A DNA stretch of 64,000 bases from Pseudodesulfovibrio sp. zrk46 (GTDB lineage Bacteria > Desulfobacterota > Desulfovibrionia > Desulfovibrionales > Desulfovibrionaceae), in NCBI RefSeq assembly GCF_012516435.1, contig NZ_CP051216.1, forward strand, positions 1,180,001-1,244,000, read 5' to 3'. A program made the translations under genes and the position numbers. Within the stretch, counting starts at the first letter, position 1. Every line of letters begins with the position of its first letter. Below the pieces are notes generated by a model that was given only the letters and a program-made list of their open reading frames with translations, was not told where the DNA came from and made no database searches. This document shows positions 1-64,000 of this stretch, piece by piece.

Positions 1-82
1 TGATAACCAGCACCACCAATACGACGCTGAACGTCGGCACGAGAATTTTTAGTTTGAGGCTCCAATCCTTAAAGCGTAGCAT
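1..82 (-). CDS. Start of a membrane protein, cut by the window edge
   Basis: Only the first 27 codons are present. They begin at an ATG at 82 (minus strand) with a good GAGGGG-type ribosome binding site just upstream (about 87-94). The visible peptide is MLRFKDWSLKLKILVPTF followed by a very hydrophobic valine/leucine run, so residues about 13-27 form an N-terminal membrane segment. Such starts are typical of chemoreceptors and sensor kinases, but the rest of the protein is outside the window and no function can be assigned. It lies downstream of the HD-GYP gene on the same strand and is separated from it by a terminator. Confidence 0.6.
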   Translation of the reverse strand, partial: MLRFKDWSLKLKILVPTFSVVLVVLVI

Positions 83-210
83 CCAACCCCCTCGGATCCA
101 GTATTGAATAAAATCGAAGCTTCCACCGAATTATATAGATGCATAAGATTACGCCCAATAGCAATTATATTCCCGTCACATCCGTTTCGCTCCATATACA
201 ATCACAATGA

Positions 211-246
211 AAAAGACCGAACATCACTGTTCGGCCTTTCTTTTTA
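211..246 (-). terminator. Rho-independent terminator after the HD-GYP gene
   Basis: A 7-bp stem (CCGAACA 217-223, TGTTCGG 228-234) with a 4-nt loop is flanked by A/T runs on both sides. It can stop transcription from the HD-GYP gene on the minus strand and also works in the other direction. Confidence 0.75.
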
Positions 247-281
247 CTTCCCGGGCATCGCCCATGCTCTGACAATCACCA

Positions 282-1337
282 TTACTGGATCAATCTGAAC
301 ACATCGACTCCATGATCGTCAGGGTTGACCACATCATCGACCTTGAGTCGTTTCTCCTTGGAAAGGTCAATATCCTTCATGGGAATCTGCTTGATCTTAC
401 GGTCATAGACCACCCGCACCGTGGGCTTGAGCGGCTGCTCGGAGGCGGTCAGGATCACCACGCCATGGTCGCCCGAGGTCAGGCGCACAAAGCTGCCCAC
501 CGGGTAGACGCCCAGACTCTTGATGAACTGTTCCACGGTGTTGGGATGAAAATCGGTGACGCGCCACTTGTACATCATGGCCAGCACCTTGGAAGGCGGC
601 ATGGGATCCTTGTATACCCGACGGCTGGTCAGGGCGTCGTATACATCCACCACGGCCAGCAAACGGGCGATCTCGCTGATCTGCTCTCCCTTGAGACCAC
701 GGGGATAACCGCTGCCGTCGTACTTTTCATGGTGCTCCACGGCCCCGCGAATGACATCTTCCGGAATGTCCTTCTGGGCCGAAAGAATCTTGTAGCTGTG
801 CAGCGGATGGGTGCGCATGACCTTCATCTCGTCATCGGTCAGCTTGCCCGGCTTGTTCAAAATACTGTTGGGGATGATCGCCTTGCCCACGTCATGGAAC
901 ATGCCTGCCATGCCCACGACTTCGAGCTGTTCGCGGGTATAGCCGAGCTTCTTGGCCAGAATCACGGACAGAATGGAGACGTTGATACAATGGGTGTAGG
1001 TGTATTCGTCAAATGCCCGCAGCTTGCAGATGGCTGCGGCAGCAGAGTCGTTGCGGAAGACCGAATCAATGAATTCGTTGACCAGCGGCATGGCCTCGTT
1101 GACGTCGATGGTCTTGCCATCGCGGACATCGTCCATGAACCCCTTGGCATAGTTCACGGCTTCGCCGTAGAGCTTGTCCGCATGCCGCATCTCCACCTGA
1201 AGTGTGACCGGCGCCTCACTGGGTGAGGCAGCGGGCTCGTCATCCACGGGTGTGGTACCCCGCAATTCTTCGGGGTCGTTCATCATGGCCCGGCGCGCCT
1301 CTTCGGCGCTCATGGCCCTGCCGTTTATATCACTCAT
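282..1337 (-). CDS. HD-GYP domain c-di-GMP phosphodiesterase
   Basis: This 351-residue soluble protein carries a complete HD-GYP domain: HD at residues about 148-149 (FHDVGK), HPLHS at about 177-181, and the signature HHEKYDGSGYP at about 202-212. These are the metal ligands and GYP motif of enzymes that hydrolyse cyclic di-GMP. The first 50 residues are acidic, rich in A/E/P and probably disordered. The last 75 residues form a small beta-rich domain with no catalytic motif. There is no receiver or membrane segment, so the input signal is unclear. It is probably a single-gene unit ending at the terminator near 211-246. Confidence 0.9.
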   Translation of the reverse strand: MSDINGRAMSAEEARRAMMNDPEELRGTTPVDDEPAASPSEAPVTLQVEMRHADKLYGEAVNYAKGFMDDVRDGKTIDVNEAMPLVNEFIDSVFRNDSAAAAICKLRAFDEYTYTHCINVSILSVILAKKLGYTREQLEVVGMAGMFHDVGKAIIPNSILNKPGKLTDDEMKVMRTHPLHSYKILSAQKDIPEDVIRGAVEHHEKYDGSGYPRGLKGEQISEIARLLAVVDVYDALTSRRVYKDPMPPSKVLAMMYKWRVTDFHPNTVEQFIKSLGVYPVGSFVRLTSGDHGVVILTASEQPLKPTVRVVYDRKIKQIPMKDIDLSKEKRLKVDDVVNPDDHGVDVFRLIQ

Positions 1338-1401
1338 GCTATAACTCCAATTGGAAGAAGGGAGTCCCTAGCATACCACAACCAAGCGGGCAATCCTTTG
1401 A

Positions 1402-2070
1402 TTAAACTAACCCTTTTTGGCTGAGCTGCTCCATTAACTCCCCTACGTCCCCGGCGATGAAGTCCGGCTTCAGAGGCTCGAAATCCGCCGCCGTCATTCT
1501 GCCGGTTGTTACTGCTGCGGACATGGCCCCCGCGTTCTTCGCGGTCTGCACGTCCATGGGGTGATCCCCCACCATGAGTGATCGCTCCGGTCGGGCGCCG
1601 ATACAACCCAATGCCTGCATCAGGTGGGCTGGGTCCGGCTTGACCCGGGTGGCGATTTCCCTCGGCACAAACGCCTCGGTCATCTCTTCGATCTCTGGGA
1701 AGACCACTCGTACTGCAGCGGATATATTGCGGGTGATCACACCCGCGGCAATGCCGCGCTCACGCAGCATCTCGAATGTCGGCCTGGTAAAATCGAACAA
1801 CTTGCCTTCGCGGGCCGCGTCCAGCTCCATGGCCGTGATGACCAACTGGCCGCGCGTCCGGAATTCCTTGCCTTCATCCTCGTCCCACTTCATGGCCTGC
1901 TGCACCAGCTCTTCCAGCCATTCCAAAGCGGGTGTATCTCCCGGCGTCGGGCGCTCTTCAAGAAAGACCTCGCCCAATGCCGCGATCTTGGTTTTCATGA
2001 AATCAAAATCCAACGGCACGTCCGCCAACGTCCCGTCAAAATCAAATATTACTGCTTCCAACTTATCCAT
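1402..2070 (-). CDS. HAD-superfamily phosphatase (phosphoglycolate-phosphatase-like)
   Basis: This is a 222-residue HAD hydrolase. Motif I is FDFDGTLAD at residues about 9-17 (nucleophile and acid/base aspartates). Motif II threonine lies in GVITRN, the motif III lysine in RVKPDP, and motif IV is MVGDHPMDV. The helical cap insert after motif I is of the Gph/PGMB type. The family dephosphorylates small metabolites such as 2-phosphoglycolate; the substrate cannot be read from sequence. The ATG at 2070 has GAGGAC about 10 nt upstream. The gene lies between endonuclease IV and the HD-GYP gene on the same strand, with gaps of about 65 and 170 bp. Confidence 0.88.
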   Translation of the reverse strand: MDKLEAVIFDFDGTLADVPLDFDFMKTKIAALGEVFLEERPTPGDTPALEWLEELVQQAMKWDEDEGKEFRTRGQLVITAMELDAAREGKLFDFTRPTFEMLRERGIAAGVITRNISAAVRVVFPEIEEMTEAFVPREIATRVKPDPAHLMQALGCIGARPERSLMVGDHPMDVQTAKNAGAMSAAVTTGRMTAADFEPLKPDFIAGDVGELMEQLSQKGLV

Positions 2071-2237
2071 GAAAAAACGTCCTCAGCACCGGTGCTCCAA
2101 AACGCCTCTATTTATAAGAGCACGAAAATCACCGACTGCGTTATCTGCTTTATCAATACTAGGTACTATTGTTTCGATGAATTATTTTTATGCATTTGGC
2201 AAGAGTTTCAGACCAAAAAGGTCGGAAATAGACTTTT

Positions 2238-3086
2238 CTATTTTCCGGCCAGTTCCCGCAGGGTTTCCAGGTTACGGATATCGTCCTTCAAATCCCTGTC
2301 CTTGGGGGTCTCCAGCGTCTTGGGAATCTCGGCAAAACGCGGATCGGTCATGAGGTTTCGGAACCCCTCCAGGCCGATCTCCCCCTGCCCGATGTGCTCA
2401 TGGCGATCCTTGCGGGAGTTGAACTCGTTCTTGGTGTCGTTCAGGTGGAAGAACTTGAGGCGATCAATGCCGATGTGCTTGTCGAAGCTCTCAAAAGTCT
2501 CGGCGTAGGCCTCGGGCGTGCGGATGTCGTATCCGGCAGCAAAGGTGTGACAGGTGTCATAACAGACGCCGAGCCGATCCTGATGGGCAGACCGCTCAAT
2601 GATGGCAGCCAGTTCCTCGAAGGTGGAGCCGAGGTTGGTGCCTTGTCCGGCCGTGGTTTCGAGGAGCACCATGCCCTTCTTCGTCCCAGCATTTTCGATG
2701 GCGCGGTCCAGATTGGCCACATACCGTTCGATGCCCGCTTCTACGCCTTCACCAAGATGCGAGCCGGGATGCGTTACAAGATACGGAACGTCCAGCGCCT
2801 CAATGCGGCGCATCTCATTGGCAAAGGCGAGGCAGGAGCGTTCGGCCTGCTCTTCCTTGGGAGAGGCAAGATTAATGAGGTAGGAGTCGTGGGCGGCGAT
2901 GGGGTAGTTGCCCCACTGTTCGCGGGCCACGGTAAAGAGTTCGATATCGTAGTCCGTGAGGGGCGGAACCTTCCACTGCCGCTGGTTACGGGTAAAGATC
3001 TGAAGCGCGGTGCCGTTCACCTTGCGGATATGTTCAAAGGCCATGTGCAGGCCTCCGGCAATGGACATGTGAGCGCCGAGAAACAT
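2238..3086 (-). CDS. nfo: Endonuclease IV (deoxyribonuclease IV)
   Basis: This 282-residue protein has almost the length of E. coli Nfo. It opens with LGAHMSIAGG and contains the family landmarks LLETTAGQGTNLG, GVCYDTCHTFAAGYD and HLNDTKNEFNSRKDRHEHIG, which supply the His/Glu/Asp ligands for the trinuclear zinc centre. Enzymes of this TIM-barrel family cut the backbone 5' to abasic sites and clean 3'-blocked ends in base excision repair. The gene is probably monocistronic. A strong terminator at 3109-3166 isolates it from the small gene upstream on the same strand. Confidence 0.95.
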   Translation of the reverse strand: MFLGAHMSIAGGLHMAFEHIRKVNGTALQIFTRNQRQWKVPPLTDYDIELFTVAREQWGNYPIAAHDSYLINLASPKEEQAERSCLAFANEMRRIEALDVPYLVTHPGSHLGEGVEAGIERYVANLDRAIENAGTKKGMVLLETTAGQGTNLGSTFEELAAIIERSAHQDRLGVCYDTCHTFAAGYDIRTPEAYAETFESFDKHIGIDRLKFFHLNDTKNEFNSRKDRHEHIGQGEIGLEGFRNLMTDPRFAEIPKTLETPKDRDLKDDIRNLETLRELAGK

Positions 3087-3108
3087 TCGAACTCCTTGTC
3101 AGGCGTAG

Positions 3109-3166
3109 TTGAAAAAAAGAAAAGACTTCAAACCCGCCGTGCTTGCGCGCGTGGGTTTGAAGTCTT
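3109..3166 (-). terminator. Strong terminator after the 93-aa gene
   Basis: A 14-bp perfect stem (3122-3135 with 3153-3166) is followed on the minus strand by an uninterrupted T-rich tail (complement of 3109-3121). It ends transcription of the small gene at 3204-3485 before nfo. Confidence 0.85.
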
Positions 3167-3203
3167 GAAACGACGCAAGTGGCGGCTTGTGCCGCGGGTC
3201 GTA

Positions 3204-3485
3204 TTAACCGATCCAGCCGTTGAGGGCGCCAACGATCTTCTCAGCCTGAGCCTGGCTGGAGATGTTGAACTTGGACTTGGGACGGTAGGTGCCGTCGACC
3301 TTCTGGTAGCGGCGGATAGTGAACTTTTCCGGGCCGTATTCACCCTTGGCGCGATTGAGTTCCTGATAGCGGAAAATGATGGTGGTCCATGCGCCCTTGG
3401 AAAGGATGACCTTGTCCAACTCTTTAACGATGAGCTGGTTGTCCTCGGAATAGTTGATCGTAATTTCATCCACGTTGGTGGCCAT
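3204..3485 (-). CDS. Small conserved-looking protein, possibly PC4-like
   Basis: The chosen start (ATG at 3485) has an AAGGAGC ribosome binding site 7 nt upstream. A longer reading frame runs further upstream but lacks one. The product has 93 residues, no signal peptide and no cysteines. The second half (KFTIRRYQKVDGTYRPKSKF, then NISSQAQAEKIVGAL) resembles the single-stranded-DNA-binding fold of the PC4/p15 coactivator family in its R-Y...DG...P-K...I pattern. The match is by eye only and weak. It has its own strong terminator. Function is otherwise unknown; a DNA- or RNA-binding role is an inference. Confidence 0.75.
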   Translation of the reverse strand: MATNVDEITINYSEDNQLIVKELDKVILSKGAWTTIIFRYQELNRAKGEYGPEKFTIRRYQKVDGTYRPKSKFNISSQAQAEKIVGALNGWIG

Positions 3486-3788
3486 GATGGTGCTCCTTAA
3501 AATATATATCGTCCGCTCGAAGCGGCAGGAGACTCCCTTTACATAAGTAATGGACGATGGCAAGTGGTCGGAGAGGCTCAATCCGGGGGAGTTCCTTTGC
3601 ATCAGGGCATTTCCTGCGATTGGGATAGCACATAAAGTGTCTGACGTATCCGGCCGATGAGTTGACATCGACCCTAAAAGCATTGCCGTATCTTGACATT
3701 TTTGATGGTTTTGGGAAGCCTGATATCATTTACATTATAGTCGCTTTCCTTCAACGCCGAAGACTGGCTCCATTAAGGACACACTCCT
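3486..3788. other. Intergenic region between divergent genes, no gene seen
   Basis: These 303 bp separate the divergent 93-aa gene and the radical SAM gene and must hold both promoters. Two TTGACA hexamers occur on the plus strand (about 3662 and 3693), but no convincing -10 box at 17-bp spacing was found. Short reading frames here have no ribosome binding site. Confidence 0.4.
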
Positions 3789-5960
3789 ATGAAATTGCTC
3801 TTTGTCTACCCAGACTACAATTATGCTCCCATCGCTCCAGCGTTTGTCATACCCGTCTTGGATAAATATGGCATTGACTACGACTATCTTGATCTCAACC
3901 AAAATCCTGACCTCAAAGGAACGCTGCGTAAGGGCGACTACACGCATATTGCGACTACCGGACTGGTAATGAACTATGCCCGTGTTGAGCATATTTTCAG
4001 GGAAGCAAAGGAGATAAATCCGGACATTGGGACGATATTAGGTGGAAGAATATCTGCATGTCCCATGTATATCCTCGATAGAATGCCTGTCGATTTCGTT
4101 GTCATAGAGGATGCTGATCCGACAATGGGCCTTCTTCTCAAGGCAATTGAACAGGGGACGGATTTCGGCAAGCTCACGAATATCATGTACCGCCAGGAGA
4201 ACAAACTTGTCCGAACAGAAATGGGCAAACTCCGTCCCTTGTCGAACTTCACTCCCGACTGGGAAAAAGTGAACATGGATTTCTACATGTCCGGCAATTT
4301 TATGGACTCGACAGTCCGAGGATTTCCGATTGTCATCGGCTTGGGATGTGTAGGCAAATGCACCTTTTGTGCTCCCGGAGCTCGGGGACTTCGAACACGT
4401 CCGATTGAAGACGTTATCGAAGAGATGAAATGGGCGGACAACCGATACGATTTTTCTTATTTCGCTTTCATCAGTGACACGTTCATCCCTTCTGTCACAG
4501 AAGTTGAGCGTTTTTGCGAAGCATACAAAAAATCCGGCCTGAATAAACCCTTCGTATGCAGCCTTCGCGCCGACTACAAGCTAGAGATCTTGGACCTCCT
4601 GGCGGGAGCCGGATGTCGTGCCATCTTCTTCGGACTTGAGCAATTTGACGACGATGCCTTGAAAGCTATGTGTAAACGGCTCAATGAAAGCACTATCCGA
4701 GCCTTTGTGGAAAGAGGAAAGAACAACGGTATCCAGATGGTTACCGGAGCAATGATCGGAAACCTGGGAGATACTCCACAATCGATCCAAAAGACTGTCG
4801 ATTTCGTAAAAGAGACCAAAATCCCCTGTGTGTACTTAGTACCGTTATTCGTCTACCCGGGCACCGAGCTGTACAATATCGCAATAGAAAAAGGGATCAT
4901 ACAAGATGAAACCTCATTTTGCGATGAGATGTTCAACAATGCAAGAGACTTATATATAGACCGCTTTCGATACCCAAATTTTACCTCCATGGCATTACCA
5001 GAGATGCAGGAGGTCTACGCCAAAGCGGACTATGAGCTTGCCCGAATGAAAATTCAAAACTTCAAACCAGCCGGCATTAATATCGAAAATCTGACCATTC
5101 AATGTCGAAATTGCGGTAGTGAAATAGCCTTCAAAGAAATGGCCTTGGATTTCACCTATTGCCCCAAATGCATAACGGTTAATGCCTGCATCTTCTCATA
5201 TGGCATAGCGACGTTTGAGGTGTATCGCGAGAGGCTCGAAAAAGCAGTCAAATCAAACGAGCGGATCGTAATCGCCGCATCTCCAGATTATGCAAAAGGC
5301 TTGATGTTTGCTGCAGAAGAGATGGGAGCTGCCTCAGATAAACTTTGCTTCATCGGCAATGATTTCGCCTTGGAACGAGTCAAGACAAAGTTAAGCTATG
5401 ACGATATCCGCTCATCAGACAGGGTACTGCTCGGAGACATTATGTTCAGGAGCAAAGTACGCGAGGAAGCACTGGCAAAAGGAATTCCCCCTGAGAATAT
5501 CATCAACATGATGCCGAGCAACTATAAAAAGCAAATCGAAACGCTCGGAACCATCAGCAATAATACGATAGTGCTGTCAAATGTGGAAGACGCACGCTGG
5601 CTTGGTGAGATTGTCGGAGAAGAGCTTTTGAAAAAAAACGAGCCTGACAAAAGGTGGGCTATCGCACCTTCTGGAGATTTTGGAATCAACATTTGTAAAG
5701 GATTCCAGAAAGTCGGTGTTAAAGTCACACTGATGTTGGATTCGTACAAACAGCTTCAGGATGTAGGGACAGGGATTCCTTCTTTGCACCCCAATGATCT
5801 GACAAAAGAACTGGCGGATTCGGTTTTCATAGCCACTCCGTCGGGCCGTCTCCAGGATGAGCTGGCTGATGTCTTTCAAGGTGTTGAAGGTTTTGACCAA
5901 GATGACATCCTCAAACTGAATAACATCTACAAGCGGTGCTGGGATCAATTGTTCAACTAA
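3789..5960 (+). CDS. Cobalamin-binding-type radical SAM enzyme with an extra C-terminal domain
   Basis: The 723-residue protein has a Rossmann-like N-terminal part of the B12-binding radical SAM class (about 1-150, without the classic DxHxxG). Next is a radical SAM core whose cluster cysteines are C187-x3-C191-x2-C194 (GCVGKCTFC). A four-cysteine zinc-ribbon-like segment follows at about 439-461 (CRNCG...CPKC). The last about 250 residues are not recognised and look like two nucleotide-binding alpha/beta units. The family methylates or rearranges unactivated carbons; the substrate is unknown. Codon use is more AT-rich than in neighbouring genes, which suggests acquisition. It is monocistronic, bounded by the terminator at 5996. 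Confidence 0.85.
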   Translation: MKLLFVYPDYNYAPIAPAFVIPVLDKYGIDYDYLDLNQNPDLKGTLRKGDYTHIATTGLVMNYARVEHIFREAKEINPDIGTILGGRISACPMYILDRMPVDFVVIEDADPTMGLLLKAIEQGTDFGKLTNIMYRQENKLVRTEMGKLRPLSNFTPDWEKVNMDFYMSGNFMDSTVRGFPIVIGLGCVGKCTFCAPGARGLRTRPIEDVIEEMKWADNRYDFSYFAFISDTFIPSVTEVERFCEAYKKSGLNKPFVCSLRADYKLEILDLLAGAGCRAIFFGLEQFDDDALKAMCKRLNESTIRAFVERGKNNGIQMVTGAMIGNLGDTPQSIQKTVDFVKETKIPCVYLVPLFVYPGTELYNIAIEKGIIQDETSFCDEMFNNARDLYIDRFRYPNFTSMALPEMQEVYAKADYELARMKIQNFKPAGINIENLTIQCRNCGSEIAFKEMALDFTYCPKCITVNACIFSYGIATFEVYRERLEKAVKSNERIVIAASPDYAKGLMFAAEEMGAASDKLCFIGNDFALERVKTKLSYDDIRSSDRVLLGDIMFRSKVREEALAKGIPPENIINMMPSNYKKQIETLGTISNNTIVLSNVEDARWLGEIVGEELLKKNEPDKRWAIAPSGDFGINICKGFQKVGVKVTLMLDSYKQLQDVGTGIPSLHPNDLTKELADSVFIATPSGRLQDELADVFQGVEGFDQDDILKLNNIYKRCWDQLFN

Positions 5961-5995
5961 CCCCTCTTGTCGCCTGTTTCCCAACCTGAAAAAAG

Positions 5996-6034
5996 CAGTT
6001 CCCCCGACGGCCAATCCGTCGGGGGAACTTTTCG
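5996..6034. terminator. Bidirectional terminator
   Basis: A 13-bp perfect stem (5998-6010 with 6016-6028) with a 5-nt loop, A-rich on the left and TTTT on the right, sits between the convergent radical SAM and peroxiredoxin genes and serves both. Confidence 0.85.
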
Positions 6035-6092
6035 CATGCAACAGGAGTCACGAGAGTGTGAGGTCGTAACCCGGTCCTTTTTTTCGACGAAC

Positions 6093-6725
6093 CTAGTCGT
6101 TCAGAGCTTCGTAGACGTTGCCCACCAGCTTCTCGCTGGGAGTCAGGGTCTTGCCGCCCGGGGTCCACTTGGCGGGGCAGGCTTCTTCCGGGTGATCCTT
6201 CAGGTAGTGGTTTGCTTCCATCTTGCGGGTCAGCTCGTCGGCGTTACGACCCACGTTGTAGAAGTTGATCTCGGAGGAGACCAGCAGACCTTCGGGATTA
6301 ATGATGAAGGTGCCGCGCAGGGCCAGGCCGGTGTCGTAATCCCAGACATCGAAGAAGCGAGACACTTCGCCGGTGGGATCGGCGGCCATCTTGTATTTCA
6401 CGTCAGCCAGCAGGCGTTCGTCGTTCTTCCAGGCCAGGTGAGTGAACTTGGTGTCGGTGGACACGGAGATCACCTCGGCGCCGAGATCAGTCAGTTCCTT
6501 GTGCTTGGCAGCCAGATCAGCCAGCTCGGTGGGGCAGACAAAGGTGAAGTCTGCCGGGTAGAAGAAGAGGATGGCCCACTTGCCTTCCTTGCGGATGGCG
6601 CCCAAGTCCACTTCGTTGAACCCGCCCTCAGTGGGGTCAAAGGATTCCATCTTGAACTCAGGCACAGGCTGGCCTACTTTGGCGAATTCAGGGAAAAGTT
6701 CTTCGTTATTATTCTCGATGCTCAT
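6093..6725 (-). CDS. Typical 2-Cys peroxiredoxin (AhpC/Prx1 type)
   Basis: This 210-residue cytosolic thiol peroxidase reduces H2O2 and organic hydroperoxides. The peroxidatic cysteine is C64 in FYPADFTFVCPTE, and the resolving cysteine is about C183 in EEACPAKW near the C-terminus, so it is a typical 2-Cys enzyme acting as a dimer or decamer. I chose the ATG at 6725, which has GGAG 6 nt upstream; an ATG 12 nt further upstream overlaps that site. No dedicated reductase (AhpF) is adjacent. A Fur-like box lies about 95 bp upstream, and the shared terminator at 5996-6034 follows. Confidence 0.94.
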   Translation of the reverse strand: MSIENNNEELFPEFAKVGQPVPEFKMESFDPTEGGFNEVDLGAIRKEGKWAILFFYPADFTFVCPTELADLAAKHKELTDLGAEVISVSTDTKFTHLAWKNDERLLADVKYKMAADPTGEVSRFFDVWDYDTGLALRGTFIINPEGLLVSSEINFYNVGRNADELTRKMEANHYLKDHPEEACPAKWTPGGKTLTPSEKLVGNVYEALND

Positions 6726-6817
6726 AGTAAACTCCATATATGAAAACAGTTTAATTTCTAATTGCGAATGATTGCCGTTTTCAAGAAGCTATACACGAGT
6801 GCTGTTGGCGTCAAGAA

Positions 6818-6836
6818 GAAAATGCAAATTATTATC
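6818..6836. promoter_or_regulatory. Fur-like operator
   Basis: The 19 bp match the classical Fur box (GATAATGATAATCATTATC) at 15 of 19 positions. The site lies in the divergent region between the peroxiredoxin (minus) and the M16 protease (plus). Iron- or peroxide-dependent control of the peroxiredoxin is a natural reading, but this is inferred from sequence only. Confidence 0.5.
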
Positions 6837-6986
6837 ACTTTGAGACAATGGCTCGTGTGGTGTATAGGTGGGGTCTTGCCAGAAAGGGTTGTCATTCTTA
6901 TTTCTGGTAGATTGACCAAACGACACATCAGGACTGCTCCCAAGGGGCAGGCCTTACATAATGCAATCAATATCTGAGGAAGATTC

Positions 6987-9896
6987 ATGAGCCACGGATT
7001 TACTAAGATCAAAGAGCAGGAAATCAAAGAGATGGCGTCCGTCGCCCACGTGTACCGCCACGACAAGACCGGCGCGCGCGTGCTGTCCATCGTCAACGAC
7101 GACGAGAACAAGGTGTTCGGCATCTCGTTCCGCACCCCGCCCGAGGATTCCACGGGTGTGGCCCACATCCTGGAGCATTCCGTGCTCTGCGGTTCCGACA
7201 AGTTCCCCATCAAGGAACCCTTCGTCGAGTTGCTCAAGGGGTCGCTGCAGACCTTTCTGAACGCCCTGACCTTCCCGGACAAGACCTGTTATCCCGTGGC
7301 CTCCGCCAACGCACAGGACTTCTACAACCTCATCGACGTCTATCTGGACGCCGTCTTCCACCCGCGCCTCACGCCCAACACCCTCAAGCAGGAAGGCTGG
7401 CACTACGAGATGGACGGACCGGACAAGCCCGTCACCTACAAGGGCGTTGTCTACAATGAGATGAAGGGCGCGTACTCCTCGCCCGACTCCCTGCTCTACG
7501 AGCACTCCCAGCAGTCCCTGTTCCCGGACAACACCTATGGCAAGGATTCCGGCGGCGATCCCTTTGAGATCCCGAGCCTGACCTTTGACCAGTTCATGAA
7601 ATTTCACGAGGACCACTACCACCCGTCCAACGCCTATGCCTATTTCTACGGCGACGACGATCCGGAGAAACGTCTCGAAATCCTCGACAAGGTCTTCTCC
7701 GAATACGAGAAGATCGACGTGGCCAAGACCCGCATCCCCCTGCAGGAGCGCTTCACCGAGGCCAAGGAAGTACGCAAGCCGTACCCCGCCTCCGAGCGTC
7801 TGGCCAAGGGCATGTTCACGGTCAACTGGCTGCTGGCCGAGACCTCGGACGCCAATCTGAATCTGGCCCTGCACATTCTGGAGCACATCCTCATCGGCCT
7901 GCCCTCTTCCCCGTTGAAGAAGGCCCTCATGGACTCCGGTCTGGGCGACGACCTCGCCGGCGTCGGTCTGGAAGCGGACATGCGCCAGATGTTCTTCTCC
8001 ATCGGTCTCAAGGGTGTGCATCCGTCCAACGCCATCAAGGTGGAGTCCATCATCTTCAACACCGTCAAGGAACTGGTGGAAAACGGCATTGACGCCCGCG
8101 ACATCGACGCGGCCATCAACTCCGTAGAGTTCTCCCTGCGCGAGAACAACACCGGCACCTACCCCCGCGGTCTCTCCCTGATGTTCCAGGCCCTGTCCAC
8201 CTGGCTCTACGATGATGACGGCGTGGAGGGCGATCCCCTGCTCCTGCTGCCGTTCGAAGAGCCCCTCAACAACATCAAGGGCTGGATCGCCAACGGCGAC
8301 AAGATTTTCGAGGAACTGCTGGCCCGCCTGCTGCTCCACAACCCGCACCGCACCACCGTGCTGCTGGAGCCGGATCAGCAGATGTCCATGCGCCTTGCCC
8401 GCAAGGAGGCCAACCGTCTCCAGAAGGTCAAAGACATGCTCACCCCCGAGCAGGTCGAACAGGTCATCGCCGATGCCGAAGAGCTCAACCGCCTGCAGGC
8501 CGAGCCCGACACCGAAGAGGCGCTGGCCACCATCCCGCGCCTGTCCGTGACCGACCTGCCCAAGGAGAACCGCACTATCCCCACGGAAGAGCGCGAAGTC
8601 TCCGGCGCACCGCTGCTGTTCCACGACCTTGCCACCAACGGCATCGCCTATGTTGATCTCGGTTTCGACCTGTCGGTCCTGCCCGATGAGCTCGTCCCCT
8701 ACGTGGGCGTGTTCGGTCGCGCCCTGACCGAGTCCGGCACCGACAAGCGCAACTTCGTGGACCTGTCCCAGTGGATCGCCCAAACCTCGGGCGGCATCTG
8801 GTCCCAACCGTTCGCCTCCCCGGTCCTCGGCTCCACCGAAGCGGCCTCCCGCCTCTTCCTGCGTGCCAAGGCCACGGGTGACAAGATCAGCGAGACCGCT
8901 GAAATCATCACCGAGATTCTGACCTCGGCCAAGCTCGACAACAAGGAGCGTCTGGGCCAGATCGTGTCCGAGGCTCGCGCCCGCGCCGAGCAGCGTCTGG
9001 TGCCCTCCGGCCATCAGGTGGTTGCCACGCGTCTGCGAGCCCAGACCCACGCGGCCCACGCCATGGAAGAGGCCATGACCGGCCTGTCCAACATCGAATT
9101 CCTGCGCGAGCTCGAAGGCCGCATTCAGGACGATTTCCGATCCGTTGCCAAGGATCTGGAGAAGATGCGCACCCTGCTCCTCTCCCGCACCGGGCTCATT
9201 TGCAACGCCACCATGGACGCTGATCTCTTCGCCGCCGTGGAGCCGGAGATCGCCTCCATTGTTTCGGCCCTGCCCGAGACTGACGCCGCCTCCGTGGCCC
9301 GCTCGCCGCTGTCCTTCAACAACCGCGAAGGTCTCGCCATCCCGGCGCAGGTCAACTACGTGGGCAAGGGCGTGTCCCTCGCAGCCCACGACTTCCCGCT
9401 CACCGGCGCGGCCATGGTGGTCAACAAGCTCATCCGCACCGGCTATCTCTGGGAAAAAGTCCGCGTGCAGGGCGGTGCCTACGGCGCGTTCTGCCTCATG
9501 GATCGTCTGGCCGGAGCCCTCGCCATGGTCTCCTACCGCGACCCCAACGTGGCCGCCACTGTCGAAGCCTTTGACGCCTGCGCCGACTATCTCGAGAACA
9601 TCTCTCTTTCCAAGGATGAACTCGAAAAGTCCATCATCGGCGCAATCGGCGAGATCGACACCTATCAGCTGCCCGACGCCAAGGGTTTCACCGCCCTGGC
9701 CCGTCATCTGACCAATCAGGACGACGCCTATCTGCAGGAAGTGCGCGATCAGGCCCTCGCCGCCACCGAGCAGGATTTCCGCTCCTTTGCCGAGGCCATC
9801 CGCATCAATGCCGAGAACGGCCACATCTGCGTGCTCGGCGATTCCCTCGCCATGGAGAACGCCGGTCTCGATCTGGATATCAAGCAGGTTCTGTAA
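6987..9896 (+). CDS. M16C metallopeptidase, presequence-protease (PreP) type
   Basis: This 969-residue protein has the two-halved clamshell layout of insulinase-family proteases. The inverted zinc motif HILEH (residues about 53-57) is followed by SVLCGSDKFP and EPFVELLKGS, as in PreP/Cym1 proteins. The more distal zinc ligand lies in VVYNEMKGAYSSPDSLLYEHSQ. No signal peptide is visible, so it is probably cytosolic and degrades small unstructured peptides. The ATG has GAGGAAG 7 nt upstream. It is a single-gene unit with a strong terminator directly after it. Codon use is the high-GC style of the host core genome. Confidence 0.93.
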   Translation: MSHGFTKIKEQEIKEMASVAHVYRHDKTGARVLSIVNDDENKVFGISFRTPPEDSTGVAHILEHSVLCGSDKFPIKEPFVELLKGSLQTFLNALTFPDKTCYPVASANAQDFYNLIDVYLDAVFHPRLTPNTLKQEGWHYEMDGPDKPVTYKGVVYNEMKGAYSSPDSLLYEHSQQSLFPDNTYGKDSGGDPFEIPSLTFDQFMKFHEDHYHPSNAYAYFYGDDDPEKRLEILDKVFSEYEKIDVAKTRIPLQERFTEAKEVRKPYPASERLAKGMFTVNWLLAETSDANLNLALHILEHILIGLPSSPLKKALMDSGLGDDLAGVGLEADMRQMFFSIGLKGVHPSNAIKVESIIFNTVKELVENGIDARDIDAAINSVEFSLRENNTGTYPRGLSLMFQALSTWLYDDDGVEGDPLLLLPFEEPLNNIKGWIANGDKIFEELLARLLLHNPHRTTVLLEPDQQMSMRLARKEANRLQKVKDMLTPEQVEQVIADAEELNRLQAEPDTEEALATIPRLSVTDLPKENRTIPTEEREVSGAPLLFHDLATNGIAYVDLGFDLSVLPDELVPYVGVFGRALTESGTDKRNFVDLSQWIAQTSGGIWSQPFASPVLGSTEAASRLFLRAKATGDKISETAEIITEILTSAKLDNKERLGQIVSEARARAEQRLVPSGHQVVATRLRAQTHAAHAMEEAMTGLSNIEFLRELEGRIQDDFRSVAKDLEKMRTLLLSRTGLICNATMDADLFAAVEPEIASIVSALPETDAASVARSPLSFNNREGLAIPAQVNYVGKGVSLAAHDFPLTGAAMVVNKLIRTGYLWEKVRVQGGAYGAFCLMDRLAGALAMVSYRDPNVAATVEAFDACADYLENISLSKDELEKSIIGAIGEIDTYQLPDAKGFTALARHLTNQDDAYLQEVRDQALAATEQDFRSFAEAIRINAENGHICVLGDSLAMENAGLDLDIKQVL

Positions 9897-9915
9897 GGCT
9901 GACCCAACGTCATTA

Positions 9916-9952
9916 ATAAAGGCCGGGCATCACATGATGCCCGGCCTTTTTG
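9916..9952 (+). terminator. Terminator after the M16 protease
   Basis: A 14-bp stem built on AAAGGCCGGGCATC and its complement, with an ACAT loop, is followed by a run of Ts at about 9947-9951. Confidence 0.9.
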
Positions 9953-10046
9953 TTTGCTCACTTCGCTCGGGGATGTCGGCCATAACCTGCTCAGCCTTTT
10001 ACGATCTAGAAAGTCTTTCGCTTCAACCTCTTTCGTAGAAACAGTA

Positions 10047-10547
10047 TCACTTAGGCCAATATGCTGGCGAAACCTCACACTTCATTTCTTTTTGATATGC
10101 TGCCAATTTAGTTATGGGAGACTCAATGGTTACATCAAGTGTGATTGATTCGTGACCTTCAAAAGGAAGGTCAAAGGTAAATAAGGCAATGTCACAGTGG
10201 TCGTCATTCATTCCGCTTATCGGATTGGATGGAAAGGATACGGCCTTGGACATAAGCTCGACGCCCTCTGCTCGAAAAGTATACCGAATTGAGCCATCCA
10301 AACCAGAGAAGAACTCTGGCATGACACTTTCACAGGGAAAAGTGATGAAAAAGCCATGACGAACATCATAGGAAGGTTTCAGTTCAGCATGGATAGTGCT
10401 GCCCGACTGCAATACGTTAATATTCCCTGTGTATATTGGCCGATAGAACGAATCTGTATTGAACCACACTGCAAGTTCATTTCTGTTGGCATTCGCCCAG
10501 TATCCAAGCGCAATAATTATGAAGAGTAGAAAGAGAATCTTTTTCAT
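10047..10547 (-). CDS. Exported or membrane-anchored protein of unknown function
   Basis: The 166-residue product starts MKKILFLLFIIIALGYW, a basic N-terminus plus a hydrophobic stretch that works as a signal peptide or anchor; there is no lipobox. The rest is beta-rich with three cysteines and no motif I recognise. The gene is clearly more AT-rich than the flanking protease and glnA. It lies downstream of an orphan RHS tail and a small membrane protein on the same strand, so an immunity or accessory role for a polymorphic toxin locus is possible but unproven. Confidence 0.7.
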   Translation of the reverse strand: MKKILFLLFIIIALGYWANANRNELAVWFNTDSFYRPIYTGNINVLQSGSTIHAELKPSYDVRHGFFITFPCESVMPEFFSGLDGSIRYTFRAEGVELMSKAVSFPSNPISGMNDDHCDIALFTFDLPFEGHESITLDVTIESPITKLAAYQKEMKCEVSPAYWPK

Positions 10548-10756
10548 GGTTCACCATTGATGGCAGGCTAGCTGCCCACCATCAAATGAGTTTCAGGTTA
10601 TCTTTGTATGTACGAAAAACCGGAGGCGCTACTGTTTGATTCTCAAATCTTCATCATAACACTCATCAATTCTCCTATTGCGGACTAAAAAGCCCTCCAT
10701 AAGAGTTGAGAAATAATCAGAAAAGCCGCCCGGACCAGTAGGCAAGGCGGCACATA

Positions 10757-10957
10757 TTATTTGTCACTGTTATCTTTTCTGTATGAACGAATAAACCATG
10801 GCACTGCAATAATGAAAACACCTGCTACGATGCTCGCTCTGCTAAAGACTTCAGGATAAAGAATTGGGACTCCAAAGTGAGCTAAATCTGTTTTACCAAG
10901 ATCTGATAAACCACCAAGGATTAACAACATGCCTAATACAATTTCACCAATCTTCAT
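10757..10957 (-). CDS. Small two-helix membrane protein next to the RHS tail
   Basis: I chose the ATG at 10957 (66 residues, MKIGEIVLGML...), placed 2 nt after the stop of the RHS fragment with AAGAG 5 nt upstream. An ATG 27 nt earlier, overlapping the RHS gene, is the alternative. Two hydrophobic segments (about 5-20 and 41-56) predict a hairpin in the inner membrane with a charged C-terminal tail. Tight coupling to an RHS C-terminal tip is the usual position of an immunity protein, but nothing in the sequence proves that role. Confidence 0.6.
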   Translation of the reverse strand: MKIGEIVLGMLLILGGLSDLGKTDLAHFGVPILYPEVFSRASIVAGVFIIAVPWFIRSYRKDNSDK

Positions 10958-10959
10958 AT

Positions 10960-11649
10960 TCACTCTTTTTGCTTGTTGTTCCATTTATACTCTTCGTATT
11001 CGTATCTTGAGCGTGAGCCTACGTAGCCCGGTAGAGACGGCGGTGGTGGCCCCGGATCAAACCAACCAGAAGAAAAATCCGCCGCAATCTTCGATCCCGC
11101 CGCCAATTTCTCCGGATGACGCATCACAGTCGCAGCAACTGCTGGAGCTGCTTTTGCTGCTCCGGCAGCTCCAACAATTCCGGTGTTGATACCAATGACT
11201 TTTCCCATAGCATCATGGACGCCTTCGGTGGCTGTGGGCTTGTCATCGCCGTAATCGTCGTCAGTCTTTTCTCCGGCCCAGTCCACAATCTTGGCGGCAC
11301 CGTATGCCCCCGTTGCGCCAAGAGCAGTTGCTCCTGCCATTCCTGCCGCAAAAGGCAAGAGGAAAACGAACAACCCCAACGGATCAACTCCGTTCACTGG
11401 ATCATCCAGACAATACCCGTACCAGTCCTCGTCACCACCAGCGTCGCCCATGGGGTCGGGGGCGGTCCAGCGGCCAGTGAACGGGTCGTAGTCGCGCCAG
11501 CCGAAGCGGACGAGGCCAAGGTCCCGATCGTGAAGGCCACCTGCAAAGCCGAGGGGGATTCGGATGGCAGGATTGGTGTCGAGCAGGACATTGCCAAACG
11601 GGTCGTACCGGATTTCCTTTATCACGGTGTTTGAGTCGTCGGCAACCAT
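10960..11649 (-). pseudogene. Orphan RHS C-terminal fragment (core end plus variable tip)
   Basis: The 229-residue frame begins inside the RHS-associated core: EIRYDPFGNVL, then GLHDRDLGLVRFGWRDYDP, TGRWTAPDP and the closing NGVDPLGL at about residue 93. After that comes a glycine/alanine-rich hydrophobic region and a polar tip of about 100 residues, where RHS and YD-repeat proteins carry their toxin. A stop codon lies directly before the first ATG, no ribosome binding site is seen, and the thousand-residue cage that should precede is absent. It is therefore a displaced tip or remnant rather than a full toxin. The tip matches no toxin family I recognise. Confidence 0.75.
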
Positions 11650-11756
11650 CTAACACGTTCAACCAGCCGAAATACAAATGAAAGTTAACCCCAAACATCT
11701 CACTAGAAACACCAACCCATCGCACACCCCCAGCCGCCGGAGGCAGCCGTGCAGCG

Positions 11757-11800
11757 GCAAAAAAAACGGCCCCTGTCAGCGTCAGCTGGCAAGGGCCGTT
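11757..11800 (-). terminator. Terminator after glnA
   Basis: The hairpin pairs AACGGCCC (11765-11772) with GGGCCGTT (11793-11800), with additional inner pairs. On the minus strand it is followed by eight Ts (complement of 11759-11766). Confidence 0.85.
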
Positions 11801-11822
11801 GAGTGTGTCGTTAAACCGTCGG

Positions 11823-13166
11823 CTACAGGACCGGCAGGTACTTGTCGAGTTCGTACTCGGTAACCTGAGTGCGGTATTCATCCCATTCGGCGAGCTTGTT
11901 TTCCACGAGCGCGGCGTGGAGATGCTCACCGAGCACTTCCTTCATAAACTTGGACTTCTTGAGGTTGATGGCAGCCTCGTACAGGGAGCCGGGCAGGGAC
12001 TTGATCTTGTTCCGCTTGAGCTGACGCTCGTTCATGGAGAAAATATCCTCTTCGACCGGCTCGGGCAGCTCGTAGCCCTCTTCCATGCCCTTGAGTCCGG
12101 CGGCGAGCTGGACGGCAAAGCAGAGGTAGGGGTTGGCTGCCGGGTCCGGACAACGGAGCTCCATGCGGGTGGCGTTCTCCTTGCCGGGCTTATACATGGG
12201 CACACGGACAAGGGCGGAACGGTTGCGGCGCGCCCAGGCGATGTAGACCGGGGCCTCGTAACCGGGCACCAAACGCTTGTAGGAGTTCACCCACTGGTTG
12301 GTGACGGCCACGAATTCCGGGGCGTGTTTCAGGATACCGGCGATGTAGGACTTGCCCTCTGCGGACAGATGGAACTCATCGGAGGCATCGTAAAAGACGT
12401 TCTTGCCGTTCTTGAAAAGGGACTGGTGCACGTGCATGCCGGAGCCATTTTCACCAAAGATCGGCTTGGGCATAAAGGTGGCGTAGCAACCGTGCTTGCG
12501 AGCGGTCTCTTTGACTACCACGCGGTAGGTCATGGCGGTGTCGGCCATTCTCATGCCTTCCTGATAGCGGAGATCGATCTCGTGCTGGGAAGGAGCGACT
12601 TCGTGGTGCGAGTACTCCACCTGAATGCCCATGGCATCGAGGGCGAAGATGATGTCGCGGCGGATGTTGTTACCGAGATCCAACGGCGGGGCGTCGAAGT
12701 AGCCGCCAGCGTCGAGGCATTCGGTGTCCTGATCATCGGCAAAGAGGAAAAATTCGAGCTCGGGACCAACGTAGAAAGTGTAGCCCTTCTCGGCGGCCTC
12801 GCCCATGACGTTCTTGAGCACGTAGCGGGAATCAGCCTCGAACGGGGTGCCGTCGGGATTCACTACGTCACAGAACATGCGGGCGACAGGGCGCTCGGCC
12901 GGACGCCAGGAGCAGATCTGGAAGGTGGTCGGGTCGGGCATGGCGACCATGTCGGACTCGTCGATACGGCAGAAGCCGAGGATGGAGGAGCCGTCAAAGC
13001 CCATGCCTTCTTCGAAGGAGGCTTCCAGCTCGCTGGGGGTCACCTGAAAGGATTTGAGGTTACCCAGAATGTCGAGGAACCAGTACTGGATGAAGCTGAC
13101 GTCATAGTCTTTGACCGCCCGCATCACGTCGTCGGCGTTCTTGCAGTTGAAAACAGGTATGTTCAT
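11823..13166 (-). CDS. glnA: Glutamine synthetase, type I (GSI-alpha-like)
   Basis: This 447-residue enzyme makes glutamine from glutamate, ammonia and ATP, the entry point of nitrogen assimilation. Family landmarks are GFDGSSILGF near residue 75, the metal-ligand segment GPELEFFLF, SHHEVAPSQHEID, GSGMHVHQSLF and the active-site NRSALVRVP. The length and the sequence around EEDIFSMNE, which lacks the tyrosine of the NLYDLPPEE adenylylation loop, point to the non-adenylylated alpha form. Regulation would then be by feedback or transcription rather than by GlnE. A perfect palindrome lies about 165 bp upstream, and a terminator follows. Confidence 0.95.
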   Translation of the reverse strand: MNIPVFNCKNADDVMRAVKDYDVSFIQYWFLDILGNLKSFQVTPSELEASFEEGMGFDGSSILGFCRIDESDMVAMPDPTTFQICSWRPAERPVARMFCDVVNPDGTPFEADSRYVLKNVMGEAAEKGYTFYVGPELEFFLFADDQDTECLDAGGYFDAPPLDLGNNIRRDIIFALDAMGIQVEYSHHEVAPSQHEIDLRYQEGMRMADTAMTYRVVVKETARKHGCYATFMPKPIFGENGSGMHVHQSLFKNGKNVFYDASDEFHLSAEGKSYIAGILKHAPEFVAVTNQWVNSYKRLVPGYEAPVYIAWARRNRSALVRVPMYKPGKENATRMELRCPDPAANPYLCFAVQLAAGLKGMEEGYELPEPVEEDIFSMNERQLKRNKIKSLPGSLYEAAINLKKSKFMKEVLGEHLHAALVENKLAEWDEYRTQVTEYELDKYLPVL

Positions 13167-13331
13167 GCGAATCCTCCCAAAAAAGGTTTATCGGCAATAG
13201 GTTTTACGCTTTACAGCCACGACAGAAAACATGCTGATGGCTGAATCGGCAAAAATATACATGAGTAGCCAGCCGGGACACAAGAAAAAGAACAAAAAAC
13301 ACACCAATAAATAACATTATTGGCAATATCT

Positions 13332-13347
13332 TGCCGAAATTTCGGCA
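13332..13347. promoter_or_regulatory. 16-bp perfect palindrome upstream of glnA
   Basis: TGCCGAAATTTCGGCA is its own reverse complement and lies in the 256-bp gap between glnA (minus) and the convergent end of the radical SAM gene. It looks like a dimeric operator. A related CGAAATTTCG core recurs at about 39198-39207, upstream of the TIGR01777 epimerase gene. The regulator is unknown. Confidence 0.45.
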
Positions 13348-13422
13348 TATCCGTGTTCACTCCGACTAAATTTTATGCCGATCCGCAGGATTGGTGAGTG
13401 ATCCACCCTTCTTTGGCAACCG

Positions 13423-14358
13423 CTATCGCAGAAACCGGGCAAAAAAGCTGCGCGATCGCACATCCAGACGAGTCAGTCCGAATTCATCTGCCTCGGCCAG
13501 CGCGGCATCGTATTCATCGCGGGTCAGCATACGATCAATGGGCGGCATGGCCACGGCCTCGGCGCAGGGATGATACTGGTCCATCATATTGAGGTAGGTG
13601 TTGCGGGAAATGTCCGCCAGAAACTTCATCCAGTGGGCAGTACCTGCCACATCCTCGGGCATGACAAGATGCCGCACCAGCAGCCCGCGCTCGGCAATGC
13701 CACTCTCATCAACGATCAAATCGCCCACCTGACGGTGCATCTCGCGCACGGCGGCACGGGCGTGGTCGGGATAATCGGCGGCCCGCAGGAACTTGGTCGC
13801 GTGTTTGGAGTCCCACATCTTGATATCGGGCATGTAGATGTCCACCACCCCGTCCAGCAGGGCGAGGGAGTCGAGGCTGTCATAGGAGCTGGTGTTGTAG
13901 ACCAGCGGCACGGTCAGGCCGTACTCGATGGCAATGGGCAGGGCTTCGAGGATCTGCGCCACCACATGGGACGGCGTCACGAAGTTGATGTTGTGGCAGC
14001 CCTGTTTCTGGAGGGAAAGCATGACCCCGGCCAGTTCGTCGGGATCGGCCTCCAGCCCGGCAGTGGGGTCGGAGCTTATGTCGTGATTCTGGCAGAAACG
14101 GCAACCGAGGTTGCATCCGGCAAAGAAAATGGTGCCCGAGCCGTGTTCGCCCACCAGCGGGTCTTCCTCGCCGAAATGGGCATTGTAGCTGGCCACCACG
14201 GATTTTCGGCCCACGCCGCAGAAGCCGCGCTCGTCATTCAGGCGGTCCACGCCGCAAGAGCGCGGACACATGCGGCACTCTCCCAAGCGGGCGAGTGCCG
14301 TTTTGATGCGCCCGGCGAGTTCGCCGGCTTCATGGAGGACAAGGTACGCCGGTTTCAC
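13423..14358 (-). CDS. PflX-type radical SAM protein (pyruvate-formate-lyase activase homologue)
   Basis: The 311-residue protein has an N-terminal cysteine cluster (CRMCPRSCGVDR...GFCGVG, residues about 28-50) typical of the PflX/AmmeMemoRadiSam class. The SAM-cluster motif CNLGCRFC is at about 80-87 in FFAGCNLGCRFCQN. The family cleaves S-adenosylmethionine to start radical chemistry; its substrate is not known. It lies 21 bp downstream of the uspA-like gene on the same strand, so the two are probably co-transcribed. No matching glycyl-radical enzyme is nearby. Confidence 0.9.
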   Translation of the reverse strand: MKPAYLVLHEAGELAGRIKTALARLGECRMCPRSCGVDRLNDERGFCGVGRKSVVASYNAHFGEEDPLVGEHGSGTIFFAGCNLGCRFCQNHDISSDPTAGLEADPDELAGVMLSLQKQGCHNINFVTPSHVVAQILEALPIAIEYGLTVPLVYNTSSYDSLDSLALLDGVVDIYMPDIKMWDSKHATKFLRAADYPDHARAAVREMHRQVGDLIVDESGIAERGLLVRHLVMPEDVAGTAHWMKFLADISRNTYLNMMDQYHPCAEAVAMPPIDRMLTRDEYDAALAEADEFGLTRLDVRSRSFFARFLR

Positions 14359-14379
14359 TTGCGCGGCAGTCCCTGTTCC

Positions 14380-14802
14380 CTACTTCACTACCAGGACGGG
14401 CAGGTCGGTGGAATGGAGCACCTTGTGCGTTGCGGAGCCGAGGATAAGCCCTTCAAGATCGGACTTGCCCTTGGAGCCCATGACGATCAGGTCGCACTTC
14501 TCCACATCGGCCACGTTGCAGACGACCTCACCCACGTCGCCGCCGATGATCAACTCCAGATAATCCACGGCGGCGTCATCGAGCTTGGTGCGGTAATGCT
14601 GCACTACGGCCTCGGCGCCCTTGGTCAGGTATTGGAGCAGCTCATCAGCGTTGGGCTGGCCCAGCCCGGTGGGAACGGCGCGACGCACGTGCAGCAGCAC
14701 CACAGACGCTTCATTGTCGTGGGCGATACCAATGGCCATCTCGGCCGCTGCGTCGGAATGGGCGGACCCATCAACAGGCAGGAGAATCTTCTTCACATTC
14801 AT
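14380..14802 (-). CDS. Universal stress protein, UspA family (ATP-binding type)
   Basis: The single-domain 140-residue Usp begins MNVKKILLPVDGS and ends with the ATP-binding signature G-x2-G-x9-GS (VMGSKGKSDLEGLILGSATHK) and the final VLVVK strand. Such proteins form dimers and modulate stress survival. It is followed at 21 bp by the PflX-type gene and preceded at about 60 bp by the glycan-initiating transferase, all on the minus strand. A GGAGGTC-like ribosome binding site lies upstream. Confidence 0.92.
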   Translation of the reverse strand: MNVKKILLPVDGSAHSDAAAEMAIGIAHDNEASVVLLHVRRAVPTGLGQPNADELLQYLTKGAEAVVQHYRTKLDDAAVDYLELIIGGDVGEVVCNVADVEKCDLIVMGSKGKSDLEGLILGSATHKVLHSTDLPVLVVK

Positions 14803-14863
14803 GCTGGACCTCCTTTTGGCCGCTTGGCGAACGATCCGCCATCAGGGCATTGCCCTGCGCAGC

Positions 14864-15472
14864 CTATCTCGGATCATCCTCGGACTCGCTGCCCATGAAT
14901 TCCTCCATGGTGGCGTGTCCGGGCTGGCAGACGTCTTCGCGTCGAAACACGGAGCCGACTGTCATCCAGAGGATTTTCAAGTCAAGTATAACCGATTGAT
15001 TGTCTATATACCAGACATCCAGCTCAAATTTATCATCCCATGAGATGGCGTTGCGGCCATTAACCTGCGCCCAGCCAGTGATACCGGGGCGCATTTCGTG
15101 CCGCCGAGCCTGCCTCGGGGTGTAGCGATCAAGGTACTGCATGAGCAGCGGACGCGGCCCTACCAGCGACATCTCGCCCTTGAGCACATTCCAGAGTTCG
15201 GGCAGCTCATCCAGCGAGGTAGAACGAAGCAGTCGCCCGAACTTTGTCAGGCGATCACAGTCCGGCAAAGGCTTGCCGTCCGGCCCCACGGCGTCCTTCA
15301 TGGTGCGGAATTTGATGATCTCGAAGGGCTTGCCGTGCAGACCCGGGCGCGTCTGCCGGAACAATACCGGACCGCCCAGCTTGATGCGCACCAGCAGGGC
15401 CACCAGCAGGATTACGGGCCACAGCAGCGACAGCGCGGTGAGGGTGACGACGAGGTCGAAGAGCCGCTTCAT
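14864..15472 (-). CDS. Polyprenyl-phosphate phosphoglycosyl transferase (PglC/WcaJ C-terminal type)
   Basis: The 202-residue monotopic enzyme starts glycan assembly by moving a phospho-sugar from a UDP-sugar to undecaprenyl phosphate at the inner membrane. It has the N-terminal re-entrant hydrophobic helix (about 5-27), FEIIKFRTM, the catalytic D-E dyad in LRSTSLDELPELWNVLKG, SLVGPRPL and RPGITGWAQVNGRN. Its short length matches PglC rather than the long WbaP/WcaJ forms. It overlaps the upstream glycosyltransferase gene by 4 bp, so the two steps are coupled. The sugar identity cannot be read. Confidence 0.93.
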   Translation of the reverse strand: MKRLFDLVVTLTALSLLWPVILLVALLVRIKLGGPVLFRQTRPGLHGKPFEIIKFRTMKDAVGPDGKPLPDCDRLTKFGRLLRSTSLDELPELWNVLKGEMSLVGPRPLLMQYLDRYTPRQARRHEMRPGITGWAQVNGRNAISWDDKFELDVWYIDNQSVILDLKILWMTVGSVFRREDVCQPGHATMEEFMGSESEDDPR

Positions 15473-16590
15473 ATGAGCCCCATGAACTCCAGAATGGCGT
15501 CGTTGACCTTGTCCACGTCGTACTTCTCTTCCGCCATGCGGCGGCTGGCCTCGCCCATGCGGGCGGCAAGTGACGGGTCGACGATAAATTTCTCCATGGC
15601 TGCGGCCAGCGCATCCACATCCTTCATGGGGGTGAGGAAGCCGTTCTCGCCTTCCACCACGGTCTCGCGGCAGCCCGGCACATCGCTGGTCACGACGGGG
15701 CGGCCCATGGACATGGCTTCCAGCACGGAGCGGGGAGTGCCTTCGCGGTAGCTCGGCAACACGTAGACCGAGGCCTGTGCGATCTCGGGACGAACATCGT
15801 CCACGGCGCCCAGCACCTCAAGGCCCTGTTCGCGCCACTTGTTCACTTCCTTTTCCTTGATCACATCAGCGCCCTCTTCGCGGGGGCCGATGAGCCGGAA
15901 GGGAACCTCGGGGTATTTCGCTTTCAGCTTGATGGCTGCCTGTGCGTATTCGCGGACGCCCTTGGCACCCAGCAAACGGGACAGGCAGAGGAAGGACGGC
16001 TTTTCGGGCAACGGCGCCACGGCGTAATGTTCGAGGTCGACGCCCGACCCGTTCACCACAGTGGTGTCCACGTTGCCCGGCACCACGCCAAGCTTCTTGA
16101 AAAATGCTTCGTCGTCGGGATTCTGAAAGATCAATCCGTTGCAGTAGCGAATACCTGAGCTGTACATGCCCTTGGCGATGTTGAACATGATGCGCCGCTT
16201 GAGCCCCTTGGCCTCGGTGAAGGCGTAGCCCAGTCCGGTGACCATGCCGAAGACCTTCTTCTTGTCGCCCACCCAGGCCATTCTGGCGGCCATGGAGGCG
16301 TAGACGATGGGCTTGAAGGTGTAGGACAGCACCACATCGGGCCGAATGCGGTGGATGGACTGCTTGAGATGCAGCAGGCTGCCCAGATCGGCGAACAGAT
16401 TCAGACCACGCCTGTTCAGGGGGAGCACGGAGTAATCCACGCCCATGGCTTCCAACTGCGGGCCTACGTCCGGCGTGTGCAGCGGGGCCAACGCGTGTAC
16501 TTCATGCCCCAGGCTCACCAGCCTTTTCAGGAGCGGACCGCGAAACGAAATAAGAGAGGGGGCGTAACCGCCCACGACGACTATTTTCAT
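15469..16590 (-). CDS. Glycosyltransferase, GT4 family (PglA-like)
   Basis: I chose the ATG at 16590 (373 residues, MKIVVVGGYAPSLISFRG); a longer frame adds 16 basic residues without support. The fold is GT-B: an N-terminal Rossmann domain and a C-terminal nucleotide-sugar domain with FLCLSRLLGAKGVREY and the E-x7-E motif in PSYREGTPRSVLEAMSMG. It resembles PglA/CapM enzymes that add the second sugar to an undecaprenyl-linked acceptor. That fits the overlapping downstream PglC-type gene. The pair probably initiates an O-antigen, capsule or protein-linked glycan; the rest of that pathway is not in the window. Confidence 0.92.
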   Translation of the reverse strand: MKIVVVGGYAPSLISFRGPLLKRLVSLGHEVHALAPLHTPDVGPQLEAMGVDYSVLPLNRRGLNLFADLGSLLHLKQSIHRIRPDVVLSYTFKPIVYASMAARMAWVGDKKKVFGMVTGLGYAFTEAKGLKRRIMFNIAKGMYSSGIRYCNGLIFQNPDDEAFFKKLGVVPGNVDTTVVNGSGVDLEHYAVAPLPEKPSFLCLSRLLGAKGVREYAQAAIKLKAKYPEVPFRLIGPREEGADVIKEKEVNKWREQGLEVLGAVDDVRPEIAQASVYVLPSYREGTPRSVLEAMSMGRPVVTSDVPGCRETVVEGENGFLTPMKDVDALAAAMEKFIVDPSLAARMGEASRRMAEEKYDVDKVNDAILEFMGLI

Positions 16591-16724
16591 ATGGATTCTT
16601 CTGTTGGTTCGAGTTGCTGGCTGTTTTCTAGCAAACACCCCACGGAAAAGGAAGGCAATCCGGCGTTTCGCGTCGCATTCAGTTCTGCTTGACGCCCTAC
16701 CCCGGCTCCCATATTTTCATTCCC

Positions 16725-17396
16725 ATGAAACGAAGCGAAATCAATGCACTCATCCGTGACGCCAAGGCCTTCTATAATTCCTTTCAATTCCGTCTGCCCC
16801 CGTGGGCATTCTGGAGCCCTGAAGACTGGAAGGGCAAAGGCGACACCGAGGTCGTCCAGAACCAGCTCGGCTGGGACCTGACCGACTACGGCGCAGGCGA
16901 ATTCGAGAAGAAGGGCCTCATCCTCTTCACGATCCGCAACGGCAACCTCATGACAGACAAGTCCAAGAAGTACGCCGAGAAGATCATGATCGTGCGCGAA
17001 AGCCAGATCTGCCCCATGCATTTCCACTGGGCCAAGACCGAGGACATCATCAACCGCGGCGGCGGCAACCTCGTGGTGGAACTCTACGGCTCCACCCCGG
17101 ACGAGGAACTCTCCGACGAGCCCATCACCGTGCTCATCGATGGCATGCCCCGCGAAGTGCAGCCCGGCGGTAAGGTCATCCTCACCCCCGGCGAATCCAT
17201 CTTCCTCGAGCAGGGCATGTACCACCGCTTCTACGGCGAGCCCGGCAAAGGCAAAGTCCTGGTGGGCGAAGTCTCCTCGGTCAACGACGACAACACCGAC
17301 AACCGCTTCCACAACCAGCAGGCCCGCTTCCCTGAAATCGAAGAAGACGAAGCCCCCCTGCACCTGCTCTGCACCGACTATCCCAAGTACGTGTAA
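16725..17396 (+). CDS. D-lyxose ketol-isomerase-like cupin
   Basis: The 223-residue protein (ATG at 16725, MKRSEINALIRDAKAF) matches D-lyxose isomerases in length and opening. A TTG 36 nt upstream gives a longer but less likely frame; neither start has a good ribosome binding site. The cupin metal ligands appear as MHFHWAKTEDI (two His and the Glu) and the late His in EQGMYHRFYGE. Such enzymes interconvert D-lyxose and D-xylulose, or act on mannose-type sugars. It is divergent from the glycan genes, so a role in sugar-precursor supply is possible. A terminator follows within 20 bp. Confidence 0.85.
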   Translation: MKRSEINALIRDAKAFYNSFQFRLPPWAFWSPEDWKGKGDTEVVQNQLGWDLTDYGAGEFEKKGLILFTIRNGNLMTDKSKKYAEKIMIVRESQICPMHFHWAKTEDIINRGGGNLVVELYGSTPDEELSDEPITVLIDGMPREVQPGGKVILTPGESIFLEQGMYHRFYGEPGKGKVLVGEVSSVNDDNTDNRFHNQQARFPEIEEDEAPLHLLCTDYPKYV

Positions 17397-17415
17397 GCAA
17401 CCAACTCACGACATC

Positions 17416-17452
17416 AAAAGCCCCGAAGCGCCAGCCTCGGGGCTTTTCCTTT
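17416..17452 (+). terminator. Terminator after the lyxose isomerase-like gene
   Basis: A stem of AAAGCCCCGA with TCGGGGCTTT is followed by TTTTCCTTTT on the plus strand. Confidence 0.85.
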
Positions 17453-17789
17453 TCCACCCAATCAAACCAACCCGCCGCAACAAACAAAACCCTGCCCCAG
17501 CCCTTGAGCACGAAGCCTAGAAGCTGACCAAATCGAATGCCGCCAATCACAGCACGCATTCACACAGCGACAAGTCGCGCAGCCCACTTCAAGGCATTCT
17601 ATTTGGATCAGATTCTCAGCAAGAACTCAGAGGCGGCCAAGCTACAAAAGCCGCGTTTCTTTGGTTCTTTCTTGGGGCGGCTCAGCCAGCCTTCAGCCGT
17701 TGCCGAGTCTTCGAGGCTTACGGATGAGGACAGCAGAGATAGAAAGAACCGCCGTCCGCGCAGGACGCCCCCGGCAGGGATCAGTCCAA
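17453..17789. other. Intergenic region, no gene seen
   Basis: About 340 bp between two convergent transcription units. It holds scattered CG-rich stretches and a short reading frame on each strand, none with a ribosome binding site or recognisable product. I see no promoter or RNA gene. Confidence 0.4.
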
Positions 17790-17816
17790 TAAAAAAGCCG
17801 CCCCAAAGGGCGGCCT
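17790..17816 (-). terminator. Terminator after the MrfA-MrfB fusion gene
   Basis: A GCCGCCC/GGGCGGC stem (17797-17803 with 17808-17814) is followed on the minus strand by six Ts. Confidence 0.85.
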
Positions 17817-17851
17817 TCCTTATCTGCCTTTTTCTTTCTCTTAACAAATAA

Positions 17852-20737
17852 CTACCAATCCACCGGCAACTTCACCTTCTGCCCCGCCTTATTGGTAAAG
17901 AACACATGCCCATGCTCCCGCCCAAACAGATACACATCGCGGGTCACTTCCACATCCTGCCGACAATACTCGGTGATGAGATCAAGCCGCCCTTCCTTCC
18001 ACCATTCCAGCGCCTGTAATCCGTCGGCAGACTTACCCACATCAAGGGTCGCCTGCGCGATGTTGTCGAGCTTCACCCGATAACCAAGACGGTTGTTGAC
18101 CTCGATGAGCAGATCGAGATTGGGAAGATTGCGGAAATTGAAGGGATGCAACCCGCCGAGCACGGCGTAGTCGAATTTGACGTGATTGAACCCGATGACG
18201 AGATCGAACTGCTGGAGATGGGCAACGAGCTCGTCCATCTGATCCTGCTCGTAATCGTGCATGGAGTCGTCTTCGGAGTCATAGAGGCAGGCGATGGACA
18301 CGCCCATGCGGTCGGCGCGGTTCCAGCCGCCCACTTCCTGCGCTGAGTAACGGGTTTCGATGTCCAGAACGCCGTAACGCTTTGGGGCCGGACGGCGCAT
18401 GTCGATACCGGGAAGTGTATTCACGTCGATCTCCTTGGGTTCGATGGTCTTGGGGTCGCCGGAGAGAATGGCTTCGAGCACGAACTGGGCGGCCCGCTTG
18501 TCGATGGGACGGTTGCCGGAACCGCACTTGGGCGAATGCACGCAGGACGGACAACCAAGCTCGCACTCGCAGGACTCCACGGTGCGGAGCGTGGTGAGCA
18601 CCAGCTCGTCCGCCTTTTCAAAGGCCTGACGGGTGAGGCCGGCACCGCCGGGCATGCCGTCGTAGATGAACACGGCCGGGCCATCCACCTGCGGATGCAT
18701 GGGCGTTGAGATGCCGCCAAGGTCGTTACGGTCAGTCATGACGAGGAGCGGCAGCATACCGATGGCGGCGTGCTCGAAGGCGTGGATGCCGCCCATGAAA
18801 TGGAGAAATTCCTCTTCGCAACGGCGACGGATTTCGTGGCCTACCTCGAACCAGATGCCCTCGGTCTCGAAGACAAGGGGCGGCAGGTCGAGGGGCGTGA
18901 TGCCGAGGAGCTTGCCGCCGCGTACGGAGCGCTTTTCATAGCCCGTGATCTGCTCGGTGACCTTGAGACGACCGAAATAGACGCGGGTGCCGTGGCTCGC
19001 CTTCTGGCCGAGCACTTCGAGAATCTCGGTGTCCTTGTTGCCGCGCGGCTTGGTGTAATAGCCCACCCGCTGCTTGTGGGTGCGCACGGCCTTGGCCCCG
19101 AGGTCGAGATCGTCCACCACATAGGTCACGCCGCGATGCAGATAGACCGCGCCGGGGTGCGCCTCGCGGTAGGCGCGATGCTCGTCGATGGTGCCGATGA
19201 CCGGGGCCTTCTCCTGTCCGAGGGAGTTGTCCTCGATGTGCATGGACTGGCCTGCGCCGCGAAGGTCCACGTTGCGATGCGGCCGCTTGCGGTGGGACAC
19301 GATCTCGGGCGTGTGCCCGGGCATGTCCGGCTCCACCTCGAACAGCTGACCGTGGGTGACGAGTTCGCCCACACGGTCGTCGATCTCCTGCTCCTTGAGG
19401 AAGGTCTCGCCACGCCGCATGGTCAGCTCGGCCGCAGCGCAGATGAGATGGCGGTCCATGACAACCGGGTTGTACGGGTTGAGCATGGCCGACTCGGGCG
19501 GACGGGCAAAGAAGTCATCCGGGTTGCGCATGAAATATTGATCGAGGGCGTCTTCCTGCGCCACAAGGGCCACCACGGAATCCTGCTGGGCACGACCCAC
19601 GCGACCACCGCGTTGATGGGTGGCCATGACCGAGCCGGGGTAGCCCACCATGATGCAGACGTCGAGACCGCCGATGTCGATACCCAGCTCCAGCGCCGAG
19701 GTGGAGATGACGGCCAGCAGATCGCCGTCCGCCATGCGCTGCTCGATCTCGCGCCGCTCCTCGGGCAGGAACCCGGCCCGATAGGCGGAGATTTTCTCCT
19801 TGAATCGCCCACTGCGTTCCGCTGCCCACATGGAGATAAGCTCGGTCAGCTTGCGCGACTGGCAGTAGACGATGGTGCGCAGGTCACGGGCCAGCGCCGC
19901 CTGCAACAACTGAATGGCAGCCTGTGCCGGGGAGCCGTCCGGATTGAGAAAGACCATGTGCCTGCCGCCACGCGCCGCGCCCGACTCCAGAATGGGATGG
20001 ACATCCAGCCCGGTGAGCATGTGGCAGAGCTCCACCGGATTGCCGATGGTGGCGGAGCAGAAAATGAAGGTGGGCCGGGCACCGTAGTATTCGCACAGCC
20101 GCAGCAGACGGCGGAACACCATGGCCATGTGTGAGCCCATGACGCCGCGGTAGGTGTGGACCTCGTCCACCACGATGTAGCTGAGGCCAGCCAGAAATTC
20201 GGCCCAAGAGGCGTGATGCGGCAGCATGGAGAGGTGGACCATCTCCGGGTTGGACATGATCACGTTGGGCGGCGAGTTGCGGATCTTCTTGCGAAAGTGG
20301 GGGGAGGTGTCGCCGTCATAGATGGCAGCGGTTGGACGGCGCTCCTCGGGCAGAAGGGAGGCCAGTTCGTTGAATCCCTTGAGCTGATCCTGCGCCAATG
20401 CCTTGAGCGGAAAGAGATAGAGGGCCTTGGCCTCGGGGTCTGCAAGGCAGTGATCCATGACCGGCAGGTTGTAGGTCATTGTCTTGCCGCTGGCCGTGGG
20501 CGTGGCCACCACCACATGATGCCCGGCGCGCACGTGATCGGCTGCCTCTGCCTGATGGGAGTAGAGGCTGTCGATACCCATTAGGGAAAGGGCGTTCTGA
20601 ATGGCCGACGACCATGGGCGACGCGGCTGGGCAAACTGGGAGTCCGCCCCATCCAGCAGCCGGTGATGGGCGACCTGATGGGCCATGCGCTCGCTTTCCA
20701 GCAAAGCGGTGACATAATTATTTACGGGATTGTCCAC
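17852..20737 (-). CDS. Fused MrfA-type DEVH helicase and MrfB-type exonuclease
   Basis: The 961-residue protein joins two parts. Residues about 55-450 are a superfamily-2 helicase: Walker A ATPTASGKT (79-87), DEVH (191-194), SAT, TSALELGIDIGG and HQRGGRVGR. A DUF1998 region follows with the four-cysteine iron or zinc site CECELGCPSC...CGSG near residue 730, as in B. subtilis MrfA (YprA). Residues about 787-961 form an RNase H-like exonuclease with D792/E794 (LDIET), D856 (NHVKFD) and Y924/D928 (YCRQD), like MrfB (YprB). In Bacillus the two are separate mitomycin-repair proteins. The start is GTG at 20737, without a clear ribosome binding site. Confidence 0.9.
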   Translation of the reverse strand: MDNPVNNYVTALLESERMAHQVAHHRLLDGADSQFAQPRRPWSSAIQNALSLMGIDSLYSHQAEAADHVRAGHHVVVATPTASGKTMTYNLPVMDHCLADPEAKALYLFPLKALAQDQLKGFNELASLLPEERRPTAAIYDGDTSPHFRKKIRNSPPNVIMSNPEMVHLSMLPHHASWAEFLAGLSYIVVDEVHTYRGVMGSHMAMVFRRLLRLCEYYGARPTFIFCSATIGNPVELCHMLTGLDVHPILESGAARGGRHMVFLNPDGSPAQAAIQLLQAALARDLRTIVYCQSRKLTELISMWAAERSGRFKEKISAYRAGFLPEERREIEQRMADGDLLAVISTSALELGIDIGGLDVCIMVGYPGSVMATHQRGGRVGRAQQDSVVALVAQEDALDQYFMRNPDDFFARPPESAMLNPYNPVVMDRHLICAAAELTMRRGETFLKEQEIDDRVGELVTHGQLFEVEPDMPGHTPEIVSHRKRPHRNVDLRGAGQSMHIEDNSLGQEKAPVIGTIDEHRAYREAHPGAVYLHRGVTYVVDDLDLGAKAVRTHKQRVGYYTKPRGNKDTEILEVLGQKASHGTRVYFGRLKVTEQITGYEKRSVRGGKLLGITPLDLPPLVFETEGIWFEVGHEIRRRCEEEFLHFMGGIHAFEHAAIGMLPLLVMTDRNDLGGISTPMHPQVDGPAVFIYDGMPGGAGLTRQAFEKADELVLTTLRTVESCECELGCPSCVHSPKCGSGNRPIDKRAAQFVLEAILSGDPKTIEPKEIDVNTLPGIDMRRPAPKRYGVLDIETRYSAQEVGGWNRADRMGVSIACLYDSEDDSMHDYEQDQMDELVAHLQQFDLVIGFNHVKFDYAVLGGLHPFNFRNLPNLDLLIEVNNRLGYRVKLDNIAQATLDVGKSADGLQALEWWKEGRLDLITEYCRQDVEVTRDVYLFGREHGHVFFTNKAGQKVKLPVDW

Positions 20738-20847
20738 GGCGACGGATGGTAGTACGGTGCTTACAGCGAATCAATATAATTGTATGTGACAGAAAATTGT
20801 CGCATAGTGAATGTTCCAACTTTAGCAACCAACCGAGCCACATCATT

Positions 20848-22260
20848 ATGGATACATCTGACAAGCTCCAGCACATACTCGTCGTGGACGACTCCACCTC
20901 GGTTCGCTACGCCCTCGAAAAGCACCTGACCGAAGCGGGGTTCAAGGTTTCCCTGGCCGTGGACGGTCAGGACGGCCTCAATATCGCTCTGGAAAACGAC
21001 TTCGATCTGGTCATCACGGACATCGACATGCCCAAGATGGACGGCTTCGAACTCTGCTCCAAGCTCAAGGGCGAAGAAAAGACCTCCCATATTCCCATCA
21101 TCGTTCTCTCCTCCCGCGACTCGGATGAGCACGTGGAGCACGGCTTCCGCGTGGGGGCCGACGCCTACCTCGCCAAGGGCGGCAACATTCAGGAGAACAT
21201 CGAGCGCATCAAGGATATCCTGAGCGCACAGAATTTCCTCACCGGCAGTCGCATTCTGGTCGTAGACGACTCTTCCAGCGTCCGCTTGTTCCTCAAGACC
21301 GGACTGATGGAAGAAGGCTTTGTGGTGGAGACCGCCACCAACGGAAAAGAAGCATTCGACATGCTGCCGGACTTCAACCCCAACCTCATCATCTCCGACC
21401 TGATGATGCCGGAGATGGACGGCGGGGAACTCTGCCGTGCCATCAACAAGTCCGAGGTCTACAAGTCCATCCCCGTGATCATCATGTCCACCCTGAGCGA
21501 CAAGCCGGTCATGCGTCGACTCATGCGTGAGGGCGCGGCCACCTATCTGGTCAAGCCCTTCACCATCACCCAGCTTTCCATTGTCATCGAGGAGATATTC
21601 TCTTCCAACTTCCGGCTCATGATGGAAGAAAAAGAGCGGCTGCAGATGGAACACCAGCTCACCCTGGCCGCCATCGCCAGCCTGGTGCAGGCGCTGGAGG
21701 CACGCGACCCCATGACGCGCGGGCACTCCGAGCGCGTGGCCCGCATTGCACAGGGCATCGCCGCCGAACTCGATTTCAAGCCAAGCCAACTGGAGCGTCT
21801 CCTCCTCATTGGCCAGCTCCATGACCTCGGCAAGATCGGCGTGCGCGACGACGTGCTGCTCAAGAAGGCCCGTCTGGAAGAGGACGAGTTCGAGCACATC
21901 AAGGACCACTCCAATGTGGTGGCCGACATCCTGCGGCCCATCAAGAGCCTGCACGACATTCTGGAAGTCACCCACTCCCATCACGAGCGGTGGGACGGCA
22001 ACGGCTACCCCGACGGGCTCAAGGGCGAGGAGATCCCCATCAAGGCACGCATCATTGCCGTGGCCGACGTGTACGAAGCCATCACCTCCGAGCGCCCCTA
22101 CCGCGACTCCATGCCCACCCGTGTGGCCGTGGACATCATCACCGAAGAGCGTGGCAAGCAGCTCTGCCCCACTTGTGTGGACGCCTTCCTCAAATGGTTC
22201 GAGCGCACCGGCGGCCATGTGGATCTGCCCAAGCAGTTCCAACAGGGCGCGACTCACTAG
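20848..22260 (+). CDS. Double-receiver HD-GYP response regulator
   Basis: The likely start is the ATG at 20848 (470 residues); the frame extends 34 codons upstream without support. Two CheY-like receivers come first: phospho-acceptors in VITDIDMPKMDG (about residue 58) and IISDLMMPEMDG (about 180), each with the switch threonine/serine and lysine. After a helical linker comes an HD-GYP phosphodiesterase with LHDLGKIGV and HHERWDGNGYPDG, so it should degrade c-di-GMP under phosphorelay control. No kinase is adjacent. A GC-rich hairpin at 22280-22322 follows the stop. Confidence 0.93.
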   Translation: MDTSDKLQHILVVDDSTSVRYALEKHLTEAGFKVSLAVDGQDGLNIALENDFDLVITDIDMPKMDGFELCSKLKGEEKTSHIPIIVLSSRDSDEHVEHGFRVGADAYLAKGGNIQENIERIKDILSAQNFLTGSRILVVDDSSSVRLFLKTGLMEEGFVVETATNGKEAFDMLPDFNPNLIISDLMMPEMDGGELCRAINKSEVYKSIPVIIMSTLSDKPVMRRLMREGAATYLVKPFTITQLSIVIEEIFSSNFRLMMEEKERLQMEHQLTLAAIASLVQALEARDPMTRGHSERVARIAQGIAAELDFKPSQLERLLLIGQLHDLGKIGVRDDVLLKKARLEEDEFEHIKDHSNVVADILRPIKSLHDILEVTHSHHERWDGNGYPDGLKGEEIPIKARIIAVADVYEAITSERPYRDSMPTRVAVDIITEERGKQLCPTCVDAFLKWFERTGGHVDLPKQFQQGATH

Positions 22261-22279
22261 TCACTTCATTTCACAACAC

Positions 22280-22322
22280 AGAAGCGGCGGCAGGATGCAT
22301 TTCCTGCCGCCGCTTCTCATTT
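22280..22322 (+). terminator. Probable terminator after the HD-GYP regulator
   Basis: A 14-bp stem (GAAGCGGCGGCAGG with its complement) with an 8-nt loop. The trailing sequence TCATTTG is only weakly T-rich. Confidence 0.65.
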
Positions 22323-22350
22323 GCACTTTGTGCACACCTATTGCCCCGCA

Positions 22351-22400
22351 TTGTGCAATGTTGCGCAACCATTTTGTGCAAACTTGTGCAAATTGCACAA
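22351..22400. promoter_or_regulatory. Array of five TTGYGCAA octamers
   Basis: TTGTGCAA occurs at 22351, 22374 and 22384, the palindrome TTGCGCAA at 22361, and the inverse TTGCACAA at 22393. Start-to-start spacings are 10, 13, 10 and 9 bp, close to a helical turn. The array sits 66-115 bp upstream of a sigma-54 promoter, the usual place for an enhancer-binding activator. A lone octamer recurs at 39836. Confidence 0.6.
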
Positions 22401-22465
22401 CGGTTGAACTTGCAACTTTTTATCGTGTTTTTATTAACATACTAAAATAAAACACTTTCATACTT

Positions 22466-22481
22466 TGGCACGGCACATGCT
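22466..22481 (+). promoter_or_regulatory. Sigma-54 (RpoN) promoter
   Basis: TGGCACGGCACATGCT fits the -24/-12 consensus TGGCACG-N4-TTGC with one change (ATGC). The GG and GC doublets are exactly 10 nt apart. The predicted start is about 22491-22493. No coding gene with a ribosome binding site begins directly downstream. Confidence 0.75.
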
Positions 22482-22491
22482 TTAAGCCAAA

Positions 22492-22826
22492 CATGCACGA
22501 TGCAGTCACTGTCACTCTCATCATCCTGATCGCCGCGTGGTTGCGGCGGTCCCTCCTCACCGACCTGGACGTCCACCCCGACGTCCGGGCAGGTGGAGAG
22601 AGCAAAGCCTCAACGACCCTGGCACTGGCACCTATCCGGGTGGATCGCCCCCATCCCGCCCGATACGCCAACCGCAAAGGTTAGGGTCTACCAATATACA
22701 AACCATACCTCCCCTTAAAAAGCAGAATCAAAACCTCAAACCCCTCCTTAAAAAAACAGTTAGACAGACCTCAAACCCCCAAAACAGCAAGGCCGCGAAA
22801 GCGGCCTTCGCTGTTTTGGGGGTTTG
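22492..22826 (+). ncRNA. Candidate sigma-54-driven structured RNA
   Basis: The about 335-nt stretch starts at the predicted sigma-54 start point and ends at a very long hairpin. It contains a 10-bp stem (CCTGGACGTC with GACGTCCGGG, 22567-22592) and smaller inverted repeats such as AACC/AGGT(T) near 22670-22682. The only reading frame (63 codons) starts at the predicted first transcribed base, leaving no room for a ribosome binding site. It is therefore better read as a noncoding RNA or a long leader than as a gene. The chemoreceptor gene begins 130 bp further on. It matches no RNA family that I recognise. Confidence 0.45.
22772..22826. terminator. Long near-perfect hairpin
   Basis: A 17-bp outer stem (CAAACCCCCAAAACAGC with its complement), a small bulge and an inner GGCCGC/GCGGCC stem closed by GAAA. 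The tail is only mildly T-rich, so it may act as a terminator or as an RNA-stabilising end. Confidence 0.6.
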
Positions 22827-22956
22827 TAATTCTGTAACGTGACTTCATGAAATCACATTATCTCTTCTCTAGCGGAGCAGATATAATACGATAAGGGAAA
22901 AAAGTGTGCTACAAGGAACGTATCGTCACAACTGTATTTCACGAAGAGAGGGTCCC

Positions 22957-24975
22957 ATGGGAATTAAATGGAAACTGCTTTTGATGGTGGGACTGCCAGT
23001 CGCGGCAATCATCATCATTTTCATCGTAGGTCTTTCGAGCTTTTATGTGATCGACTCGGACATGGCGTCCGTCAACTCACTTCATCAGGACCGGGCGACA
23101 ATGATCGACGCAGACCGCGACGCCTATCAGGCGCAGGTGGCTGTGATGAAAGCGCTTGAAGCCCGAACTCCCGATGATCTCAAGAAATCAAAGGGATCCA
23201 GTGATGAAAATACCCAGCAGACATGGGACAGGATCACCGGACCGGCCAAGAACTTTACTCCTGACATGGCCACTGCATTCGATGGCTTCAAAAATGGCTT
23301 TGAAGCGTGGAAGAGCGACAACAACAAGATCTTGTCTCTTTCCGCTCAGACCCTGGAGGCCAACCTTGCCCGCGATCAGGCGGAGAAAAATGCCCTCGCC
23401 TCATTCGACGCCATGCGCGACGTCATCGACCAGCTTGGCGCCATGATCGATGAACAGTTGAAGGACCCGTACCTTGGACAGGAGCGACGGCTGCAACTGG
23501 AGAGCGCTCTCTCCCAAACCCTTAATGCCGACCGCGACGCCTATCAGGCATATGTGGCTCAGCTCCTCATCACTCGCGCCACTGACGCCGCCACAGCCAA
23601 CAAGCTGGCCGAATCATTCACGGAAAACGTGGGGCAAACCACACAACGCGTGAATGGCGGCGCCGATGCCGTCGGTTCCCGGGCTGCGGACCTGAAGGAA
23701 CAATTCAACAAGCAATTCACTGCCTGGGAAGCCCAAAGCAGAATGGCCGTTGAACTCACCCTCTCGAATATCGACAAGAATCTGGAAAAGATCGCCCTGC
23801 TGCAAACAAGTGACAAAGACTTCTCTGCCATGCGCGACAGTATCGACAAGCTGGGCGAGAAAGAAATGGGCCGGGTTGAAGCCGACCTTCAGAACCTCGA
23901 TGAAGTCATCAGTGGAACCATCCTCATTTATATCCTTGTGGCCACTGCCTTTGTCATCCTCTCGGTAATTGTGACCTTGATTGTGGCCTCCCGCATTGCA
24001 AGTGCCATGAAGCAAAGCGCCGATGTGGCTACAGCCCTTTCCGAGGGTGACTTCACCGTGAGCCTGCAAGTGAACCGCAACGATGAAATCGGCCAACTTG
24101 CCAGCGCATTCACCAATATGATCGAACGCCTCCGCGACATCGTTCATGACGTGCAGGATGCGACCGGCACAGTGGCGTCTAGCAGTGAAGAGCTGGCCAG
24201 TTCTTCCGAAGCGCTGAGCCAGGGAGCCACGGAACAATCCTCCGCTGTTGAGGAGGTTTCGGCCTCAATGGAAGAGATGGCAGCGAGCATCAGCCAGAAC
24301 AGCGAAAGTTCCGGCGAGACCGAAACCATTGCCCGCACCACTGCGGCTGAAGCCAAAAAGGGCGGCGAAGCCGTGAGACAAACGGTGACATCCATGTCTC
24401 TGATTGCCGAAAAAATCTCCATCATCGAAGAGATCGCACGGCAGACCAACCTCCTCGCCCTCAACGCAGCCATCGAGGCCGCACGCGCTGGCGAGCACGG
24501 CAAGGGCTTTGCCGTTGTCGCCGCAGAGGTTCGCAAACTGGCCGAGAAATCCGGTCAGGCAGCCAATGAGATCAGTGAACTGTCCACGGAATCCGTCGAG
24601 GTGGCCACACGGGCCGGGCAGATGCTCGACTCCATCGTCCCCAATATCGAGAAAACGGCCGAACGGATAATGGAGATAGCTGCCGCCAGCAACGAGCAGA
24701 ACGCGGGCGCAAAAGAGGTCAACACCGCGCTGCAACAGATGGACAGTGTGGTTCAGGCCAATGCCGGTTCATCCGAAGAGATCGCCTCCACCGCAGAACA
24801 GCTGTCCTCGCAGGCCATGCAGCTTGAAGAGACCATGTCCTTCTTCAAGTTGGGACAAATCACCAAGACAAGTTCCAGCAAGGTCGTCAACACGCCGCCC
24901 AAGGCGCTCGCACAGGCAGCACCTGACAATGGTGTTGCAATCGATATGGGCGATGATAGCTTTGAGAGATTCTAG
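22957..24975 (+). CDS. Methyl-accepting chemotaxis protein with duplicated helical sensor
   Basis: The ATG at 22957 has AGAGGG upstream; the product has 672 residues. A first membrane helix (about 6-30) precedes a large all-helical periplasmic domain that looks duplicated: [11 protein letters not shown] at about 51 recurs as [11 protein letters not shown] at about 191, and [13 protein letters not shown] recurs as [13 protein letters not shown]. The second helix is at about 325-350, then HAMP, then the signalling domain with the hairpin tip [22 protein letters not shown]. The last five residues, SFERF, resemble the aromatic CheR/CheB-docking pentapeptide. It senses an unknown small molecule and steers the flagellar motor. 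Confidence 0.93.
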
Positions 24976-25003
24976 CGTATCTAAACCCCTCTTCAACAAA
25001 TGA

Positions 25004-25039
25004 AAAATGGGGAAGAACCGAGTGGTTCTTCCCCATTTT
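25004..25039. terminator. Bidirectional terminator
   Basis: A 16-bp perfect stem (25004-25019 with 25024-25039), loop GAGT, sits between the chemoreceptor (plus) and the 52-aa gene (minus). The A- and T-rich bottom pairs let it work both ways. Confidence 0.85.
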
Positions 25040-25077
25040 GCTGGCGTCATGCAACGCCGAAATGTGGCTCGAGCGAA

Positions 25078-25236
25078 TTACTTCTTGAGCTTTTTGGGAT
25101 CCATTTCGCGAATGGATGCTTCGCCCGGAGCGAGCGCGCGAGCGTGACGCTGGCGACGCAGTTCAACGACGCGACGATCTTCGTGAGCGAAGACCAGCTC
25201 TTCCACACCGTTGTGTTCAACTACGAGTTCATACAT
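25078..25236 (-). CDS. Small basic protein downstream of bactofilin
   Basis: This 52-codon gene starts at an ATG at 25236 with GAGGG about 9 nt upstream and ends just before the terminator at 25004-25039. The product begins MYELVVEHNGVEELVF and continues with an arginine/histidine-rich middle (EDRRVVELRRQRHARAL) and a lysine-rich tail ending KKLKK. Its start is 15 nt after the bactofilin stop, so the two are almost surely co-transcribed. It matches no family I know. A role with the bactofilin scaffold is inference from position only. Confidence 0.75.
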   Translation of the reverse strand: MYELVVEHNGVEELVFAHEDRRVVELRRQRHARALAPGEASIREMDPKKLKK

Positions 25237-25251
25237 GTTTCAACCCTCTTC

Positions 25252-25716
25252 CTAGATGGTGGTATCATCCGATCCCGTTTTGGCGATCGGGTCTTCCTGA
25301 GCAGCGGCAGCGATAGTCTTGTTGCCGAAGTCGGCAGAGACGACTTTGGCCTTGGCAGCCGCGCCCTCCTTGGTCATTATGATGCCGCCCTCAATGATGG
25401 CGCCCTGTTCCACCACCAGAGTGGGAGTCTGCAGGGTGCCGTGCAGGACGGAAGTTTTCTCGAGCAGGGTGCGCTCCTTGACGACCACATCACCTTCGAT
25501 GCGACCACAGGAGGTCAGCCTGCCGACACGAACGGAACCGGTCACAGAGGCCTTGCGGCCAAGGATCAAATCGCCGTCCGTGGAAATTTCACCTTCAAAC
25601 TGACCGTCGATACGGACAGTCCCCACAAAATCGAGTTTGCCTCGATATTCGGTACCAACGCCCAGAAAGGCGTTCAGTTCCGAGCTGTCGTTATTTTTCT
25701 TTCCAAATAAACCCAT
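25252..25716 (-). CDS. Bactofilin (polymer-forming cytoskeletal protein)
   Basis: The 154-residue protein has the central DUF583/bactofilin beta-helix at about residues 18-115. Its regular short repeats include GTVRIDGQFEGEISTDGDL and GRIEGDVVVKE. Flexible N- and C-terminal tails lie on each side, and the short MGLFGKK start is typical. Bactofilins polymerise without nucleotide and scaffold cell-shape, stalk or polar machinery. No M23 peptidase, a common bactofilin partner, is next to it; instead a 52-residue protein follows 15 bp downstream. Confidence 0.92.
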   Translation of the reverse strand: MGLFGKKNNDSSELNAFLGVGTEYRGKLDFVGTVRIDGQFEGEISTDGDLILGRKASVTGSVRVGRLTSCGRIEGDVVVKERTLLEKTSVLHGTLQTPTLVVEQGAIIEGGIIMTKEGAAAKAKVVSADFGNKTIAAAAQEDPIAKTGSDDTTI

Positions 25717-26016
25717 TGGATAACCTCGTACTCATAAAGGTGACGGGAACACCGCCTCCCGAAAGCAGCCTAATCGGCGCGAGCAGGTGTTTCCTATACC
25801 CCCGTGAAAGAGCAAATGCCAGATTTTTCTGTACCCACCTGTGGAGAACTCCAGCCGGACAATGCCGAAAATGTCACGCTCTCGTCGTCTGGACGTTAAA
25901 TTCTAATTGTAGCAACATGCTCATCTATTGTACTTTCTCAAAAAAAATGCATACGATGAAAACTCTTTTTTCTATAAAAACCACCATTGAATAGTCAGCA
26001 GGGGATCGCCACCACC
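25717..26016. other. Intergenic region between divergent units, no gene seen
   Basis: These 300 bp separate bactofilin (minus) from the cNMP/mot operon (plus) and must carry both promoters. The right half is AT-rich. No consensus promoter, repeat or RNA gene stands out. Confidence 0.4.
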
Positions 26017-27186
26017 ATGTCCACCACAAGTCCGCAAAACATAAAGTCCTTTTACAAGGGCCAAGTCATATTCAAAGAAGGTCAGCAGGGCACCATTGCC
26101 TATATGGTCAAGAAAGGATCCATCAACCTTTTCCGCAACGTCGACGGCCGCAAGATCGTCCTCGAACGACTCGGCAAAGGCGAGATTTTTGGTGAAATGG
26201 CGGCCTTGAGCGGACATCCCCGCACCCACAGCGCAGAAGCCGCTGAATTTTGCGAACTGATGGTTCTGACCGAGCAGGTCATCCAGACCCTGCTGAACCG
26301 CTGCCCCAAGACTATCCAGCATCTGACCAAGCTGCTCATCCGCCGCCTGCGCAAGGCCGGCGACGGCACCCAGCAAAAGACCCACAAGAGCTCGTTTCTC
26401 TCCATCTGCCGCGTGCTGGAGATGGCCTACCGCTGCCACACCTCCATGAAGCCCGCTGAGGCCAAGAAGATGCCGGGCCACAAACAGGGGCTGCCCGCCA
26501 GCGAATTCGCCAAACAGGTCAAGAACATCCTGCTCGTTTCCCAACTGGAGATCGACAACACCCTCGACCAGCTGGCCGCCCTCAAGATCATCAACATCAC
26601 CAAGCACGGCTCGGGCAAGGCCTTTGCCGAACGCTACATCGCCATCGGCGACATGGAAAATTTCTTCAAGGTCGCGTCCAACCTGTACAAGGAACTGTCC
26701 AAGACCGGCGCCCTCGAACCGGAGCTGGAGTACATCGACATCCACGATCTGGCCGAGGAAGTGGAGGCCAACACCGAGGTCCTCTACAAAAAGATGGCCA
26801 ACAAGGAGATTCCCGAGACCCTGTTCTTCTTCCACAAGAACTCTGTCATGAGCTGGGCCTCGGATCAGGAGGAGGACTTCTTCAAGCGGGTCAAACGCAA
26901 GAAGAAGGCCATCAAGGATCTGGAAGACGTCAACGACATCGTCTTCGTGGACAACGGCACCTGCAAGGAAGTCTTTGCCAAGCTCGGCTACTACAAGCTC
27001 GGCGTGCTGCTGGCCATGGCAGAGGATGATGCCAAGAAGAAGATCCTCGGCAACCTCGCCAAGAAGATCGCCAAGATCGTGCAGGACGAGGCCGAAGCAC
27101 GCGGCCCGGTGGACCCGGCCGAAGCCGAGGACGTTTCCGACGAGCTCATTGAAATGGTCAAGGCGGCCAAGGGAGTGAACGCCTGA
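26017..27186 (+). CDS. Cyclic-nucleotide-binding protein with a FliG C-terminal-like domain
   Basis: The ATG at 26017 follows AGGGGA (11-nt spacing); the product has 389 residues. Residues about 12-112 are a CRP-type cyclic-nucleotide-binding beta roll with the phosphate-binding cassette FGEMAAL and arginine R69. A helical middle (about 125-260) contains a possible winged-helix. Residues about 300-385 read like the motor-switch protein FliG: DLEDVNDIVFVD, then LLAMAEDDAKKKILGNLAKK, then DEAEARGPVDPAEAEDV. The stop overlaps the motA start (TGATG), so it is translationally coupled to the stator genes. A nucleotide-controlled effector of the flagellar motor is the obvious hypothesis. Confidence 0.82.
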   Translation: MSTTSPQNIKSFYKGQVIFKEGQQGTIAYMVKKGSINLFRNVDGRKIVLERLGKGEIFGEMAALSGHPRTHSAEAAEFCELMVLTEQVIQTLLNRCPKTIQHLTKLLIRRLRKAGDGTQQKTHKSSFLSICRVLEMAYRCHTSMKPAEAKKMPGHKQGLPASEFAKQVKNILLVSQLEIDNTLDQLAALKIINITKHGSGKAFAERYIAIGDMENFFKVASNLYKELSKTGALEPELEYIDIHDLAEEVEANTEVLYKKMANKEIPETLFFFHKNSVMSWASDQEEDFFKRVKRKKKAIKDLEDVNDIVFVDNGTCKEVFAKLGYYKLGVLLAMAEDDAKKKILGNLAKKIAKIVQDEAEARGPVDPAEAEDVSDELIEMVKAAKGVNA

Positions 27187-27959
27187 TGAATATCGCCACT
27201 ATTTTCGGCATCATCGCCGGTATCTTCATCCTGTGCGCCGCCACCTTTGCAGCCACGGATTCAGTCTCGGTCTTCATCAACGGCCCCGGGCTGGCCATCG
27301 TCATGGGCGGTACCATTGCCGCCACCTTCATCTGCTACCCCCTGCGTGAAGTAGCCCGCGTTCTCGGCCTGTTCGTCACTGCCTTCACCGCCGAAGAACT
27401 CCCCATCGGCAACTACATCAAGGACATCGTCGACATCTCCAAGAACGCCGCCAAGGGCGAAGAGCATCTGGAGCGGTCCATCAAGTCCATCGACAACGAA
27501 TTTCTGCGAGACGGTCTGCAAATGCTGGTGGACGGCTACTCCAAGGATGAACTGGAGGAGATCCTCAACAACCGCATCCAGCAGTATCACGAGCAGGAGA
27601 CCAACGCGGCAGGCATCTACCGCACCATGGCCTCCCTTTCTCCGGCCTTCGGCATCATCGGTACCCTCATCGGTCTCATCGCCATGATGCAGACCATGGG
27701 CGACGACGTGACCCGCATCGGCCCGGCCATGGCCACGGCGCTCACCACCACCCTGTACGGTGCGCTGTTCGCCAACATGCTCTACATGCCCATCGCCACC
27801 AAGGTGGAACGCCGCGTAGAGGAGCGCACCATCCTCATGTGCGTCATCCGCGACGGCATCCTGTTCATCAAGGACAAGACGCCTGCGCCCATCGTCATGG
27901 ACAAGCTCAAGGGCTACCTGCCGCCGCGCCGCTGGTCCTCCATCGCCAAGGTCAAGTAA
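27186..27959 (+). CDS. motA: Flagellar stator protein MotA
   Basis: The 257-residue MotA/TolQ/ExbB-type membrane protein has four membrane helices: about 4-22 and 33-52, then a cytoplasmic loop, then about 149-170 and 180-203. The start is in TGATG overlap with the cNMP/FliG-like gene. The cytoplasmic loop carries the charged residues that touch FliG, and the third helix region has SLSPAFGIIGTLIGLIAMMQ with the conserved proline. With MotB it forms the ion channel that drives rotation. MotB follows after 15 bp. Confidence 0.94.
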   Translation: MNIATIFGIIAGIFILCAATFAATDSVSVFINGPGLAIVMGGTIAATFICYPLREVARVLGLFVTAFTAEELPIGNYIKDIVDISKNAAKGEEHLERSIKSIDNEFLRDGLQMLVDGYSKDELEEILNNRIQQYHEQETNAAGIYRTMASLSPAFGIIGTLIGLIAMMQTMGDDVTRIGPAMATALTTTLYGALFANMLYMPIATKVERRVEERTILMCVIRDGILFIKDKTPAPIVMDKLKGYLPPRRWSSIAKVK

Positions 27960-27974
27960 GCCCGGAGCCACGCC

Positions 27975-28685
27975 ATGTCTCGTCCCGCACCCTTCATTCC
28001 CCGGCGCAAGCAGCCACCACAGCATGACGGCTGGAGTCTGACCCTGGCCGACATGATGACGCTGCTGCTCTGCTTCTTCGTCATCATCGTCTCCATCTCC
28101 AAGGTCGACACCAACCGCTACGAAGCCATGTCCGACATTCTGGCCGAAGCCATGAAAGGCAAAGCCGCGCCCAGCAAGCGCACGGCCGAGCAGTCGCTCA
28201 TGAAGGTGAATCAGAAGGAAAAGAATCTTTTCGAGCTGCAACTCGAACTGGCCAAGCTCGTAGGCCGTGAATCCAAGGCCGTGAATCTCAAGATGCGTCC
28301 CGACGCGGTCGCCATCAACCTCAAGGGCGGCGTTTTCTTCAAGCTCGGCAGTGCAGAGCTCACCTCCGACGCGCTCCGCATCCTCGACAAGCTGGCCCGC
28401 CCGCTCTCCGAGGCCAACTACAAGCTGACCATCGAAGGCCACTCCGACAATCTGCCCATCAAGTCCACACAATTCCCGTCCAACTGGGAGCTGTCCTCGG
28501 CCCGCGCCTCATCCGTGGCCCGCTATTTCATCGCCCAGGGGCTGCCCAAAGACAACATCCGCGTCATGGGTCTGGCCGACACGCAGCCCCTCGCCCCCAA
28601 CGTCGACAAGGCAGGCGTCTCCATCCCCGAAAACCAGTCCAAGAACCGCCGGGTCGTTATATTGGTTCGTCCTGTAAAGGGGTAA
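27975..28685 (+). CDS. motB: Flagellar stator protein MotB
   Basis: The 236-residue protein starts in the cytoplasm with a basic, proline-rich tail. It has one membrane helix (about 22-42) carrying the ion-binding aspartate D26 in LADMMTLLLCFF. After a plug/linker comes the OmpA/MotB peptidoglycan-binding domain (about 110-230) with IEGHSDNLPI, NWELSSARASSVARYF and the terminal NRRVVILV. It anchors the stator to the cell wall. The last gene of the cNMP/FliG-motA-motB operon; a dispersed repeat begins 11 bp after the stop. Confidence 0.94.
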   Translation: MSRPAPFIPRRKQPPQHDGWSLTLADMMTLLLCFFVIIVSISKVDTNRYEAMSDILAEAMKGKAAPSKRTAEQSLMKVNQKEKNLFELQLELAKLVGRESKAVNLKMRPDAVAINLKGGVFFKLGSAELTSDALRILDKLARPLSEANYKLTIEGHSDNLPIKSTQFPSNWELSSARASSVARYFIAQGLPKDNIRVMGLADTQPLAPNVDKAGVSIPENQSKNRRVVILVRPVKG

Positions 28686-28696
28686 AATCAGGAGAG

Positions 28697-28767
28697 GATG
28701 CGCCTTCGGCGCTATTGTTAGGTGACTTCGCCTCCGGCGGCCAAAGGGCTATACCCTTTGGAATCCC
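28697..28767. repeat. Dispersed intergenic repeat, copy 1
   Basis: This 71-bp stretch is about 88% identical to 44443-44514. It contains three short inverted repeats: GCGCC...GGCGC, GCCTCCGGCGGC and AAAGGG...CCCTTT. It lies just after motB. The rest of the gap to the Sel1 gene (28768-28973) holds more CG-rich small hairpins and no gene. Confidence 0.7.
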
Positions 28768-28973
28768 ATTGCTCGCTTCGCTCGAGATTTGTCCAATTAA
28801 AAGAGATTACCTTGTACCGCTCACCACTCTTTTTCCACGCCGTGAGGCGGGCGAGAGTGGTGTAGCTGCTAGGCGGATAGGTGTGAGTTTCCCGCAGGCG
28901 TACCCCAGTACGTCGAGGACAGACTCAACCTATCCAACGACGCAGATGCGCCGCTATCGCCAGCCGGGTCACC

Positions 28974-29741
28974 CTACTTCGCAAACTTTTTCAGCCATGC
29001 TTTGGCTTCATCGGCCGCTTGGTCCATTTGTTCTTGGGTCATCCTCTGAGTGACCTGCATGAGGAGGTCGTTGGCGGGGCCGTGGCCCTTGGAACCGGCA
29101 ATGGCGAACCACTTGCAGGCTTCCACAATGTTGGGCTCGCCGTCGAGGCCGGACAGAGCGAGCTCGCCAAGGGTGGTCTGGGCGTCGAGGAAATCCTGCT
29201 CGGCAGCCTTGGTGAACCATTCCTTGGCCATGGGCACAGACTTCTCCACCATCTCGCCGGTCATGTGCATCATGCCCACACTATACTGGGACACGGGATC
29301 ACCGCTCTCGGCCGCCTTCTGCATCCAGTAGAGGAACTTCCCACTGTCTTGTTCCACACCAGCACCCTGCGCATAGGCAAAGGCCATGAAACCCTGCGCC
29401 TGCGGATGGCCGTTCTCGGCGGCGCGCCGCAGATAATCGAAGGACTTCTGGTCGTCGCGCTCCACGCCGTCACCGCGCATGTGAAGAAAACCGAGGGTGA
29501 ACAATGCATCGGGCTGATCCTGATCCGCGGCCTTGTGCAGCCACTCCAACGCCGTGTTGACATTCTGCTCCACGGTATCGCCCTGAAAATACATCCGGGC
29601 CAGCTCATACTGGGCCTTGGCATCGCCTGACCTCGCGGCCGCCTTGGTCTCGCCACCCAACTCGGGCATGGCAAAGACAAAGGTCGCAATGAGAATGAGC
29701 ATTGGCAACAGAACAGCAAGAAAAGAACGATTAATGGACAT
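28974..29741 (-). CDS. Exported Sel1-repeat protein
   Basis: The 255-residue protein has an N-terminal hydrophobic segment (about 8-24, ending VFAMPE) acting as a signal peptide or anchor. At least five Sel1-like alpha-alpha repeats follow, about 36 residues each, recognisable as GDAKAQYELARMY, QPDALFTLGFLHM, HPQAQGFMAFAYA, DPVSQYSVGMMHM and FLDAQTTLGELAL. Such repeats are protein-binding scaffolds in the envelope. The partner is unknown. It is probably a single-gene unit. Confidence 0.9.
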   Translation of the reverse strand: MSINRSFLAVLLPMLILIATFVFAMPELGGETKAAARSGDAKAQYELARMYFQGDTVEQNVNTALEWLHKAADQDQPDALFTLGFLHMRGDGVERDDQKSFDYLRRAAENGHPQAQGFMAFAYAQGAGVEQDSGKFLYWMQKAAESGDPVSQYSVGMMHMTGEMVEKSVPMAKEWFTKAAEQDFLDAQTTLGELALSGLDGEPNIVEACKWFAIAGSKGHGPANDLLMQVTQRMTQEQMDQAADEAKAWLKKFAK

Positions 29742-29889
29742 GGACAGCCTCGCATATAGGGATTTTCAGAGTGATACACTCTGTATCACTTTTCCCCCCA
29801 CGGCAAAAGCCCATTTCTCAAGACATCCAAGAGAAACCTAAGCGACCCACCACCCCGAGCGAAGCGAGCACCAAAAAGTTTTGGAGATT

Positions 29890-29919
29890 CCTAAGAACCT
29901 TTTACAAAAGGTTCTTAGG
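29890..29919. terminator. Perfect hairpin after the NtrY-like gene
   Basis: A 14-bp perfect inverted repeat (CCTAAGAACCTTTT with its complement) with a 2-nt loop lies in the 224-bp gap between the NtrY-type kinase stop and the Sel1 gene start, embedded in CG-rich repeat-like DNA. It may act as a terminator for the kinase gene. Confidence 0.5.
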
Positions 29920-29965
29920 CCGTCGGAGACGCCCGCCGGCGAGGCGCTCTTCGCGAAGCGAAGAT

Positions 29966-32158
29966 TTACGCATCCGGCAGATCGATGACGAAAACGGTGC
30001 CCCTGGGCTTGTTGGCCACGGCGCGCACCTTACCGTGATGGTCGGAAACGATGGACCGGACAATGGTCAGTCCGAGACCGGTGCCACCCTTCTTCTGGGT
30101 GTAATAAGGCTCAAACAGGCGAGTGGAATCCTTGGGCAGTCCGGCACCGTTGTCAGCCACGGTGATTCTGACCTTTCCGGCTGCCTTGTCCTGACTGGCT
30201 TCGATTTGAACCTTGGCATCGTAATCGCCGCGAAGGGCCTCGGCAGCATTGGTGAGCAGGTTGATGAGTACCTTGCGGATGGCCTCGCGATCGAAGGGGA
30301 ACTCCTCGATGGGAGACTGGAAATGCAGTGACCAGCTGATCTCGCGATGGGTGTTCTCGAACATGCCCACGACCTCTTCGAGGACGGGCGCGAGGAAGTC
30401 GGGACGCGGCTGCACTTCGGGCAGCTTGGCGTAGGCGGAAAACTCGGTGACCATATTCTGGAGGCGTTCCACCTGATTGACGATGAGCCCGGTGCAGTCG
30501 TCGAAGGTCTTCTCTCCCACGCCTTCGCCATACTTCCGCTGAAGGCGCTGGGCCGAGAGCTTGATGGGCGTGAGCGGATTTTTGATCTCGTGGGCGATGC
30601 GGCGAGCCACCTCGCGCCATGCGGCGAGACGCTGAATCTTTTCCAGCTCGGTGATGTCTTCGAACACGGCGACATGACCGGCCTGACGGCCACCCACGGT
30701 TTGGAGCGACACCACGTTGATGAGCACCTTGAGGTTCTTCCCGGCCACGGGCAGATCCACCTGCCGCTGCCAGAGCGTACCGGGATTGGCCGAAACCTGC
30801 TTGAGTGCCTCGGTCATCATGTCGGAAAAATCGCCGGAGAGCAGTTCCACGGCCTTCTTGCCGATAAGGAGGGCGCCGGGTACGCCGAGAATATCCTCGG
30901 CAGCGGTGTTGACCGTACCGATACGGCCGTCGGCATCCATGGAGATCACGCCTGAGGTGATGTTGTTGAGCACGGCTTCGATGTACTGACCGCGGCGCTC
31001 CAGCTCCTGATTCTGCTGGCCGAGACGCTCGTTGGCCTGCTGCACGGACTGCTGGGACTGCTCAAGGTCCTCGGCCATGCGGTTGAACGACTGCACGAGG
31101 AAACCGAGCTCGTCGTCGGAACGATCTTCAAGACGCACGGAAAGATCACCGCGACCGATGCGTTCGGTACCCATGGCAAGGGCCTGAACCGGGGCGGAAA
31201 GCTCCTTGGCGAGACGGAAACCGAACCAGATGGCACCAAGAATGATGAGCATGGCCATGACACCCATGGTCAGATACAGGTTCATCTTCCATGGATATTT
31301 GCGGTCCTTGAGCTTCTTGTATTCATCCAGACCGCGCACGATCTGATCAAGACGATGCAACAACCCCTGGCCCACTGTTTCGCCAATGACCAGATAGCCG
31401 GTGGCACCGCCGTCAACAGGCGTCACGCCGAGGACAAGGTCACTGCCGGGCTTGGGTATGATGGTGGTCCACGGACGCGGGTCCGCCTTGAGGGACTGCC
31501 AGTCAATTTTCTCTTTGATCTCAGGCCACGACTGACTCCACTGGGGGGTGGCGTGAGTGTTCTGCTCGTTGCCTTCGGGGGTGATGACGCCCACGAGACT
31601 GAGGTCGTATTCCTCGAATTTCTTGTTGAGGTAGCTGTTCATGCCCTTGCCGCCCCAGGCGTACTTGGACTTGACGATCTCCTCGATCATGTTGGTCCCG
31701 CGCCGCTCCAGACGGTCCTGCGCCGAGCCATAGAAGGCACGGCCAAGCTCAAGGGCCTGCTCCATGGATTCCTCCACCTGCCCCTTGAACCAGTAGTCCA
31801 CCGAGGTCTGCACGAACTTCACTGACACGAGGTAGATGAGGGCCGTGGGAATGAGGGAGAGGGAGATGAAGGCCAGAACCAGACGGGTGCGCAGCTTGGA
31901 GCCAAGCACTCGACGGCGCCGCTCCAGCATGAGGCGAACCGCATTGCGCGCCACGTAGAAGAGCATGGCGAGCAGCAGCACCACGTTGAGGATGAGCAGG
32001 TTCAGGATCAGATAATAGTCGCCGCTCAGATATTTGAGCTCGGCCCATGTCAGGCCGAGGATGAGCAGCAGGAAGACGAAGGCCGTGATGTACTCCCATT
32101 TGCGCCGCCGCTTCTCCCGGTAGGAGCTGGATGATATGCGGATCGGATCAGGAGCCAT
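29966..32158 (-). CDS. NtrY-type sensor histidine kinase
   Basis: The 730-residue inner-membrane kinase has a cluster of membrane helices near the N-terminus (about 24-42, 49-67 and one at about 92-113). A periplasmic sensor follows (about 114-290), then another helix (about 296-316), HAMP (about 318-370), a coiled coil and a PAS domain (about 390-490). HisKA carries the phospho-acceptor in ARRIAHEIKNPLTPIKLSAQR, and the ATPase domain has NLLTNAAEA, DNGAGLP and GGTGLGLTIV. This architecture is NtrY. The DUF4390 gene lies 10 bp upstream on the same strand. The NtrX-like regulator at 36770-38191 is the likely partner though not adjacent. Confidence 0.92.
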   Translation of the reverse strand: MAPDPIRISSSSYREKRRRKWEYITAFVFLLLILGLTWAELKYLSGDYYLILNLLILNVVLLLAMLFYVARNAVRLMLERRRRVLGSKLRTRLVLAFISLSLIPTALIYLVSVKFVQTSVDYWFKGQVEESMEQALELGRAFYGSAQDRLERRGTNMIEEIVKSKYAWGGKGMNSYLNKKFEEYDLSLVGVITPEGNEQNTHATPQWSQSWPEIKEKIDWQSLKADPRPWTTIIPKPGSDLVLGVTPVDGGATGYLVIGETVGQGLLHRLDQIVRGLDEYKKLKDRKYPWKMNLYLTMGVMAMLIILGAIWFGFRLAKELSAPVQALAMGTERIGRGDLSVRLEDRSDDELGFLVQSFNRMAEDLEQSQQSVQQANERLGQQNQELERRGQYIEAVLNNITSGVISMDADGRIGTVNTAAEDILGVPGALLIGKKAVELLSGDFSDMMTEALKQVSANPGTLWQRQVDLPVAGKNLKVLINVVSLQTVGGRQAGHVAVFEDITELEKIQRLAAWREVARRIAHEIKNPLTPIKLSAQRLQRKYGEGVGEKTFDDCTGLIVNQVERLQNMVTEFSAYAKLPEVQPRPDFLAPVLEEVVGMFENTHREISWSLHFQSPIEEFPFDREAIRKVLINLLTNAAEALRGDYDAKVQIEASQDKAAGKVRITVADNGAGLPKDSTRLFEPYYTQKKGGTGLGLTIVRSIVSDHHGKVRAVANKPRGTVFVIDLPDA

Positions 32159-32167
32159 GGCTATTCC

Positions 32168-32740
32168 CTAAAACGTGAAATTCAGATGGAAGGTGTTGTC
32201 CACGCCAGCGTCCCAGGACCAGAAATAGATAAACCGTTCCAAGCCTTCGGGGGCGTCGGCCTCGTTCATGGTGGTGATGAGGCGCAGGCTGTACTCCTGC
32301 CCTTTCTCCAGCACACTCCATGAACCAAGGTTGGCCTTGATGCTGCCCCAGCCTTCCAGAAGCAGGGCCTCGATGTCCTTGTTGCGCAAGGGCGTGTCCC
32401 TGCCGGGCAGGGTCATGATGAATTCCTTCTTCAGCCGGTCGAACTTGATGGTGGACTCAAAGTCGTCGCTGGCAACCGTGGAATCCGGCCAGTACTCCTT
32501 CACTTTGAAAAGCTCGATGGCGCACTTGAGAACCAGCACGTCTCCATCTTCCAGCTCGCCCTTGAGGATGGGCTTTTCCACCACGGTCACGCCGTAGCGC
32601 GCCACCAGCGATCCGTTCTCGTTGGCAATGGAAGGCGCCATGAGGCTCAGGGTCTGTGCCCAGGCCGAAGCAGCGAAGAGGAGGACGACCAGTAAAGCCG
32701 GGATCAAACGGCCGGGCCGGAAAGAGTTGCGATTCATCAT
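32168..32740 (-). CDS. Exported DUF4390 protein
   Basis: The likely start is the ATG pair at 32740/32737, giving a clean signal peptide (LIPALLVVLLFAASAWA then QT) and 190 residues; the frame continues 18 codons upstream. The mature part is a beta-rich periplasmic domain ending IYFWSWDAGVDNTFHLNFTF. DUF4390 genes usually sit directly before ntrY-like kinases, as here (10 bp), so it may act as a periplasmic input protein. Function is not established. Confidence 0.82.
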   Translation of the reverse strand: MMNRNSFRPGRLIPALLVVLLFAASAWAQTLSLMAPSIANENGSLVARYGVTVVEKPILKGELEDGDVLVLKCAIELFKVKEYWPDSTVASDDFESTIKFDRLKKEFIMTLPGRDTPLRNKDIEALLLEGWGSIKANLGSWSVLEKGQEYSLRLITTMNEADAPEGLERFIYFWSWDAGVDNTFHLNFTF

Positions 32741-32850
32741 ATATGTACAGGATGTATCAGCGGACCGGGCAAAGGACAAGTAAAGGAGCTTCACTTGTCA
32801 ATTTTCGTCAATTTTGTGTACCATCTGGCAAGAATCCCAAAGGAGCCAGC

Positions 32851-33735
32851 ATGCAAAAGGAACTCTTGCTCGCCATCAGTGATGACCGGGCCGCTTCATA
32901 CAACCTCCGTTTTCTTCGCGAGGTGTTCGGCAACTTCTGCGACCTCAAGCTGACCCTGTTCTACGTGACGCCACGTAAGGCCTCATGGGTCATGGACAAA
33001 AAACATTTCGTGCCGCGTGGTGACGGCATGAAGGAGATGATGCATCACTCCACAACCAAGGGCGAAAAGGCGCTGGAGGCTGCCAAGCAATGGTACCACG
33101 AGACCATTGGGTGCACCGAAGACAACCTCCGCCTCAAGGTGGTGGGTTGCCACAAGGGCACCGTGCCCGAACTCATCCACGAGGCGCGGGAAGGTCTCTA
33201 TGACGCACTGCTGCTGGGACGAAGGGGGTACACCTGGTTCGAAGAGATCTTCGAAAATTCGGTGGCCCACGAAATGCTCCTGCATAATCTGGATTTCCCT
33301 GTCTGGGTCTGCCGCAGGCCGCCGGACAATCCGCGTCACGACGTGCTCCTGTGCATGGACGGTTCGGACGCCTCCTATCGCATGGTGGACCACGCCGCCT
33401 ATATGCTGGCCAAGGAGAAAAAGCACACCTTCACCATGTTCTACGTGTCCAAAGACGGATACAACCCGACCGAGGCCAACGAGGTCTTTGCCGTAGGACT
33501 GGAGATTCTCAAGGAACACGAAATCAGCGAAGAGCGCATCGAGATGAAGATGGTCAGCGCCCGCAACACGGTCAAAGCGATCATGAAGGAAGCCCATGAA
33601 GGCAACTACAGCGCGGTAGGCGTAGGCAAACGCGGGGCGGATGCAGACGCCACCACCAACGGATTCTTCCCCAGCTCCGTAACGGTCCAGCTCCTGCGCC
33701 AACTGACCACCTGCGCGCTCTGGATCAGCAAATAA
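32851..33735 (+). CDS. Tandem universal stress protein
   Basis: The ATG at 32851 has AAAGGAG 5 nt upstream; the product has 294 residues. Two Usp folds are joined: residues about 1-150 (KELLLAISDD...LLLGRRGYTWF) and about 155-294 (DVLLCMDGSDASYRMVDHAA...VGVGKRGADADATTNGFF). The second glycine loop lacks the full G-x2-G-x9-G(S/T) ATP signature, so the protein may bind nucleotide weakly or not at all. It is divergent from the DUF4390/ntrY unit and ends at a terminator. Confidence 0.9.
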   Translation: MQKELLLAISDDRAASYNLRFLREVFGNFCDLKLTLFYVTPRKASWVMDKKHFVPRGDGMKEMMHHSTTKGEKALEAAKQWYHETIGCTEDNLRLKVVGCHKGTVPELIHEAREGLYDALLLGRRGYTWFEEIFENSVAHEMLLHNLDFPVWVCRRPPDNPRHDVLLCMDGSDASYRMVDHAAYMLAKEKKHTFTMFYVSKDGYNPTEANEVFAVGLEILKEHEISEERIEMKMVSARNTVKAIMKEAHEGNYSAVGVGKRGADADATTNGFFPSSVTVQLLRQLTTCALWISK

Positions 33736-33743
33736 GCACGCCA

Positions 33744-33774
33744 AGCGAGCCGGAGCCTCCGGCTCGCTTTTTTT
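33744..33774 (+). terminator. Terminator after the tandem Usp gene
   Basis: A 10-bp or longer stem (AGCGAGCCGG with CCGGCTCGCT) is followed by seven Ts. Confidence 0.88.
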
Positions 33775-33804
33775 ACCCCTCCGCACAAAATACAGAAGAA
33801 CGGA

Positions 33805-33864
33805 AAGCGCAATCATTTCCCGTTGATGGGAAATACGCTTCACGTAAAAACAACTCGTTACGTG
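33805..33864 (+). other. Two hairpins in the region before the NhaC-family gene
   Basis: The first hairpin pairs ATTTCCC (33815) with GGGAAAT (33828), with an outer AAGCG/CGCTT. The second pairs CACGTAA (33841) with TTACGTG (33858). They lie 160-220 bp before the antiporter start and could be part of a leader RNA or protein-binding sites. No known riboswitch is recognised. Confidence 0.35.
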
Positions 33865-34027
33865 CGAATTTTCTTGCCTATTTTTGACAATTTCGGCCCT
33901 CAGACTCGACAAACACTCTTATATATAATAAGTCCAATGCCCGCGTGTTTTGATGCCTATTATTCGGCACGCACGCATTTGGGGAAATTTTTTACTGTTT
34001 AACTGGGGTTTACCTGAAGGATTTTCT

Positions 34028-35728
34028 ATGAAGAAACATTTGACTCTCACCCTTGTCTGCCTATTTGCGCTGGTTGCATTCGCCTGCCCAGCCCTTGCAG
34101 CAGACTCCTCCAAGGGAGCAGCCAACGCCAAGATCTTTGGCATGCTGACCCTGATTCCGCCCGTTGTCGCCATTCTGCTGGCCTTCCTTACCAAAAACGT
34201 CGTTCTCTCTCTCTTTCTCGGCGTTTTCTCCGGCTGTTTCATGCTGGATCTCAAGGGCTTTGATATTTACTCCGCCGTTATTGACGGTTTCCTCCGTCTC
34301 TCCAACGAGATCCTCGGCTCTCTGGCCGACGGCTGGAACGCTGGTATTGTGCTCCAGTGTCTCGCCATCGGTGGTCTGATCGCCCTGGTTTCCAAGATGG
34401 GCGGCGCCAAAGCCATCGCAGACGCACTGTCCAAGCGCGCCAAGACCCCCCGCTCTTCCCAGTTCGCCACCTGGGTCATGGGCCTGTTCATCTTCTTCGA
34501 TGACTACGCAAACTCCCTGACCGTTGGTCCGATCATGCGTCCCGTCACCGACAAGATGAAGGTCTCCCGCGAGAAGCTCGCTTTCATCATCGATGCCACC
34601 GCCGCACCTATTGCCGGTATCGCCCTGATCTCCACCTGGGTCGCCTACGAAGTCGGCCTGATCCGCGACGGCTACCAGGCCATCGGTGTCCAGGCCAACG
34701 CCTACGGCATCTTCGTGGAGACCATCCCGTACCGCTTCTACAATATCTTCATTCTGCTGTTCATCGTCTTCACCATCTGGTTCATGCGTGAATTCGGTCC
34801 CATGCACGCAGCAGAAGTCCGCGCCCGCAAGGAAGGCAAAGTGCTCGCCGACGACGCCACTCCCATGGCCGCCGAAGAGTCCTCCAGCCTCGAACCCGTC
34901 GAAGGCGTGGTTCCCTCCGTATGGAACGCCATCATCCCGATCGGCACCCTGATCGTGGCTGCCTTCCTCGGCTTCTACTTCAACGGCTACAACGCCATTG
35001 ACGACGAAACCCTGCTGGCCGCCATCAACGCGTCTCCGCTGTCCTTCACCTCCATGCGTGAATGCTTCGGCGCTTCCGACGCTTCCGTGGTTCTCTTCCA
35101 GGCTGCACTGGTTGCTTCCCTGGTCGCCATGGGCATGGCTGTCATGAAGAAGGCACTGCCCATCAAGGACGCCATCGAAACCTGGATCACCGGCGTGAAG
35201 TCCATGAACATCACCGCTGTCATCCTGCTGCTGGCATGGTCCCTGTCCGGCGTCATCAAGGAGCTCGGCACCGCCACCTACCTGGTGTCCGTCCTGTCCG
35301 AGACCCTGCCGCCGTTCCTGCTGCCCACCATCATCTTCATCCTGGGCTCCATCATCTCGTTTGCCACCGGTACCTCCTACGGCACCATGGGCATCCTGAT
35401 GCCGCTGGCCATCCCGCTGTCCTTCGCCCTGAGCCCGGACCCGAACTTCGTCATCCTGAACGTTGGTTCCGTACTTACCGGTGCCATCTTCGGTGACCAC
35501 TGCTCCCCCATCTCGGACACCACCATCCTGTCCTCCATGGGTTCCGCGTGTGACCACATCGATCACGTACGGACGCAGCTGTTCTACTCCATCGCGGTAG
35601 CAGTCATCGCCATCGTCGCCGGTTACATCCCGGCCGGCCTCGGCATGCCCGTCTACCTGACCCTGCCCGCAGGTATCATCCTGACCGGCCTGGTCGTCCG
35701 CTTCCTCGGCAAGCCCGTCGAAGCCTAA
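34028..35728 (+). CDS. Na+/H+ antiporter, NhaC family
   Basis: The ATG at 34028 has AAGGA 7 nt upstream; the product has 566 residues. An unusual signal-peptide-like start (MKKHLTLTLVCLFALVAFAC then PALAADSS) precedes about eleven membrane helices. NhaC-type motifs include FFDDYANSLTVGPIMRP, FATGTSYGTMGILMPLA and GDHCSPISDTTILSSMGS, the last with the conserved Asp/His of the ion path. The protein exchanges sodium or another substrate for protons; NhaC-family members also move amino acids. It is a single-gene unit with a terminator. Confidence 0.9.
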   Translation: MKKHLTLTLVCLFALVAFACPALAADSSKGAANAKIFGMLTLIPPVVAILLAFLTKNVVLSLFLGVFSGCFMLDLKGFDIYSAVIDGFLRLSNEILGSLADGWNAGIVLQCLAIGGLIALVSKMGGAKAIADALSKRAKTPRSSQFATWVMGLFIFFDDYANSLTVGPIMRPVTDKMKVSREKLAFIIDATAAPIAGIALISTWVAYEVGLIRDGYQAIGVQANAYGIFVETIPYRFYNIFILLFIVFTIWFMREFGPMHAAEVRARKEGKVLADDATPMAAEESSSLEPVEGVVPSVWNAIIPIGTLIVAAFLGFYFNGYNAIDDETLLAAINASPLSFTSMRECFGASDASVVLFQAALVASLVAMGMAVMKKALPIKDAIETWITGVKSMNITAVILLLAWSLSGVIKELGTATYLVSVLSETLPPFLLPTIIFILGSIISFATGTSYGTMGILMPLAIPLSFALSPDPNFVILNVGSVLTGAIFGDHCSPISDTTILSSMGSACDHIDHVRTQLFYSIAVAVIAIVAGYIPAGLGMPVYLTLPAGIILTGLVVRFLGKPVEA

Positions 35729-35749
35729 GCATCGCTTAGACAAACTAGT

Positions 35750-35787
35750 AAAGCGGCCTGTCTCGTTTGAGACGGGCCGCTTTTTTG
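35750..35787 (+). terminator. Terminator after the antiporter gene
   Basis: AAGCGGCC and GTCTC pair with GAGAC and GGCCGCTT around a GTTT loop, followed by six Ts. Confidence 0.88.
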
Positions 35788-35889
35788 TTTTCTGCTGACA
35801 AAGACTCAATCCACAACACAGAGATAAGAGAAGCCCGTACAGCATCGCTATACGGGCTTTGACTAAACCTCTATCGAAAAGACTTAAAC

Positions 35890-36525
35890 TTACGCTGCGG
35901 CGTTAGAACGGCGACGCTGATAGACCAGTCCGAGCAGGCCGGAACCCAGCAGCCAAATGGCACCCGGGATAGGGGTTGCTGCTGTTTTCATGGTGCCGCT
36001 GATGTCAATATATTCATCTTGAAAATCTTGATCCGCTTTATATTCATAAAAACGGAAACCTCCAAACAAATCAAAAGATCCCGCTCTTTCATTCCAATCT
36101 GCATTTAAGTATGCACTCTCAGTCTTTCCAGAAAAAGAAGTCTGATGGCTATCAAGATAATCAAAACTCATCCCGCTCAATCTGCCAGAATCCATGACAA
36201 CTCCTATTTCACCTACCAACTGGATAGGGGAGTAGTGAGCCCATGACTTGCCTGCAATTTCCAACGTCACGTCAGACAAGCTAAAGTAGTATTGCTGAGT
36301 CTTACCTTCCGAGGAAGCACCAAGCATGTCATCTTCGGTGTTAAACCCAAAGGTCACTGGAATGTCTTCATAAAACGGGCTGTCTTTTTGCTCCCCAGTC
36401 AGTAGATTATCCCACGAAGCACTACCTGAGAATAGAAAGTCATAACTGTAAGAAGTGGCATACCCCTGTGTCGCACAAAGCAAGACAACCAGCAGGGGAA
36501 GCATGGTTCGAAATACTGTTTTCAC
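35890..36525 (-). CDS. Exosortase-sorted (PEP-CTERM/VPLPA-CTERM type) surface protein
   Basis: The 211-residue protein has a signal peptide (TMLPLLVVLLCATQGYA) and a beta-rich body. Its C-terminal sorting tail is PIPGAIWLLGSGLLGLVYQRRRS: a proline-rich motif, a hydrophobic helix and an arginine cluster. That matches the VPLPA-CTERM variant of PEP-CTERM, cleaved by an exosortase and linked to exopolysaccharide export. No exosortase is in the window. The gene is AT-richer than its neighbours, as is common for such surface proteins. Confidence 0.88.
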   Translation of the reverse strand: MKTVFRTMLPLLVVLLCATQGYATSYSYDFLFSGSASWDNLLTGEQKDSPFYEDIPVTFGFNTEDDMLGASSEGKTQQYYFSLSDVTLEIAGKSWAHYSPIQLVGEIGVVMDSGRLSGMSFDYLDSHQTSFSGKTESAYLNADWNERAGSFDLFGGFRFYEYKADQDFQDEYIDISGTMKTAATPIPGAIWLLGSGLLGLVYQRRRSNAAA

Positions 36526-36699
36526 CTGTACATCTCCTTATATTATCAGACTCATTACTACGAATGACAAGCAAAGCATGAACCGCACCAATTTTAATAA
36601 AACCCACATTTTCATTGGATTAACCCGCCACATTCGCAAACTGTAAAATGCTCAACTCATTATTCTATTTTTCCCAGACAGAAATTCATGGATCGCGTC

Positions 36700-36738
36700 C
36701 ATAAAAACAGGCCCACACAAATCAATGTGCGGGCCTGT
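36700..36738 (-). terminator. Terminator after the NtrX-like gene
   Basis: A 13-position stem (36707-36719 with 36726-36738, one mismatch) has five Ts after it on the minus strand. Confidence 0.82.
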
Positions 36739-36769
36739 CTGTTCAAATCTAAATGGAGGGCGTTTACGG

Positions 36770-38191
36770 CTAATCCGTTTGAATCTTGTATGCCTTGAGC
36801 TTACGGTACAGGGAGCTGCGCTCCAGGCCAACGGCCTTGGCGAGCTGGGAGATGTTGCCATCGCATTCCTTGAGTTTGGCCTCGAGGAACTTGGCCTCGA
36901 AATCGGCACGAGCCTGCTTGAGGTCCGTGGGCCCATCGGCGATGAGGGTGCTGAATGGACAGGTCTCGTCGCCCACAGGAGTATCACCAGTGGCCGGTGC
37001 AGCGGGTCGGGCAACCGGTTTGACGGCCTGAAACTCGGGCGGGAGTTTGTCCGGGGTGACGGTATCGCCCGCGTACATAATGAACATGCGCTCCACGAAA
37101 TTCTTGAGCTCACGGACGTTGCCGGGCCACGGGTAGGCCTGCAGTATGTCGATGGCGTCAGCATCGAACTTGATGGGCTTGAAACCGTGCTGACGGAGAA
37201 GCGTATCCATGAATGCGTTGATGAGCAGCGGTATGTCGCCGATGCGTTCGCGCAGAGGCGGCAGCTCCAGCGGGAAGACCTTGAGTCTATAGTAGAGGTC
37301 TTCACGGAAATTTCCGGCCTCGATCTCGCTGAGGAGATTTTTGTTGGTGGCCGCGATAACGCGCACGTCGACATTGATGGTCTTGCGACCGCCCACATGC
37401 TCGAACGCCTGCTCCTGCAGGATGCGGAGAATCTTGGCCTGTGTCTTGAGGCTCATGTCGCCGATCTCATCGAGGAACAGGATACCGCCGTTGGCCAGCT
37501 CGAATTTGCCTTCCTGCGCCTTGTCCGCACCGGTGAAGGCTCCCTTCTCGTGACCGAACAGCTCGGACTCGATGAGTTCTTCGGGGATGGCGGCGCAGTT
37601 CACGGCCACCAGCGGCTTGTCGCTGCGGCCTGACTGGTGGTGAATGGAGCGGGCCACAATCTCCTTACCCGTGCCGTTCTCGCCGGTGATGAGCACCCAT
37701 GAGTCAGTGGGAGCCACGCGGGAGATGACGTCGTTGAGAGTCTTGATGGGTTCGGATTCGCCGGTCAGGCTGACAGGCTGTTCGGAATTGATGCGGGTCT
37801 TGAGGGCGATGTTCTCCTGACGCAGGCGTGAAAACTCCAAGCCGTTGCGGGTGGCGATGACCACCTTCTCAAGGGACAGGGGCTTTTCAATGAAGTCAAA
37901 GGCACCCATCTTGAGCGCCTTGACCGCTGTCTCAATGGTGCCGTGGCCCGAGATCATGATCACGGGCAACCCTTTGTGCTTTTCAACGATATTCTCAAGC
38001 ACCTCGAGGCCATCCATACCGGGCAGCCAGATGTCGAGGAACACCATATCCGGGATGTCGGTACCGAGGAGTTCCAGCCCTTCTTCGCCGGATTCCGCCT
38101 CAATAACCTCGTGCCCTTCGTCCTCAAGGATGCCGCGTAAGGAAAAACGGATGCCTTCTTCGTCGTCGATGATCAGAATTTGACCGCTCAT
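36770..38191 (-). CDS. Sigma-54-dependent response regulator (NtrX/NtrC family)
   Basis: The 473-residue activator has a receiver (phospho-acceptor in DMVFLDIWLPGMDG, about D54) and an AAA+ domain with Walker A GENGTGKE (about 169-176), the sigma-54-contact loop GAFTGAD (about 221) and Walker B ILFLDEIGDM. A Fis-type helix-turn-helix lies at the end (NISQLAKAVGLERSSLYRKLKAY). It opens sigma-54 promoters on phosphorylation. The NtrY-type kinase at 29966 is its probable partner. The sigma-54 promoter at 22466 is one possible target. The architecture is closer to NtrX than NtrC, but that is a judgement. Confidence 0.93.
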   Translation of the reverse strand: MSGQILIIDDEEGIRFSLRGILEDEGHEVIEAESGEEGLELLGTDIPDMVFLDIWLPGMDGLEVLENIVEKHKGLPVIMISGHGTIETAVKALKMGAFDFIEKPLSLEKVVIATRNGLEFSRLRQENIALKTRINSEQPVSLTGESEPIKTLNDVISRVAPTDSWVLITGENGTGKEIVARSIHHQSGRSDKPLVAVNCAAIPEELIESELFGHEKGAFTGADKAQEGKFELANGGILFLDEIGDMSLKTQAKILRILQEQAFEHVGGRKTINVDVRVIAATNKNLLSEIEAGNFREDLYYRLKVFPLELPPLRERIGDIPLLINAFMDTLLRQHGFKPIKFDADAIDILQAYPWPGNVRELKNFVERMFIMYAGDTVTPDKLPPEFQAVKPVARPAAPATGDTPVGDETCPFSTLIADGPTDLKQARADFEAKFLEAKLKECDGNISQLAKAVGLERSSLYRKLKAYKIQTD

Positions 38192-38276
38192 GAATAGCCC
38201 TGTGACTTGGAATTACAGTAAAATACACCAGCCGCTCCACTTACATAAAGGAGTGTGGCGCTCGATTCAAGTCTAC

Positions 38277-39179
38277 TCAACCCAGAAGGTTGCCCAAGGC
38301 GCCTTCAAGCGAAGGATACTTGAACTGGTAGCCCGCTTCCTCCAACCGCTTGGGCAGGGCCAGCTGACCCGACAAAATGACCTCGTCAGCCATCTCCCCG
38401 AGCAGCAGCCGCATGATCGCTGCCGGCACCCTGAGCTTATAGGGACGGTTCAAGGTATCGCCCAGAATATGGGCAAACTTGCGGAACCGAACCGGCGTGG
38501 GCGCGGTCAGGTTATACGCGCCGCTGGTGGAGTCATTTTCCATGAGGAACCGGATGGCTCCGACTTCATCGTCGATATGAATCCACGACACGCCCTGAAA
38601 GCCATCGCCCGGAGGGCCTCCCACAAAAAAGCGGAAAGGTGGCAACAGGCGCTCCAGCGCCCCGCCGTTGCCCAGCACCATACCGGTGCGGATGATGGCG
38701 CGACGAACGCCCATGGCCTCCAGTTCCTTGGTGGAGTCCTCCCACTGCCGTGCCACCTCGGCCAGATAGCCGGTGCCCGATGGCGTGTCTTCATCAATGG
38801 GGTTGTTGCCGTGTGGACCGTAATAGCCAACGGCAGAGCCCTGAATAATGGCGGCGGGCAACGTATCACCCAGCTTGACCGCCTTGACCAGCTGCTCGCC
38901 GGCCTTGACGCGGCTCTCGAGGATGCGCTTCTTTCTGGTGGCCGTCCACCTTCCGGCAGCGATGTTCTCGCCCGCCAGATTGACGATGACGGAATCAGCA
39001 CCGAGCATGTCCGGCCAGTCGCCGTTATCCCAACGCATGCCGATGACGCCCGAACCAAAGACCTCTGCCACCTTGCCGGGCGAACGCGACAGGACCACGA
39101 TCTCCCAATCATTGGCCTTGAGTTCGGCCACCAATGCCTTACCTATGAAGCCGGTACCACCGGCGATGATTGCTCGCAT
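38277..39179 (-). CDS. TIGR01777-type NAD-dependent epimerase/SDR protein
   Basis: The 300-residue protein has the extended-SDR NAD(P) motif GGTGFIGKALVAEL at residues 8-21, VIVNLAGENIAAGRWT, and a C-terminal DUF1731 segment around VPAAIMRLLLGEMADEVILSGQLALPKRL. The tyrosine-lysine pair of classical SDRs appears degenerate (SAVGYYGP), as is usual in this family, for which no reaction is firmly known. It is a single-gene unit with CGAAATTTCG-containing DNA just upstream. Confidence 0.9.
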   Translation of the reverse strand: MRAIIAGGTGFIGKALVAELKANDWEIVVLSRSPGKVAEVFGSGVIGMRWDNGDWPDMLGADSVIVNLAGENIAAGRWTATRKKRILESRVKAGEQLVKAVKLGDTLPAAIIQGSAVGYYGPHGNNPIDEDTPSGTGYLAEVARQWEDSTKELEAMGVRRAIIRTGMVLGNGGALERLLPPFRFFVGGPPGDGFQGVSWIHIDDEVGAIRFLMENDSTSGAYNLTAPTPVRFRKFAHILGDTLNRPYKLRVPAAIMRLLLGEMADEVILSGQLALPKRLEEAGYQFKYPSLEGALGNLLG

Positions 39180-39313
39180 GTAGACCCTCCGATAACCGAA
39201 CGAAATTTCGGTTCAATACGGAGATTATCACGGCAAAACCGATTATGCCAGATGATTCGCATTATAATGGATGCGAATAACGAGCGCGAAAAGCGGAAAG
39301 CAGACCCTTGGGC

Positions 39314-39766
39314 CTACTGCTGAATCGGAATGACTTTGGCCTTGCCGCGGCTGTAGGCAACCCGGTGGGGTTCCTGCCTGAGCACAGCCTCGAGCTGGGC
39401 ATTGATGGGCGTGAAGCTGGTGATGGCCCCGCCGTTGGTGGTGACGGTCACGTAGACCTTCTGCCCTTTACGCGGGTTGAAATACACCATGTCGGACGAA
39501 CGCTTTTGCCAGCGGGACTCCATGGTCTTGCAGCCACCGACAAACGTCGTGGGAATGAACGGTGTCACGCCATAGATACGCTTGAAGGTCACATGCTGGA
39601 AGGTGCCGTCGCTGTTATTGCTCATGCGTCGCACATTGGTGACAACGGCAATGGCCTTGATCTCGGAATCTTCAGCCAGAAGAGCCAGATAATCCGTCTC
39701 CGCACCATTGGCTACGGAGGCGGAAATCAACAGAAACAGGGCCAGAAAAAGGGATCGAAATTTCAT
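39314..39766 (-). CDS. Exported protein of unknown function
   Basis: The 150-residue product begins with a clear signal peptide (MKFRSLFLALFLLISASVANG then AETD). The mature part is beta-rich, with one cysteine in FVGGCKTMES and a region rich in lysine/arginine. The pattern TFKRIYGVTPFIPTTFVGGC is reminiscent of small exported DUF proteins, but I recognise no family. It stands alone between the epimerase and MOSC genes. Confidence 0.78.
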   Translation of the reverse strand: MKFRSLFLALFLLISASVANGAETDYLALLAEDSEIKAIAVVTNVRRMSNNSDGTFQHVTFKRIYGVTPFIPTTFVGGCKTMESRWQKRSSDMVYFNPRKGQKVYVTVTTNGGAITSFTPINAQLEAVLRQEPHRVAYSRGKAKVIPIQQ

Positions 39767-39974
39767 ATATCTCTACAATGGAATCTAAGTTGCAAATTGT
39801 GCGCAGCCTATCCCACAAACACCTGTTTCGCAACATTGTGCAACACGATTTTCACCGTTACCTCTGAGTGCAAAAAGCAGGGCAAAACAATAGGGGTTGC
39901 CTTTTGGACGAAAATACCTGACTGCTTTACTCAGGTATCTTAAACAATCCGCACCAACCGTGCAGGAGGCAGCT

Positions 39975-40403
39975 ATGGGAATCGTACATGCCGTGAACAT
40001 CAGCGACAAAAAGGGCGAGAAGAAGCACGAAGTCGAAACCATCACTCTTCGTGAGGACTTCGGAGTGGAAAATGACGCCCACGGCGGCAGCGAGCGGCAG
40101 GTGAGTCTGCTCGCCTTCGAACGCATCGAGGACATGAAAAAAGACCTCGCCACCCTCAAGGTGGGCGACTTTGCCGAGAACATCACCACCATCGGCATTG
40201 CCGCGTCCAGCCTCGAACCCGGCATGCGCATCGCCGTGGGTGACACGCTGCTGGAGATCACCCAGATCGGCAAAACCTGCCACCACGGCTGCTCCATCCG
40301 CAAGGAAGTGGGCTACTGCATCATGCCCAAGGAGGGCGTGTTCGGCAAAGTCCTGCGCGGCGGCACCGTCACAAAGGGCGACGGGATCGAGATCGTGCGC
40401 TAG
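39975..40403 (+). CDS. MOSC-domain protein
   Basis: The ATG at 39975 is preceded by a perfect AGGAGG (6-nt spacing); the product has 142 residues. It is a stand-alone MOSC domain: LREDFGVENDAHGG near the start, RQVSLLAFE, then QIGKTCHHGCSIRKEVGYCIMP with the conserved cysteines, and VLRGGTVTKGDGIEI at the end. Stand-alone MOSC proteins are linked to molybdenum-cofactor sulfur transfer or delivery. The upstream 190 bp contain a TTGTGCAA octamer like those at 22351-22400. Confidence 0.9.
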   Translation: MGIVHAVNISDKKGEKKHEVETITLREDFGVENDAHGGSERQVSLLAFERIEDMKKDLATLKVGDFAENITTIGIAASSLEPGMRIAVGDTLLEITQIGKTCHHGCSIRKEVGYCIMPKEGVFGKVLRGGTVTKGDGIEIVR

Positions 40404-40410
40404 GCGCTTA

Positions 40411-41136
40411 TTATGAGACTACGGCTTCACAATTGCGAGGCATCTGATCCCAAGTTTTTCCTTCAAGGATTCTTCCGTTCTTCTTCTTGTTGGTTCCACC
40501 CCATTGCTTGAAGAAAAACGGAGTGGCTGATGCGTTGCATTGATCACGTATGTCTGTGACCCACTCTTCATCCATTGGGCGAGCGCCAGGGCCAGATTCA
40601 CCACCGACAATAACCCAGTCGATTGCGTCTAGTGACATCTCTGTTATGGGACCAAGCAATGGCTCAAGTGACAAGAACTTTACGCAAGCATCGGTATTGG
40701 AGAGATTATCAATGCGATATTTATAGTCAGCGTTTTCAATACTAACCCCCATCCACACATTCGAGGGCCACTTCAATTCAGAAGACAATTCAGCAAGGCG
40801 AGTAGAGCGTTTTGTCAAGACCTGATACGTATGCTGAGGGGTAACGCTCATTATATAAAAAACTTTTTTGATAAAGCTTAACGGAACATCTTCATGGAAT
40901 AAATCACTCATTGAATTGACAAAAATCACTCGAGGCTTTTTCCAACCTAGAGGGATATCCAAAGCATCTTCATGCATTCTAAGCTGGAAGCCGTCTCGAT
41001 AGTTCCGCACTCCCATATTTTGAAGTCGCTTAGCCATCCTCTCTGCGTAGCAATTAGCGCACCCTGGACTGATTTTTGTACAACCAGTCAATGGATTCCA
41101 AGTGGCTTCAGTCCATTCAATTTTCGATGTACTCAT
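40411..41136 (-). CDS. Gp37/Gp68 (DUF5131) family three-cysteine protein
   Basis: The 241-residue protein has the family signature [23 protein letters not shown] at residues about 13-35: three cysteines (C-x6-C-x2-C) and a tryptophan, which suggests an iron-sulfur or radical-SAM-like site. Later landmarks are [42 protein letters not shown] and FFKQWGG. The family occurs in phages and bacterial islands. It starts 13 bp after the TcmP gene on the same strand and is AT-rich against GC-rich neighbours, so the pair came in together. The activity is not established. Confidence 0.88.
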
Positions 41137-41149
41137 AAGTCAACTTTTA

Positions 41150-42229
41150 TCAAACAACTAACAAGGGCACAATTTTGTTTTTCCCTTTTCCAAAGATCGT
41201 CGAATATGACACCCCGGGAACTTGAGTGACAACTTTCTCTTTTTTAAGCTCGTATAATATTTTTTTTAATTCAGCGGATGGGATGCCTTGGTGCAAGGCA
41301 AACAGATAGGCATCTTTGTTGGTAACAACTTCCTTTTCTGTAATTTTTTTACAAAGCTTTTCTTTAAATACTGTTAGCTTTGTAGGCTTAAAAAAAGAAA
41401 GATGCCCATGCGGCGACTTCAAATCGCCATCAATGTTATAGTTAGCCTCACCTGTAATTGGATCAACCTTCCAACACCCTCTTAAAAATTTATCCGCTCC
41501 AAGAGGATGTCCTGAACCAAAGATCAATCCGTACACGTTGCTACCTTTCTTAATTGAGAAAGGAACGATGTAATAATCACTTGAGTTTAGCAATTCTCTA
41601 TAACGACATGCCACATCCCTATGAATGTTTGACCATTTGCCAGTTTTCTCTACCGCCAACTTACACGCGATGGACGGATGATTATTAAATCGACTAAATG
41701 TTGAAGACGAGATGAAACATAGCCAGTCGGTTCTTTTTAATGATGTAAGCTCCTTGAACCTCATTTCATCAAGTGCACTGATGCCGAATTGATCAACAAA
41801 TAGAAAATTTGCAGAATTATTCTGTTCCGCAATAGTCATGGCTTTAGGGAAAGCGTCATCATACTCCGAACAAGAATAACTGATAGATATTCTTGGAAGC
41901 TCTCCAAACGTTGTTGCGACCGATTCTTTGAGTGCGTCTATCTTCCATTTTTTGGAATCATTAAAATATATGTATATCGGGGCAGTATGTGCTGTTTGCC
42001 TCTTTCTTAAATAAATTGAAATCGCTTCTAATAAAATTAAAGGACTTCCCCAAGTGCCATCACCATCAGAACCCGGACCACAAAACAAATCAAAAATATT
42101 AATCCTATCAAGCCCCTGCTCAGCCTGAGCCATAAAAACAGGCAACCACTCACGAATATACAATCTATACAACTGTAATTTTAATTTCGTCTGCTCATCG
42201 AAAGCTTCTTTATGAAAATCTGAACTCAT
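41150..42229 (-). CDS. tcmP: Three-Cys-motif partner protein TcmP
   Basis: The 359-residue protein matches TcmP: INIFDLFCGPGSDGDGTWGSPLILLEA at about residues 43-69 looks like a methyltransferase-type nucleotide pocket, and LFVDQFGISAL at about 142 follows the D-P-x-G pattern of this family. The C-terminal third (about 280-350) contains a winged-helix-like region. The family is named for genes beside three-cysteine proteins such as the Gp37/Gp68 gene directly downstream (13 bp). Codon use is clearly AT-rich. Function is unknown; modification of nucleic acid is an inference. Confidence 0.85.
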   Translation of the reverse strand: MSSDFHKEAFDEQTKLKLQLYRLYIREWLPVFMAQAEQGLDRINIFDLFCGPGSDGDGTWGSPLILLEAISIYLRKRQTAHTAPIYIYFNDSKKWKIDALKESVATTFGELPRISISYSCSEYDDAFPKAMTIAEQNNSANFLFVDQFGISALDEMRFKELTSLKRTDWLCFISSSTFSRFNNHPSIACKLAVEKTGKWSNIHRDVACRYRELLNSSDYYIVPFSIKKGSNVYGLIFGSGHPLGADKFLRGCWKVDPITGEANYNIDGDLKSPHGHLSFFKPTKLTVFKEKLCKKITEKEVVTNKDAYLFALHQGIPSAELKKILYELKKEKVVTQVPGVSYSTIFGKGKNKIVPLLVV

Positions 42230-42305
42230 ATCAATCCCTTAAGCAAATTTCACTTACTTAGAACGCACTACTCCTTTTATTTTTTAATTGCAATAACATA
42301 TAGAA

Positions 42306-44429
42306 TCACACCTTCTTCATACTCAGATTGATCCGCCCGCGCTTCATGTCCACGCCGATGACGGTCACTTCGACCTCGCGGCCGGCGGCCACCACTTCGG
42401 CGGGGTCGCGGACGAACTTGTCGGCCAGTTGGCTGATGTGAACCAGGCCGTCGCGGTGGACGCCGATGTCCACGAACGCGCCGAACTTGGTGACATTGGT
42501 CACGATGCCGGGCAGCTTCATGCCCTCGTGCACATCCTTGATGTCGTTGACGCCCTCGGCGAAGGAGAAGACCGTGAACTCGGCGCGGGGGTCGCGGCCG
42601 GGTTTGGCCAGCTCGGCCATGATGTCGCGCAGGGTGGGCAGGCCCACTTCTTCGGATACGTAGCTCTCCACGTTCACGCGGGAGCGCGCTGCCTCGTCGG
42701 CCATGAGGTCGGCCACGGTGCAGCCTGCGTCCTTGGCCATCTGTTTGACCAGCTTGTACCGCTCGGGATGGACCGCGCTGGCGTCCAGCACTTCCTTGCC
42801 CTGCACGCGCAGGAACCCGGCGGCCTGCTCGAACGCCTTGGGGCCGAGCCGCTTCACCTTGAGCAGTTCGCGGCGCGAGTCGAACGGGCCGTTCTCATCT
42901 CGGTGGCCCACGATGTTGCCCGCCAGCACCGGGCCGAGGCCGGACACGTAGGCCAGCAGTTCCGCGCTGGCGGTGTTCAGGTCCACGCCCACGGAGTTCA
43001 CGCAGCTTTCCACCACGTCATCCAGTGACTTTTTCAGGGCGGCCTGATCCACGTCATGCTGGTACTGGCCCACGCCGATGGACTTGGGATCGATCTTGAC
43101 CAGCTCGGCAAGCGGGTCCATCAGGCGTCTGCCAATGGATGCCGAGCCGCGCACGGTCAGGTCGAGATCAGGAAATTCCTTTCGCGCCACTTCCGAGGCA
43201 GAGTAGATGGACGCGCCAGCCTCATTCACCAGCACCACCGGAATATTCAGGCCCAGTTCGCGCACGAACGCCTCGGTTTCACGTCCGGCCGTGCCGTTGC
43301 CGATGGCGATGGCTTCGATGTCGTACTTGGCGCAGAGCTTCTTCAGGGTTTCAGCGGCCCCGGCCTGCTGGCCCTTGGAGCCCACCGGGAAGATGGTGTC
43401 GTATTCCTTGAGCGCGCCCTGTGCGTCCAGCACCGTGAGCTTGGCTCCGGTGCGGAAGCCGGGATCGAGTGCCAGCACCCGTTTCTGTCCCAGCGGCGCG
43501 GCCAGCAGCAGTTCTCGCAGGTTGGCCGCGAACACCTTGATGGCCTCGGTGTCTGCCCGTTTCTTGACCTCACCACGCACTTCATTTTCCAGCGATGGGC
43601 CGAGCAGTCGTTTGTAGCAGTCTTCCATGGCCGCACCCACTTCACGGGCGTCCGGTCCATGACCGCGGACTACGGAGCGTTTCAGTAGCCCTGCCGCTTC
43701 TTCCTCGGGCGGACGCAGGGAGAGCTTGAGCACCTTCTCGTTTTCGCCGCGGAACATGGCCAGCGCCCGGTGGCCCGGCACGCGTACCAGCGGTTCGTCC
43801 CAGTCGAACCAGTCGCGGTAGGTGGCCCCTTCCTCTTCCTTGCCCTTGACCATTTTGGACATGAATCGGCCGCGCTTCACGAACAGGGTACGCATGGCAG
43901 CCCTTGCCTTGGCGTTTTCACTGATGCGTTCGGCCAAGATATCGCGTGCCCCGGCCAGTGCCGCAGCCACATCAGGGACATCCTTGGCCGGGTTCACATA
44001 CTTCCGGGCCTCGGCTTTGGGGTCGGCCCCTTTCTGGGCCATGAGGATATTGGCCAGCGGTTCCAGACCGCGCTCCTTGGCCATGGAGGCGCGTGTTTTC
44101 CGTTTGGGACGATGCGGCAGGTAGATGTCTTCCAGCTGCGCCTTGTCCCGGGCGCGTTCGATGGCGGATTTCAAGTCGTCCGTGAGCAGATCGCGCTCTT
44201 GCAGGGAGGTCAGGATGGCCTCGCGCCGCTTGTCCAGCTCGGCCAGTTCGCCCAGCCGGTCGCGGACGCCTGCCACTTTGACCTCATCCATGGTGCCGGT
44301 GGCTTCCTTTCGGTAGCGGGAGATGAATGGCACGGTAGCGCCTTCGTCCAGCAGTTTGGCCACGGCAGAGACATGGTACGGTTTGAGGGACAATTCACGG
44401 GATATGGTCTGGATATGGGTATCGTTCAT
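42306..44429 (-). CDS. tex: Tex-family S1 RNA-binding protein
   Basis: The start is taken at the ATG at 44429 (707 residues, MNDTHIQTISRELSLK); the open frame extends 64 codons upstream into a dispersed repeat. Domain order is typical of Tex: an N-terminal helical domain (TVPFISRYRKEATGTMDEV), a YqgF/RNase-H-like domain (RVLALDPGFRTGAKLTVLD), helix-hairpin-helix repeats (DLNTASAELLAYVSGLG) and a C-terminal S1 domain (GIVTNVTKFGAFVDIGVHRDGLVHISQL). Tex binds nucleic acid and affects transcription or translation. The AT-rich TcmP module was apparently inserted downstream of it. Confidence 0.95.
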   Translation of the reverse strand: MNDTHIQTISRELSLKPYHVSAVAKLLDEGATVPFISRYRKEATGTMDEVKVAGVRDRLGELAELDKRREAILTSLQERDLLTDDLKSAIERARDKAQLEDIYLPHRPKRKTRASMAKERGLEPLANILMAQKGADPKAEARKYVNPAKDVPDVAAALAGARDILAERISENAKARAAMRTLFVKRGRFMSKMVKGKEEEGATYRDWFDWDEPLVRVPGHRALAMFRGENEKVLKLSLRPPEEEAAGLLKRSVVRGHGPDAREVGAAMEDCYKRLLGPSLENEVRGEVKKRADTEAIKVFAANLRELLLAAPLGQKRVLALDPGFRTGAKLTVLDAQGALKEYDTIFPVGSKGQQAGAAETLKKLCAKYDIEAIAIGNGTAGRETEAFVRELGLNIPVVLVNEAGASIYSASEVARKEFPDLDLTVRGSASIGRRLMDPLAELVKIDPKSIGVGQYQHDVDQAALKKSLDDVVESCVNSVGVDLNTASAELLAYVSGLGPVLAGNIVGHRDENGPFDSRRELLKVKRLGPKAFEQAAGFLRVQGKEVLDASAVHPERYKLVKQMAKDAGCTVADLMADEAARSRVNVESYVSEEVGLPTLRDIMAELAKPGRDPRAEFTVFSFAEGVNDIKDVHEGMKLPGIVTNVTKFGAFVDIGVHRDGLVHISQLADKFVRDPAEVVAAGREVEVTVIGVDMKRGRINLSMKKV

Positions 44430-44442
44430 AGATGCAGATATG

Positions 44443-44514
44443 GATGCGCCTTTGGCGCGATTGTTGGATGATTTCGCCTCCGGCGGCCAAGGGGTTATGA
44501 CCCTTTGGAATCCC
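44443..44514. repeat. Dispersed intergenic repeat, copy 2
   Basis: Same element as at 28697-28767 (about 63 of 72 positions match, one 1-bp indel). It lies immediately upstream of the tex start. It keeps the CG-rich and AAGGGG/CCCTTT inverted repeats. It does not look like an insertion sequence, as no transposase is near. Confidence 0.7.
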
Positions 44515-44747
44515 GCTTTGCACCTTCGGTGCGGGAGGAGCATTGTTATGAAGTTTGGTACTTGATTCGGAGTGAGAGTCAAGTGGGAAACGAAGCCTGC
44601 ACTTACTACAGCGTGGAACAAATCATGGTCAATGATCGAGAAAGCGACGAGTGAAAGACGAGTAACGATTAGTCATCACAATACATTACCGCATCGACAA
44701 ATATTTCAGGGTGCTGTATGTAATGCCTATCAATCAGGAGGCTTTAT
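44515..44747. other. Intergenic region between tex and the NfeD gene
   Basis: The gap is shared by the divergent tex and nfeD/SPFH units and must hold both promoters. Apart from the repeat and a short CG hairpin near 44521-44535, I see no feature. Confidence 0.4.
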
Positions 44748-45218
44748 ATGGATTTCTTAAGTTCTACGAACAACGTCATGTGGCTCATCTGGCTGGCTGT
44801 GGGTGTCGGATTCATCCTCGCCGAGCTGATGGCCCCGGGCTTCGTCGTCATCTTCTTCGGGATCGGCGCGTTGCTGGCCGGAGCCACCGCGTTCTTTGGA
44901 AGCTCCATTCAGTTACAGCTCATTGTCTTCACCGTATCCTCGCTGGTCCTTCTCCTCCTGCTCAGGCGTTACATGTCTACGATCTTCCACGGCTCCTCCT
45001 CAAAGGGGGACGACATCGAGGGAGAAACCGACCACGCCATCGGGGCGCAGGCCGAAGTCGTAGAGACCATCGATCCACCCAAGCGAGGACGCATCAAGTT
45101 TCAGGGGACCTTCTGGACCGCTGAATCCACAGAAACCATCGAAGCCGGAGCATTGGTGAAGATCCTCTCCCGGCATCACGAAAACAACAATATTCTCATC
45201 GTTCAAAAGGAGAACTGA
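44748..45218 (+). CDS. NfeD-like membrane protein
   Basis: The ATG at 44748 has AGGAGG 7 nt upstream; the product has 156 residues. Two to three hydrophobic helices (about 10-70) precede a cytosolic or periplasmic OB-fold domain (about 90-153) with GAQAEVVETIDPPKRGRIKF and LVKILSRHHENNNILIV. It is the short NfeD form without the serine-protease domain. It is followed after 1 bp by an SPFH gene, the usual NfeD-SPFH pairing of membrane microdomain proteins. Confidence 0.92.
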   Translation: MDFLSSTNNVMWLIWLAVGVGFILAELMAPGFVVIFFGIGALLAGATAFFGSSIQLQLIVFTVSSLVLLLLLRRYMSTIFHGSSSKGDDIEGETDHAIGAQAEVVETIDPPKRGRIKFQGTFWTAESTETIEAGALVKILSRHHENNNILIVQKEN

Positions 45219-45219
45219 T

Positions 45220-46221
45220 ATGGATCCCGCAACTATTACTTCACTCGTCACGCTAGTCGTCTTTGCCCTACTGCTCATCCTCATCATCGTTAAAACCGCG
45301 GTCATCGTTCCGCAGCGCAGCCAATTCGTCATCGAACGGCTCGGCAAATATTCCAAGTCCATCAAGGCGGGGCTGCACATCCTCATCCCCTTCATCGATC
45401 AGGTGGCCTACAGACGCAGCCTGAAGGAAGAGGTCATGGATGTCCCGGCCCAGTCCTGCATCACCCGCGACAACGTCTCCGTAACCATCGACGGTGTGCT
45501 CTACATCCGCGTCATCGACGCCATGAAATCCTGCTACGGCATCGAAAACTACTACATCGCAGCCTCTCAGCTTGCCCAGACCTCGCTCCGCTCCGCCATC
45601 GGCAAGATCGATCTGGACAAGACCTTTGAAGAGCGCGAATCCATCAACGCCGCTGTTGTCGAGGCCGTTGACGAAGCCGCTCAGGAGTGGGGCATCAAGG
45701 TCATGCGCTACGAGATCAAGGATATCACCCCTCCCGGCAACGTCATGGTCGCCATGGAGCAGCAGATGAAGGCCGAGCGTGAAAAGCGCGCCGAAATCGC
45801 CCTGTCCGAGGGTGACCGTCAGTCGCGCATCAACCGTTCCGAAGGCATGAAGCAGGAGGCCATGCAGCTCTCCGAGGGTGAGAAGCAGAAGCGTATCAAC
45901 GAGGCCGAAGGTCGCGCACAGGAAATCCTGCTGGTGGCCGACGCCACGGCCAAGGGCCTGCAAAAGGTCGCAGAAGTCATCAACCTGCCGGGCGGCGCCG
46001 AGGCCATGAACCTCAAGGTCGCCCAGCAGTTCATTGATGAATTCGGCAACCTCGCCAAGACCAACAACACCATGATCATCCCTGCCGACATGGGCAACAT
46101 CGGCGGCATGGTCGCCTCGGCCACAGAGATCATCAAGAACGTCTCCGCCCCGAAGCAACAGGCAAAGCCCGCTCCCAAGCCTCAACTGGTTCCAACGGAG
46201 CCGTTTGAACCAGCTGAATAA
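45220..46221 (+). CDS. SPFH-domain protein (stomatin/QmcA type)
   Basis: The ATG at 45220 has AAGGAGAA upstream; the product has 333 residues. One N-terminal membrane helix (about 6-27) anchors the protein. The SPFH/Band-7 domain follows (about 30-215: RSQFVIERLGKYSKSIKAGLH, TPPGNVMVAMEQQMKAEREKR), then a long charged coiled coil with repeated SEG...INRSEG/INEAEG units (about 205-250). A proline-rich tail ends the protein. Such proteins form cages or rafts in the membrane and influence protease access. It is co-transcribed with the NfeD gene and ends at a strong terminator. Confidence 0.94.
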   Translation: MDPATITSLVTLVVFALLLILIIVKTAVIVPQRSQFVIERLGKYSKSIKAGLHILIPFIDQVAYRRSLKEEVMDVPAQSCITRDNVSVTIDGVLYIRVIDAMKSCYGIENYYIAASQLAQTSLRSAIGKIDLDKTFEERESINAAVVEAVDEAAQEWGIKVMRYEIKDITPPGNVMVAMEQQMKAEREKRAEIALSEGDRQSRINRSEGMKQEAMQLSEGEKQKRINEAEGRAQEILLVADATAKGLQKVAEVINLPGGAEAMNLKVAQQFIDEFGNLAKTNNTMIIPADMGNIGGMVASATEIIKNVSAPKQQAKPAPKPQLVPTEPFEPAE

Positions 46222-46243
46222 ACGGCCTCAACAGAAAAACGAA

Positions 46244-46281
46244 ATGCCCCCTGAATGTTCACATTCAGGGGGCGCTTTTTT
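46244..46281. terminator. Terminator between SPFH and hybrid kinase genes
   Basis: A 13-bp perfect stem (GCCCCCTGAATGT with its complement), loop TC, with a T-run on the plus strand. Convergent genes on both sides can use it. Confidence 0.9.
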
Positions 46282-46303
46282 GAAATACTTTTCTGCTCGA
46301 AAT

Positions 46304-48628
46304 CTATCGCCGATGCAGGGCGACAAAGGCCGCATCCACCACTTCGAGGAAGTCGCGGCGGGCAACGGGCTTGGTCAGGAAGTCATTGCAACCCGCGGCC
46401 TGCGCCTGTGTTCTGATTTCCACGAGGGCGTGTGCGGTGAGGGCTACCACCGGGGTAGGCTCCAGCCCTTTGGCGCTTTCCCAGGCGCGAATCTGGCGGG
46501 TACATTCCAGCCCGTCCATGCCTGGCATTTCCACATCCATGAACACAACGTCCACAGGCTCGTTGCGGAACATCTCCAGCGCGGACTCGCCATCGGCAGC
46601 CATGAGCAGCTTGTGGCCGGAGTCCTTGAGGTACAGCTCGATCAGCAGGCTGTTGGCCTCGCTGTCTTCCACCAGCAGGATGGTCAGGCCGCCAGCGGTG
46701 CTCCCCGGCACGCGTTCGGGCCCAACCGCATGCCCCAGCGGTCTGAACTTCGAATAGGTGAGGACCGCCCCGATTTCAGGGATAAATGCGGGTTTGGTCA
46801 AGATGCCGCCCAACCCGGGCACATTGTCCATCTGGGATTGGTTTCCGGCGCGAAGCAGTATGATGCGTTCCGGAGGAACTCCCTGATCAACGAGGAAAAC
46901 CGGCGCAGCTTCCCAGCCGTCTCCCTCCATGGGAGCGCATATGAGCAGGCCGTCGTAGATACCGTGCCAGCCATTTTTATCCAGCAGTTCTCCTGCGGCG
47001 TCCGGGCTCTTGGCGAGGTCCACCCTCGCTCCCGCGGCTTCAAGCCGTGCGACCAGCGTCTTGCGAGCATATTCCCGGGCATCCACCAGCATGAGACGCT
47101 TGTTCCTGAGGGGTGAGAGGGGCTTCAGTTCGCCATTGTGCGCCTGATATGGCAGGCAGAAATGGACAGTGCTGCCGGTCCCCCAGTCGCTTTCGATCCA
47201 GATGGAGCCGCCGAGTTTTTCGCACAGCAGGCGACAAATGGAGAGGCCAAGGCCAGTGCCGCCGTGTTTGCGCGAGGTGGAAGCGTCCGCCTGAGTGAAC
47301 TTGTCGAAAATGGATTCCAGCTTGTCCGGCGGGATGCCTGTGCCCGAGTCCTGCACACGGAAATGCAACATCAATCCATGACCATTCTGCCCGCCCGAGG
47401 CCAGCGACACATGAAGAAGCACATGGCCCTTGTCCGTAAACTTCACTCCGTTGCCCAGCAGGTTGATCAGGATCTGTTGCAGCCGCAGGGCATCGCCGTG
47501 CAATTCCAAGGGCACACCCGAGGCAATGGAATAATCAAGGTCGATGCCTTTCTGGTGGCCCGCGTAAGCCGTGACCTTGAAGGCCTTGTCGATGGAGGCT
47601 TCGAGATTGAACGGCGCGTCCTCAAACACCATCTCGCCCGCCTCGATCTTGCTCAGATCCAGCACGTCTTCGATGATGTTGAGCAGGGCATTGCCAGATT
47701 GCAGCAACACGGAAACGCACCGCTGCTGCTCCTTGGTCAGTTCCGACCCGTTCAGGATCTCGCCCATGCCCAGCACCGCGTTCATGGGGGTACGAATTTC
47801 GTGGCTCATGGATGCGAGGAACTGCGACTTGGCAAGGGTGCCTGCCTCGGCGCGTTCTGCCATCTCACGGGCGCGGTCTGCGGCATGACGCAGTTCAGCG
47901 TTGGCCTTTTCCAGTTCCTGCGTCCGCTCCTGCACCTTACGCTCAAGGTTGGTGTACAAATCGCGCAGAGCCTGACTCATACTGTTGAAATTCTTGGTCA
48001 GCTGGCCGATCTCGTCTTTTCTGGTGCCGGCATCAAGGGTGACAAAGTCGCGGTTGGCCAATCGCCGGGTGCCTTCGGCAAGGGAGTGAACAGGCTTGGT
48101 GATGAGCTTGTTCAAAAAGATGTTCAGCACAACGACCACCAAAATGGTGAAGCCGACAAACAGTATGACCATGTGGGTCGTTTTCTTGGCCATGACCCGG
48201 TCGATACTGCCCATGCGCAGGCCGATCTCTACGGAGCCGAGCAGCTTGCCGCTGGCCAGGATGGGCCGGGAGACCACGAGGATGTCTTCGCCGTAGTGCG
48301 CCTTGTTCTTGCCTTCGTGATCTTCGGAAATGATGTTGCCGGACTGGAGCAGGGAGTCACCGTTTTCATCATAAATTTCGCAGAACGCGATGTTGGGTGA
48401 CTGCTCAATGGACATGGCCTGGTCTTCCATGAGGAAGAAGCTGAACCGCTGAATGTACTCGGCGCTTGAGCGGGCGGCCAGCCCGGCAATGCGGTGGCCG
48501 TGGTCGCTCAGGTTCTGTACCAGCTGCTCCTTCTGGGAGTTGATCAGGTACATACCCAGCAACGTCAGAAAGCCGCCCAGAATGAGGGCGGTTCCAAACG
48601 TTATCTTGAGTCTTAGTCGGTTAAACAT
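46304..48628 (-). CDS. Hybrid sensor histidine kinase
   Basis: The 774-residue membrane kinase has helix 1 (about 10-30), a periplasmic sensor (about 31-150), helix 2 (about 152-173), HAMP, and a coiled coil. HisKA carries the acceptor in FLASMSHEIRTPMNAVLGMGE, and the ATPase domain has NLLGNGVKFTD, DSGTGIPPD and GGTGLGLSI. A degenerate receiver follows (about 520-640, no DD pair or acceptor motif visible). A canonical receiver ends the protein, with the acceptor in VDVVFMDVEMPGMDG (about D700) and lysine in FLTKP. It should phosphorylate itself and then an external Hpt protein. No partner is adjacent. Confidence 0.93.
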   Translation of the reverse strand: MFNRLRLKITFGTALILGGFLTLLGMYLINSQKEQLVQNLSDHGHRIAGLAARSSAEYIQRFSFFLMEDQAMSIEQSPNIAFCEIYDENGDSLLQSGNIISEDHEGKNKAHYGEDILVVSRPILASGKLLGSVEIGLRMGSIDRVMAKKTTHMVILFVGFTILVVVVLNIFLNKLITKPVHSLAEGTRRLANRDFVTLDAGTRKDEIGQLTKNFNSMSQALRDLYTNLERKVQERTQELEKANAELRHAADRAREMAERAEAGTLAKSQFLASMSHEIRTPMNAVLGMGEILNGSELTKEQQRCVSVLLQSGNALLNIIEDVLDLSKIEAGEMVFEDAPFNLEASIDKAFKVTAYAGHQKGIDLDYSIASGVPLELHGDALRLQQILINLLGNGVKFTDKGHVLLHVSLASGGQNGHGLMLHFRVQDSGTGIPPDKLESIFDKFTQADASTSRKHGGTGLGLSICRLLCEKLGGSIWIESDWGTGSTVHFCLPYQAHNGELKPLSPLRNKRLMLVDAREYARKTLVARLEAAGARVDLAKSPDAAGELLDKNGWHGIYDGLLICAPMEGDGWEAAPVFLVDQGVPPERIILLRAGNQSQMDNVPGLGGILTKPAFIPEIGAVLTYSKFRPLGHAVGPERVPGSTAGGLTILLVEDSEANSLLIELYLKDSGHKLLMAADGESALEMFRNEPVDVVFMDVEMPGMDGLECTRQIRAWESAKGLEPTPVVALTAHALVEIRTQAQAAGCNDFLTKPVARRDFLEVVDAAFVALHRR

Positions 48629-48732
48629 GCCTTAAGCGGTCCTGATCTTTACTCCAATTCCCGGTTTTCACATACCAGCTTGCCACCGGTTGGTAAAATT
48701 GCATACCCTTCACTCCATCAAGGAGAGCCATC

Positions 48733-49278
48733 ATGCAATGTCCTCAGTCCGATTCCCGTTCAGGCCGCGTCGTCTTTGCCTGCCACTGCCTGCTCAACGC
48801 CAACGCAAAGGTATGCGGGCTGGCCAAATTCCCCGGCGCCATGCCCGACCTCCTCGACCTGCTGGCCGAAAAACAGGCGGGCATCATCCAACTGCCGTGT
48901 CCGGAGTTCCTGCACATGGGACCGAACCGCTGGTGGCAGGCTCGCTCCCAATACGACCACCCGGCTTTCCGCAGCCTCTGCGCCCGGCTCGCCGACGAGG
49001 CTGCCGAACAGGCCGCGACCTATGTTGCGGCGGGCTATGCAATCCCGGCCCTGCTCGGCGTGGAAGGCAGCCCGAGCTGCGGTGTTGCCGAAACCTACGA
49101 CACCCCGAAATGGGGCGGCCGCCCCCGGGAGATCAACCTCTCCGGGTGCCGCGTCAACGGCGCAGGCATCTTCATGCAGGAGCTTGAACGCGCCTTTACC
49201 GCCCGCTCCCTGAACGTGCCCTTCAAGGGCCTCGGCTCCACGGACGATCCGGCAGTCACGCTCAAGGGCGTCCTGTAG
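48733..49278 (+). CDS. TudS/DUF523-related protein (CD3072-like)
   Basis: The 181-residue protein has the family cysteines in VFACHCLLNANAKVCGL (about 15-31), IIQLPCPEFLHMG (about 55-67) and GVEGSPSCGVAETY (about 110-123). Such cysteines hold a 4Fe-4S cluster in 2-thiouracil desulfurase TudS and its relatives. The longer CD3072 branch matches here. The reaction is probably sulfur removal from a thiolated base or similar compound, by homology only. A GGAGAGCC-like ribosome binding site precedes the ATG. It converges on the BMP-type gene, with no gap between the two stops. Confidence 0.85.
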   Translation: MQCPQSDSRSGRVVFACHCLLNANAKVCGLAKFPGAMPDLLDLLAEKQAGIIQLPCPEFLHMGPNRWWQARSQYDHPAFRSLCARLADEAAEQAATYVAAGYAIPALLGVEGSPSCGVAETYDTPKWGGRPREINLSGCRVNGAGIFMQELERAFTARSLNVPFKGLGSTDDPAVTLKGVL

Positions 49279-50271
49279 TTATTTCTTGGCGGACAGCAGG
49301 TCCGTCACCTTGATCTCACCGTCAATGACCTTGGCCTTGATGGCGTCCAGCTTCTCGAGCACCCCGGGCGCGATTTTGTCGCGGGTGTACTTCATCTCGC
49401 TCAGACTCACGCCGCCGTTGTTCAGGCCGTAGTAGGACGGTCCGGCAGTGAAACGGTCCTGCACGATCTCTGTCAGTTCGGTGTAGGTGGCCGTATCCAG
49501 TCGCTTGATCATGCTGGTAAGCACGAATCCCTTGGCCAGAGAGTCCTGATCCGAATCCACGCCGATGGCGTAGTTGCCGGAGCGACGGGCCGCCTCGATG
49601 ACGCCGTTGCCTGTCAGGCCTGCTACGGCGAACACGATGTCAGCACCCTTGTTGTACTGCCCGTTGGCCAAAGAGTATCCCTTCTTCGGGTTGCCGAAGC
49701 CGGAAAAATCACCAGCCGGACTCACATAGTCCACCATCACGTCCACTTTGGGATTGGCGTAGGCCACGCCCTCGCGATATCCCTGCTCAAAGGCCTGCAC
49801 CGGCGGAATCGGCGTACCGCCCACAAAGCCGACCTTGCCCGTCTCGGTCACCATGGCAGCCAATGCGCCAGCCATGAACGAGCCTTCGCTTTGCTTGAAC
49901 ATCACACTGGAGATATTGGGAAACCCTTCCACCGGAATCTCGAACAGGACGAACTTCTTGTTCGGGTTGAGCTTGCCGAGCTCCTTGACCAGCTCAATAT
50001 GCTGCGCGCCGAGCACCAGCACGACGTCCGCCTGCTTGACCGCACCCAGCACCGCTTCCTTGGTGACCTGTCCGTTTCCTTCCGGTTCGGTCACGATAAG
50101 CTTGAACCCATGCTCCTGCTGGGCCTTGCGGATGCCCCCATAGGCCATGTCGTTATAAGAGAGGTCTCCCAGTCCGGAAGCCCCGGTGACAAAACCGACC
50201 ACCAGCGAATTCGCCATGGCCGCAGTGGCAAACAACAGGACACACAATCCTGCTAACAGAATCTTCTTCAT
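49279..50271 (-). CDS. BMP-family (PnrA-like) substrate-binding protein
   Basis: The 330-residue periplasmic protein begins with a signal peptide (KKILLAGLCVLLFATAAMA then NSLVV). It then shows the BMP/Med pattern: GFVTGASGLGDLSYNDMAYGGI, LVLGAQHIELV, KVGFVGGTPIPPVQAFEQGY, ADIVFAVAGLTGNGVIEAA, AIGVDSDQD. The family binds purine nucleosides or related ligands for ABC importers. There is no lipobox cysteine and no permease or ATPase gene nearby, so either the transporter is elsewhere or the protein serves as a sensor partner. Confidence 0.92.
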   Translation of the reverse strand: MKKILLAGLCVLLFATAAMANSLVVGFVTGASGLGDLSYNDMAYGGIRKAQQEHGFKLIVTEPEGNGQVTKEAVLGAVKQADVVLVLGAQHIELVKELGKLNPNKKFVLFEIPVEGFPNISSVMFKQSEGSFMAGALAAMVTETGKVGFVGGTPIPPVQAFEQGYREGVAYANPKVDVMVDYVSPAGDFSGFGNPKKGYSLANGQYNKGADIVFAVAGLTGNGVIEAARRSGNYAIGVDSDQDSLAKGFVLTSMIKRLDTATYTELTEIVQDRFTAGPSYYGLNNGGVSLSEMKYTRDKIAPGVLEKLDAIKAKVIDGEIKVTDLLSAKK

Positions 50272-50392
50272 ACCCTTCCCCTCACAAAAGGTTATCCAGC
50301 ATCGAGATTCTATTGCCCAAGTGATGGAAAAAGTAAATAGCTACCCCGTCCATTTCACCGGCTGGGGACAAAAATAATCAGTATAATTATAC

Positions 50393-50434
50393 AAAAAAAG
50401 CGTGGAAAATCAGTGGTGAATAAAATTCACCACT
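50393..50434 (-). terminator. Possible terminator after the glycosyltransferase
   Basis: A 9-bp stem (AGTGGTGAA 50412-50420 with TTCACCACT 50426-50434) lies 12-54 bp beyond the stop. The T-run on the minus strand is separated from the stem by 12 nt, so the assignment is weak. Confidence 0.4.
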
Positions 50435-50446
50435 CAAAGGGGAGCG

Positions 50447-51466
50447 CTATGCGCCGCGCTGGGCAGCGCGCAGATAGGCTGCCTGCCAGGCTGGCTCTTC
50501 CATGGTCTCTGCGTGATGCAGATAGAGCAGCTTCAGGCTGGCTTCAAAAATGGTCGTGGCGTTCCTGAGCCGCTCGTTCACCAACGCCTGCCGATCGAAA
50601 CTGTCCAGCCAGTGGGCGAAGTCCGATGCCCGGTTGCGTTCGCGATGGCCGTTGTTGACCTTGGCGTATCCGCTCTCCGCCACCTTCCTGCAACGTTCCT
50701 CGTCCTGAAGCAGAGACTCCACCAGCGCAACCAGCCCGTCGACGTCGTCCTGATCATAAGTAAAGAGGTCCTCGCCGTCGGTGAACAGCTCGTCCTGTCC
50801 GTGCCCGATCTTCGGCGTCACGAGACAGCTCTTGCAGCCCAGAGCCTCGAACAGACGGTAGTTCATGTCGCCGCGCTCGGCGATATTCAGCACCAGCCGG
50901 GCCTGTGCGAACAGCTCACGGTACGCGCCCTGCGCCACATGCAGGCCGGAGAACTTCTCGCCGAGTTCGCGCAGCATGCGCGCCCGCACCGGGAAAATAT
51001 CCTCTTTGACATTGCCCACGAAGAGGAGATCCCAGATCTTCTCAGCTTCCATGGGCATATCAGTCTCACGAGCAAAGGCGGGCAGCCAGAAGATGCGGTC
51101 ATCGGGCAACCGCTTGCCCTGATAGTCGGCGATGTGGTCCTTGAGACTGACCGTACACAGGTCAAAGGCCTGGGCATAGATGGGGAACCATTTGTGAATG
51201 TGACTGTCCACGCTGAGAAAAACCGTTAGACAGGGAAAGGATTCCAGTCCGAACAGCATGGGCGGACGACTCCGGTCCGCATAGATCAGGATGTCGGGCT
51301 CGAACCCGCACCGCTCCACGACCCAGTCCCAGTCACGGGGCTGCTCACGCACATAGACGTGCTTCACCTCGGCACCGCACTCCTCCATGAAGGTCTTCAC
51401 GAAGTAGTGCCCTTCGAGCCACGCGACTTTCAATCCCTCAAGCGGCTTGGCCGTTGTTTCACCCAT
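50447..51466 (-). CDS. Glycosyltransferase, CgeB-like family
   Basis: The ATG at 51466 (339 residues, MGETTAKPLEGLKVAWLEG) is preferred to a start 16 codons upstream; neither has a strong ribosome binding site. The C-terminal half shows the GT-B pattern of CgeB-like enzymes: WDLLFVGNVKEDIFPVRARML, LVLNIAERGDMNYRLFEALGCKSCLVT and LFTYDQDDVDGLVALVESLLQDE. It is a soluble enzyme with unknown sugar and acceptor; flagellin or surface-glycan decoration is a common role. It stands alone, about 140 bp after the HDOD regulator gene. Confidence 0.85.
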   Translation of the reverse strand: MGETTAKPLEGLKVAWLEGHYFVKTFMEECGAEVKHVYVREQPRDWDWVVERCGFEPDILIYADRSRPPMLFGLESFPCLTVFLSVDSHIHKWFPIYAQAFDLCTVSLKDHIADYQGKRLPDDRIFWLPAFARETDMPMEAEKIWDLLFVGNVKEDIFPVRARMLRELGEKFSGLHVAQGAYRELFAQARLVLNIAERGDMNYRLFEALGCKSCLVTPKIGHGQDELFTDGEDLFTYDQDDVDGLVALVESLLQDEERCRKVAESGYAKVNNGHRERNRASDFAHWLDSFDRQALVNERLRNATTIFEASLKLLYLHHAETMEEPAWQAAYLRAAQRGA

Positions 51467-51607
51467 CGAACTGATGCTCCCGGATAACGTGCTGCAGACG
51501 ACACATCCCACCAATGGGACGAGCCGTATTTTCCGGCATTATTTGGGAAAAGTAACAAATTGGCAAGTGAAGTAAGGGGGAAAATCCTGTCCGCCACCTG
51601 ACTGCTT

Positions 51608-52828
51608 TTACTCCCCGTTTTCTTCCTGCTGCTCGTCGTAATAGCGTCCGCAAAGTTCACGCCACTTCTCCAGTTTCAACGCCATGTCCGGTTGAGCCAA
51701 CAACTCGGGATCAAGGGGAGAGACGCTGTAATCAGGATTCCAAACGGCACACTCATGCTGAAACACATTGGCGGCATGCACGACCAGGGCTGTCGAAATT
51801 TCTCCATTCTCCACGACAGGAGCGTGGTGTTCAAAAACCCCTCTGACGATATCGGAGCTAAAGCCCCATGTTCCCAGAAGGTATGCCCCTATTTCGGCAT
51901 GACTCACTTTCAGTTGTTTCTGCTCAATACTATGGACCGGCCCCCCTGCGGATCTGGTTTCATTCAGCAAGGGACCATATAAATCGTACAACTGGGTCAG
52001 CAGAACAAACTTGCCGACATCGTGGAGTATACCGCAGACAAAACAGCTCTCGATAAACGCCTTGTCCATTCCTTCCGAAGTGGCGATCACCCTGGCAAAA
52101 TATCCGGTCTGGAGACAGTGGTTCCACAGATTGCCCACCGAGTAATGCCCCTCCTCGGCGGGGTCCAGACTCCCAATCAGTTTGACTCCCAATATCAACC
52201 CCTTGAGGGCATCGATACCCAGAAGGACGACCGCGTGGGCCGGAGAGATAACGCGCTGGTAAAAACCGAAGTAGGGCGAATTCACCACCTTCAGCAGATT
52301 CGTGGACAAGCCGATATCCTGCTCGACCAGCCCGCCTACCAGCTTCAGATCCGGCTCAGCCTTCTCCAGCTCCTTCACCACATCAAGATATATCTCTGGG
52401 ATGGTCGGCAGCGACTTCAGTTGCACGACGACATTCTTGATTTCATCGTTATTCAAAATATCGTCAATATCGAGCAGGCGCTGGATCGAATCGAGCAGCA
52501 CATTGGTCGAGCAGGGTTTGCTCAAAAACTGATGGGCGTACTTGGTGGTATTGAGCAACTGCTGCATGTCCGAATACCCCGACAACACAACCCTGATGGC
52601 GTTTGGTTGCACTTTTCGGACCTTGTCGAGAAACTCCATTCCGTCCAGGCAGGGGATACGCAGGTCAGAAACGACCACGTCAAATTCCTCATTGCCCAGC
52701 AGCTCCAGCCCGCCGTTGGCACACGATGCATAGCTCCCCTTCCAATCCTTGCGTTTCACATGGAGCATTGCCCGAAAGCTGTCCAAAATATTCTGATCTT
52801 CATCAACAAACAGTATTCTCTTTTTCAT
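51608..52828 (-). CDS. Response regulator with HDOD output domain
   Basis: The ATG at 52828 (406 residues) is preferred; a GTG 6 nt earlier directly follows the kinase stop. A receiver (about 3-120: ILFVDEDQNILDSFRAML, acceptor in DVVVSDLRIPCLDGMEF) precedes an HDOD domain (about 140-340: LPTIPEIYLDVVKEL, DIGLSTNLLKVVNSPYFG, ESCFVCGILHDVGKFVLL). HDOD proteins act as signalling scaffolds and lack the catalytic HD pair of true phosphodiesterases. It is the third gene of an operon with the binding protein and kinase at 52835-56216 and is their natural output. Confidence 0.92.
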   Translation of the reverse strand: MKKRILFVDEDQNILDSFRAMLHVKRKDWKGSYASCANGGLELLGNEEFDVVVSDLRIPCLDGMEFLDKVRKVQPNAIRVVLSGYSDMQQLLNTTKYAHQFLSKPCSTNVLLDSIQRLLDIDDILNNDEIKNVVVQLKSLPTIPEIYLDVVKELEKAEPDLKLVGGLVEQDIGLSTNLLKVVNSPYFGFYQRVISPAHAVVLLGIDALKGLILGVKLIGSLDPAEEGHYSVGNLWNHCLQTGYFARVIATSEGMDKAFIESCFVCGILHDVGKFVLLTQLYDLYGPLLNETRSAGGPVHSIEQKQLKVSHAEIGAYLLGTWGFSSDIVRGVFEHHAPVVENGEISTALVVHAANVFQHECAVWNPDYSVSPLDPELLAQPDMALKLEKWRELCGRYYDEQQEENGE

Positions 52829-52834
52829 GGGCAC

Positions 52835-55012
52835 CTACTCATATGGCAGCGTAACAATGAAGGTTGATCCCTTCCCGACTTCGGATTTCACGTCGATGGT
52901 ACCGCCATGGCGCTCGACTACGATATCGTGGGCAATCGCCAGCCCTTGCCCAGTCCCTTTGCCCACCTCTTTCGTGGTAAAGAACGGGTCGAAAATCTTG
53001 TCTCTGTTTCCCGGTTCAATGCCGCACCCCGTGTCGCTGATCATAATGGAAACGAACTTGGCTCCCTTGCGGGTCGAGACCTTGATCTGCCCCTTTTCCC
53101 CTGAATTCCCCACCACGTTTTCGATGGCGTGGGCCGCGTTGACTATCAGATTGAGAAAGACCTGGTTCATGTCCCCGACAAGGCAGGGCACAAGCGGAAG
53201 CGGATCAAAGTCCAACTCCACTTCAGCAACATATTTCCACTCGTTTTTGGCGACGGTGATGGTATTTTCCAGCGATTGGTTCAAGTCCACGGGGGTCTTC
53301 CCTTCACTGCCGGGATGGGAGAACTGCTTCATGGCCCGGACGATCTTTGCCACTCTGTCGGTTCCGTCCAGTGCCCGCGAGCACGCTTTGGGAAGTTCGT
53401 TCATGACAAAGTCCAGATCCACGTCTTCTTGCAGTTCCTCTATCTGCCCGATCAAATCCCCATGCATTCCCGCATCACGACAGCGTTGCACCAGCTGGTC
53501 CTTGATCGCCATGACTGCGGCGACATCGACGTAGGTCTCCTCAATAAACTGGACGCTGTCGCCTATGTATTGGATCGGCGTGTTGATCTCGTGGGCAACG
53601 CCGGCCGCCAGCTCACCGATGGACTCCAGCTTCTGCGCGATGCTCAGCCGTCTCTCCAGATTCTTTCGTTCCGTAATATCAAAGAGGATAACACCCAGAT
53701 GCTTCTTGCCACGCACTTCAACGCCCACCAAATGCCTTGAAATGGGGAAGGAGCGCCCCGTCGCATCGTGAGCAACACCCTCTACATAGGTCTCCTGATC
53801 CAGACTGTCAGGGCAGAGGAACTCTTTCATGTTCCCTTCCCTGTCTCCGAAAACAACGTGGCATGCGTTACTGTACAGATCATCGGCATCCACATTGAAC
53901 ATCGACAAGGCGCCCTCGTTGTAGTCCATGATGTACCCGGTCTCCGGGTCAACAATGAAGAATGCCGCGCCGATGCCTTCCAGCAGCGCCGTAATCAACT
54001 GCTCTGCTTCATACGCCGCTGTCTGCGCATCCTTGCGTTCCCTGTTCTCCACGAAGAGTTCTGCGGTTTTCTGCTTCAGGTCCGAGGTCTGCCTTTCCAC
54101 TTCCTTTTCAAGCTCCATGCTCACGGCCTGCAATTTGGTATGCGGCATAATTAGAAACTTTCGACCGACCAGATGGATAATCAGAGAAAGCGTTGCAGAG
54201 CCGATGATGAGCGCAATGATAATCCCTGTAATAAGATACTGGACTTGGCTTTCGACCTGTTGCCAACTGACCGATTCGACCAGTTTAATGCCAGGAAAGC
54301 GCGTCTCGGTGTTCTGGGTTAACGAGGGCTCCTCAACAGTTCCGCGAGTAACCACCAATTCGTCATTGTAAAAAAGGCTTAGGCGGGCCTTGTCATCGTC
54401 GGACAGCGAAAGCGAATCCAGCGAAACAGGAATGAACGCCGTGAGGACGCCTTCTGCCAGTCCATTGTATCTGACCGGCACGCTCAATCTCCAGTAGCAG
54501 CAATCAGGACCGCCTCTGGAGAGCATGACGATATCAATCACATATGGCTTTTCGAGCTTGATCAGGCTCGACAGGTCGTTGCCTTTCAGCATGAAGATCG
54601 AGACCTTCGCATCAGAGTATATGGCATCGCCCGCATAATCCTGAAGAGCGAAGTACGCGTCCTCCTTGAGCAGGTTCAACGCATTGATGAAATCAACCAC
54701 ATTGGCCTTTTGCTCATAGGGATGCATCACCCCGGCAACAAATATCGGCAGCTTGGAATAATCTTCCAGCAGGGCCAGACGATCTTCCAGATAGTTCTCC
54801 AGCGAGTGCTGACGTCCCTCCAATTGGAGCCGGAGTCCATCAACCTGCATGTTCCGCAACTCACCGCCAATAAAATACACGATGACAAAAACGCCAATAA
54901 CGACCTGCACGATGAAGAAGCTGGCAAGGAGCAGATTGAACGGCTTGGAAAACGAGGTCCCTCTGCGGCGAAAATTCTCCTGAGTCTGATCAGTGAGCGA
55001 TGATGATTTCAT
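52835..55012 (-). CDS. Membrane sensor histidine kinase with PAS domain
   Basis: The ATG at 55012 has GGAGA 6 nt upstream and overlaps the binding-protein gene by 23 bp; the product has 725 residues. Two membrane helices (about 25-48 and 270-295) flank a 220-residue periplasmic sensor with a Cache-like look (LEDYSKLPIFVAGVMHP, YALQDYAGDAIYSDAK-type strands). Coiled coil and PAS (about 330-470) follow, then HisKA with ELAAGVAHEINTPIQYIGDS, a long insertion, and the ATPase domain with NLIVNAAHAIEN, DTGCGIEP and GKGTGQGLAIAHDI. It is the middle gene of a sensor operon. Confidence 0.92.
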   Translation of the reverse strand: MKSSSLTDQTQENFRRRGTSFSKPFNLLLASFFIVQVVIGVFVIVYFIGGELRNMQVDGLRLQLEGRQHSLENYLEDRLALLEDYSKLPIFVAGVMHPYEQKANVVDFINALNLLKEDAYFALQDYAGDAIYSDAKVSIFMLKGNDLSSLIKLEKPYVIDIVMLSRGGPDCCYWRLSVPVRYNGLAEGVLTAFIPVSLDSLSLSDDDKARLSLFYNDELVVTRGTVEEPSLTQNTETRFPGIKLVESVSWQQVESQVQYLITGIIIALIIGSATLSLIIHLVGRKFLIMPHTKLQAVSMELEKEVERQTSDLKQKTAELFVENRERKDAQTAAYEAEQLITALLEGIGAAFFIVDPETGYIMDYNEGALSMFNVDADDLYSNACHVVFGDREGNMKEFLCPDSLDQETYVEGVAHDATGRSFPISRHLVGVEVRGKKHLGVILFDITERKNLERRLSIAQKLESIGELAAGVAHEINTPIQYIGDSVQFIEETYVDVAAVMAIKDQLVQRCRDAGMHGDLIGQIEELQEDVDLDFVMNELPKACSRALDGTDRVAKIVRAMKQFSHPGSEGKTPVDLNQSLENTITVAKNEWKYVAEVELDFDPLPLVPCLVGDMNQVFLNLIVNAAHAIENVVGNSGEKGQIKVSTRKGAKFVSIMISDTGCGIEPGNRDKIFDPFFTTKEVGKGTGQGLAIAHDIVVERHGGTIDVKSEVGKGSTFIVTLPYE

Positions 55013-56216
55013 CGTTGTCTCCATAGCGACCAATGGCAAAGTCGTCTGCTCCCAAGGCTTCATGGGCATCCGGATCATACATGGTGTAGGGCCTGAACGG
55101 GGGGTCATACAACTTGATCAATCCCTGTACCGGCGTCTTCAGGTTCTCCAGTGCATTACGCACCTTTTCGCGATTCTCCAGCATGTCGTCGCCAAGGGGC
55201 GCCGACTGTTCCACCGCCGCGATCAGGATGCGGGTCAGATCATAGGCGTGAATGAAGCCGCTGGGAGCGGTCAGATCAATGGGTGTCTTCACCTCCGGGA
55301 ACAGGGTGGTCGCAGTCTCAAACACTTCCTTGGGAAATGGATTGTCACCCATTTCCAGAAAGGAAAAACTGGTTTGGATAAATTCAAGGTCGAGCTGCTT
55401 GCGCATGGTGCTGTTGATAAACGCAGGAAAATCTCCGCCAGTGATTCCCCAGTGGCTGACGATAGGCAGCCGTAACGCTGGCGGCAGGTCGTGCATGGCC
55501 TTGCATATAACCTTGCCCTCAGGCGCATTGGCCACCAGGAAGATCACGTCCGCTCCGGAGTCCTTCACCTCTCTGAGCAGAATCTTGGCGCCGGTTTCCC
55601 GCAGGCCCCATTTGAACATCTCCACACGGGTCGGCATGAGATCCCTTGCCACCAAGCTCGATGTCATGGTCCTCAGGTTGGACTGCCCCCATCCCGTGTT
55701 TTCCAACACCAGCGCCGGGCGCTTGAAACCCCGCTCGTCCACAGCGCGCTTGACGATAAATTCCCCGGCCTTGCTGTCATCAACGGACAGCCGGAAAATC
55801 CAATTTGTGTCATTGCCTGAGCGGGAGATGGGTCCGGCTGCCGCCCACGGGACGAGCAAAAGGATGCCGTTTTCATGGATGAACTTGCGATGAGCCAGAA
55901 GCGGCGGAGAGTGCATGCCGGAATAGAGCACCAAGGCGTTCGGGTCCTGAAGGTATTTCTTCAGATTTCGCAGGCTCCGCGCCGAGTTGCCTCGATGGTC
56001 GAGCATCACCACCTCAACCGGCCGACCGGCCAGTTGATTGCCGTTCTGCTCCAGGGCCACCTTTATGCCGCGGGCAATGGCCGTGGACGATTCAGGCGAC
56101 GAGGAGATATCGGTGTCGACATAGATGGCAACAGGTTCCTCCGCGGCCAACGCATTGGCCAATAGTCCGGCAACCACAATCAATGACAAACAGAAACAAG
56201 TGAGTACGCGCACCAT
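54990..56216 (-). CDS. ABC-type periplasmic binding protein (branched-chain amino-acid type)
   Basis: The ATG at 56216 has AAGGGG 6 nt upstream; the product has 408 residues. A signal peptide (VRVLTCFCLSLIVVAGLLANALA) precedes a type-1 periplasmic binding fold: AIARGIKVALEQNGNQLAGRPVE, LVLYSGMHSPPLL, VPWAAAGPISR, GADVIFLVANAPEGK. The family binds amino acids, amides or urea. No permease follows; instead its stop overlaps a sensor kinase gene, so it probably presents its ligand to the kinase rather than to a transporter. It opens the three-gene operon. Confidence 0.9.
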   Translation of the reverse strand: MVRVLTCFCLSLIVVAGLLANALAAEEPVAIYVDTDISSSPESSTAIARGIKVALEQNGNQLAGRPVEVVMLDHRGNSARSLRNLKKYLQDPNALVLYSGMHSPPLLAHRKFIHENGILLLVPWAAAGPISRSGNDTNWIFRLSVDDSKAGEFIVKRAVDERGFKRPALVLENTGWGQSNLRTMTSSLVARDLMPTRVEMFKWGLRETGAKILLREVKDSGADVIFLVANAPEGKVICKAMHDLPPALRLPIVSHWGITGGDFPAFINSTMRKQLDLEFIQTSFSFLEMGDNPFPKEVFETATTLFPEVKTPIDLTAPSGFIHAYDLTRILIAAVEQSAPLGDDMLENREKVRNALENLKTPVQGLIKLYDPPFRPYTMYDPDAHEALGADDFAIGRYGDNDEIIIAH

Positions 56217-56384
56217 TCTGCCCCTTGAATAAGTTTCCAACCATGCCATCGTACCACAGACTACGAACGGTTAAAATCATTGATTCCATTCAACGATTCT
56301 GTTTTTTTAATAAGAGAAGTGGCGTATGGATCAGAAAACCATTTTCGTTGGTAACAGCCTTGCCATGTGCAACCCGGAGGCCCG

Positions 56385-57275
56385 ATGTCCAAGAAAGTGC
56401 TCTTGGTGGACGATGAAACACACCTGCTGGATTCCTTGAGACTGACGCTCAGAAAGTTCGACATCACTACGGACGCGGACCCTGTTCACGCCCTTGAGCT
56501 CGTGAAACAGGAAGACTTCGCTGTCGTCATTTCAGATATGCGGATGCCCGTGATGGATGGCGTTGAACTGCTGCGCGCGATCTCGCACGAATCGCCCAAC
56601 ACCGTCCGCATCATGCTGACTGGGCACGGAGACATGACGGTCGCCATGAAAGCCATCAACACCGGCGGCGTATACAAGTTCATGACCAAGCCGGTGGATG
56701 CCAAGGAGATCCGTCAGACCGTCACCGAGGCGCTGGAGGAGCATGACCGTCTTCTGCAGACAGCCTCCATGCAGGAGGCCGCCCTCCACGACGGACTGAC
56801 CGGCCTGCCCAACCGGACGCTGTTCATGGACCGCTGCAATATCGCCATTGCCAATGCGCAACGGAGCAAAACCAACCTCGCCATCTTCTTCCTCGATCTC
56901 GACGGCTTCAAGGACGTCAACGACACTTACGGCCACGATGCCGGCGATCAGATACTGATAGAGACAAGCAAACGCCTGAGCGACCGCATCCGGGCAAACG
57001 ACACCGCTGCCCGCCTCGGCGGCGACGAGTTCGTCATCCTGCTCACGGACCTGAACTCACTCGAACCGGCCCACGCCCTCGCAGACGAGATGGTCCACCG
57101 CATAGCAGAACCCATCCCCTGGAAAGGCAACGAACTCCAGGTGGGCTCCAGCCTCGGCGTCGCCTTCTACCCCCAACACGGCGACACCATAGAAACCGTC
57201 ATGACCGCCGCCGACGCCGCCATGTACAAGGCCAAAAAGGAAGGCGGCCGCCGCGTGGTGATTGCGGAGGGGTAG
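56385..57275 (+). CDS. Response regulator diguanylate cyclase (REC-GGDEF)
   Basis: The ATG at 56385 has CGGAGG 6 nt upstream; the product has 296 residues. The receiver (about 3-120) has the acceptor in FAVVISDMRMPVMDG and the TKP lysine. The GGDEF domain (about 130-296) is complete: HDGLTGLPNR, FFLDLDGFKDVNDTYGHDAGD and the active loop RLGGDEF. An inhibitory I-site RAND sits five residues before it. It should make c-di-GMP when phosphorylated and be feedback-inhibited. It is divergent from the binding-protein/kinase operon and could be a second output of it. Confidence 0.94.
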   Translation: MSKKVLLVDDETHLLDSLRLTLRKFDITTDADPVHALELVKQEDFAVVISDMRMPVMDGVELLRAISHESPNTVRIMLTGHGDMTVAMKAINTGGVYKFMTKPVDAKEIRQTVTEALEEHDRLLQTASMQEAALHDGLTGLPNRTLFMDRCNIAIANAQRSKTNLAIFFLDLDGFKDVNDTYGHDAGDQILIETSKRLSDRIRANDTAARLGGDEFVILLTDLNSLEPAHALADEMVHRIAEPIPWKGNELQVGSSLGVAFYPQHGDTIETVMTAADAAMYKAKKEGGRRVVIAEG

Positions 57276-57310
57276 GATTGAACAATTAATGTCGGGGGAT
57301 ATCAGAAACG

Positions 57311-57345
57311 AAAAAAGGCTTACAACAAAAGTTGTAAGCCTTTTA
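57311..57345. terminator. Bidirectional terminator next to the att site
   Basis: A 14-bp perfect stem (57313-57326 with 57331-57344), loop AAAA, with A/T tails. It follows the GGDEF gene and also lies where the tRNA-Phe terminator would be on the minus strand. Confidence 0.82.
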
Positions 57346-57352
57346 ACTTTCA

Positions 57353-57398
57353 ATGGTGCTCGGGGACAGAATTGAACTGCCGACACGGGGATTTTCAG
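57353..57398 (-). repeat. Attachment site copy 1 (3' half of tRNA-Phe)
   Basis: The minus strand reads as the 3' end of a tRNA-Phe: anticodon loop CTGAAAA, half of the anticodon stem, the T arm (GGCAG TTCAATT CTGTC), acceptor strand CCCGAGC, A and CCA. 46 bp are identical to 59700-59745. The 5' half of the tRNA is absent, so this is the outer left scar of integration. It marks the boundary of the island with the core genome. Confidence 0.8.
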
Positions 57399-57561
57399 GC
57401 AGCCCTGAGAGTTTTAACGAACACCTTCCGAGTACTCTGTCGAGGAGAAGAAGACTTCGTTAACTCGCCGATATCACAATACTAACAGTGTCTCATAAGT
57501 ACGTTTTAAGTAAGCTTTGAAAGAGTCCTTGAAGGCCGATTTGCATAGGCAAGTTGGCTGA

Positions 57562-57583
57562 GAGTTTACTTAATGTTTACTTA
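57562..57583 (+). repeat. Putative integrase arm site, left
   Basis: GAGTTTACTTA-A-TGTTTACTTA; 21 of 22 bp match the copy at 59630-59651. It also contains two TTTACTTA units. It lies 164 bp inside the left attachment repeat and just before the integrase start. Confidence 0.55.
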
Positions 57584-57593
57584 AGGGATTATC

Positions 57594-58496
57594 ATGGCTG
57601 TTAATGTGAAGTGTTTGAAATGTCAGGGATTGTATGCTGTAGGGACTAAAAAGTGTAAAAAGTGCGGTACAAGCCTACTCAATGCCCGAAAATACCGTGT
57701 CGCTATCAAACTCCCCTCAGGCAAATGGAAGACGAAGACGGTAGACTCTTACGACCTCGCAAGGAAGATAGAGGCCAAGTATACGGATGATCTTGTCCGC
57801 ATGGGTGAGCTTGGACTTACTAAGGCTCCACTGATTGATGAAGCGTGGGAGTCTCTTTATGACCAGTGTAAGCGAATCCTGAAGCACCCACACTCCTACG
57901 AAAAGCAATGGCGCGTTCACATTGCTCCCTACTTCTCCGGTACACGCATGGATGCAATAACTCCTAGAGAGGTATCCAAGTTCATTACTCACTTGGGGAA
58001 GAAGCGTGCTTTCATCACCCGTAAGAATCCTAAGAAAGGGAAGAAGCCGTTAGCTACATCAACCGTTGTTCGTATGGTGAAATTGGTAGGCCGGATATAC
58101 AACCATGCACGGGATATGGGGATGTATAGTGGGGAGAACCCTGTAAGTCGTGTGAAGCTTCCTAAATTCAACAATCAGGTCAACAACCCACTCACGGATG
58201 GAGAGCTTAAGCGATTACTCCAAACCCTTTCAGATTGGCCTAACAGAATGGTAGCCCTTGCTCTGGAACTCTGCCTGATCACTGGCAAGCGTACAGGTGA
58301 GATATTCGGCCTCACATGGGATCGGATAGACCTTGAGCATGGGCGAGTGCAGTTCATTGTTAAGAGTCAGGCATTGAATGACCACCAGTGGCTACCAATC
58401 ACACAGCGAGGGAAGCAGATACTCAAAGAAGCGAAGAACTCTGTCCCTCAAATGAGTGCGCCTTGTGGCCTTACAGACATGGAACTGGTGATGTGA
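57594..58496 (+). pseudogene. Truncated tyrosine-recombinase integrase
   Basis: The 300-codon frame has an N-terminal zinc-ribbon-like start (CLKCQGLYAVGTKKCKKCG), a SAM-like core-binding domain (about 80-165) and the first half of the catalytic domain with the first active-site arginine in LITGKRTGEIFGLTW. It then stops: HxxR, the second His/Trp and the tyrosine nucleophile are missing. The last about 18 residues lie out of frame over sequence that encodes another phage protein. An internal deletion therefore fused the gene to foreign DNA at about 58440. It cannot be an active recombinase. Confidence 0.82.
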
Positions 58497-58648
58497 GCAT
58501 TAAAACTGCTTACAGAGCTATTCATGCCAAGTGTCGAGACTGTGTAGGTAGCAAGAGGGCTATCAACGGATGTGATGGGGATAAACCAATAGGTAGTGCC
58601 TCCCCATGCAAACTATACAAACATAGAGTAGTCGCTATGCAGATGTAG
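58440..58648 (+). pseudogene. Remnant of a small cysteine-rich phage protein
   Basis: In a frame different from the integrase, the sequence reads LCPSNECALWPYRHGTGD, then IKTAYRAIHAKCRDCVG and SPCKLYKHR. The first part matches the C-P-x2-x-C-x-L-W-P-Y-R-x-G motif of small phage-encoded proteins of unknown function. It has no start codon of its own with a ribosome binding site. It appears to be the leftover downstream gene after the deletion that cut the integrase. Confidence 0.6.
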
Positions 58649-58661
58649 TAACTGTAGACAA

Positions 58662-58702
58662 ATAAGAGGGCAGGTTAACAGTGCCTACCCTCTTTTCTTT
58701 TG
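58662..58702 (+). terminator. Terminator in the small element
   Basis: AAGAGGGCAGG (58664-58674) pairs with CCTACCCTCTT (58684-58694, one mismatch), followed by TTTTCTTTT. It sits between the convergent phage remnant and protease gene. Confidence 0.75.
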
Positions 58703-58728
58703 GTTATATAACAGAGAGCTGCTGTCCC

Positions 58729-59466
58729 CTACGTGGATGTTGGATCATCTGAAAATGATACCATCTCAACCATCTCACGATTCTCTCCTGGATAGATTCC
58801 ATTTTTTTCTAACAAGACCAGTAAAGGTTCAATAGATAAAACACTGGCAAAGCCTGTTTCAGCGAAGCCGTCATTATGATTCAGCGATTCGGTCATTATT
58901 CCTAGTAAAAAGCCATACTCACTTAATACTGGTCCCCCACTGAATCCCCCCCTAGGCATGCACGATATTATGAAGTGAACAGGATCACCTGTATATTTGT
59001 CTAACACAGCGTTAACTTCACCTTCGGCCGCTACTAGAATCGGACTTCTTGAGAACGGCACAGGAGGATAACCCATAAGTAAGACTCTCGAAAGAATGAA
59101 TTCATCACCAACCCAATCATCAAGATGACCGCCTATAGGGATGTGATCTGTGTGTATGAAGCCATCAGCAGGAGGAGGGAGGAAGATGGTTTCAAGGTGA
59201 TGAGTTAAATCTAAATTGGTTTTAAGCAGGGCTAGATCAATTCGTTCATCATCATGGTAGATAATCTCCTCTACTTCCAATTTCTTGCTATACCTTTCTG
59301 AAACTACTTCAACAAGCTCGCCTGAATTTACAACATGGGCAGCAGTTGCAAGCCAGCCATCTCCTATGTGGAAAGCTGAACCTGTACTTAAATCGCCATT
59401 TGGAAGTTCAATGGTAACGCGGACAAGAGTGACTTTATAGCTTTCAAACAAACAGCGAGAGTCCAT
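58729..59466 (-). CDS. Trypsin-like serine protease (S1 family)
   Basis: The 245-residue protein has a chymotrypsin-fold triad: His in LATAAHVV (about residue 40), Asp in RIDLALLKT (about 76) and Ser in RGGFSGGPVL (about 175). There is no signal peptide, PDZ domain or membrane segment, unlike DegP/HtrA, so it should act in the cytosol. It is the only intact cargo gene of the small element. Stand-alone cytosolic trypsin-like proteases are found in bacterial defence and conflict systems, but no partner gene is visible. The acidic C-terminal tail (about 225-245) could be a regulatory segment. Confidence 0.85.
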   Translation of the reverse strand: MDSRCLFESYKVTLVRVTIELPNGDLSTGSAFHIGDGWLATAAHVVNSGELVEVVSERYSKKLEVEEIIYHDDERIDLALLKTNLDLTHHLETIFLPPPADGFIHTDHIPIGGHLDDWVGDEFILSRVLLMGYPPVPFSRSPILVAAEGEVNAVLDKYTGDPVHFIISCMPRGGFSGGPVLSEYGFLLGIMTESLNHNDGFAETGFASVLSIEPLLVLLEKNGIYPGENREMVEMVSFSDDPTST

Positions 59467-59629
59467 TGGTGTACCTACATAGAGTGTCTAGAGGATGAAC
59501 TAATGAAGTAGTCGGTATCTGTTTTCAGATCAAGGGCGAACGTTTGGTTTGGGCAAGCAAAATCCTTCCCTTCACGTAAGGCTCATTTGTGGATAAGCTC
59601 GGTCCGAAGTCAATGGAGGTTTCAAGGGC
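59467..59629. other. Right end of the small element, no gene seen
   Basis: About 160 bp upstream of the protease with no recognisable promoter or gene. Together with the arm site, att repeat and 160 bp before the next integrase, it forms a 445-bp non-coding stretch at the junction of the two elements. Confidence 0.4.
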
Positions 59630-59651
59630 GAGTTTACTTATTGTTTACTTA
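59630..59651 (+). repeat. Putative integrase arm site, right
   Basis: GAGTTTACTTA-T-TGTTTACTTA, the partner of 57562-57583 with one mismatch and in the same orientation. It lies 48 bp inside the right attachment repeat. A weak hairpin (AAAGGCTT with AAGCCTTT, 59659-59691) lies between the two. Confidence 0.55.
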
Positions 59652-59699
59652 GACACGAAAAAGGCTTCCACCAAATCTGATGAAAGCCTTTGTATCCGT

Positions 59700-59750
59700 A
59701 TGGTGCTCGGGGACAGAATTGAACTGCCGACACGGGGATTTTCAGTCCCC
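59700..59750 (-). repeat. Attachment site copy 2 (3' half of tRNA-Phe, longer match)
   Basis: This copy shares 46 bp with copy 1 and continues for five more tRNA bases (GGGGA), so the whole anticodon stem-loop GGGGA-CTGAAAA-TCCCC is present. The D arm and 5' acceptor strand are not. It is the junction between the small element and a second element to the right. The intact tRNA-Phe gene is expected at the far end of the island, beyond position 64000. Confidence 0.8.
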
Positions 59751-59911
59751 ATATTTATTACTTCCCACCAAATCCTTTGGCTTCCTACAACATACACGAT
59801 ATCTATTGATACAGGTGACTTATTTGTGTTAATGTTTGCCCATTGCCTCCTAGGGAAGCAGTATTTTTCCCGAAAAATTTCGTGGCAAACTTGTGGCACA
59901 AAGAGTTCTAG

Positions 59912-61096
59912 ATGTCTCGCGATTGGATTTCATCCCCCAAATATACAGGTGTGCGCTGGTACAAACATCCGACACGTAAGCATGGTGTCAGATTCGACCG
60001 GCGCTTCGGCATTCGATTCTACTATCATGGGAAGCAGTACGAATCTCTCCTAGGCTGGGAGAGTGATGAATGGTCTGAAGAAAAGGCCTTTCTAAAACGC
60101 GAAGAGTACCTTGAGAATGTTAAAAAAGGACAAGGCCCAGTCTCTTATCGCCAAGAGTTGGCCTTCAAAAAAATGGAGAATGAGAAGCGTGAAGCGGCTT
60201 CTGCGCATACGAACACCACCTTCAACCAATTCTTTCATAAAACTTACTATCCTGCAGCCTCTGCCAGCTGGAAAAAAGAGACTGCACGCAAACATATTGA
60301 GCATGTAAAAAACTGGCTTGCTCCTGTGGTTGGAGACATACCTTTGAAGGACATCACCATCGTCCACGTCAATAAGATCAAAGCCTCAATGGTTGAGGCT
60401 AAACGGGCGCCTAGAACCATGCAGTACACTTTTCGCACCTTCAGCATGGTTTGGGAGTCCGCCAGGGACCACGGGCTTGTCTCGGGAGTAGGTCCGACTA
60501 AAGCAAAAAGCTTTAAGCTTCCCAAAATCGACAATGCTCGAGAGCGCCTCCTCACGAAAACGGAAGTCGAACGACTATTGAAAGCGGTAAGAAAAAGGAG
60601 CAGGCAGGCACACAATATGGCCCTTTTGAGTCTTGAATCTGGAATGCGGTTTTCAGAAGTTGCTCGCCTGTCCTGGGGAAACGTAGATCTTGAAAAAGCT
60701 AAACTCCGAGTAATCAATTCAAAAGGAGACAAGAGTCGAACCATCCCACTGACGAAAAGAGCTGTCGACATACTACTCTCTTTAGATGGCGGTAGAAATG
60801 GTGACTTGGTCTTCCCAAACTCACATGGAGGAATTCACAAACAAATCCCTTCAGCATTCAAACGCGGCGTTGAAGACGCCAAACTGAACGAGGATATCCA
60901 CGACCCCAAATACCGATTTGGTTTTCACGGGCTTCGACACACATACGCGAGCAGGCTCATTGAGTCCGGCGCCGAACTTATTCACGTCCAGCGACTGCTG
61001 GGCCATAGCACACCGGTGATGACCGACCGCTACAGCCATTTACGCAAAGGAAATCTGAGAGCTATCGTGGCCCAAATGGAACACTCAGTAACCTAA
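59912..61096 (+). CDS. Tyrosine-recombinase integrase
   Basis: The 394-residue site-specific recombinase has an N-terminal arm-binding region (about 8-45, KHGVRFDRRFGIRFYYHGKQ), a SAM-like core-binding domain (about 95-185) and the catalytic domain. The active-site residues are visible: Arg in LESGMRFSEVARLSW, Lys in VINSKGDKSRTIPL, HGLRHTYASRL (His and Arg), LLGHS (His) and the tyrosine nucleophile in MTDRYSHLRKG. It lies 160 bp from att copy 2 and should catalyse integration and excision at tRNA-Phe for the second element. The start has AAGAG upstream. Confidence 0.93.
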   Translation: MSRDWISSPKYTGVRWYKHPTRKHGVRFDRRFGIRFYYHGKQYESLLGWESDEWSEEKAFLKREEYLENVKKGQGPVSYRQELAFKKMENEKREAASAHTNTTFNQFFHKTYYPAASASWKKETARKHIEHVKNWLAPVVGDIPLKDITIVHVNKIKASMVEAKRAPRTMQYTFRTFSMVWESARDHGLVSGVGPTKAKSFKLPKIDNARERLLTKTEVERLLKAVRKRSRQAHNMALLSLESGMRFSEVARLSWGNVDLEKAKLRVINSKGDKSRTIPLTKRAVDILLSLDGGRNGDLVFPNSHGGIHKQIPSAFKRGVEDAKLNEDIHDPKYRFGFHGLRHTYASRLIESGAELIHVQRLLGHSTPVMTDRYSHLRKGNLRAIVAQMEHSVT

Positions 61097-61221
61097 AGGT
61101 AGCACCGAAAAGCCCCACCTGTGGATGGCTTTGGTATATGGTTGCTTGACTGTCATTTGTTTTTGTCAGAAAGGGCCAGACTCTAAAAACAAGATTATTC
61201 TAAATATAAATCACTAAGATC

Positions 61222-62406
61222 TCATGGGATAAATTTCACTTTGGAAGCAACTTGCTTAGGAGCTTCATAAGCATTGAGCCTAGTATCATCTATATCTCTG
61301 ATATCACAGAGATAAGCCATTTTAATAATCTTACATTCATCCTTGTCTAACAACTCGATATTATCTGCTGCTCGAGCGGCTAGAATTTCTACTGAAGCTA
61401 AGTCTTCTAATTCAAGACTACTCACGAAGCAAAATAGGGATTCCTCTTCATCATTCCTTACATTGTATAGCTTTTTTTGCGCGGTCCGGAGAGTCTCGGA
61501 TGGACTATCTAATACATAGAGTTCTCTCTCGATCCTTGCTACCTCCTCTTCAACTATTGGACCGACATCGGTTAACACTTTTCGAACAGAACGCAGGCAT
61601 TCTTCATACTTGGATACGTTGGGTAGCCTAAGAATCGGACGCCCATCCATCTCAAGAAAAGTGTCGGGAGAATGATCTGGGTGATACGAAGGACCTATAA
61701 TTCTAGTGACAGTGAGCAGCCAATCTAATGCAAGCTCTTCCGAATTTAGATCAGGCATTTCTAGCAGCTGCTCAAGTATAAAACGCGCTATGCTCAACCT
61801 TTCAACATTGCCATCATAATAGCTTGGCTCACCAGCCTCATCTTCATAATAACCGACCCAGCACCTTTGCTGAAAAGAAAAAAAACCCTTGGTAAGCTTT
61901 GCTCCTTCTGGTTGCGATAGGATTGAATAGCTGATCGCTTTGTCGCCAAAAAGCTCTTCACGCCTCCAGGATGGGGCTTCGAACCCCAACCGGGCTAAGG
62001 TCTCTTCAATAACCTTATGTTCCCACCGAATTCTTTTTGCAGCCTTCTCAAGCTGATACATTGTAAAATGCTGACGCAAGTATATTTCAAGCGATGGGTA
62101 TTTAGATCTGTTGTTAGGTGTTACCGCATATTGGATTACGACAGGACTCCCAAAAGAGTCTGGAAGAAGGTCTACATGGTGATTTTTATTAAGTCTTGCT
62201 TTACCGAAATATTCGGGAGCACCGGGGGGACTATCTCTCTCAAAAAACCAGCTACCAAAATCATATGCGCCAGGCTCGCTTCTGACGGGCTTCCAACCAA
62301 GATTCAGCAATACCGCAAAGACACATGCTTGTGTATTATCTAAAGATTCAAAGTACCGTAAACGCGGATCCTGTGTAGCCTCTCGTTCCAACTCGTTTGG
62401 GTTCAT
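61222..62406 (-). CDS. Unknown 394-residue island protein
   Basis: I do not recognise this protein. It is soluble and acidic, with no signal peptide, membrane helix or nucleotide-binding motif that I can see. Residues about 1-110 are mixed alpha/beta with many aromatic residues (YDFGSWFFERD, NKNHHVDLLPDS). The middle is helical, and the last 110 residues are acidic and helical (IVEEEVARIERELYVLD). It is AT-rich island DNA on the minus strand, divergent from the radical SAM genes across a 262-bp AT-rich gap (62407-62668) that should hold both promoters. It may be a defence or regulatory cargo gene; that is only inference from position. Confidence 0.75.
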   Translation of the reverse strand: MNPNELEREATQDPRLRYFESLDNTQACVFAVLLNLGWKPVRSEPGAYDFGSWFFERDSPPGAPEYFGKARLNKNHHVDLLPDSFGSPVVIQYAVTPNNRSKYPSLEIYLRQHFTMYQLEKAAKRIRWEHKVIEETLARLGFEAPSWRREELFGDKAISYSILSQPEGAKLTKGFFSFQQRCWVGYYEDEAGEPSYYDGNVERLSIARFILEQLLEMPDLNSEELALDWLLTVTRIIGPSYHPDHSPDTFLEMDGRPILRLPNVSKYEECLRSVRKVLTDVGPIVEEEVARIERELYVLDSPSETLRTAQKKLYNVRNDEEESLFCFVSSLELEDLASVEILAARAADNIELLDKDECKIIKMAYLCDIRDIDDTRLNAYEAPKQVASKVKFIP

Positions 62407-62668
62407 TGCGCCTCACTTTGTTAACTTGTGCAAGGTTTCAATTTTTGGACGCAATATAACAGACATTCTTTATTAATATCAACACCTCTAAGGCACCATA
62501 CAATTCTCTCCAAAAACCAACCTCTTCCTCCAAATGAAATAGTAGAATAACAACTGACCAAACAAGCAGTCACACCGCAACTATATGACTTTACGTACTT
62601 AACACATCAATGTTATCGTTCGATTAATATTTTAACCTATTTTACTTCTACAACTCACTTTGCACCCG

Positions 62669-63484
62669 ATGTTCTCCCCCACTCACCTCTATTACCTTGC
62701 GTCATTACGCTGCAACGAACGCTGTTCTAAGTGTTCGCACTGGAAAGTTGATGAGCATGCCTCCCAAGCGCCTTCTAGCTCAATCATTGATGCTATACAC
62801 AAGTTGTCCAGCCTCAAAGAATTTTGCATTGTAGGAGGCGAGCCGCTCGTCAACAAAAAAAGAGTTATCGAGCTACTCAAAGGAATCGCTAGCACTCAAG
62901 TTCGTACTGTCCTAATCACCAACGGAGTAGCCTGCACACCCAAATTTATCGACCAAGTAAAAGACTGTAATTTACACATTATTTTTTCCATTGATACGGT
63001 CGACCCCATCTTCTGGAGACATGTCAGAGGCACCGACTCGTACTATCGTGTCATGCGACACTTCAGATACGCTGTTAAAACGCTCGCTCCTGAACAACTC
63101 AGTGTTCAATCTGTCTTAGCAGAAGAAACTGTTGAGCACGTTCGAGCAGTAGGCGAAATGTGCCATAAACTTGGTCGCTTCCACTCGGTCCAAAATTATA
63201 TTCAACAAGGATTTGAAGGAGAGTGGACAGAGTTACCCGCATCACGCTCAGCGCCTGTTCCGTTCGGCCAATGCAACGCAACTGGACGAAACCTCTCCAT
63301 AATGCCTGACGGCAGTGTCTACACGTGTTTTCAGCAACCACTTATTCCAGGCTGCGGACATCCTCTGGGTAAGATAGGAGAACTGTCCATTCTGTCCATG
63401 TTGTCCACACAGTACGCAGAGAATGTTCTCAAATGCATGAGGACCTGTAACCTTCCATGTAAAACTCTTAAATGTAATCAATAA
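62669..63484 (+). CDS. Radical SAM protein with cysteine-rich C-terminus (SPASM-like)
   Basis: The ATG at 62669 gives 271 residues; a TTG 9 nt upstream is possible, and neither has a ribosome binding site. The cluster motif is CNERCSKC at about residues 15-22, preceded by LYYLASLR. GGEPL at about 56 is the SAM-binding GGE motif. The C-terminal part has cysteines in GQCNATGRNLSIMPDGSVYTC and in CMRTCNLPCKTLKC, resembling an auxiliary-cluster SPASM/twitch region. Such enzymes modify peptides, sugars or other small molecules. Its stop lies 3 bp before the next radical SAM gene, so the two act together. Confidence 0.87.
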   Translation: MFSPTHLYYLASLRCNERCSKCSHWKVDEHASQAPSSSIIDAIHKLSSLKEFCIVGGEPLVNKKRVIELLKGIASTQVRTVLITNGVACTPKFIDQVKDCNLHIIFSIDTVDPIFWRHVRGTDSYYRVMRHFRYAVKTLAPEQLSVQSVLAEETVEHVRAVGEMCHKLGRFHSVQNYIQQGFEGEWTELPASRSAPVPFGQCNATGRNLSIMPDGSVYTCFQQPLIPGCGHPLGKIGELSILSMLSTQYAENVLKCMRTCNLPCKTLKCNQ

Positions 63485-63487
63485 TCC

Positions 63488-64000
63488 ATGAAAGAACTGA
63501 TCATTGAACTCAGCCACAACTGCAACCTAGCGTGCGTCATGTGTGGTTTTGGCGGCAAGGCGGCAATATCCGAACGCTATATGACCTGGGACACTCTTGA
63601 AAAAATTTTGGGAGAAATCACAATCGCTCCTGAAAGAATCAGGCTAAACGGACGAGGTGAAAGCACGATCCATCCAGATTTCATTCCTATGATGGAGCAT
63701 GTGCAACAGTGTTTTCCCAATTCAACCATCAATCTTTTCACGAACCTTTCAATATCGAACGATCATCTGATCCAATCTTTGGTTGATAACAAGGTTCAAC
63801 TGTTTATTTCAATCGACAGCCCTCGAGCAGATGAACTCGAGGATATAAGACGTGGGGCACATTTCTCTCTAATTGAACACAATATTGAACTCCTTTATTC
63901 AATTACCCCCAGGCCACATGTCATTTTCACTATGCAGGAAGCCAATCTGCACAGATTATCTGAAATGGCTCAATATTGTATCGAGAAAAACATGCACCTC
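63488..64000 (+). CDS. Second radical SAM protein, cut by the window edge
   Basis: The frame starts at ATG 63488 (MKELIIELSHNCNLACVMC) and stays open to the edge, 171 codons. The cluster motif CNLACVMC is at residues 12-19, and GRGESTIHP at about 56 replaces the usual GGEP. The strand ISIDSPRADELEDIRRG is typical of the radical SAM barrel. It is probably translated with the upstream radical SAM gene. The C-terminus and any peptide or sugar substrate gene lie outside the window. Confidence 0.87.
   Translation, partial: MKELIIELSHNCNLACVMCGFGGKAAISERYMTWDTLEKILGEITIAPERIRLNGRGESTIHPDFIPMMEHVQQCFPNSTINLFTNLSISNDHLIQSLVDNKVQLFISIDSPRADELEDIRRGAHFSLIEHNIELLYSITPRPHVIFTMQEANLHRLSEMAQYCIEKNMHL

Follow-up and report, generated by a model that had tools for sequence, protein, structure and literature searches.

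A self-contained and overlooked sigma-54 gene unit is almost certainly conserved in the Pseudodesulfovibrio group; it consists of upstream sites, a sigma-54 box, an ORF of 62–68 codons, a folded RNA, a CCTCC-rich 3' UTR and a terminator. Promoter, sites, coding, fold and terminator are evident from sequence comparison between relatives. The reading moderately favoured here is that of a ZraR-like, sigma-54-driven leaderless RNA for a single-helix protein, which would also be selected as RNA and take part in a stress response. Positions refer to the window (the whole 64-kb stretch of DNA analysed), and features lie on its forward strand unless otherwise stated. The original prediction was that of an activator-controlled sigma-54 small RNA without a gene; the RNA stood (about 330 nt, structured and terminated; promoter, sites, fold and terminator conserved), the missing gene did not.

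DNA search with 22440–22840 as query gave matches in 30 of 60 genomes: the window genome, 28 of the 35 others of the same genus and one outside. By this search the unit was present in 29 of the 36 genomes of the genus, and in 30 when the divergent copy in G015 is counted. Among 297 genomes of the order, a profile of the small protein found matches in 30, namely 28 of the same genus (the window genome included) and two weak cases elsewhere; at least five same-genus genomes were without a match to it. No unit was found in G014, G017 and G031, and the Rfam scan of the window gave 0 matches at gathering score. Outside the genus, the DNA match (G051) was 41 nt long, and the weak protein matches were those of G118 (E 0.007) and G230 (E 0.002).

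Variant copies were collected as well. Tandem paralogues in G003 and G016 kept the box, the spacing, the hydrophobic start and CCTCC; in these and in divergent G015 the promoter-to-ATG distance was read as unchanged, and a frame of similar length and start was kept. The copy in G032 was degenerate (in-frame stop). These tandem and degenerate copies are those of L120 (around 8425), L021 and L153. G020 and G023, not matched by the protein profile, had upstream sites and box, then a leader (about 18 nt) ahead of an ORF that is longer and shares TSPHP in its tail; profile similarity was not significant. G009 had the sigma-54 box, upstream sites and two CACCTCCTC motifs with no clear ORF. The divergent versions in G020, G023 and G009 are loci L313, L297 and L290.

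The sigma-54 −24/−12 promoter predicted at 22466 with exact spacing was confirmed (TGGCACGGCACATGC, 22466–22480); a box with its GG and GC at constant distance occupied the equivalent position in all 29 loci. Exact matches to the box numbered 2 in the 64-kb window against 0.74 expected, so the box alone is not striking; it is convincing because it is conserved at one place in relatives. Conservation set in at the promoter: of the 28 DNA matches within the genus, 24 had their first base at 22457–22466 (query base 18–27), at the box or at most 9 bases before it. The predicted +1, placed on the basis of the box position 12 nt downstream of the C in the −12 GC, is 22492, and a 63-codon ORF (22493–22684) starts one base later. 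Relative to the predicted transcript, the ATG was at +1 in 1, at +2 in 22 and at +3 in 6 of the 29 loci. From these positions we infer a likely leaderless mRNA, with AUG within 1–2 nt of the transcript start. Such a start would not be universal, because the version in G020 and G023 has its leader of about 18 nt.

It had been stated that no reading frame after the predicted start was supported. This was not upheld: counterparts of 22493–22684 were open in 29 of 29 loci (62–68 codons) and the frame scored as coding. The coding test was BLOSUM-based (150 column shuffles; 28 sequences; 61 of 71 codon columns, gapless; start codon excluded); z was 4.93 in frame 0 and at most 1.66 in the other five frames. 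Row set A1 comprised 27 of 29 proteins (L011, a duplicate of L010, and L029 absent); A2 and the coding test comprised 28 of 29 (L011 omitted). By part, z was only 2.0 for codons 2–33 and 4.2 for the later codons; within codons 2–12 the synonymous fraction was 0.51, reached by 11 of 300 shuffles, and Thr6 was invariant in 28 sequences, encoded by all four ACN codons. The 63-codon frame is thus, on alignment evidence, very probably coding. That the unit is a purely non-coding sigma-54-dependent regulatory RNA with an incidental frame is very improbable: strong conservation of the fold (below), the weak codon signal over the first 33 codons and the G009 version without a clear ORF speak for it, and against it stand the frame open in every locus at 62–68 codons, the z of the later codons, Thr6 kept with all four third bases, and the frames of the tandem paralogues and of G015.

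The AlphaFold2 model of the protein was poor overall (mean pLDDT 63.5) and had one hydrophobic helix at residues 4–22 (about 19 residues, in blocks at pLDDT 84), the rest being disordered; the tail after the helix is basic. Scanning of 27 proteins gave no convincing Pfam or NCBIfam family: four Pfam and two NCBIfam families were each hit by a single member (best E 0.011 and 0.004, respectively). DUF1127 was absent from the Pfam matches of these 27 proteins, and the copy in the window was without any Pfam match.

The consensus fold contained two hairpins within the ORF and the terminator. Hairpin H1 (22528–22551) pairs 22528–22536 with 22543–22551; it answers to the short stem predicted earlier and has 9 pairs in the family alignment (98.0% of cells paired; changes on both sides in 5 of 9 pairs). 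Hairpin H2 (22561–22592) pairs 22564–22573 with 22580–22589, with an outlying pair 22561–22592 (99.0% of cells; changes on both sides in 6 of 11 pairs). A weaker hairpin H3 (22636–22663; 77.7% of cells paired; changes on both sides in 6 of 7 pairs), with the C-rich loop CCCCCATC, was missing from the consensus fold and was added by hand from single-sequence folds. The 55-nt hairpin predicted to end at 22826 was found at 22772–22826, with an 89% match to its own reverse complement and a terminator-like core at 22789–22808; the core common to relatives is 22786–22811 (10 pairs, 98.2% of cells paired), and the long outer arms are peculiar to the copy of the window genome.

With H3 included, 94.8% of 1117 cells were paired and 21 of 40 pairs had changes on both sides; neither figure was attained in any of 500 shuffles. 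Sliding of the partner by 1–3 columns left 33–48% of cells paired; the consensus structure was derived from the same sequences and is therefore favoured over the slid versions, so that more weight falls on the changes on both sides. The fold is, with good confidence, under selection, as far as alignments can tell. Conservation of structure across orthologous regions had been expected, with codon-like conservation of the 63-codon frame set against it as the alternative; both were found, in the same RNA.

CCTCC motifs accompany the fold. The copy within the ORF (22552–22556, codons 20–22) is nearly fixed at third codon positions: codon 21 was CTC in 28 of 28 sequences, and codon 22 likewise in 27 of 28. 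Two copies lie in the 3' UTR, at 22708–22712 within the conserved block ACCATACCTCC and at 22743–22747. Over all loci, 56 copies of CCTCC were counted in the 3' UTR against 15.4 expected from dinucleotide shuffles (3.6-fold enrichment); they were present in 29 of 29 loci (12.4 expected), with a mean predicted unpaired probability of 0.84. We take these CCTCC/CCUCC motifs to resemble the 16S anti-Shine-Dalgarno sequence. A long complement of the conserved 3' block (20 bases, at most 3 mismatches) was found in the window genome at the locus itself only. An antisense gene, suggested by the RBS- and start-like reverse complement of the 3' block, was considered separately and rejected, no conserved frame following it; this rejection was not exhaustive and was judged mainly on varying lengths and strand scores.

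Whether the RNA acts on other mRNAs is a matter of speculation, and action in trans is regarded as possible, on the doubtful side. A gene for the small protein only, in which fold and CCTCC serve their own mRNA (stability, translation control, termination) with no regulation in trans, is somewhat unlikely. It would agree with the clear coding signal, the predicted single-helix peptide, in-ORF hairpins H1 and H2 that could pace translation, and the missing long complement elsewhere; it sits poorly with the enrichment of predicted unpaired CCTCC in the untranslated part, with the near-fixation of the in-ORF copy at third codon positions, and with G009, where promoter, upstream sites and CACCTCCTC occur without a clear ORF. 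A fuller dual-function proposal is likewise doubtful: a sigma-54/Zra-type envelope-stress response of sulfate reducers would possess a dual-function RNA, a leaderless mRNA for a single-helix membrane peptide in which the coding part also serves as conserved fold; the 3' end would mimic the anti-Shine-Dalgarno sequence and repress mRNAs of envelope proteins, and the two functions would compete on one molecule.

Five octamers predicted at 22351–22400 were recovered as TTGYRCAA (starts 22351, 22361, 22374, 22384 and 22393) and are regarded as putative upstream activator sites. The 64-kb window contained 9 such octamers against 4.66 expected, 5 of the 9 within 50 bp; only the clustering is unusual. 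Tandem TTGYRCAA pairs occurred at a single other place in the 4.08 Mb genome. This other pair (L101, G000:C1:2021783-2021822) is of the TTGTACAA type, and a search for a sigma-54-like box up to 600 bases away from it was negative. Of the 28 loci with sufficient DNA upstream, 26 had at least one octamer (L015 was left out of the site counts, its upstream DNA being too short); L021 and L023 had no exact octamer. Clusters in relatives lay about 103, 80 and 61 bases ahead of the box. Between octamers and promoter, an inverted repeat GTTG-N6-CAAC (22403–22416) was observed; GTTG-N5..7-CAAC was present 80–20 bases ahead of the box in 21 of 29 loci and is possibly a site for a second protein.

Search of 36 genomes with the pattern TGTGCA-N3..15-TTGCACA gave 91 matches (reversed-pattern control: 15), of which 59 by hand count, some of them counted on both strands, were at the locus of the unit or its variants in 28 genomes. 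One of two other pattern sites in the window genome was located, with a sigma-54-like box, ahead of a ZraP-like gene; the operon encodes a ZraP-like protein, a DUF4405 protein, a kinase and a sigma-54 response regulator (domains Metal_resist; DUF4405; HisKA/HATPase; Response_reg-Sigma54_activat-HTH_8). The regulator gene lies at G000:C1 648024-649476. In NCBIfam the kinase matched AtoS best, and the regulator matched AtoC best and NtrC second, ZraS and ZraR coming next; equivalog cut-offs for ZraP, ZraS and ZraR were not reached (49.4 of 200, 228.3 of 479 and 419 of 760 bits, respectively). For this reason the operon is called Zra-like only, and, AtoS and AtoC outranking ZraS and ZraR, the label is owed chiefly to the ZraP-like gene and to gene order.

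The Zra-like operon was also fetched from the five genomes in which the standard unit had seemed absent (two carry a divergent unit, one the promoter without a clear ORF, and in two no unit was found); unit and operon were thus seen together in only one standard case. A sigma-54-like box was present in 5 of 5. Half-sites TTGTGCA/TGCACAA were present at the operon promoter in 6 of 6 genomes, several in five and a single one in G031. The ZraP-like gene was undetected in the operon of G017, and the DUF4405 gene in that of G031. The fetched DNA contained 92 distinct sigma-54-like boxes, of which 54 had no half-site within 150 bp, 9 had one (7 unit copies, 2 Zra-like operons) and 29 had at least two (25 unit copies including variants, 4 Zra-like operons). 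All 38 boxes with an upstream half-site thus belonged to the unit (32) or the operon (6); this is an enrichment in a chosen set, because fetching was guided partly by these sites.

Unit and Zra-like operon carry the same half-sites at different spacing and would, on that count, both be placed in a ZraR regulon. Judged from the common half-sites, the Zra-like regulator is probably the activator of the unit. The same gene under another sigma-54 activator is rather unlikely; it is favoured by the 28 strong enhancer-binding proteins of the window genome, by half-sites that differ in order and spacing between the two promoters, and by uninformative profiling of three other regulators, and disfavoured by the finding that, in the fetched DNA, half-sites ahead of sigma-54-like boxes occurred only at unit and operon. 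The profiling was part of a presence/absence comparison of the 28 regulators with the five genomes seeming to lack the unit. For five regulators, none of these genomes had a clear orthologue; three of the five (E 1e-110) were matched in 16, 28 and 2 of 29 genomes, the matches in 28 being mostly of 52–54% identity and taken for paralogues. The comparison was abandoned as a route to the activator, its logic failing because a divergent unit is present in G020 and G023, and the promoter in G009; the half-sites common to unit and operon were used in its place. Another sigma-54 activator domain (37268–37765, minus strand) lies in the window, in a 473-residue response regulator.

The unit is flanked, by domain search, by an HD-domain response-regulator gene upstream and a chemoreceptor gene downstream. 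A terminator-like hairpin of the upstream gene (22280–22317) was read in the sequence and separates this gene from the unit; the terminator scan did not report it. A long leader (5' UTR) regulating the chemoreceptor gene had been offered as the second possibility in the original prediction, and it was consistent with the common strand and the 130 nt from hairpin end to chemoreceptor ATG. It can practically be dismissed, because the unit has its own conserved terminator in between, 8 of 8 chemoreceptor orthologues were without the unit, and downstream neighbours differ among relatives. Within 1.5 kb upstream of the eight orthologues neither a sigma-54-like box (0 of 8) nor a match to the unit better than E 0.1 (blastn, tblastn) was found, and the ORF group of the chemoreceptor was met in 0 of 23 other neighbourhoods within 5.5 kb. 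The next gene downstream was histidine-kinase-like, by eye, in at least 11 of 24 neighbourhoods, at a distance of 290–420 nt. These neighbours form one family (L004, L007–L012, L014, L018, L022 and L024). A TATAAT hexamer was seen at 22882–22887, about 70 nt ahead of the chemoreceptor start; a consensus scan of 22200–23000 gave no sigma-70-type promoter.

The favoured reading, a ZraR-like, sigma-54-driven leaderless RNA, would operate as follows. A ZraR-like enhancer-binding response regulator would bind the TTGTGCA/TGCACAA half-sites, and would probably activate its own operon (ZraP-like protein, DUF4405 protein, kinase, regulator) too; sigma-54 polymerase would then start at about 22492. The resulting RNA of about 330 nt, with its AUG within 1–2 nt of the start, would be translated without a leader into the 63-residue protein. 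It would also be selected as RNA, through the two in-ORF hairpins, the C-rich loop, the mostly unpaired CCUCC 3' UTR and the terminator. Its likely use would be in an envelope or metal stress response, the signal being deduced, with the peptide acting at the membrane; speculatively, the entire RNA or its 3' end alone could cover the ribosome-binding sites of target mRNAs.

Titles and abstract openings of the literature searched contained no description of this gene. To our knowledge, three features have not been described in combination: a sigma-54 promoter positioned so that the transcript should start at the AUG, bases conserved both as codons and as fold, and upstream sites that link the gene to one stress operon. 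The unit offers a testable candidate member for an envelope-stress regulon of sulfate reducers, and a natural setting in which to ask how a single transcript could serve leaderless translation as well as regulation by RNA. Sigma-54 regulators are numerous in sulfate reducers, and the processes that many of them control are described as unknown in the part of the source available (PMC4641369).

Among known systems, CcaF1-CcsR (CIN1) of Rhodobacter is, in the available text, a transcript that carries RNA elements as well as a small protein and ends in a Rho-independent terminator, and resembles the unit in its stress-type promoter, small protein, RNA elements and terminator (PMC10253847). The unit differs in its sigma-54 promoter (not RpoHI/RpoHII), in proteins without the DUF1127 of CcaF1 (27 scanned), and in coding and hairpins that overlap and are not side by side. 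The alpha-proteobacterial cuckoo and alpha-r14 (NfeR1) RNAs have, as far as the accessible portion goes, unpaired CCUCCUCCC anti-Shine-Dalgarno motifs, to which the motifs of the unit are similar in type (PMC10746234). In contrast to these, the CCTCC motifs of the unit are shorter and are located in a tail that is mostly unpaired.

Sigma-54-dependent ncRNAs of Desulfovibrio vulgaris Hildenborough are given, in the sections available, as targets of DVU0653, DVU0679, DVU1419 and DVU2359 (PMC4641369, PMC3333781). Compared by description, they are like the unit in having sigma-54 promoters with regulator sites and small transcripts in a related sulfate reducer; unlike the unit, they are called non-coding in these accounts. 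DVU3381 is presumably the counterpart of the Zra-like regulator of the window genome. This envelope-stress regulator is listed only with DVU3382-DVU3381 and DVU3384 in the part of the source at hand, where DVU1419, also under envelope stress, has an ncRNA target (PMC4641369).

The ZraPSR zinc and envelope-stress system is matched by the order of ZraP-like gene, kinase and sigma-54 response regulator and by the sigma-54-like promoter ahead of them. Systems of the ZraPSR type are generally described as autoregulated. The present one differs in an additional DUF4405 membrane protein and, judging from the common sites, would differ in the RNA gene as well. AzuCR and Spot 42 are dual-function sRNAs. 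Sigma-54-dependent GlnZ is described, in the available excerpt, as an mRNA-derived sRNA, one RNA being both coding and regulatory (PMC9731577). Unlike GlnZ, AzuCR and Spot 42, the unit has a predicted leaderless start at its sigma-54 promoter and carries structure inside the coding sequence.
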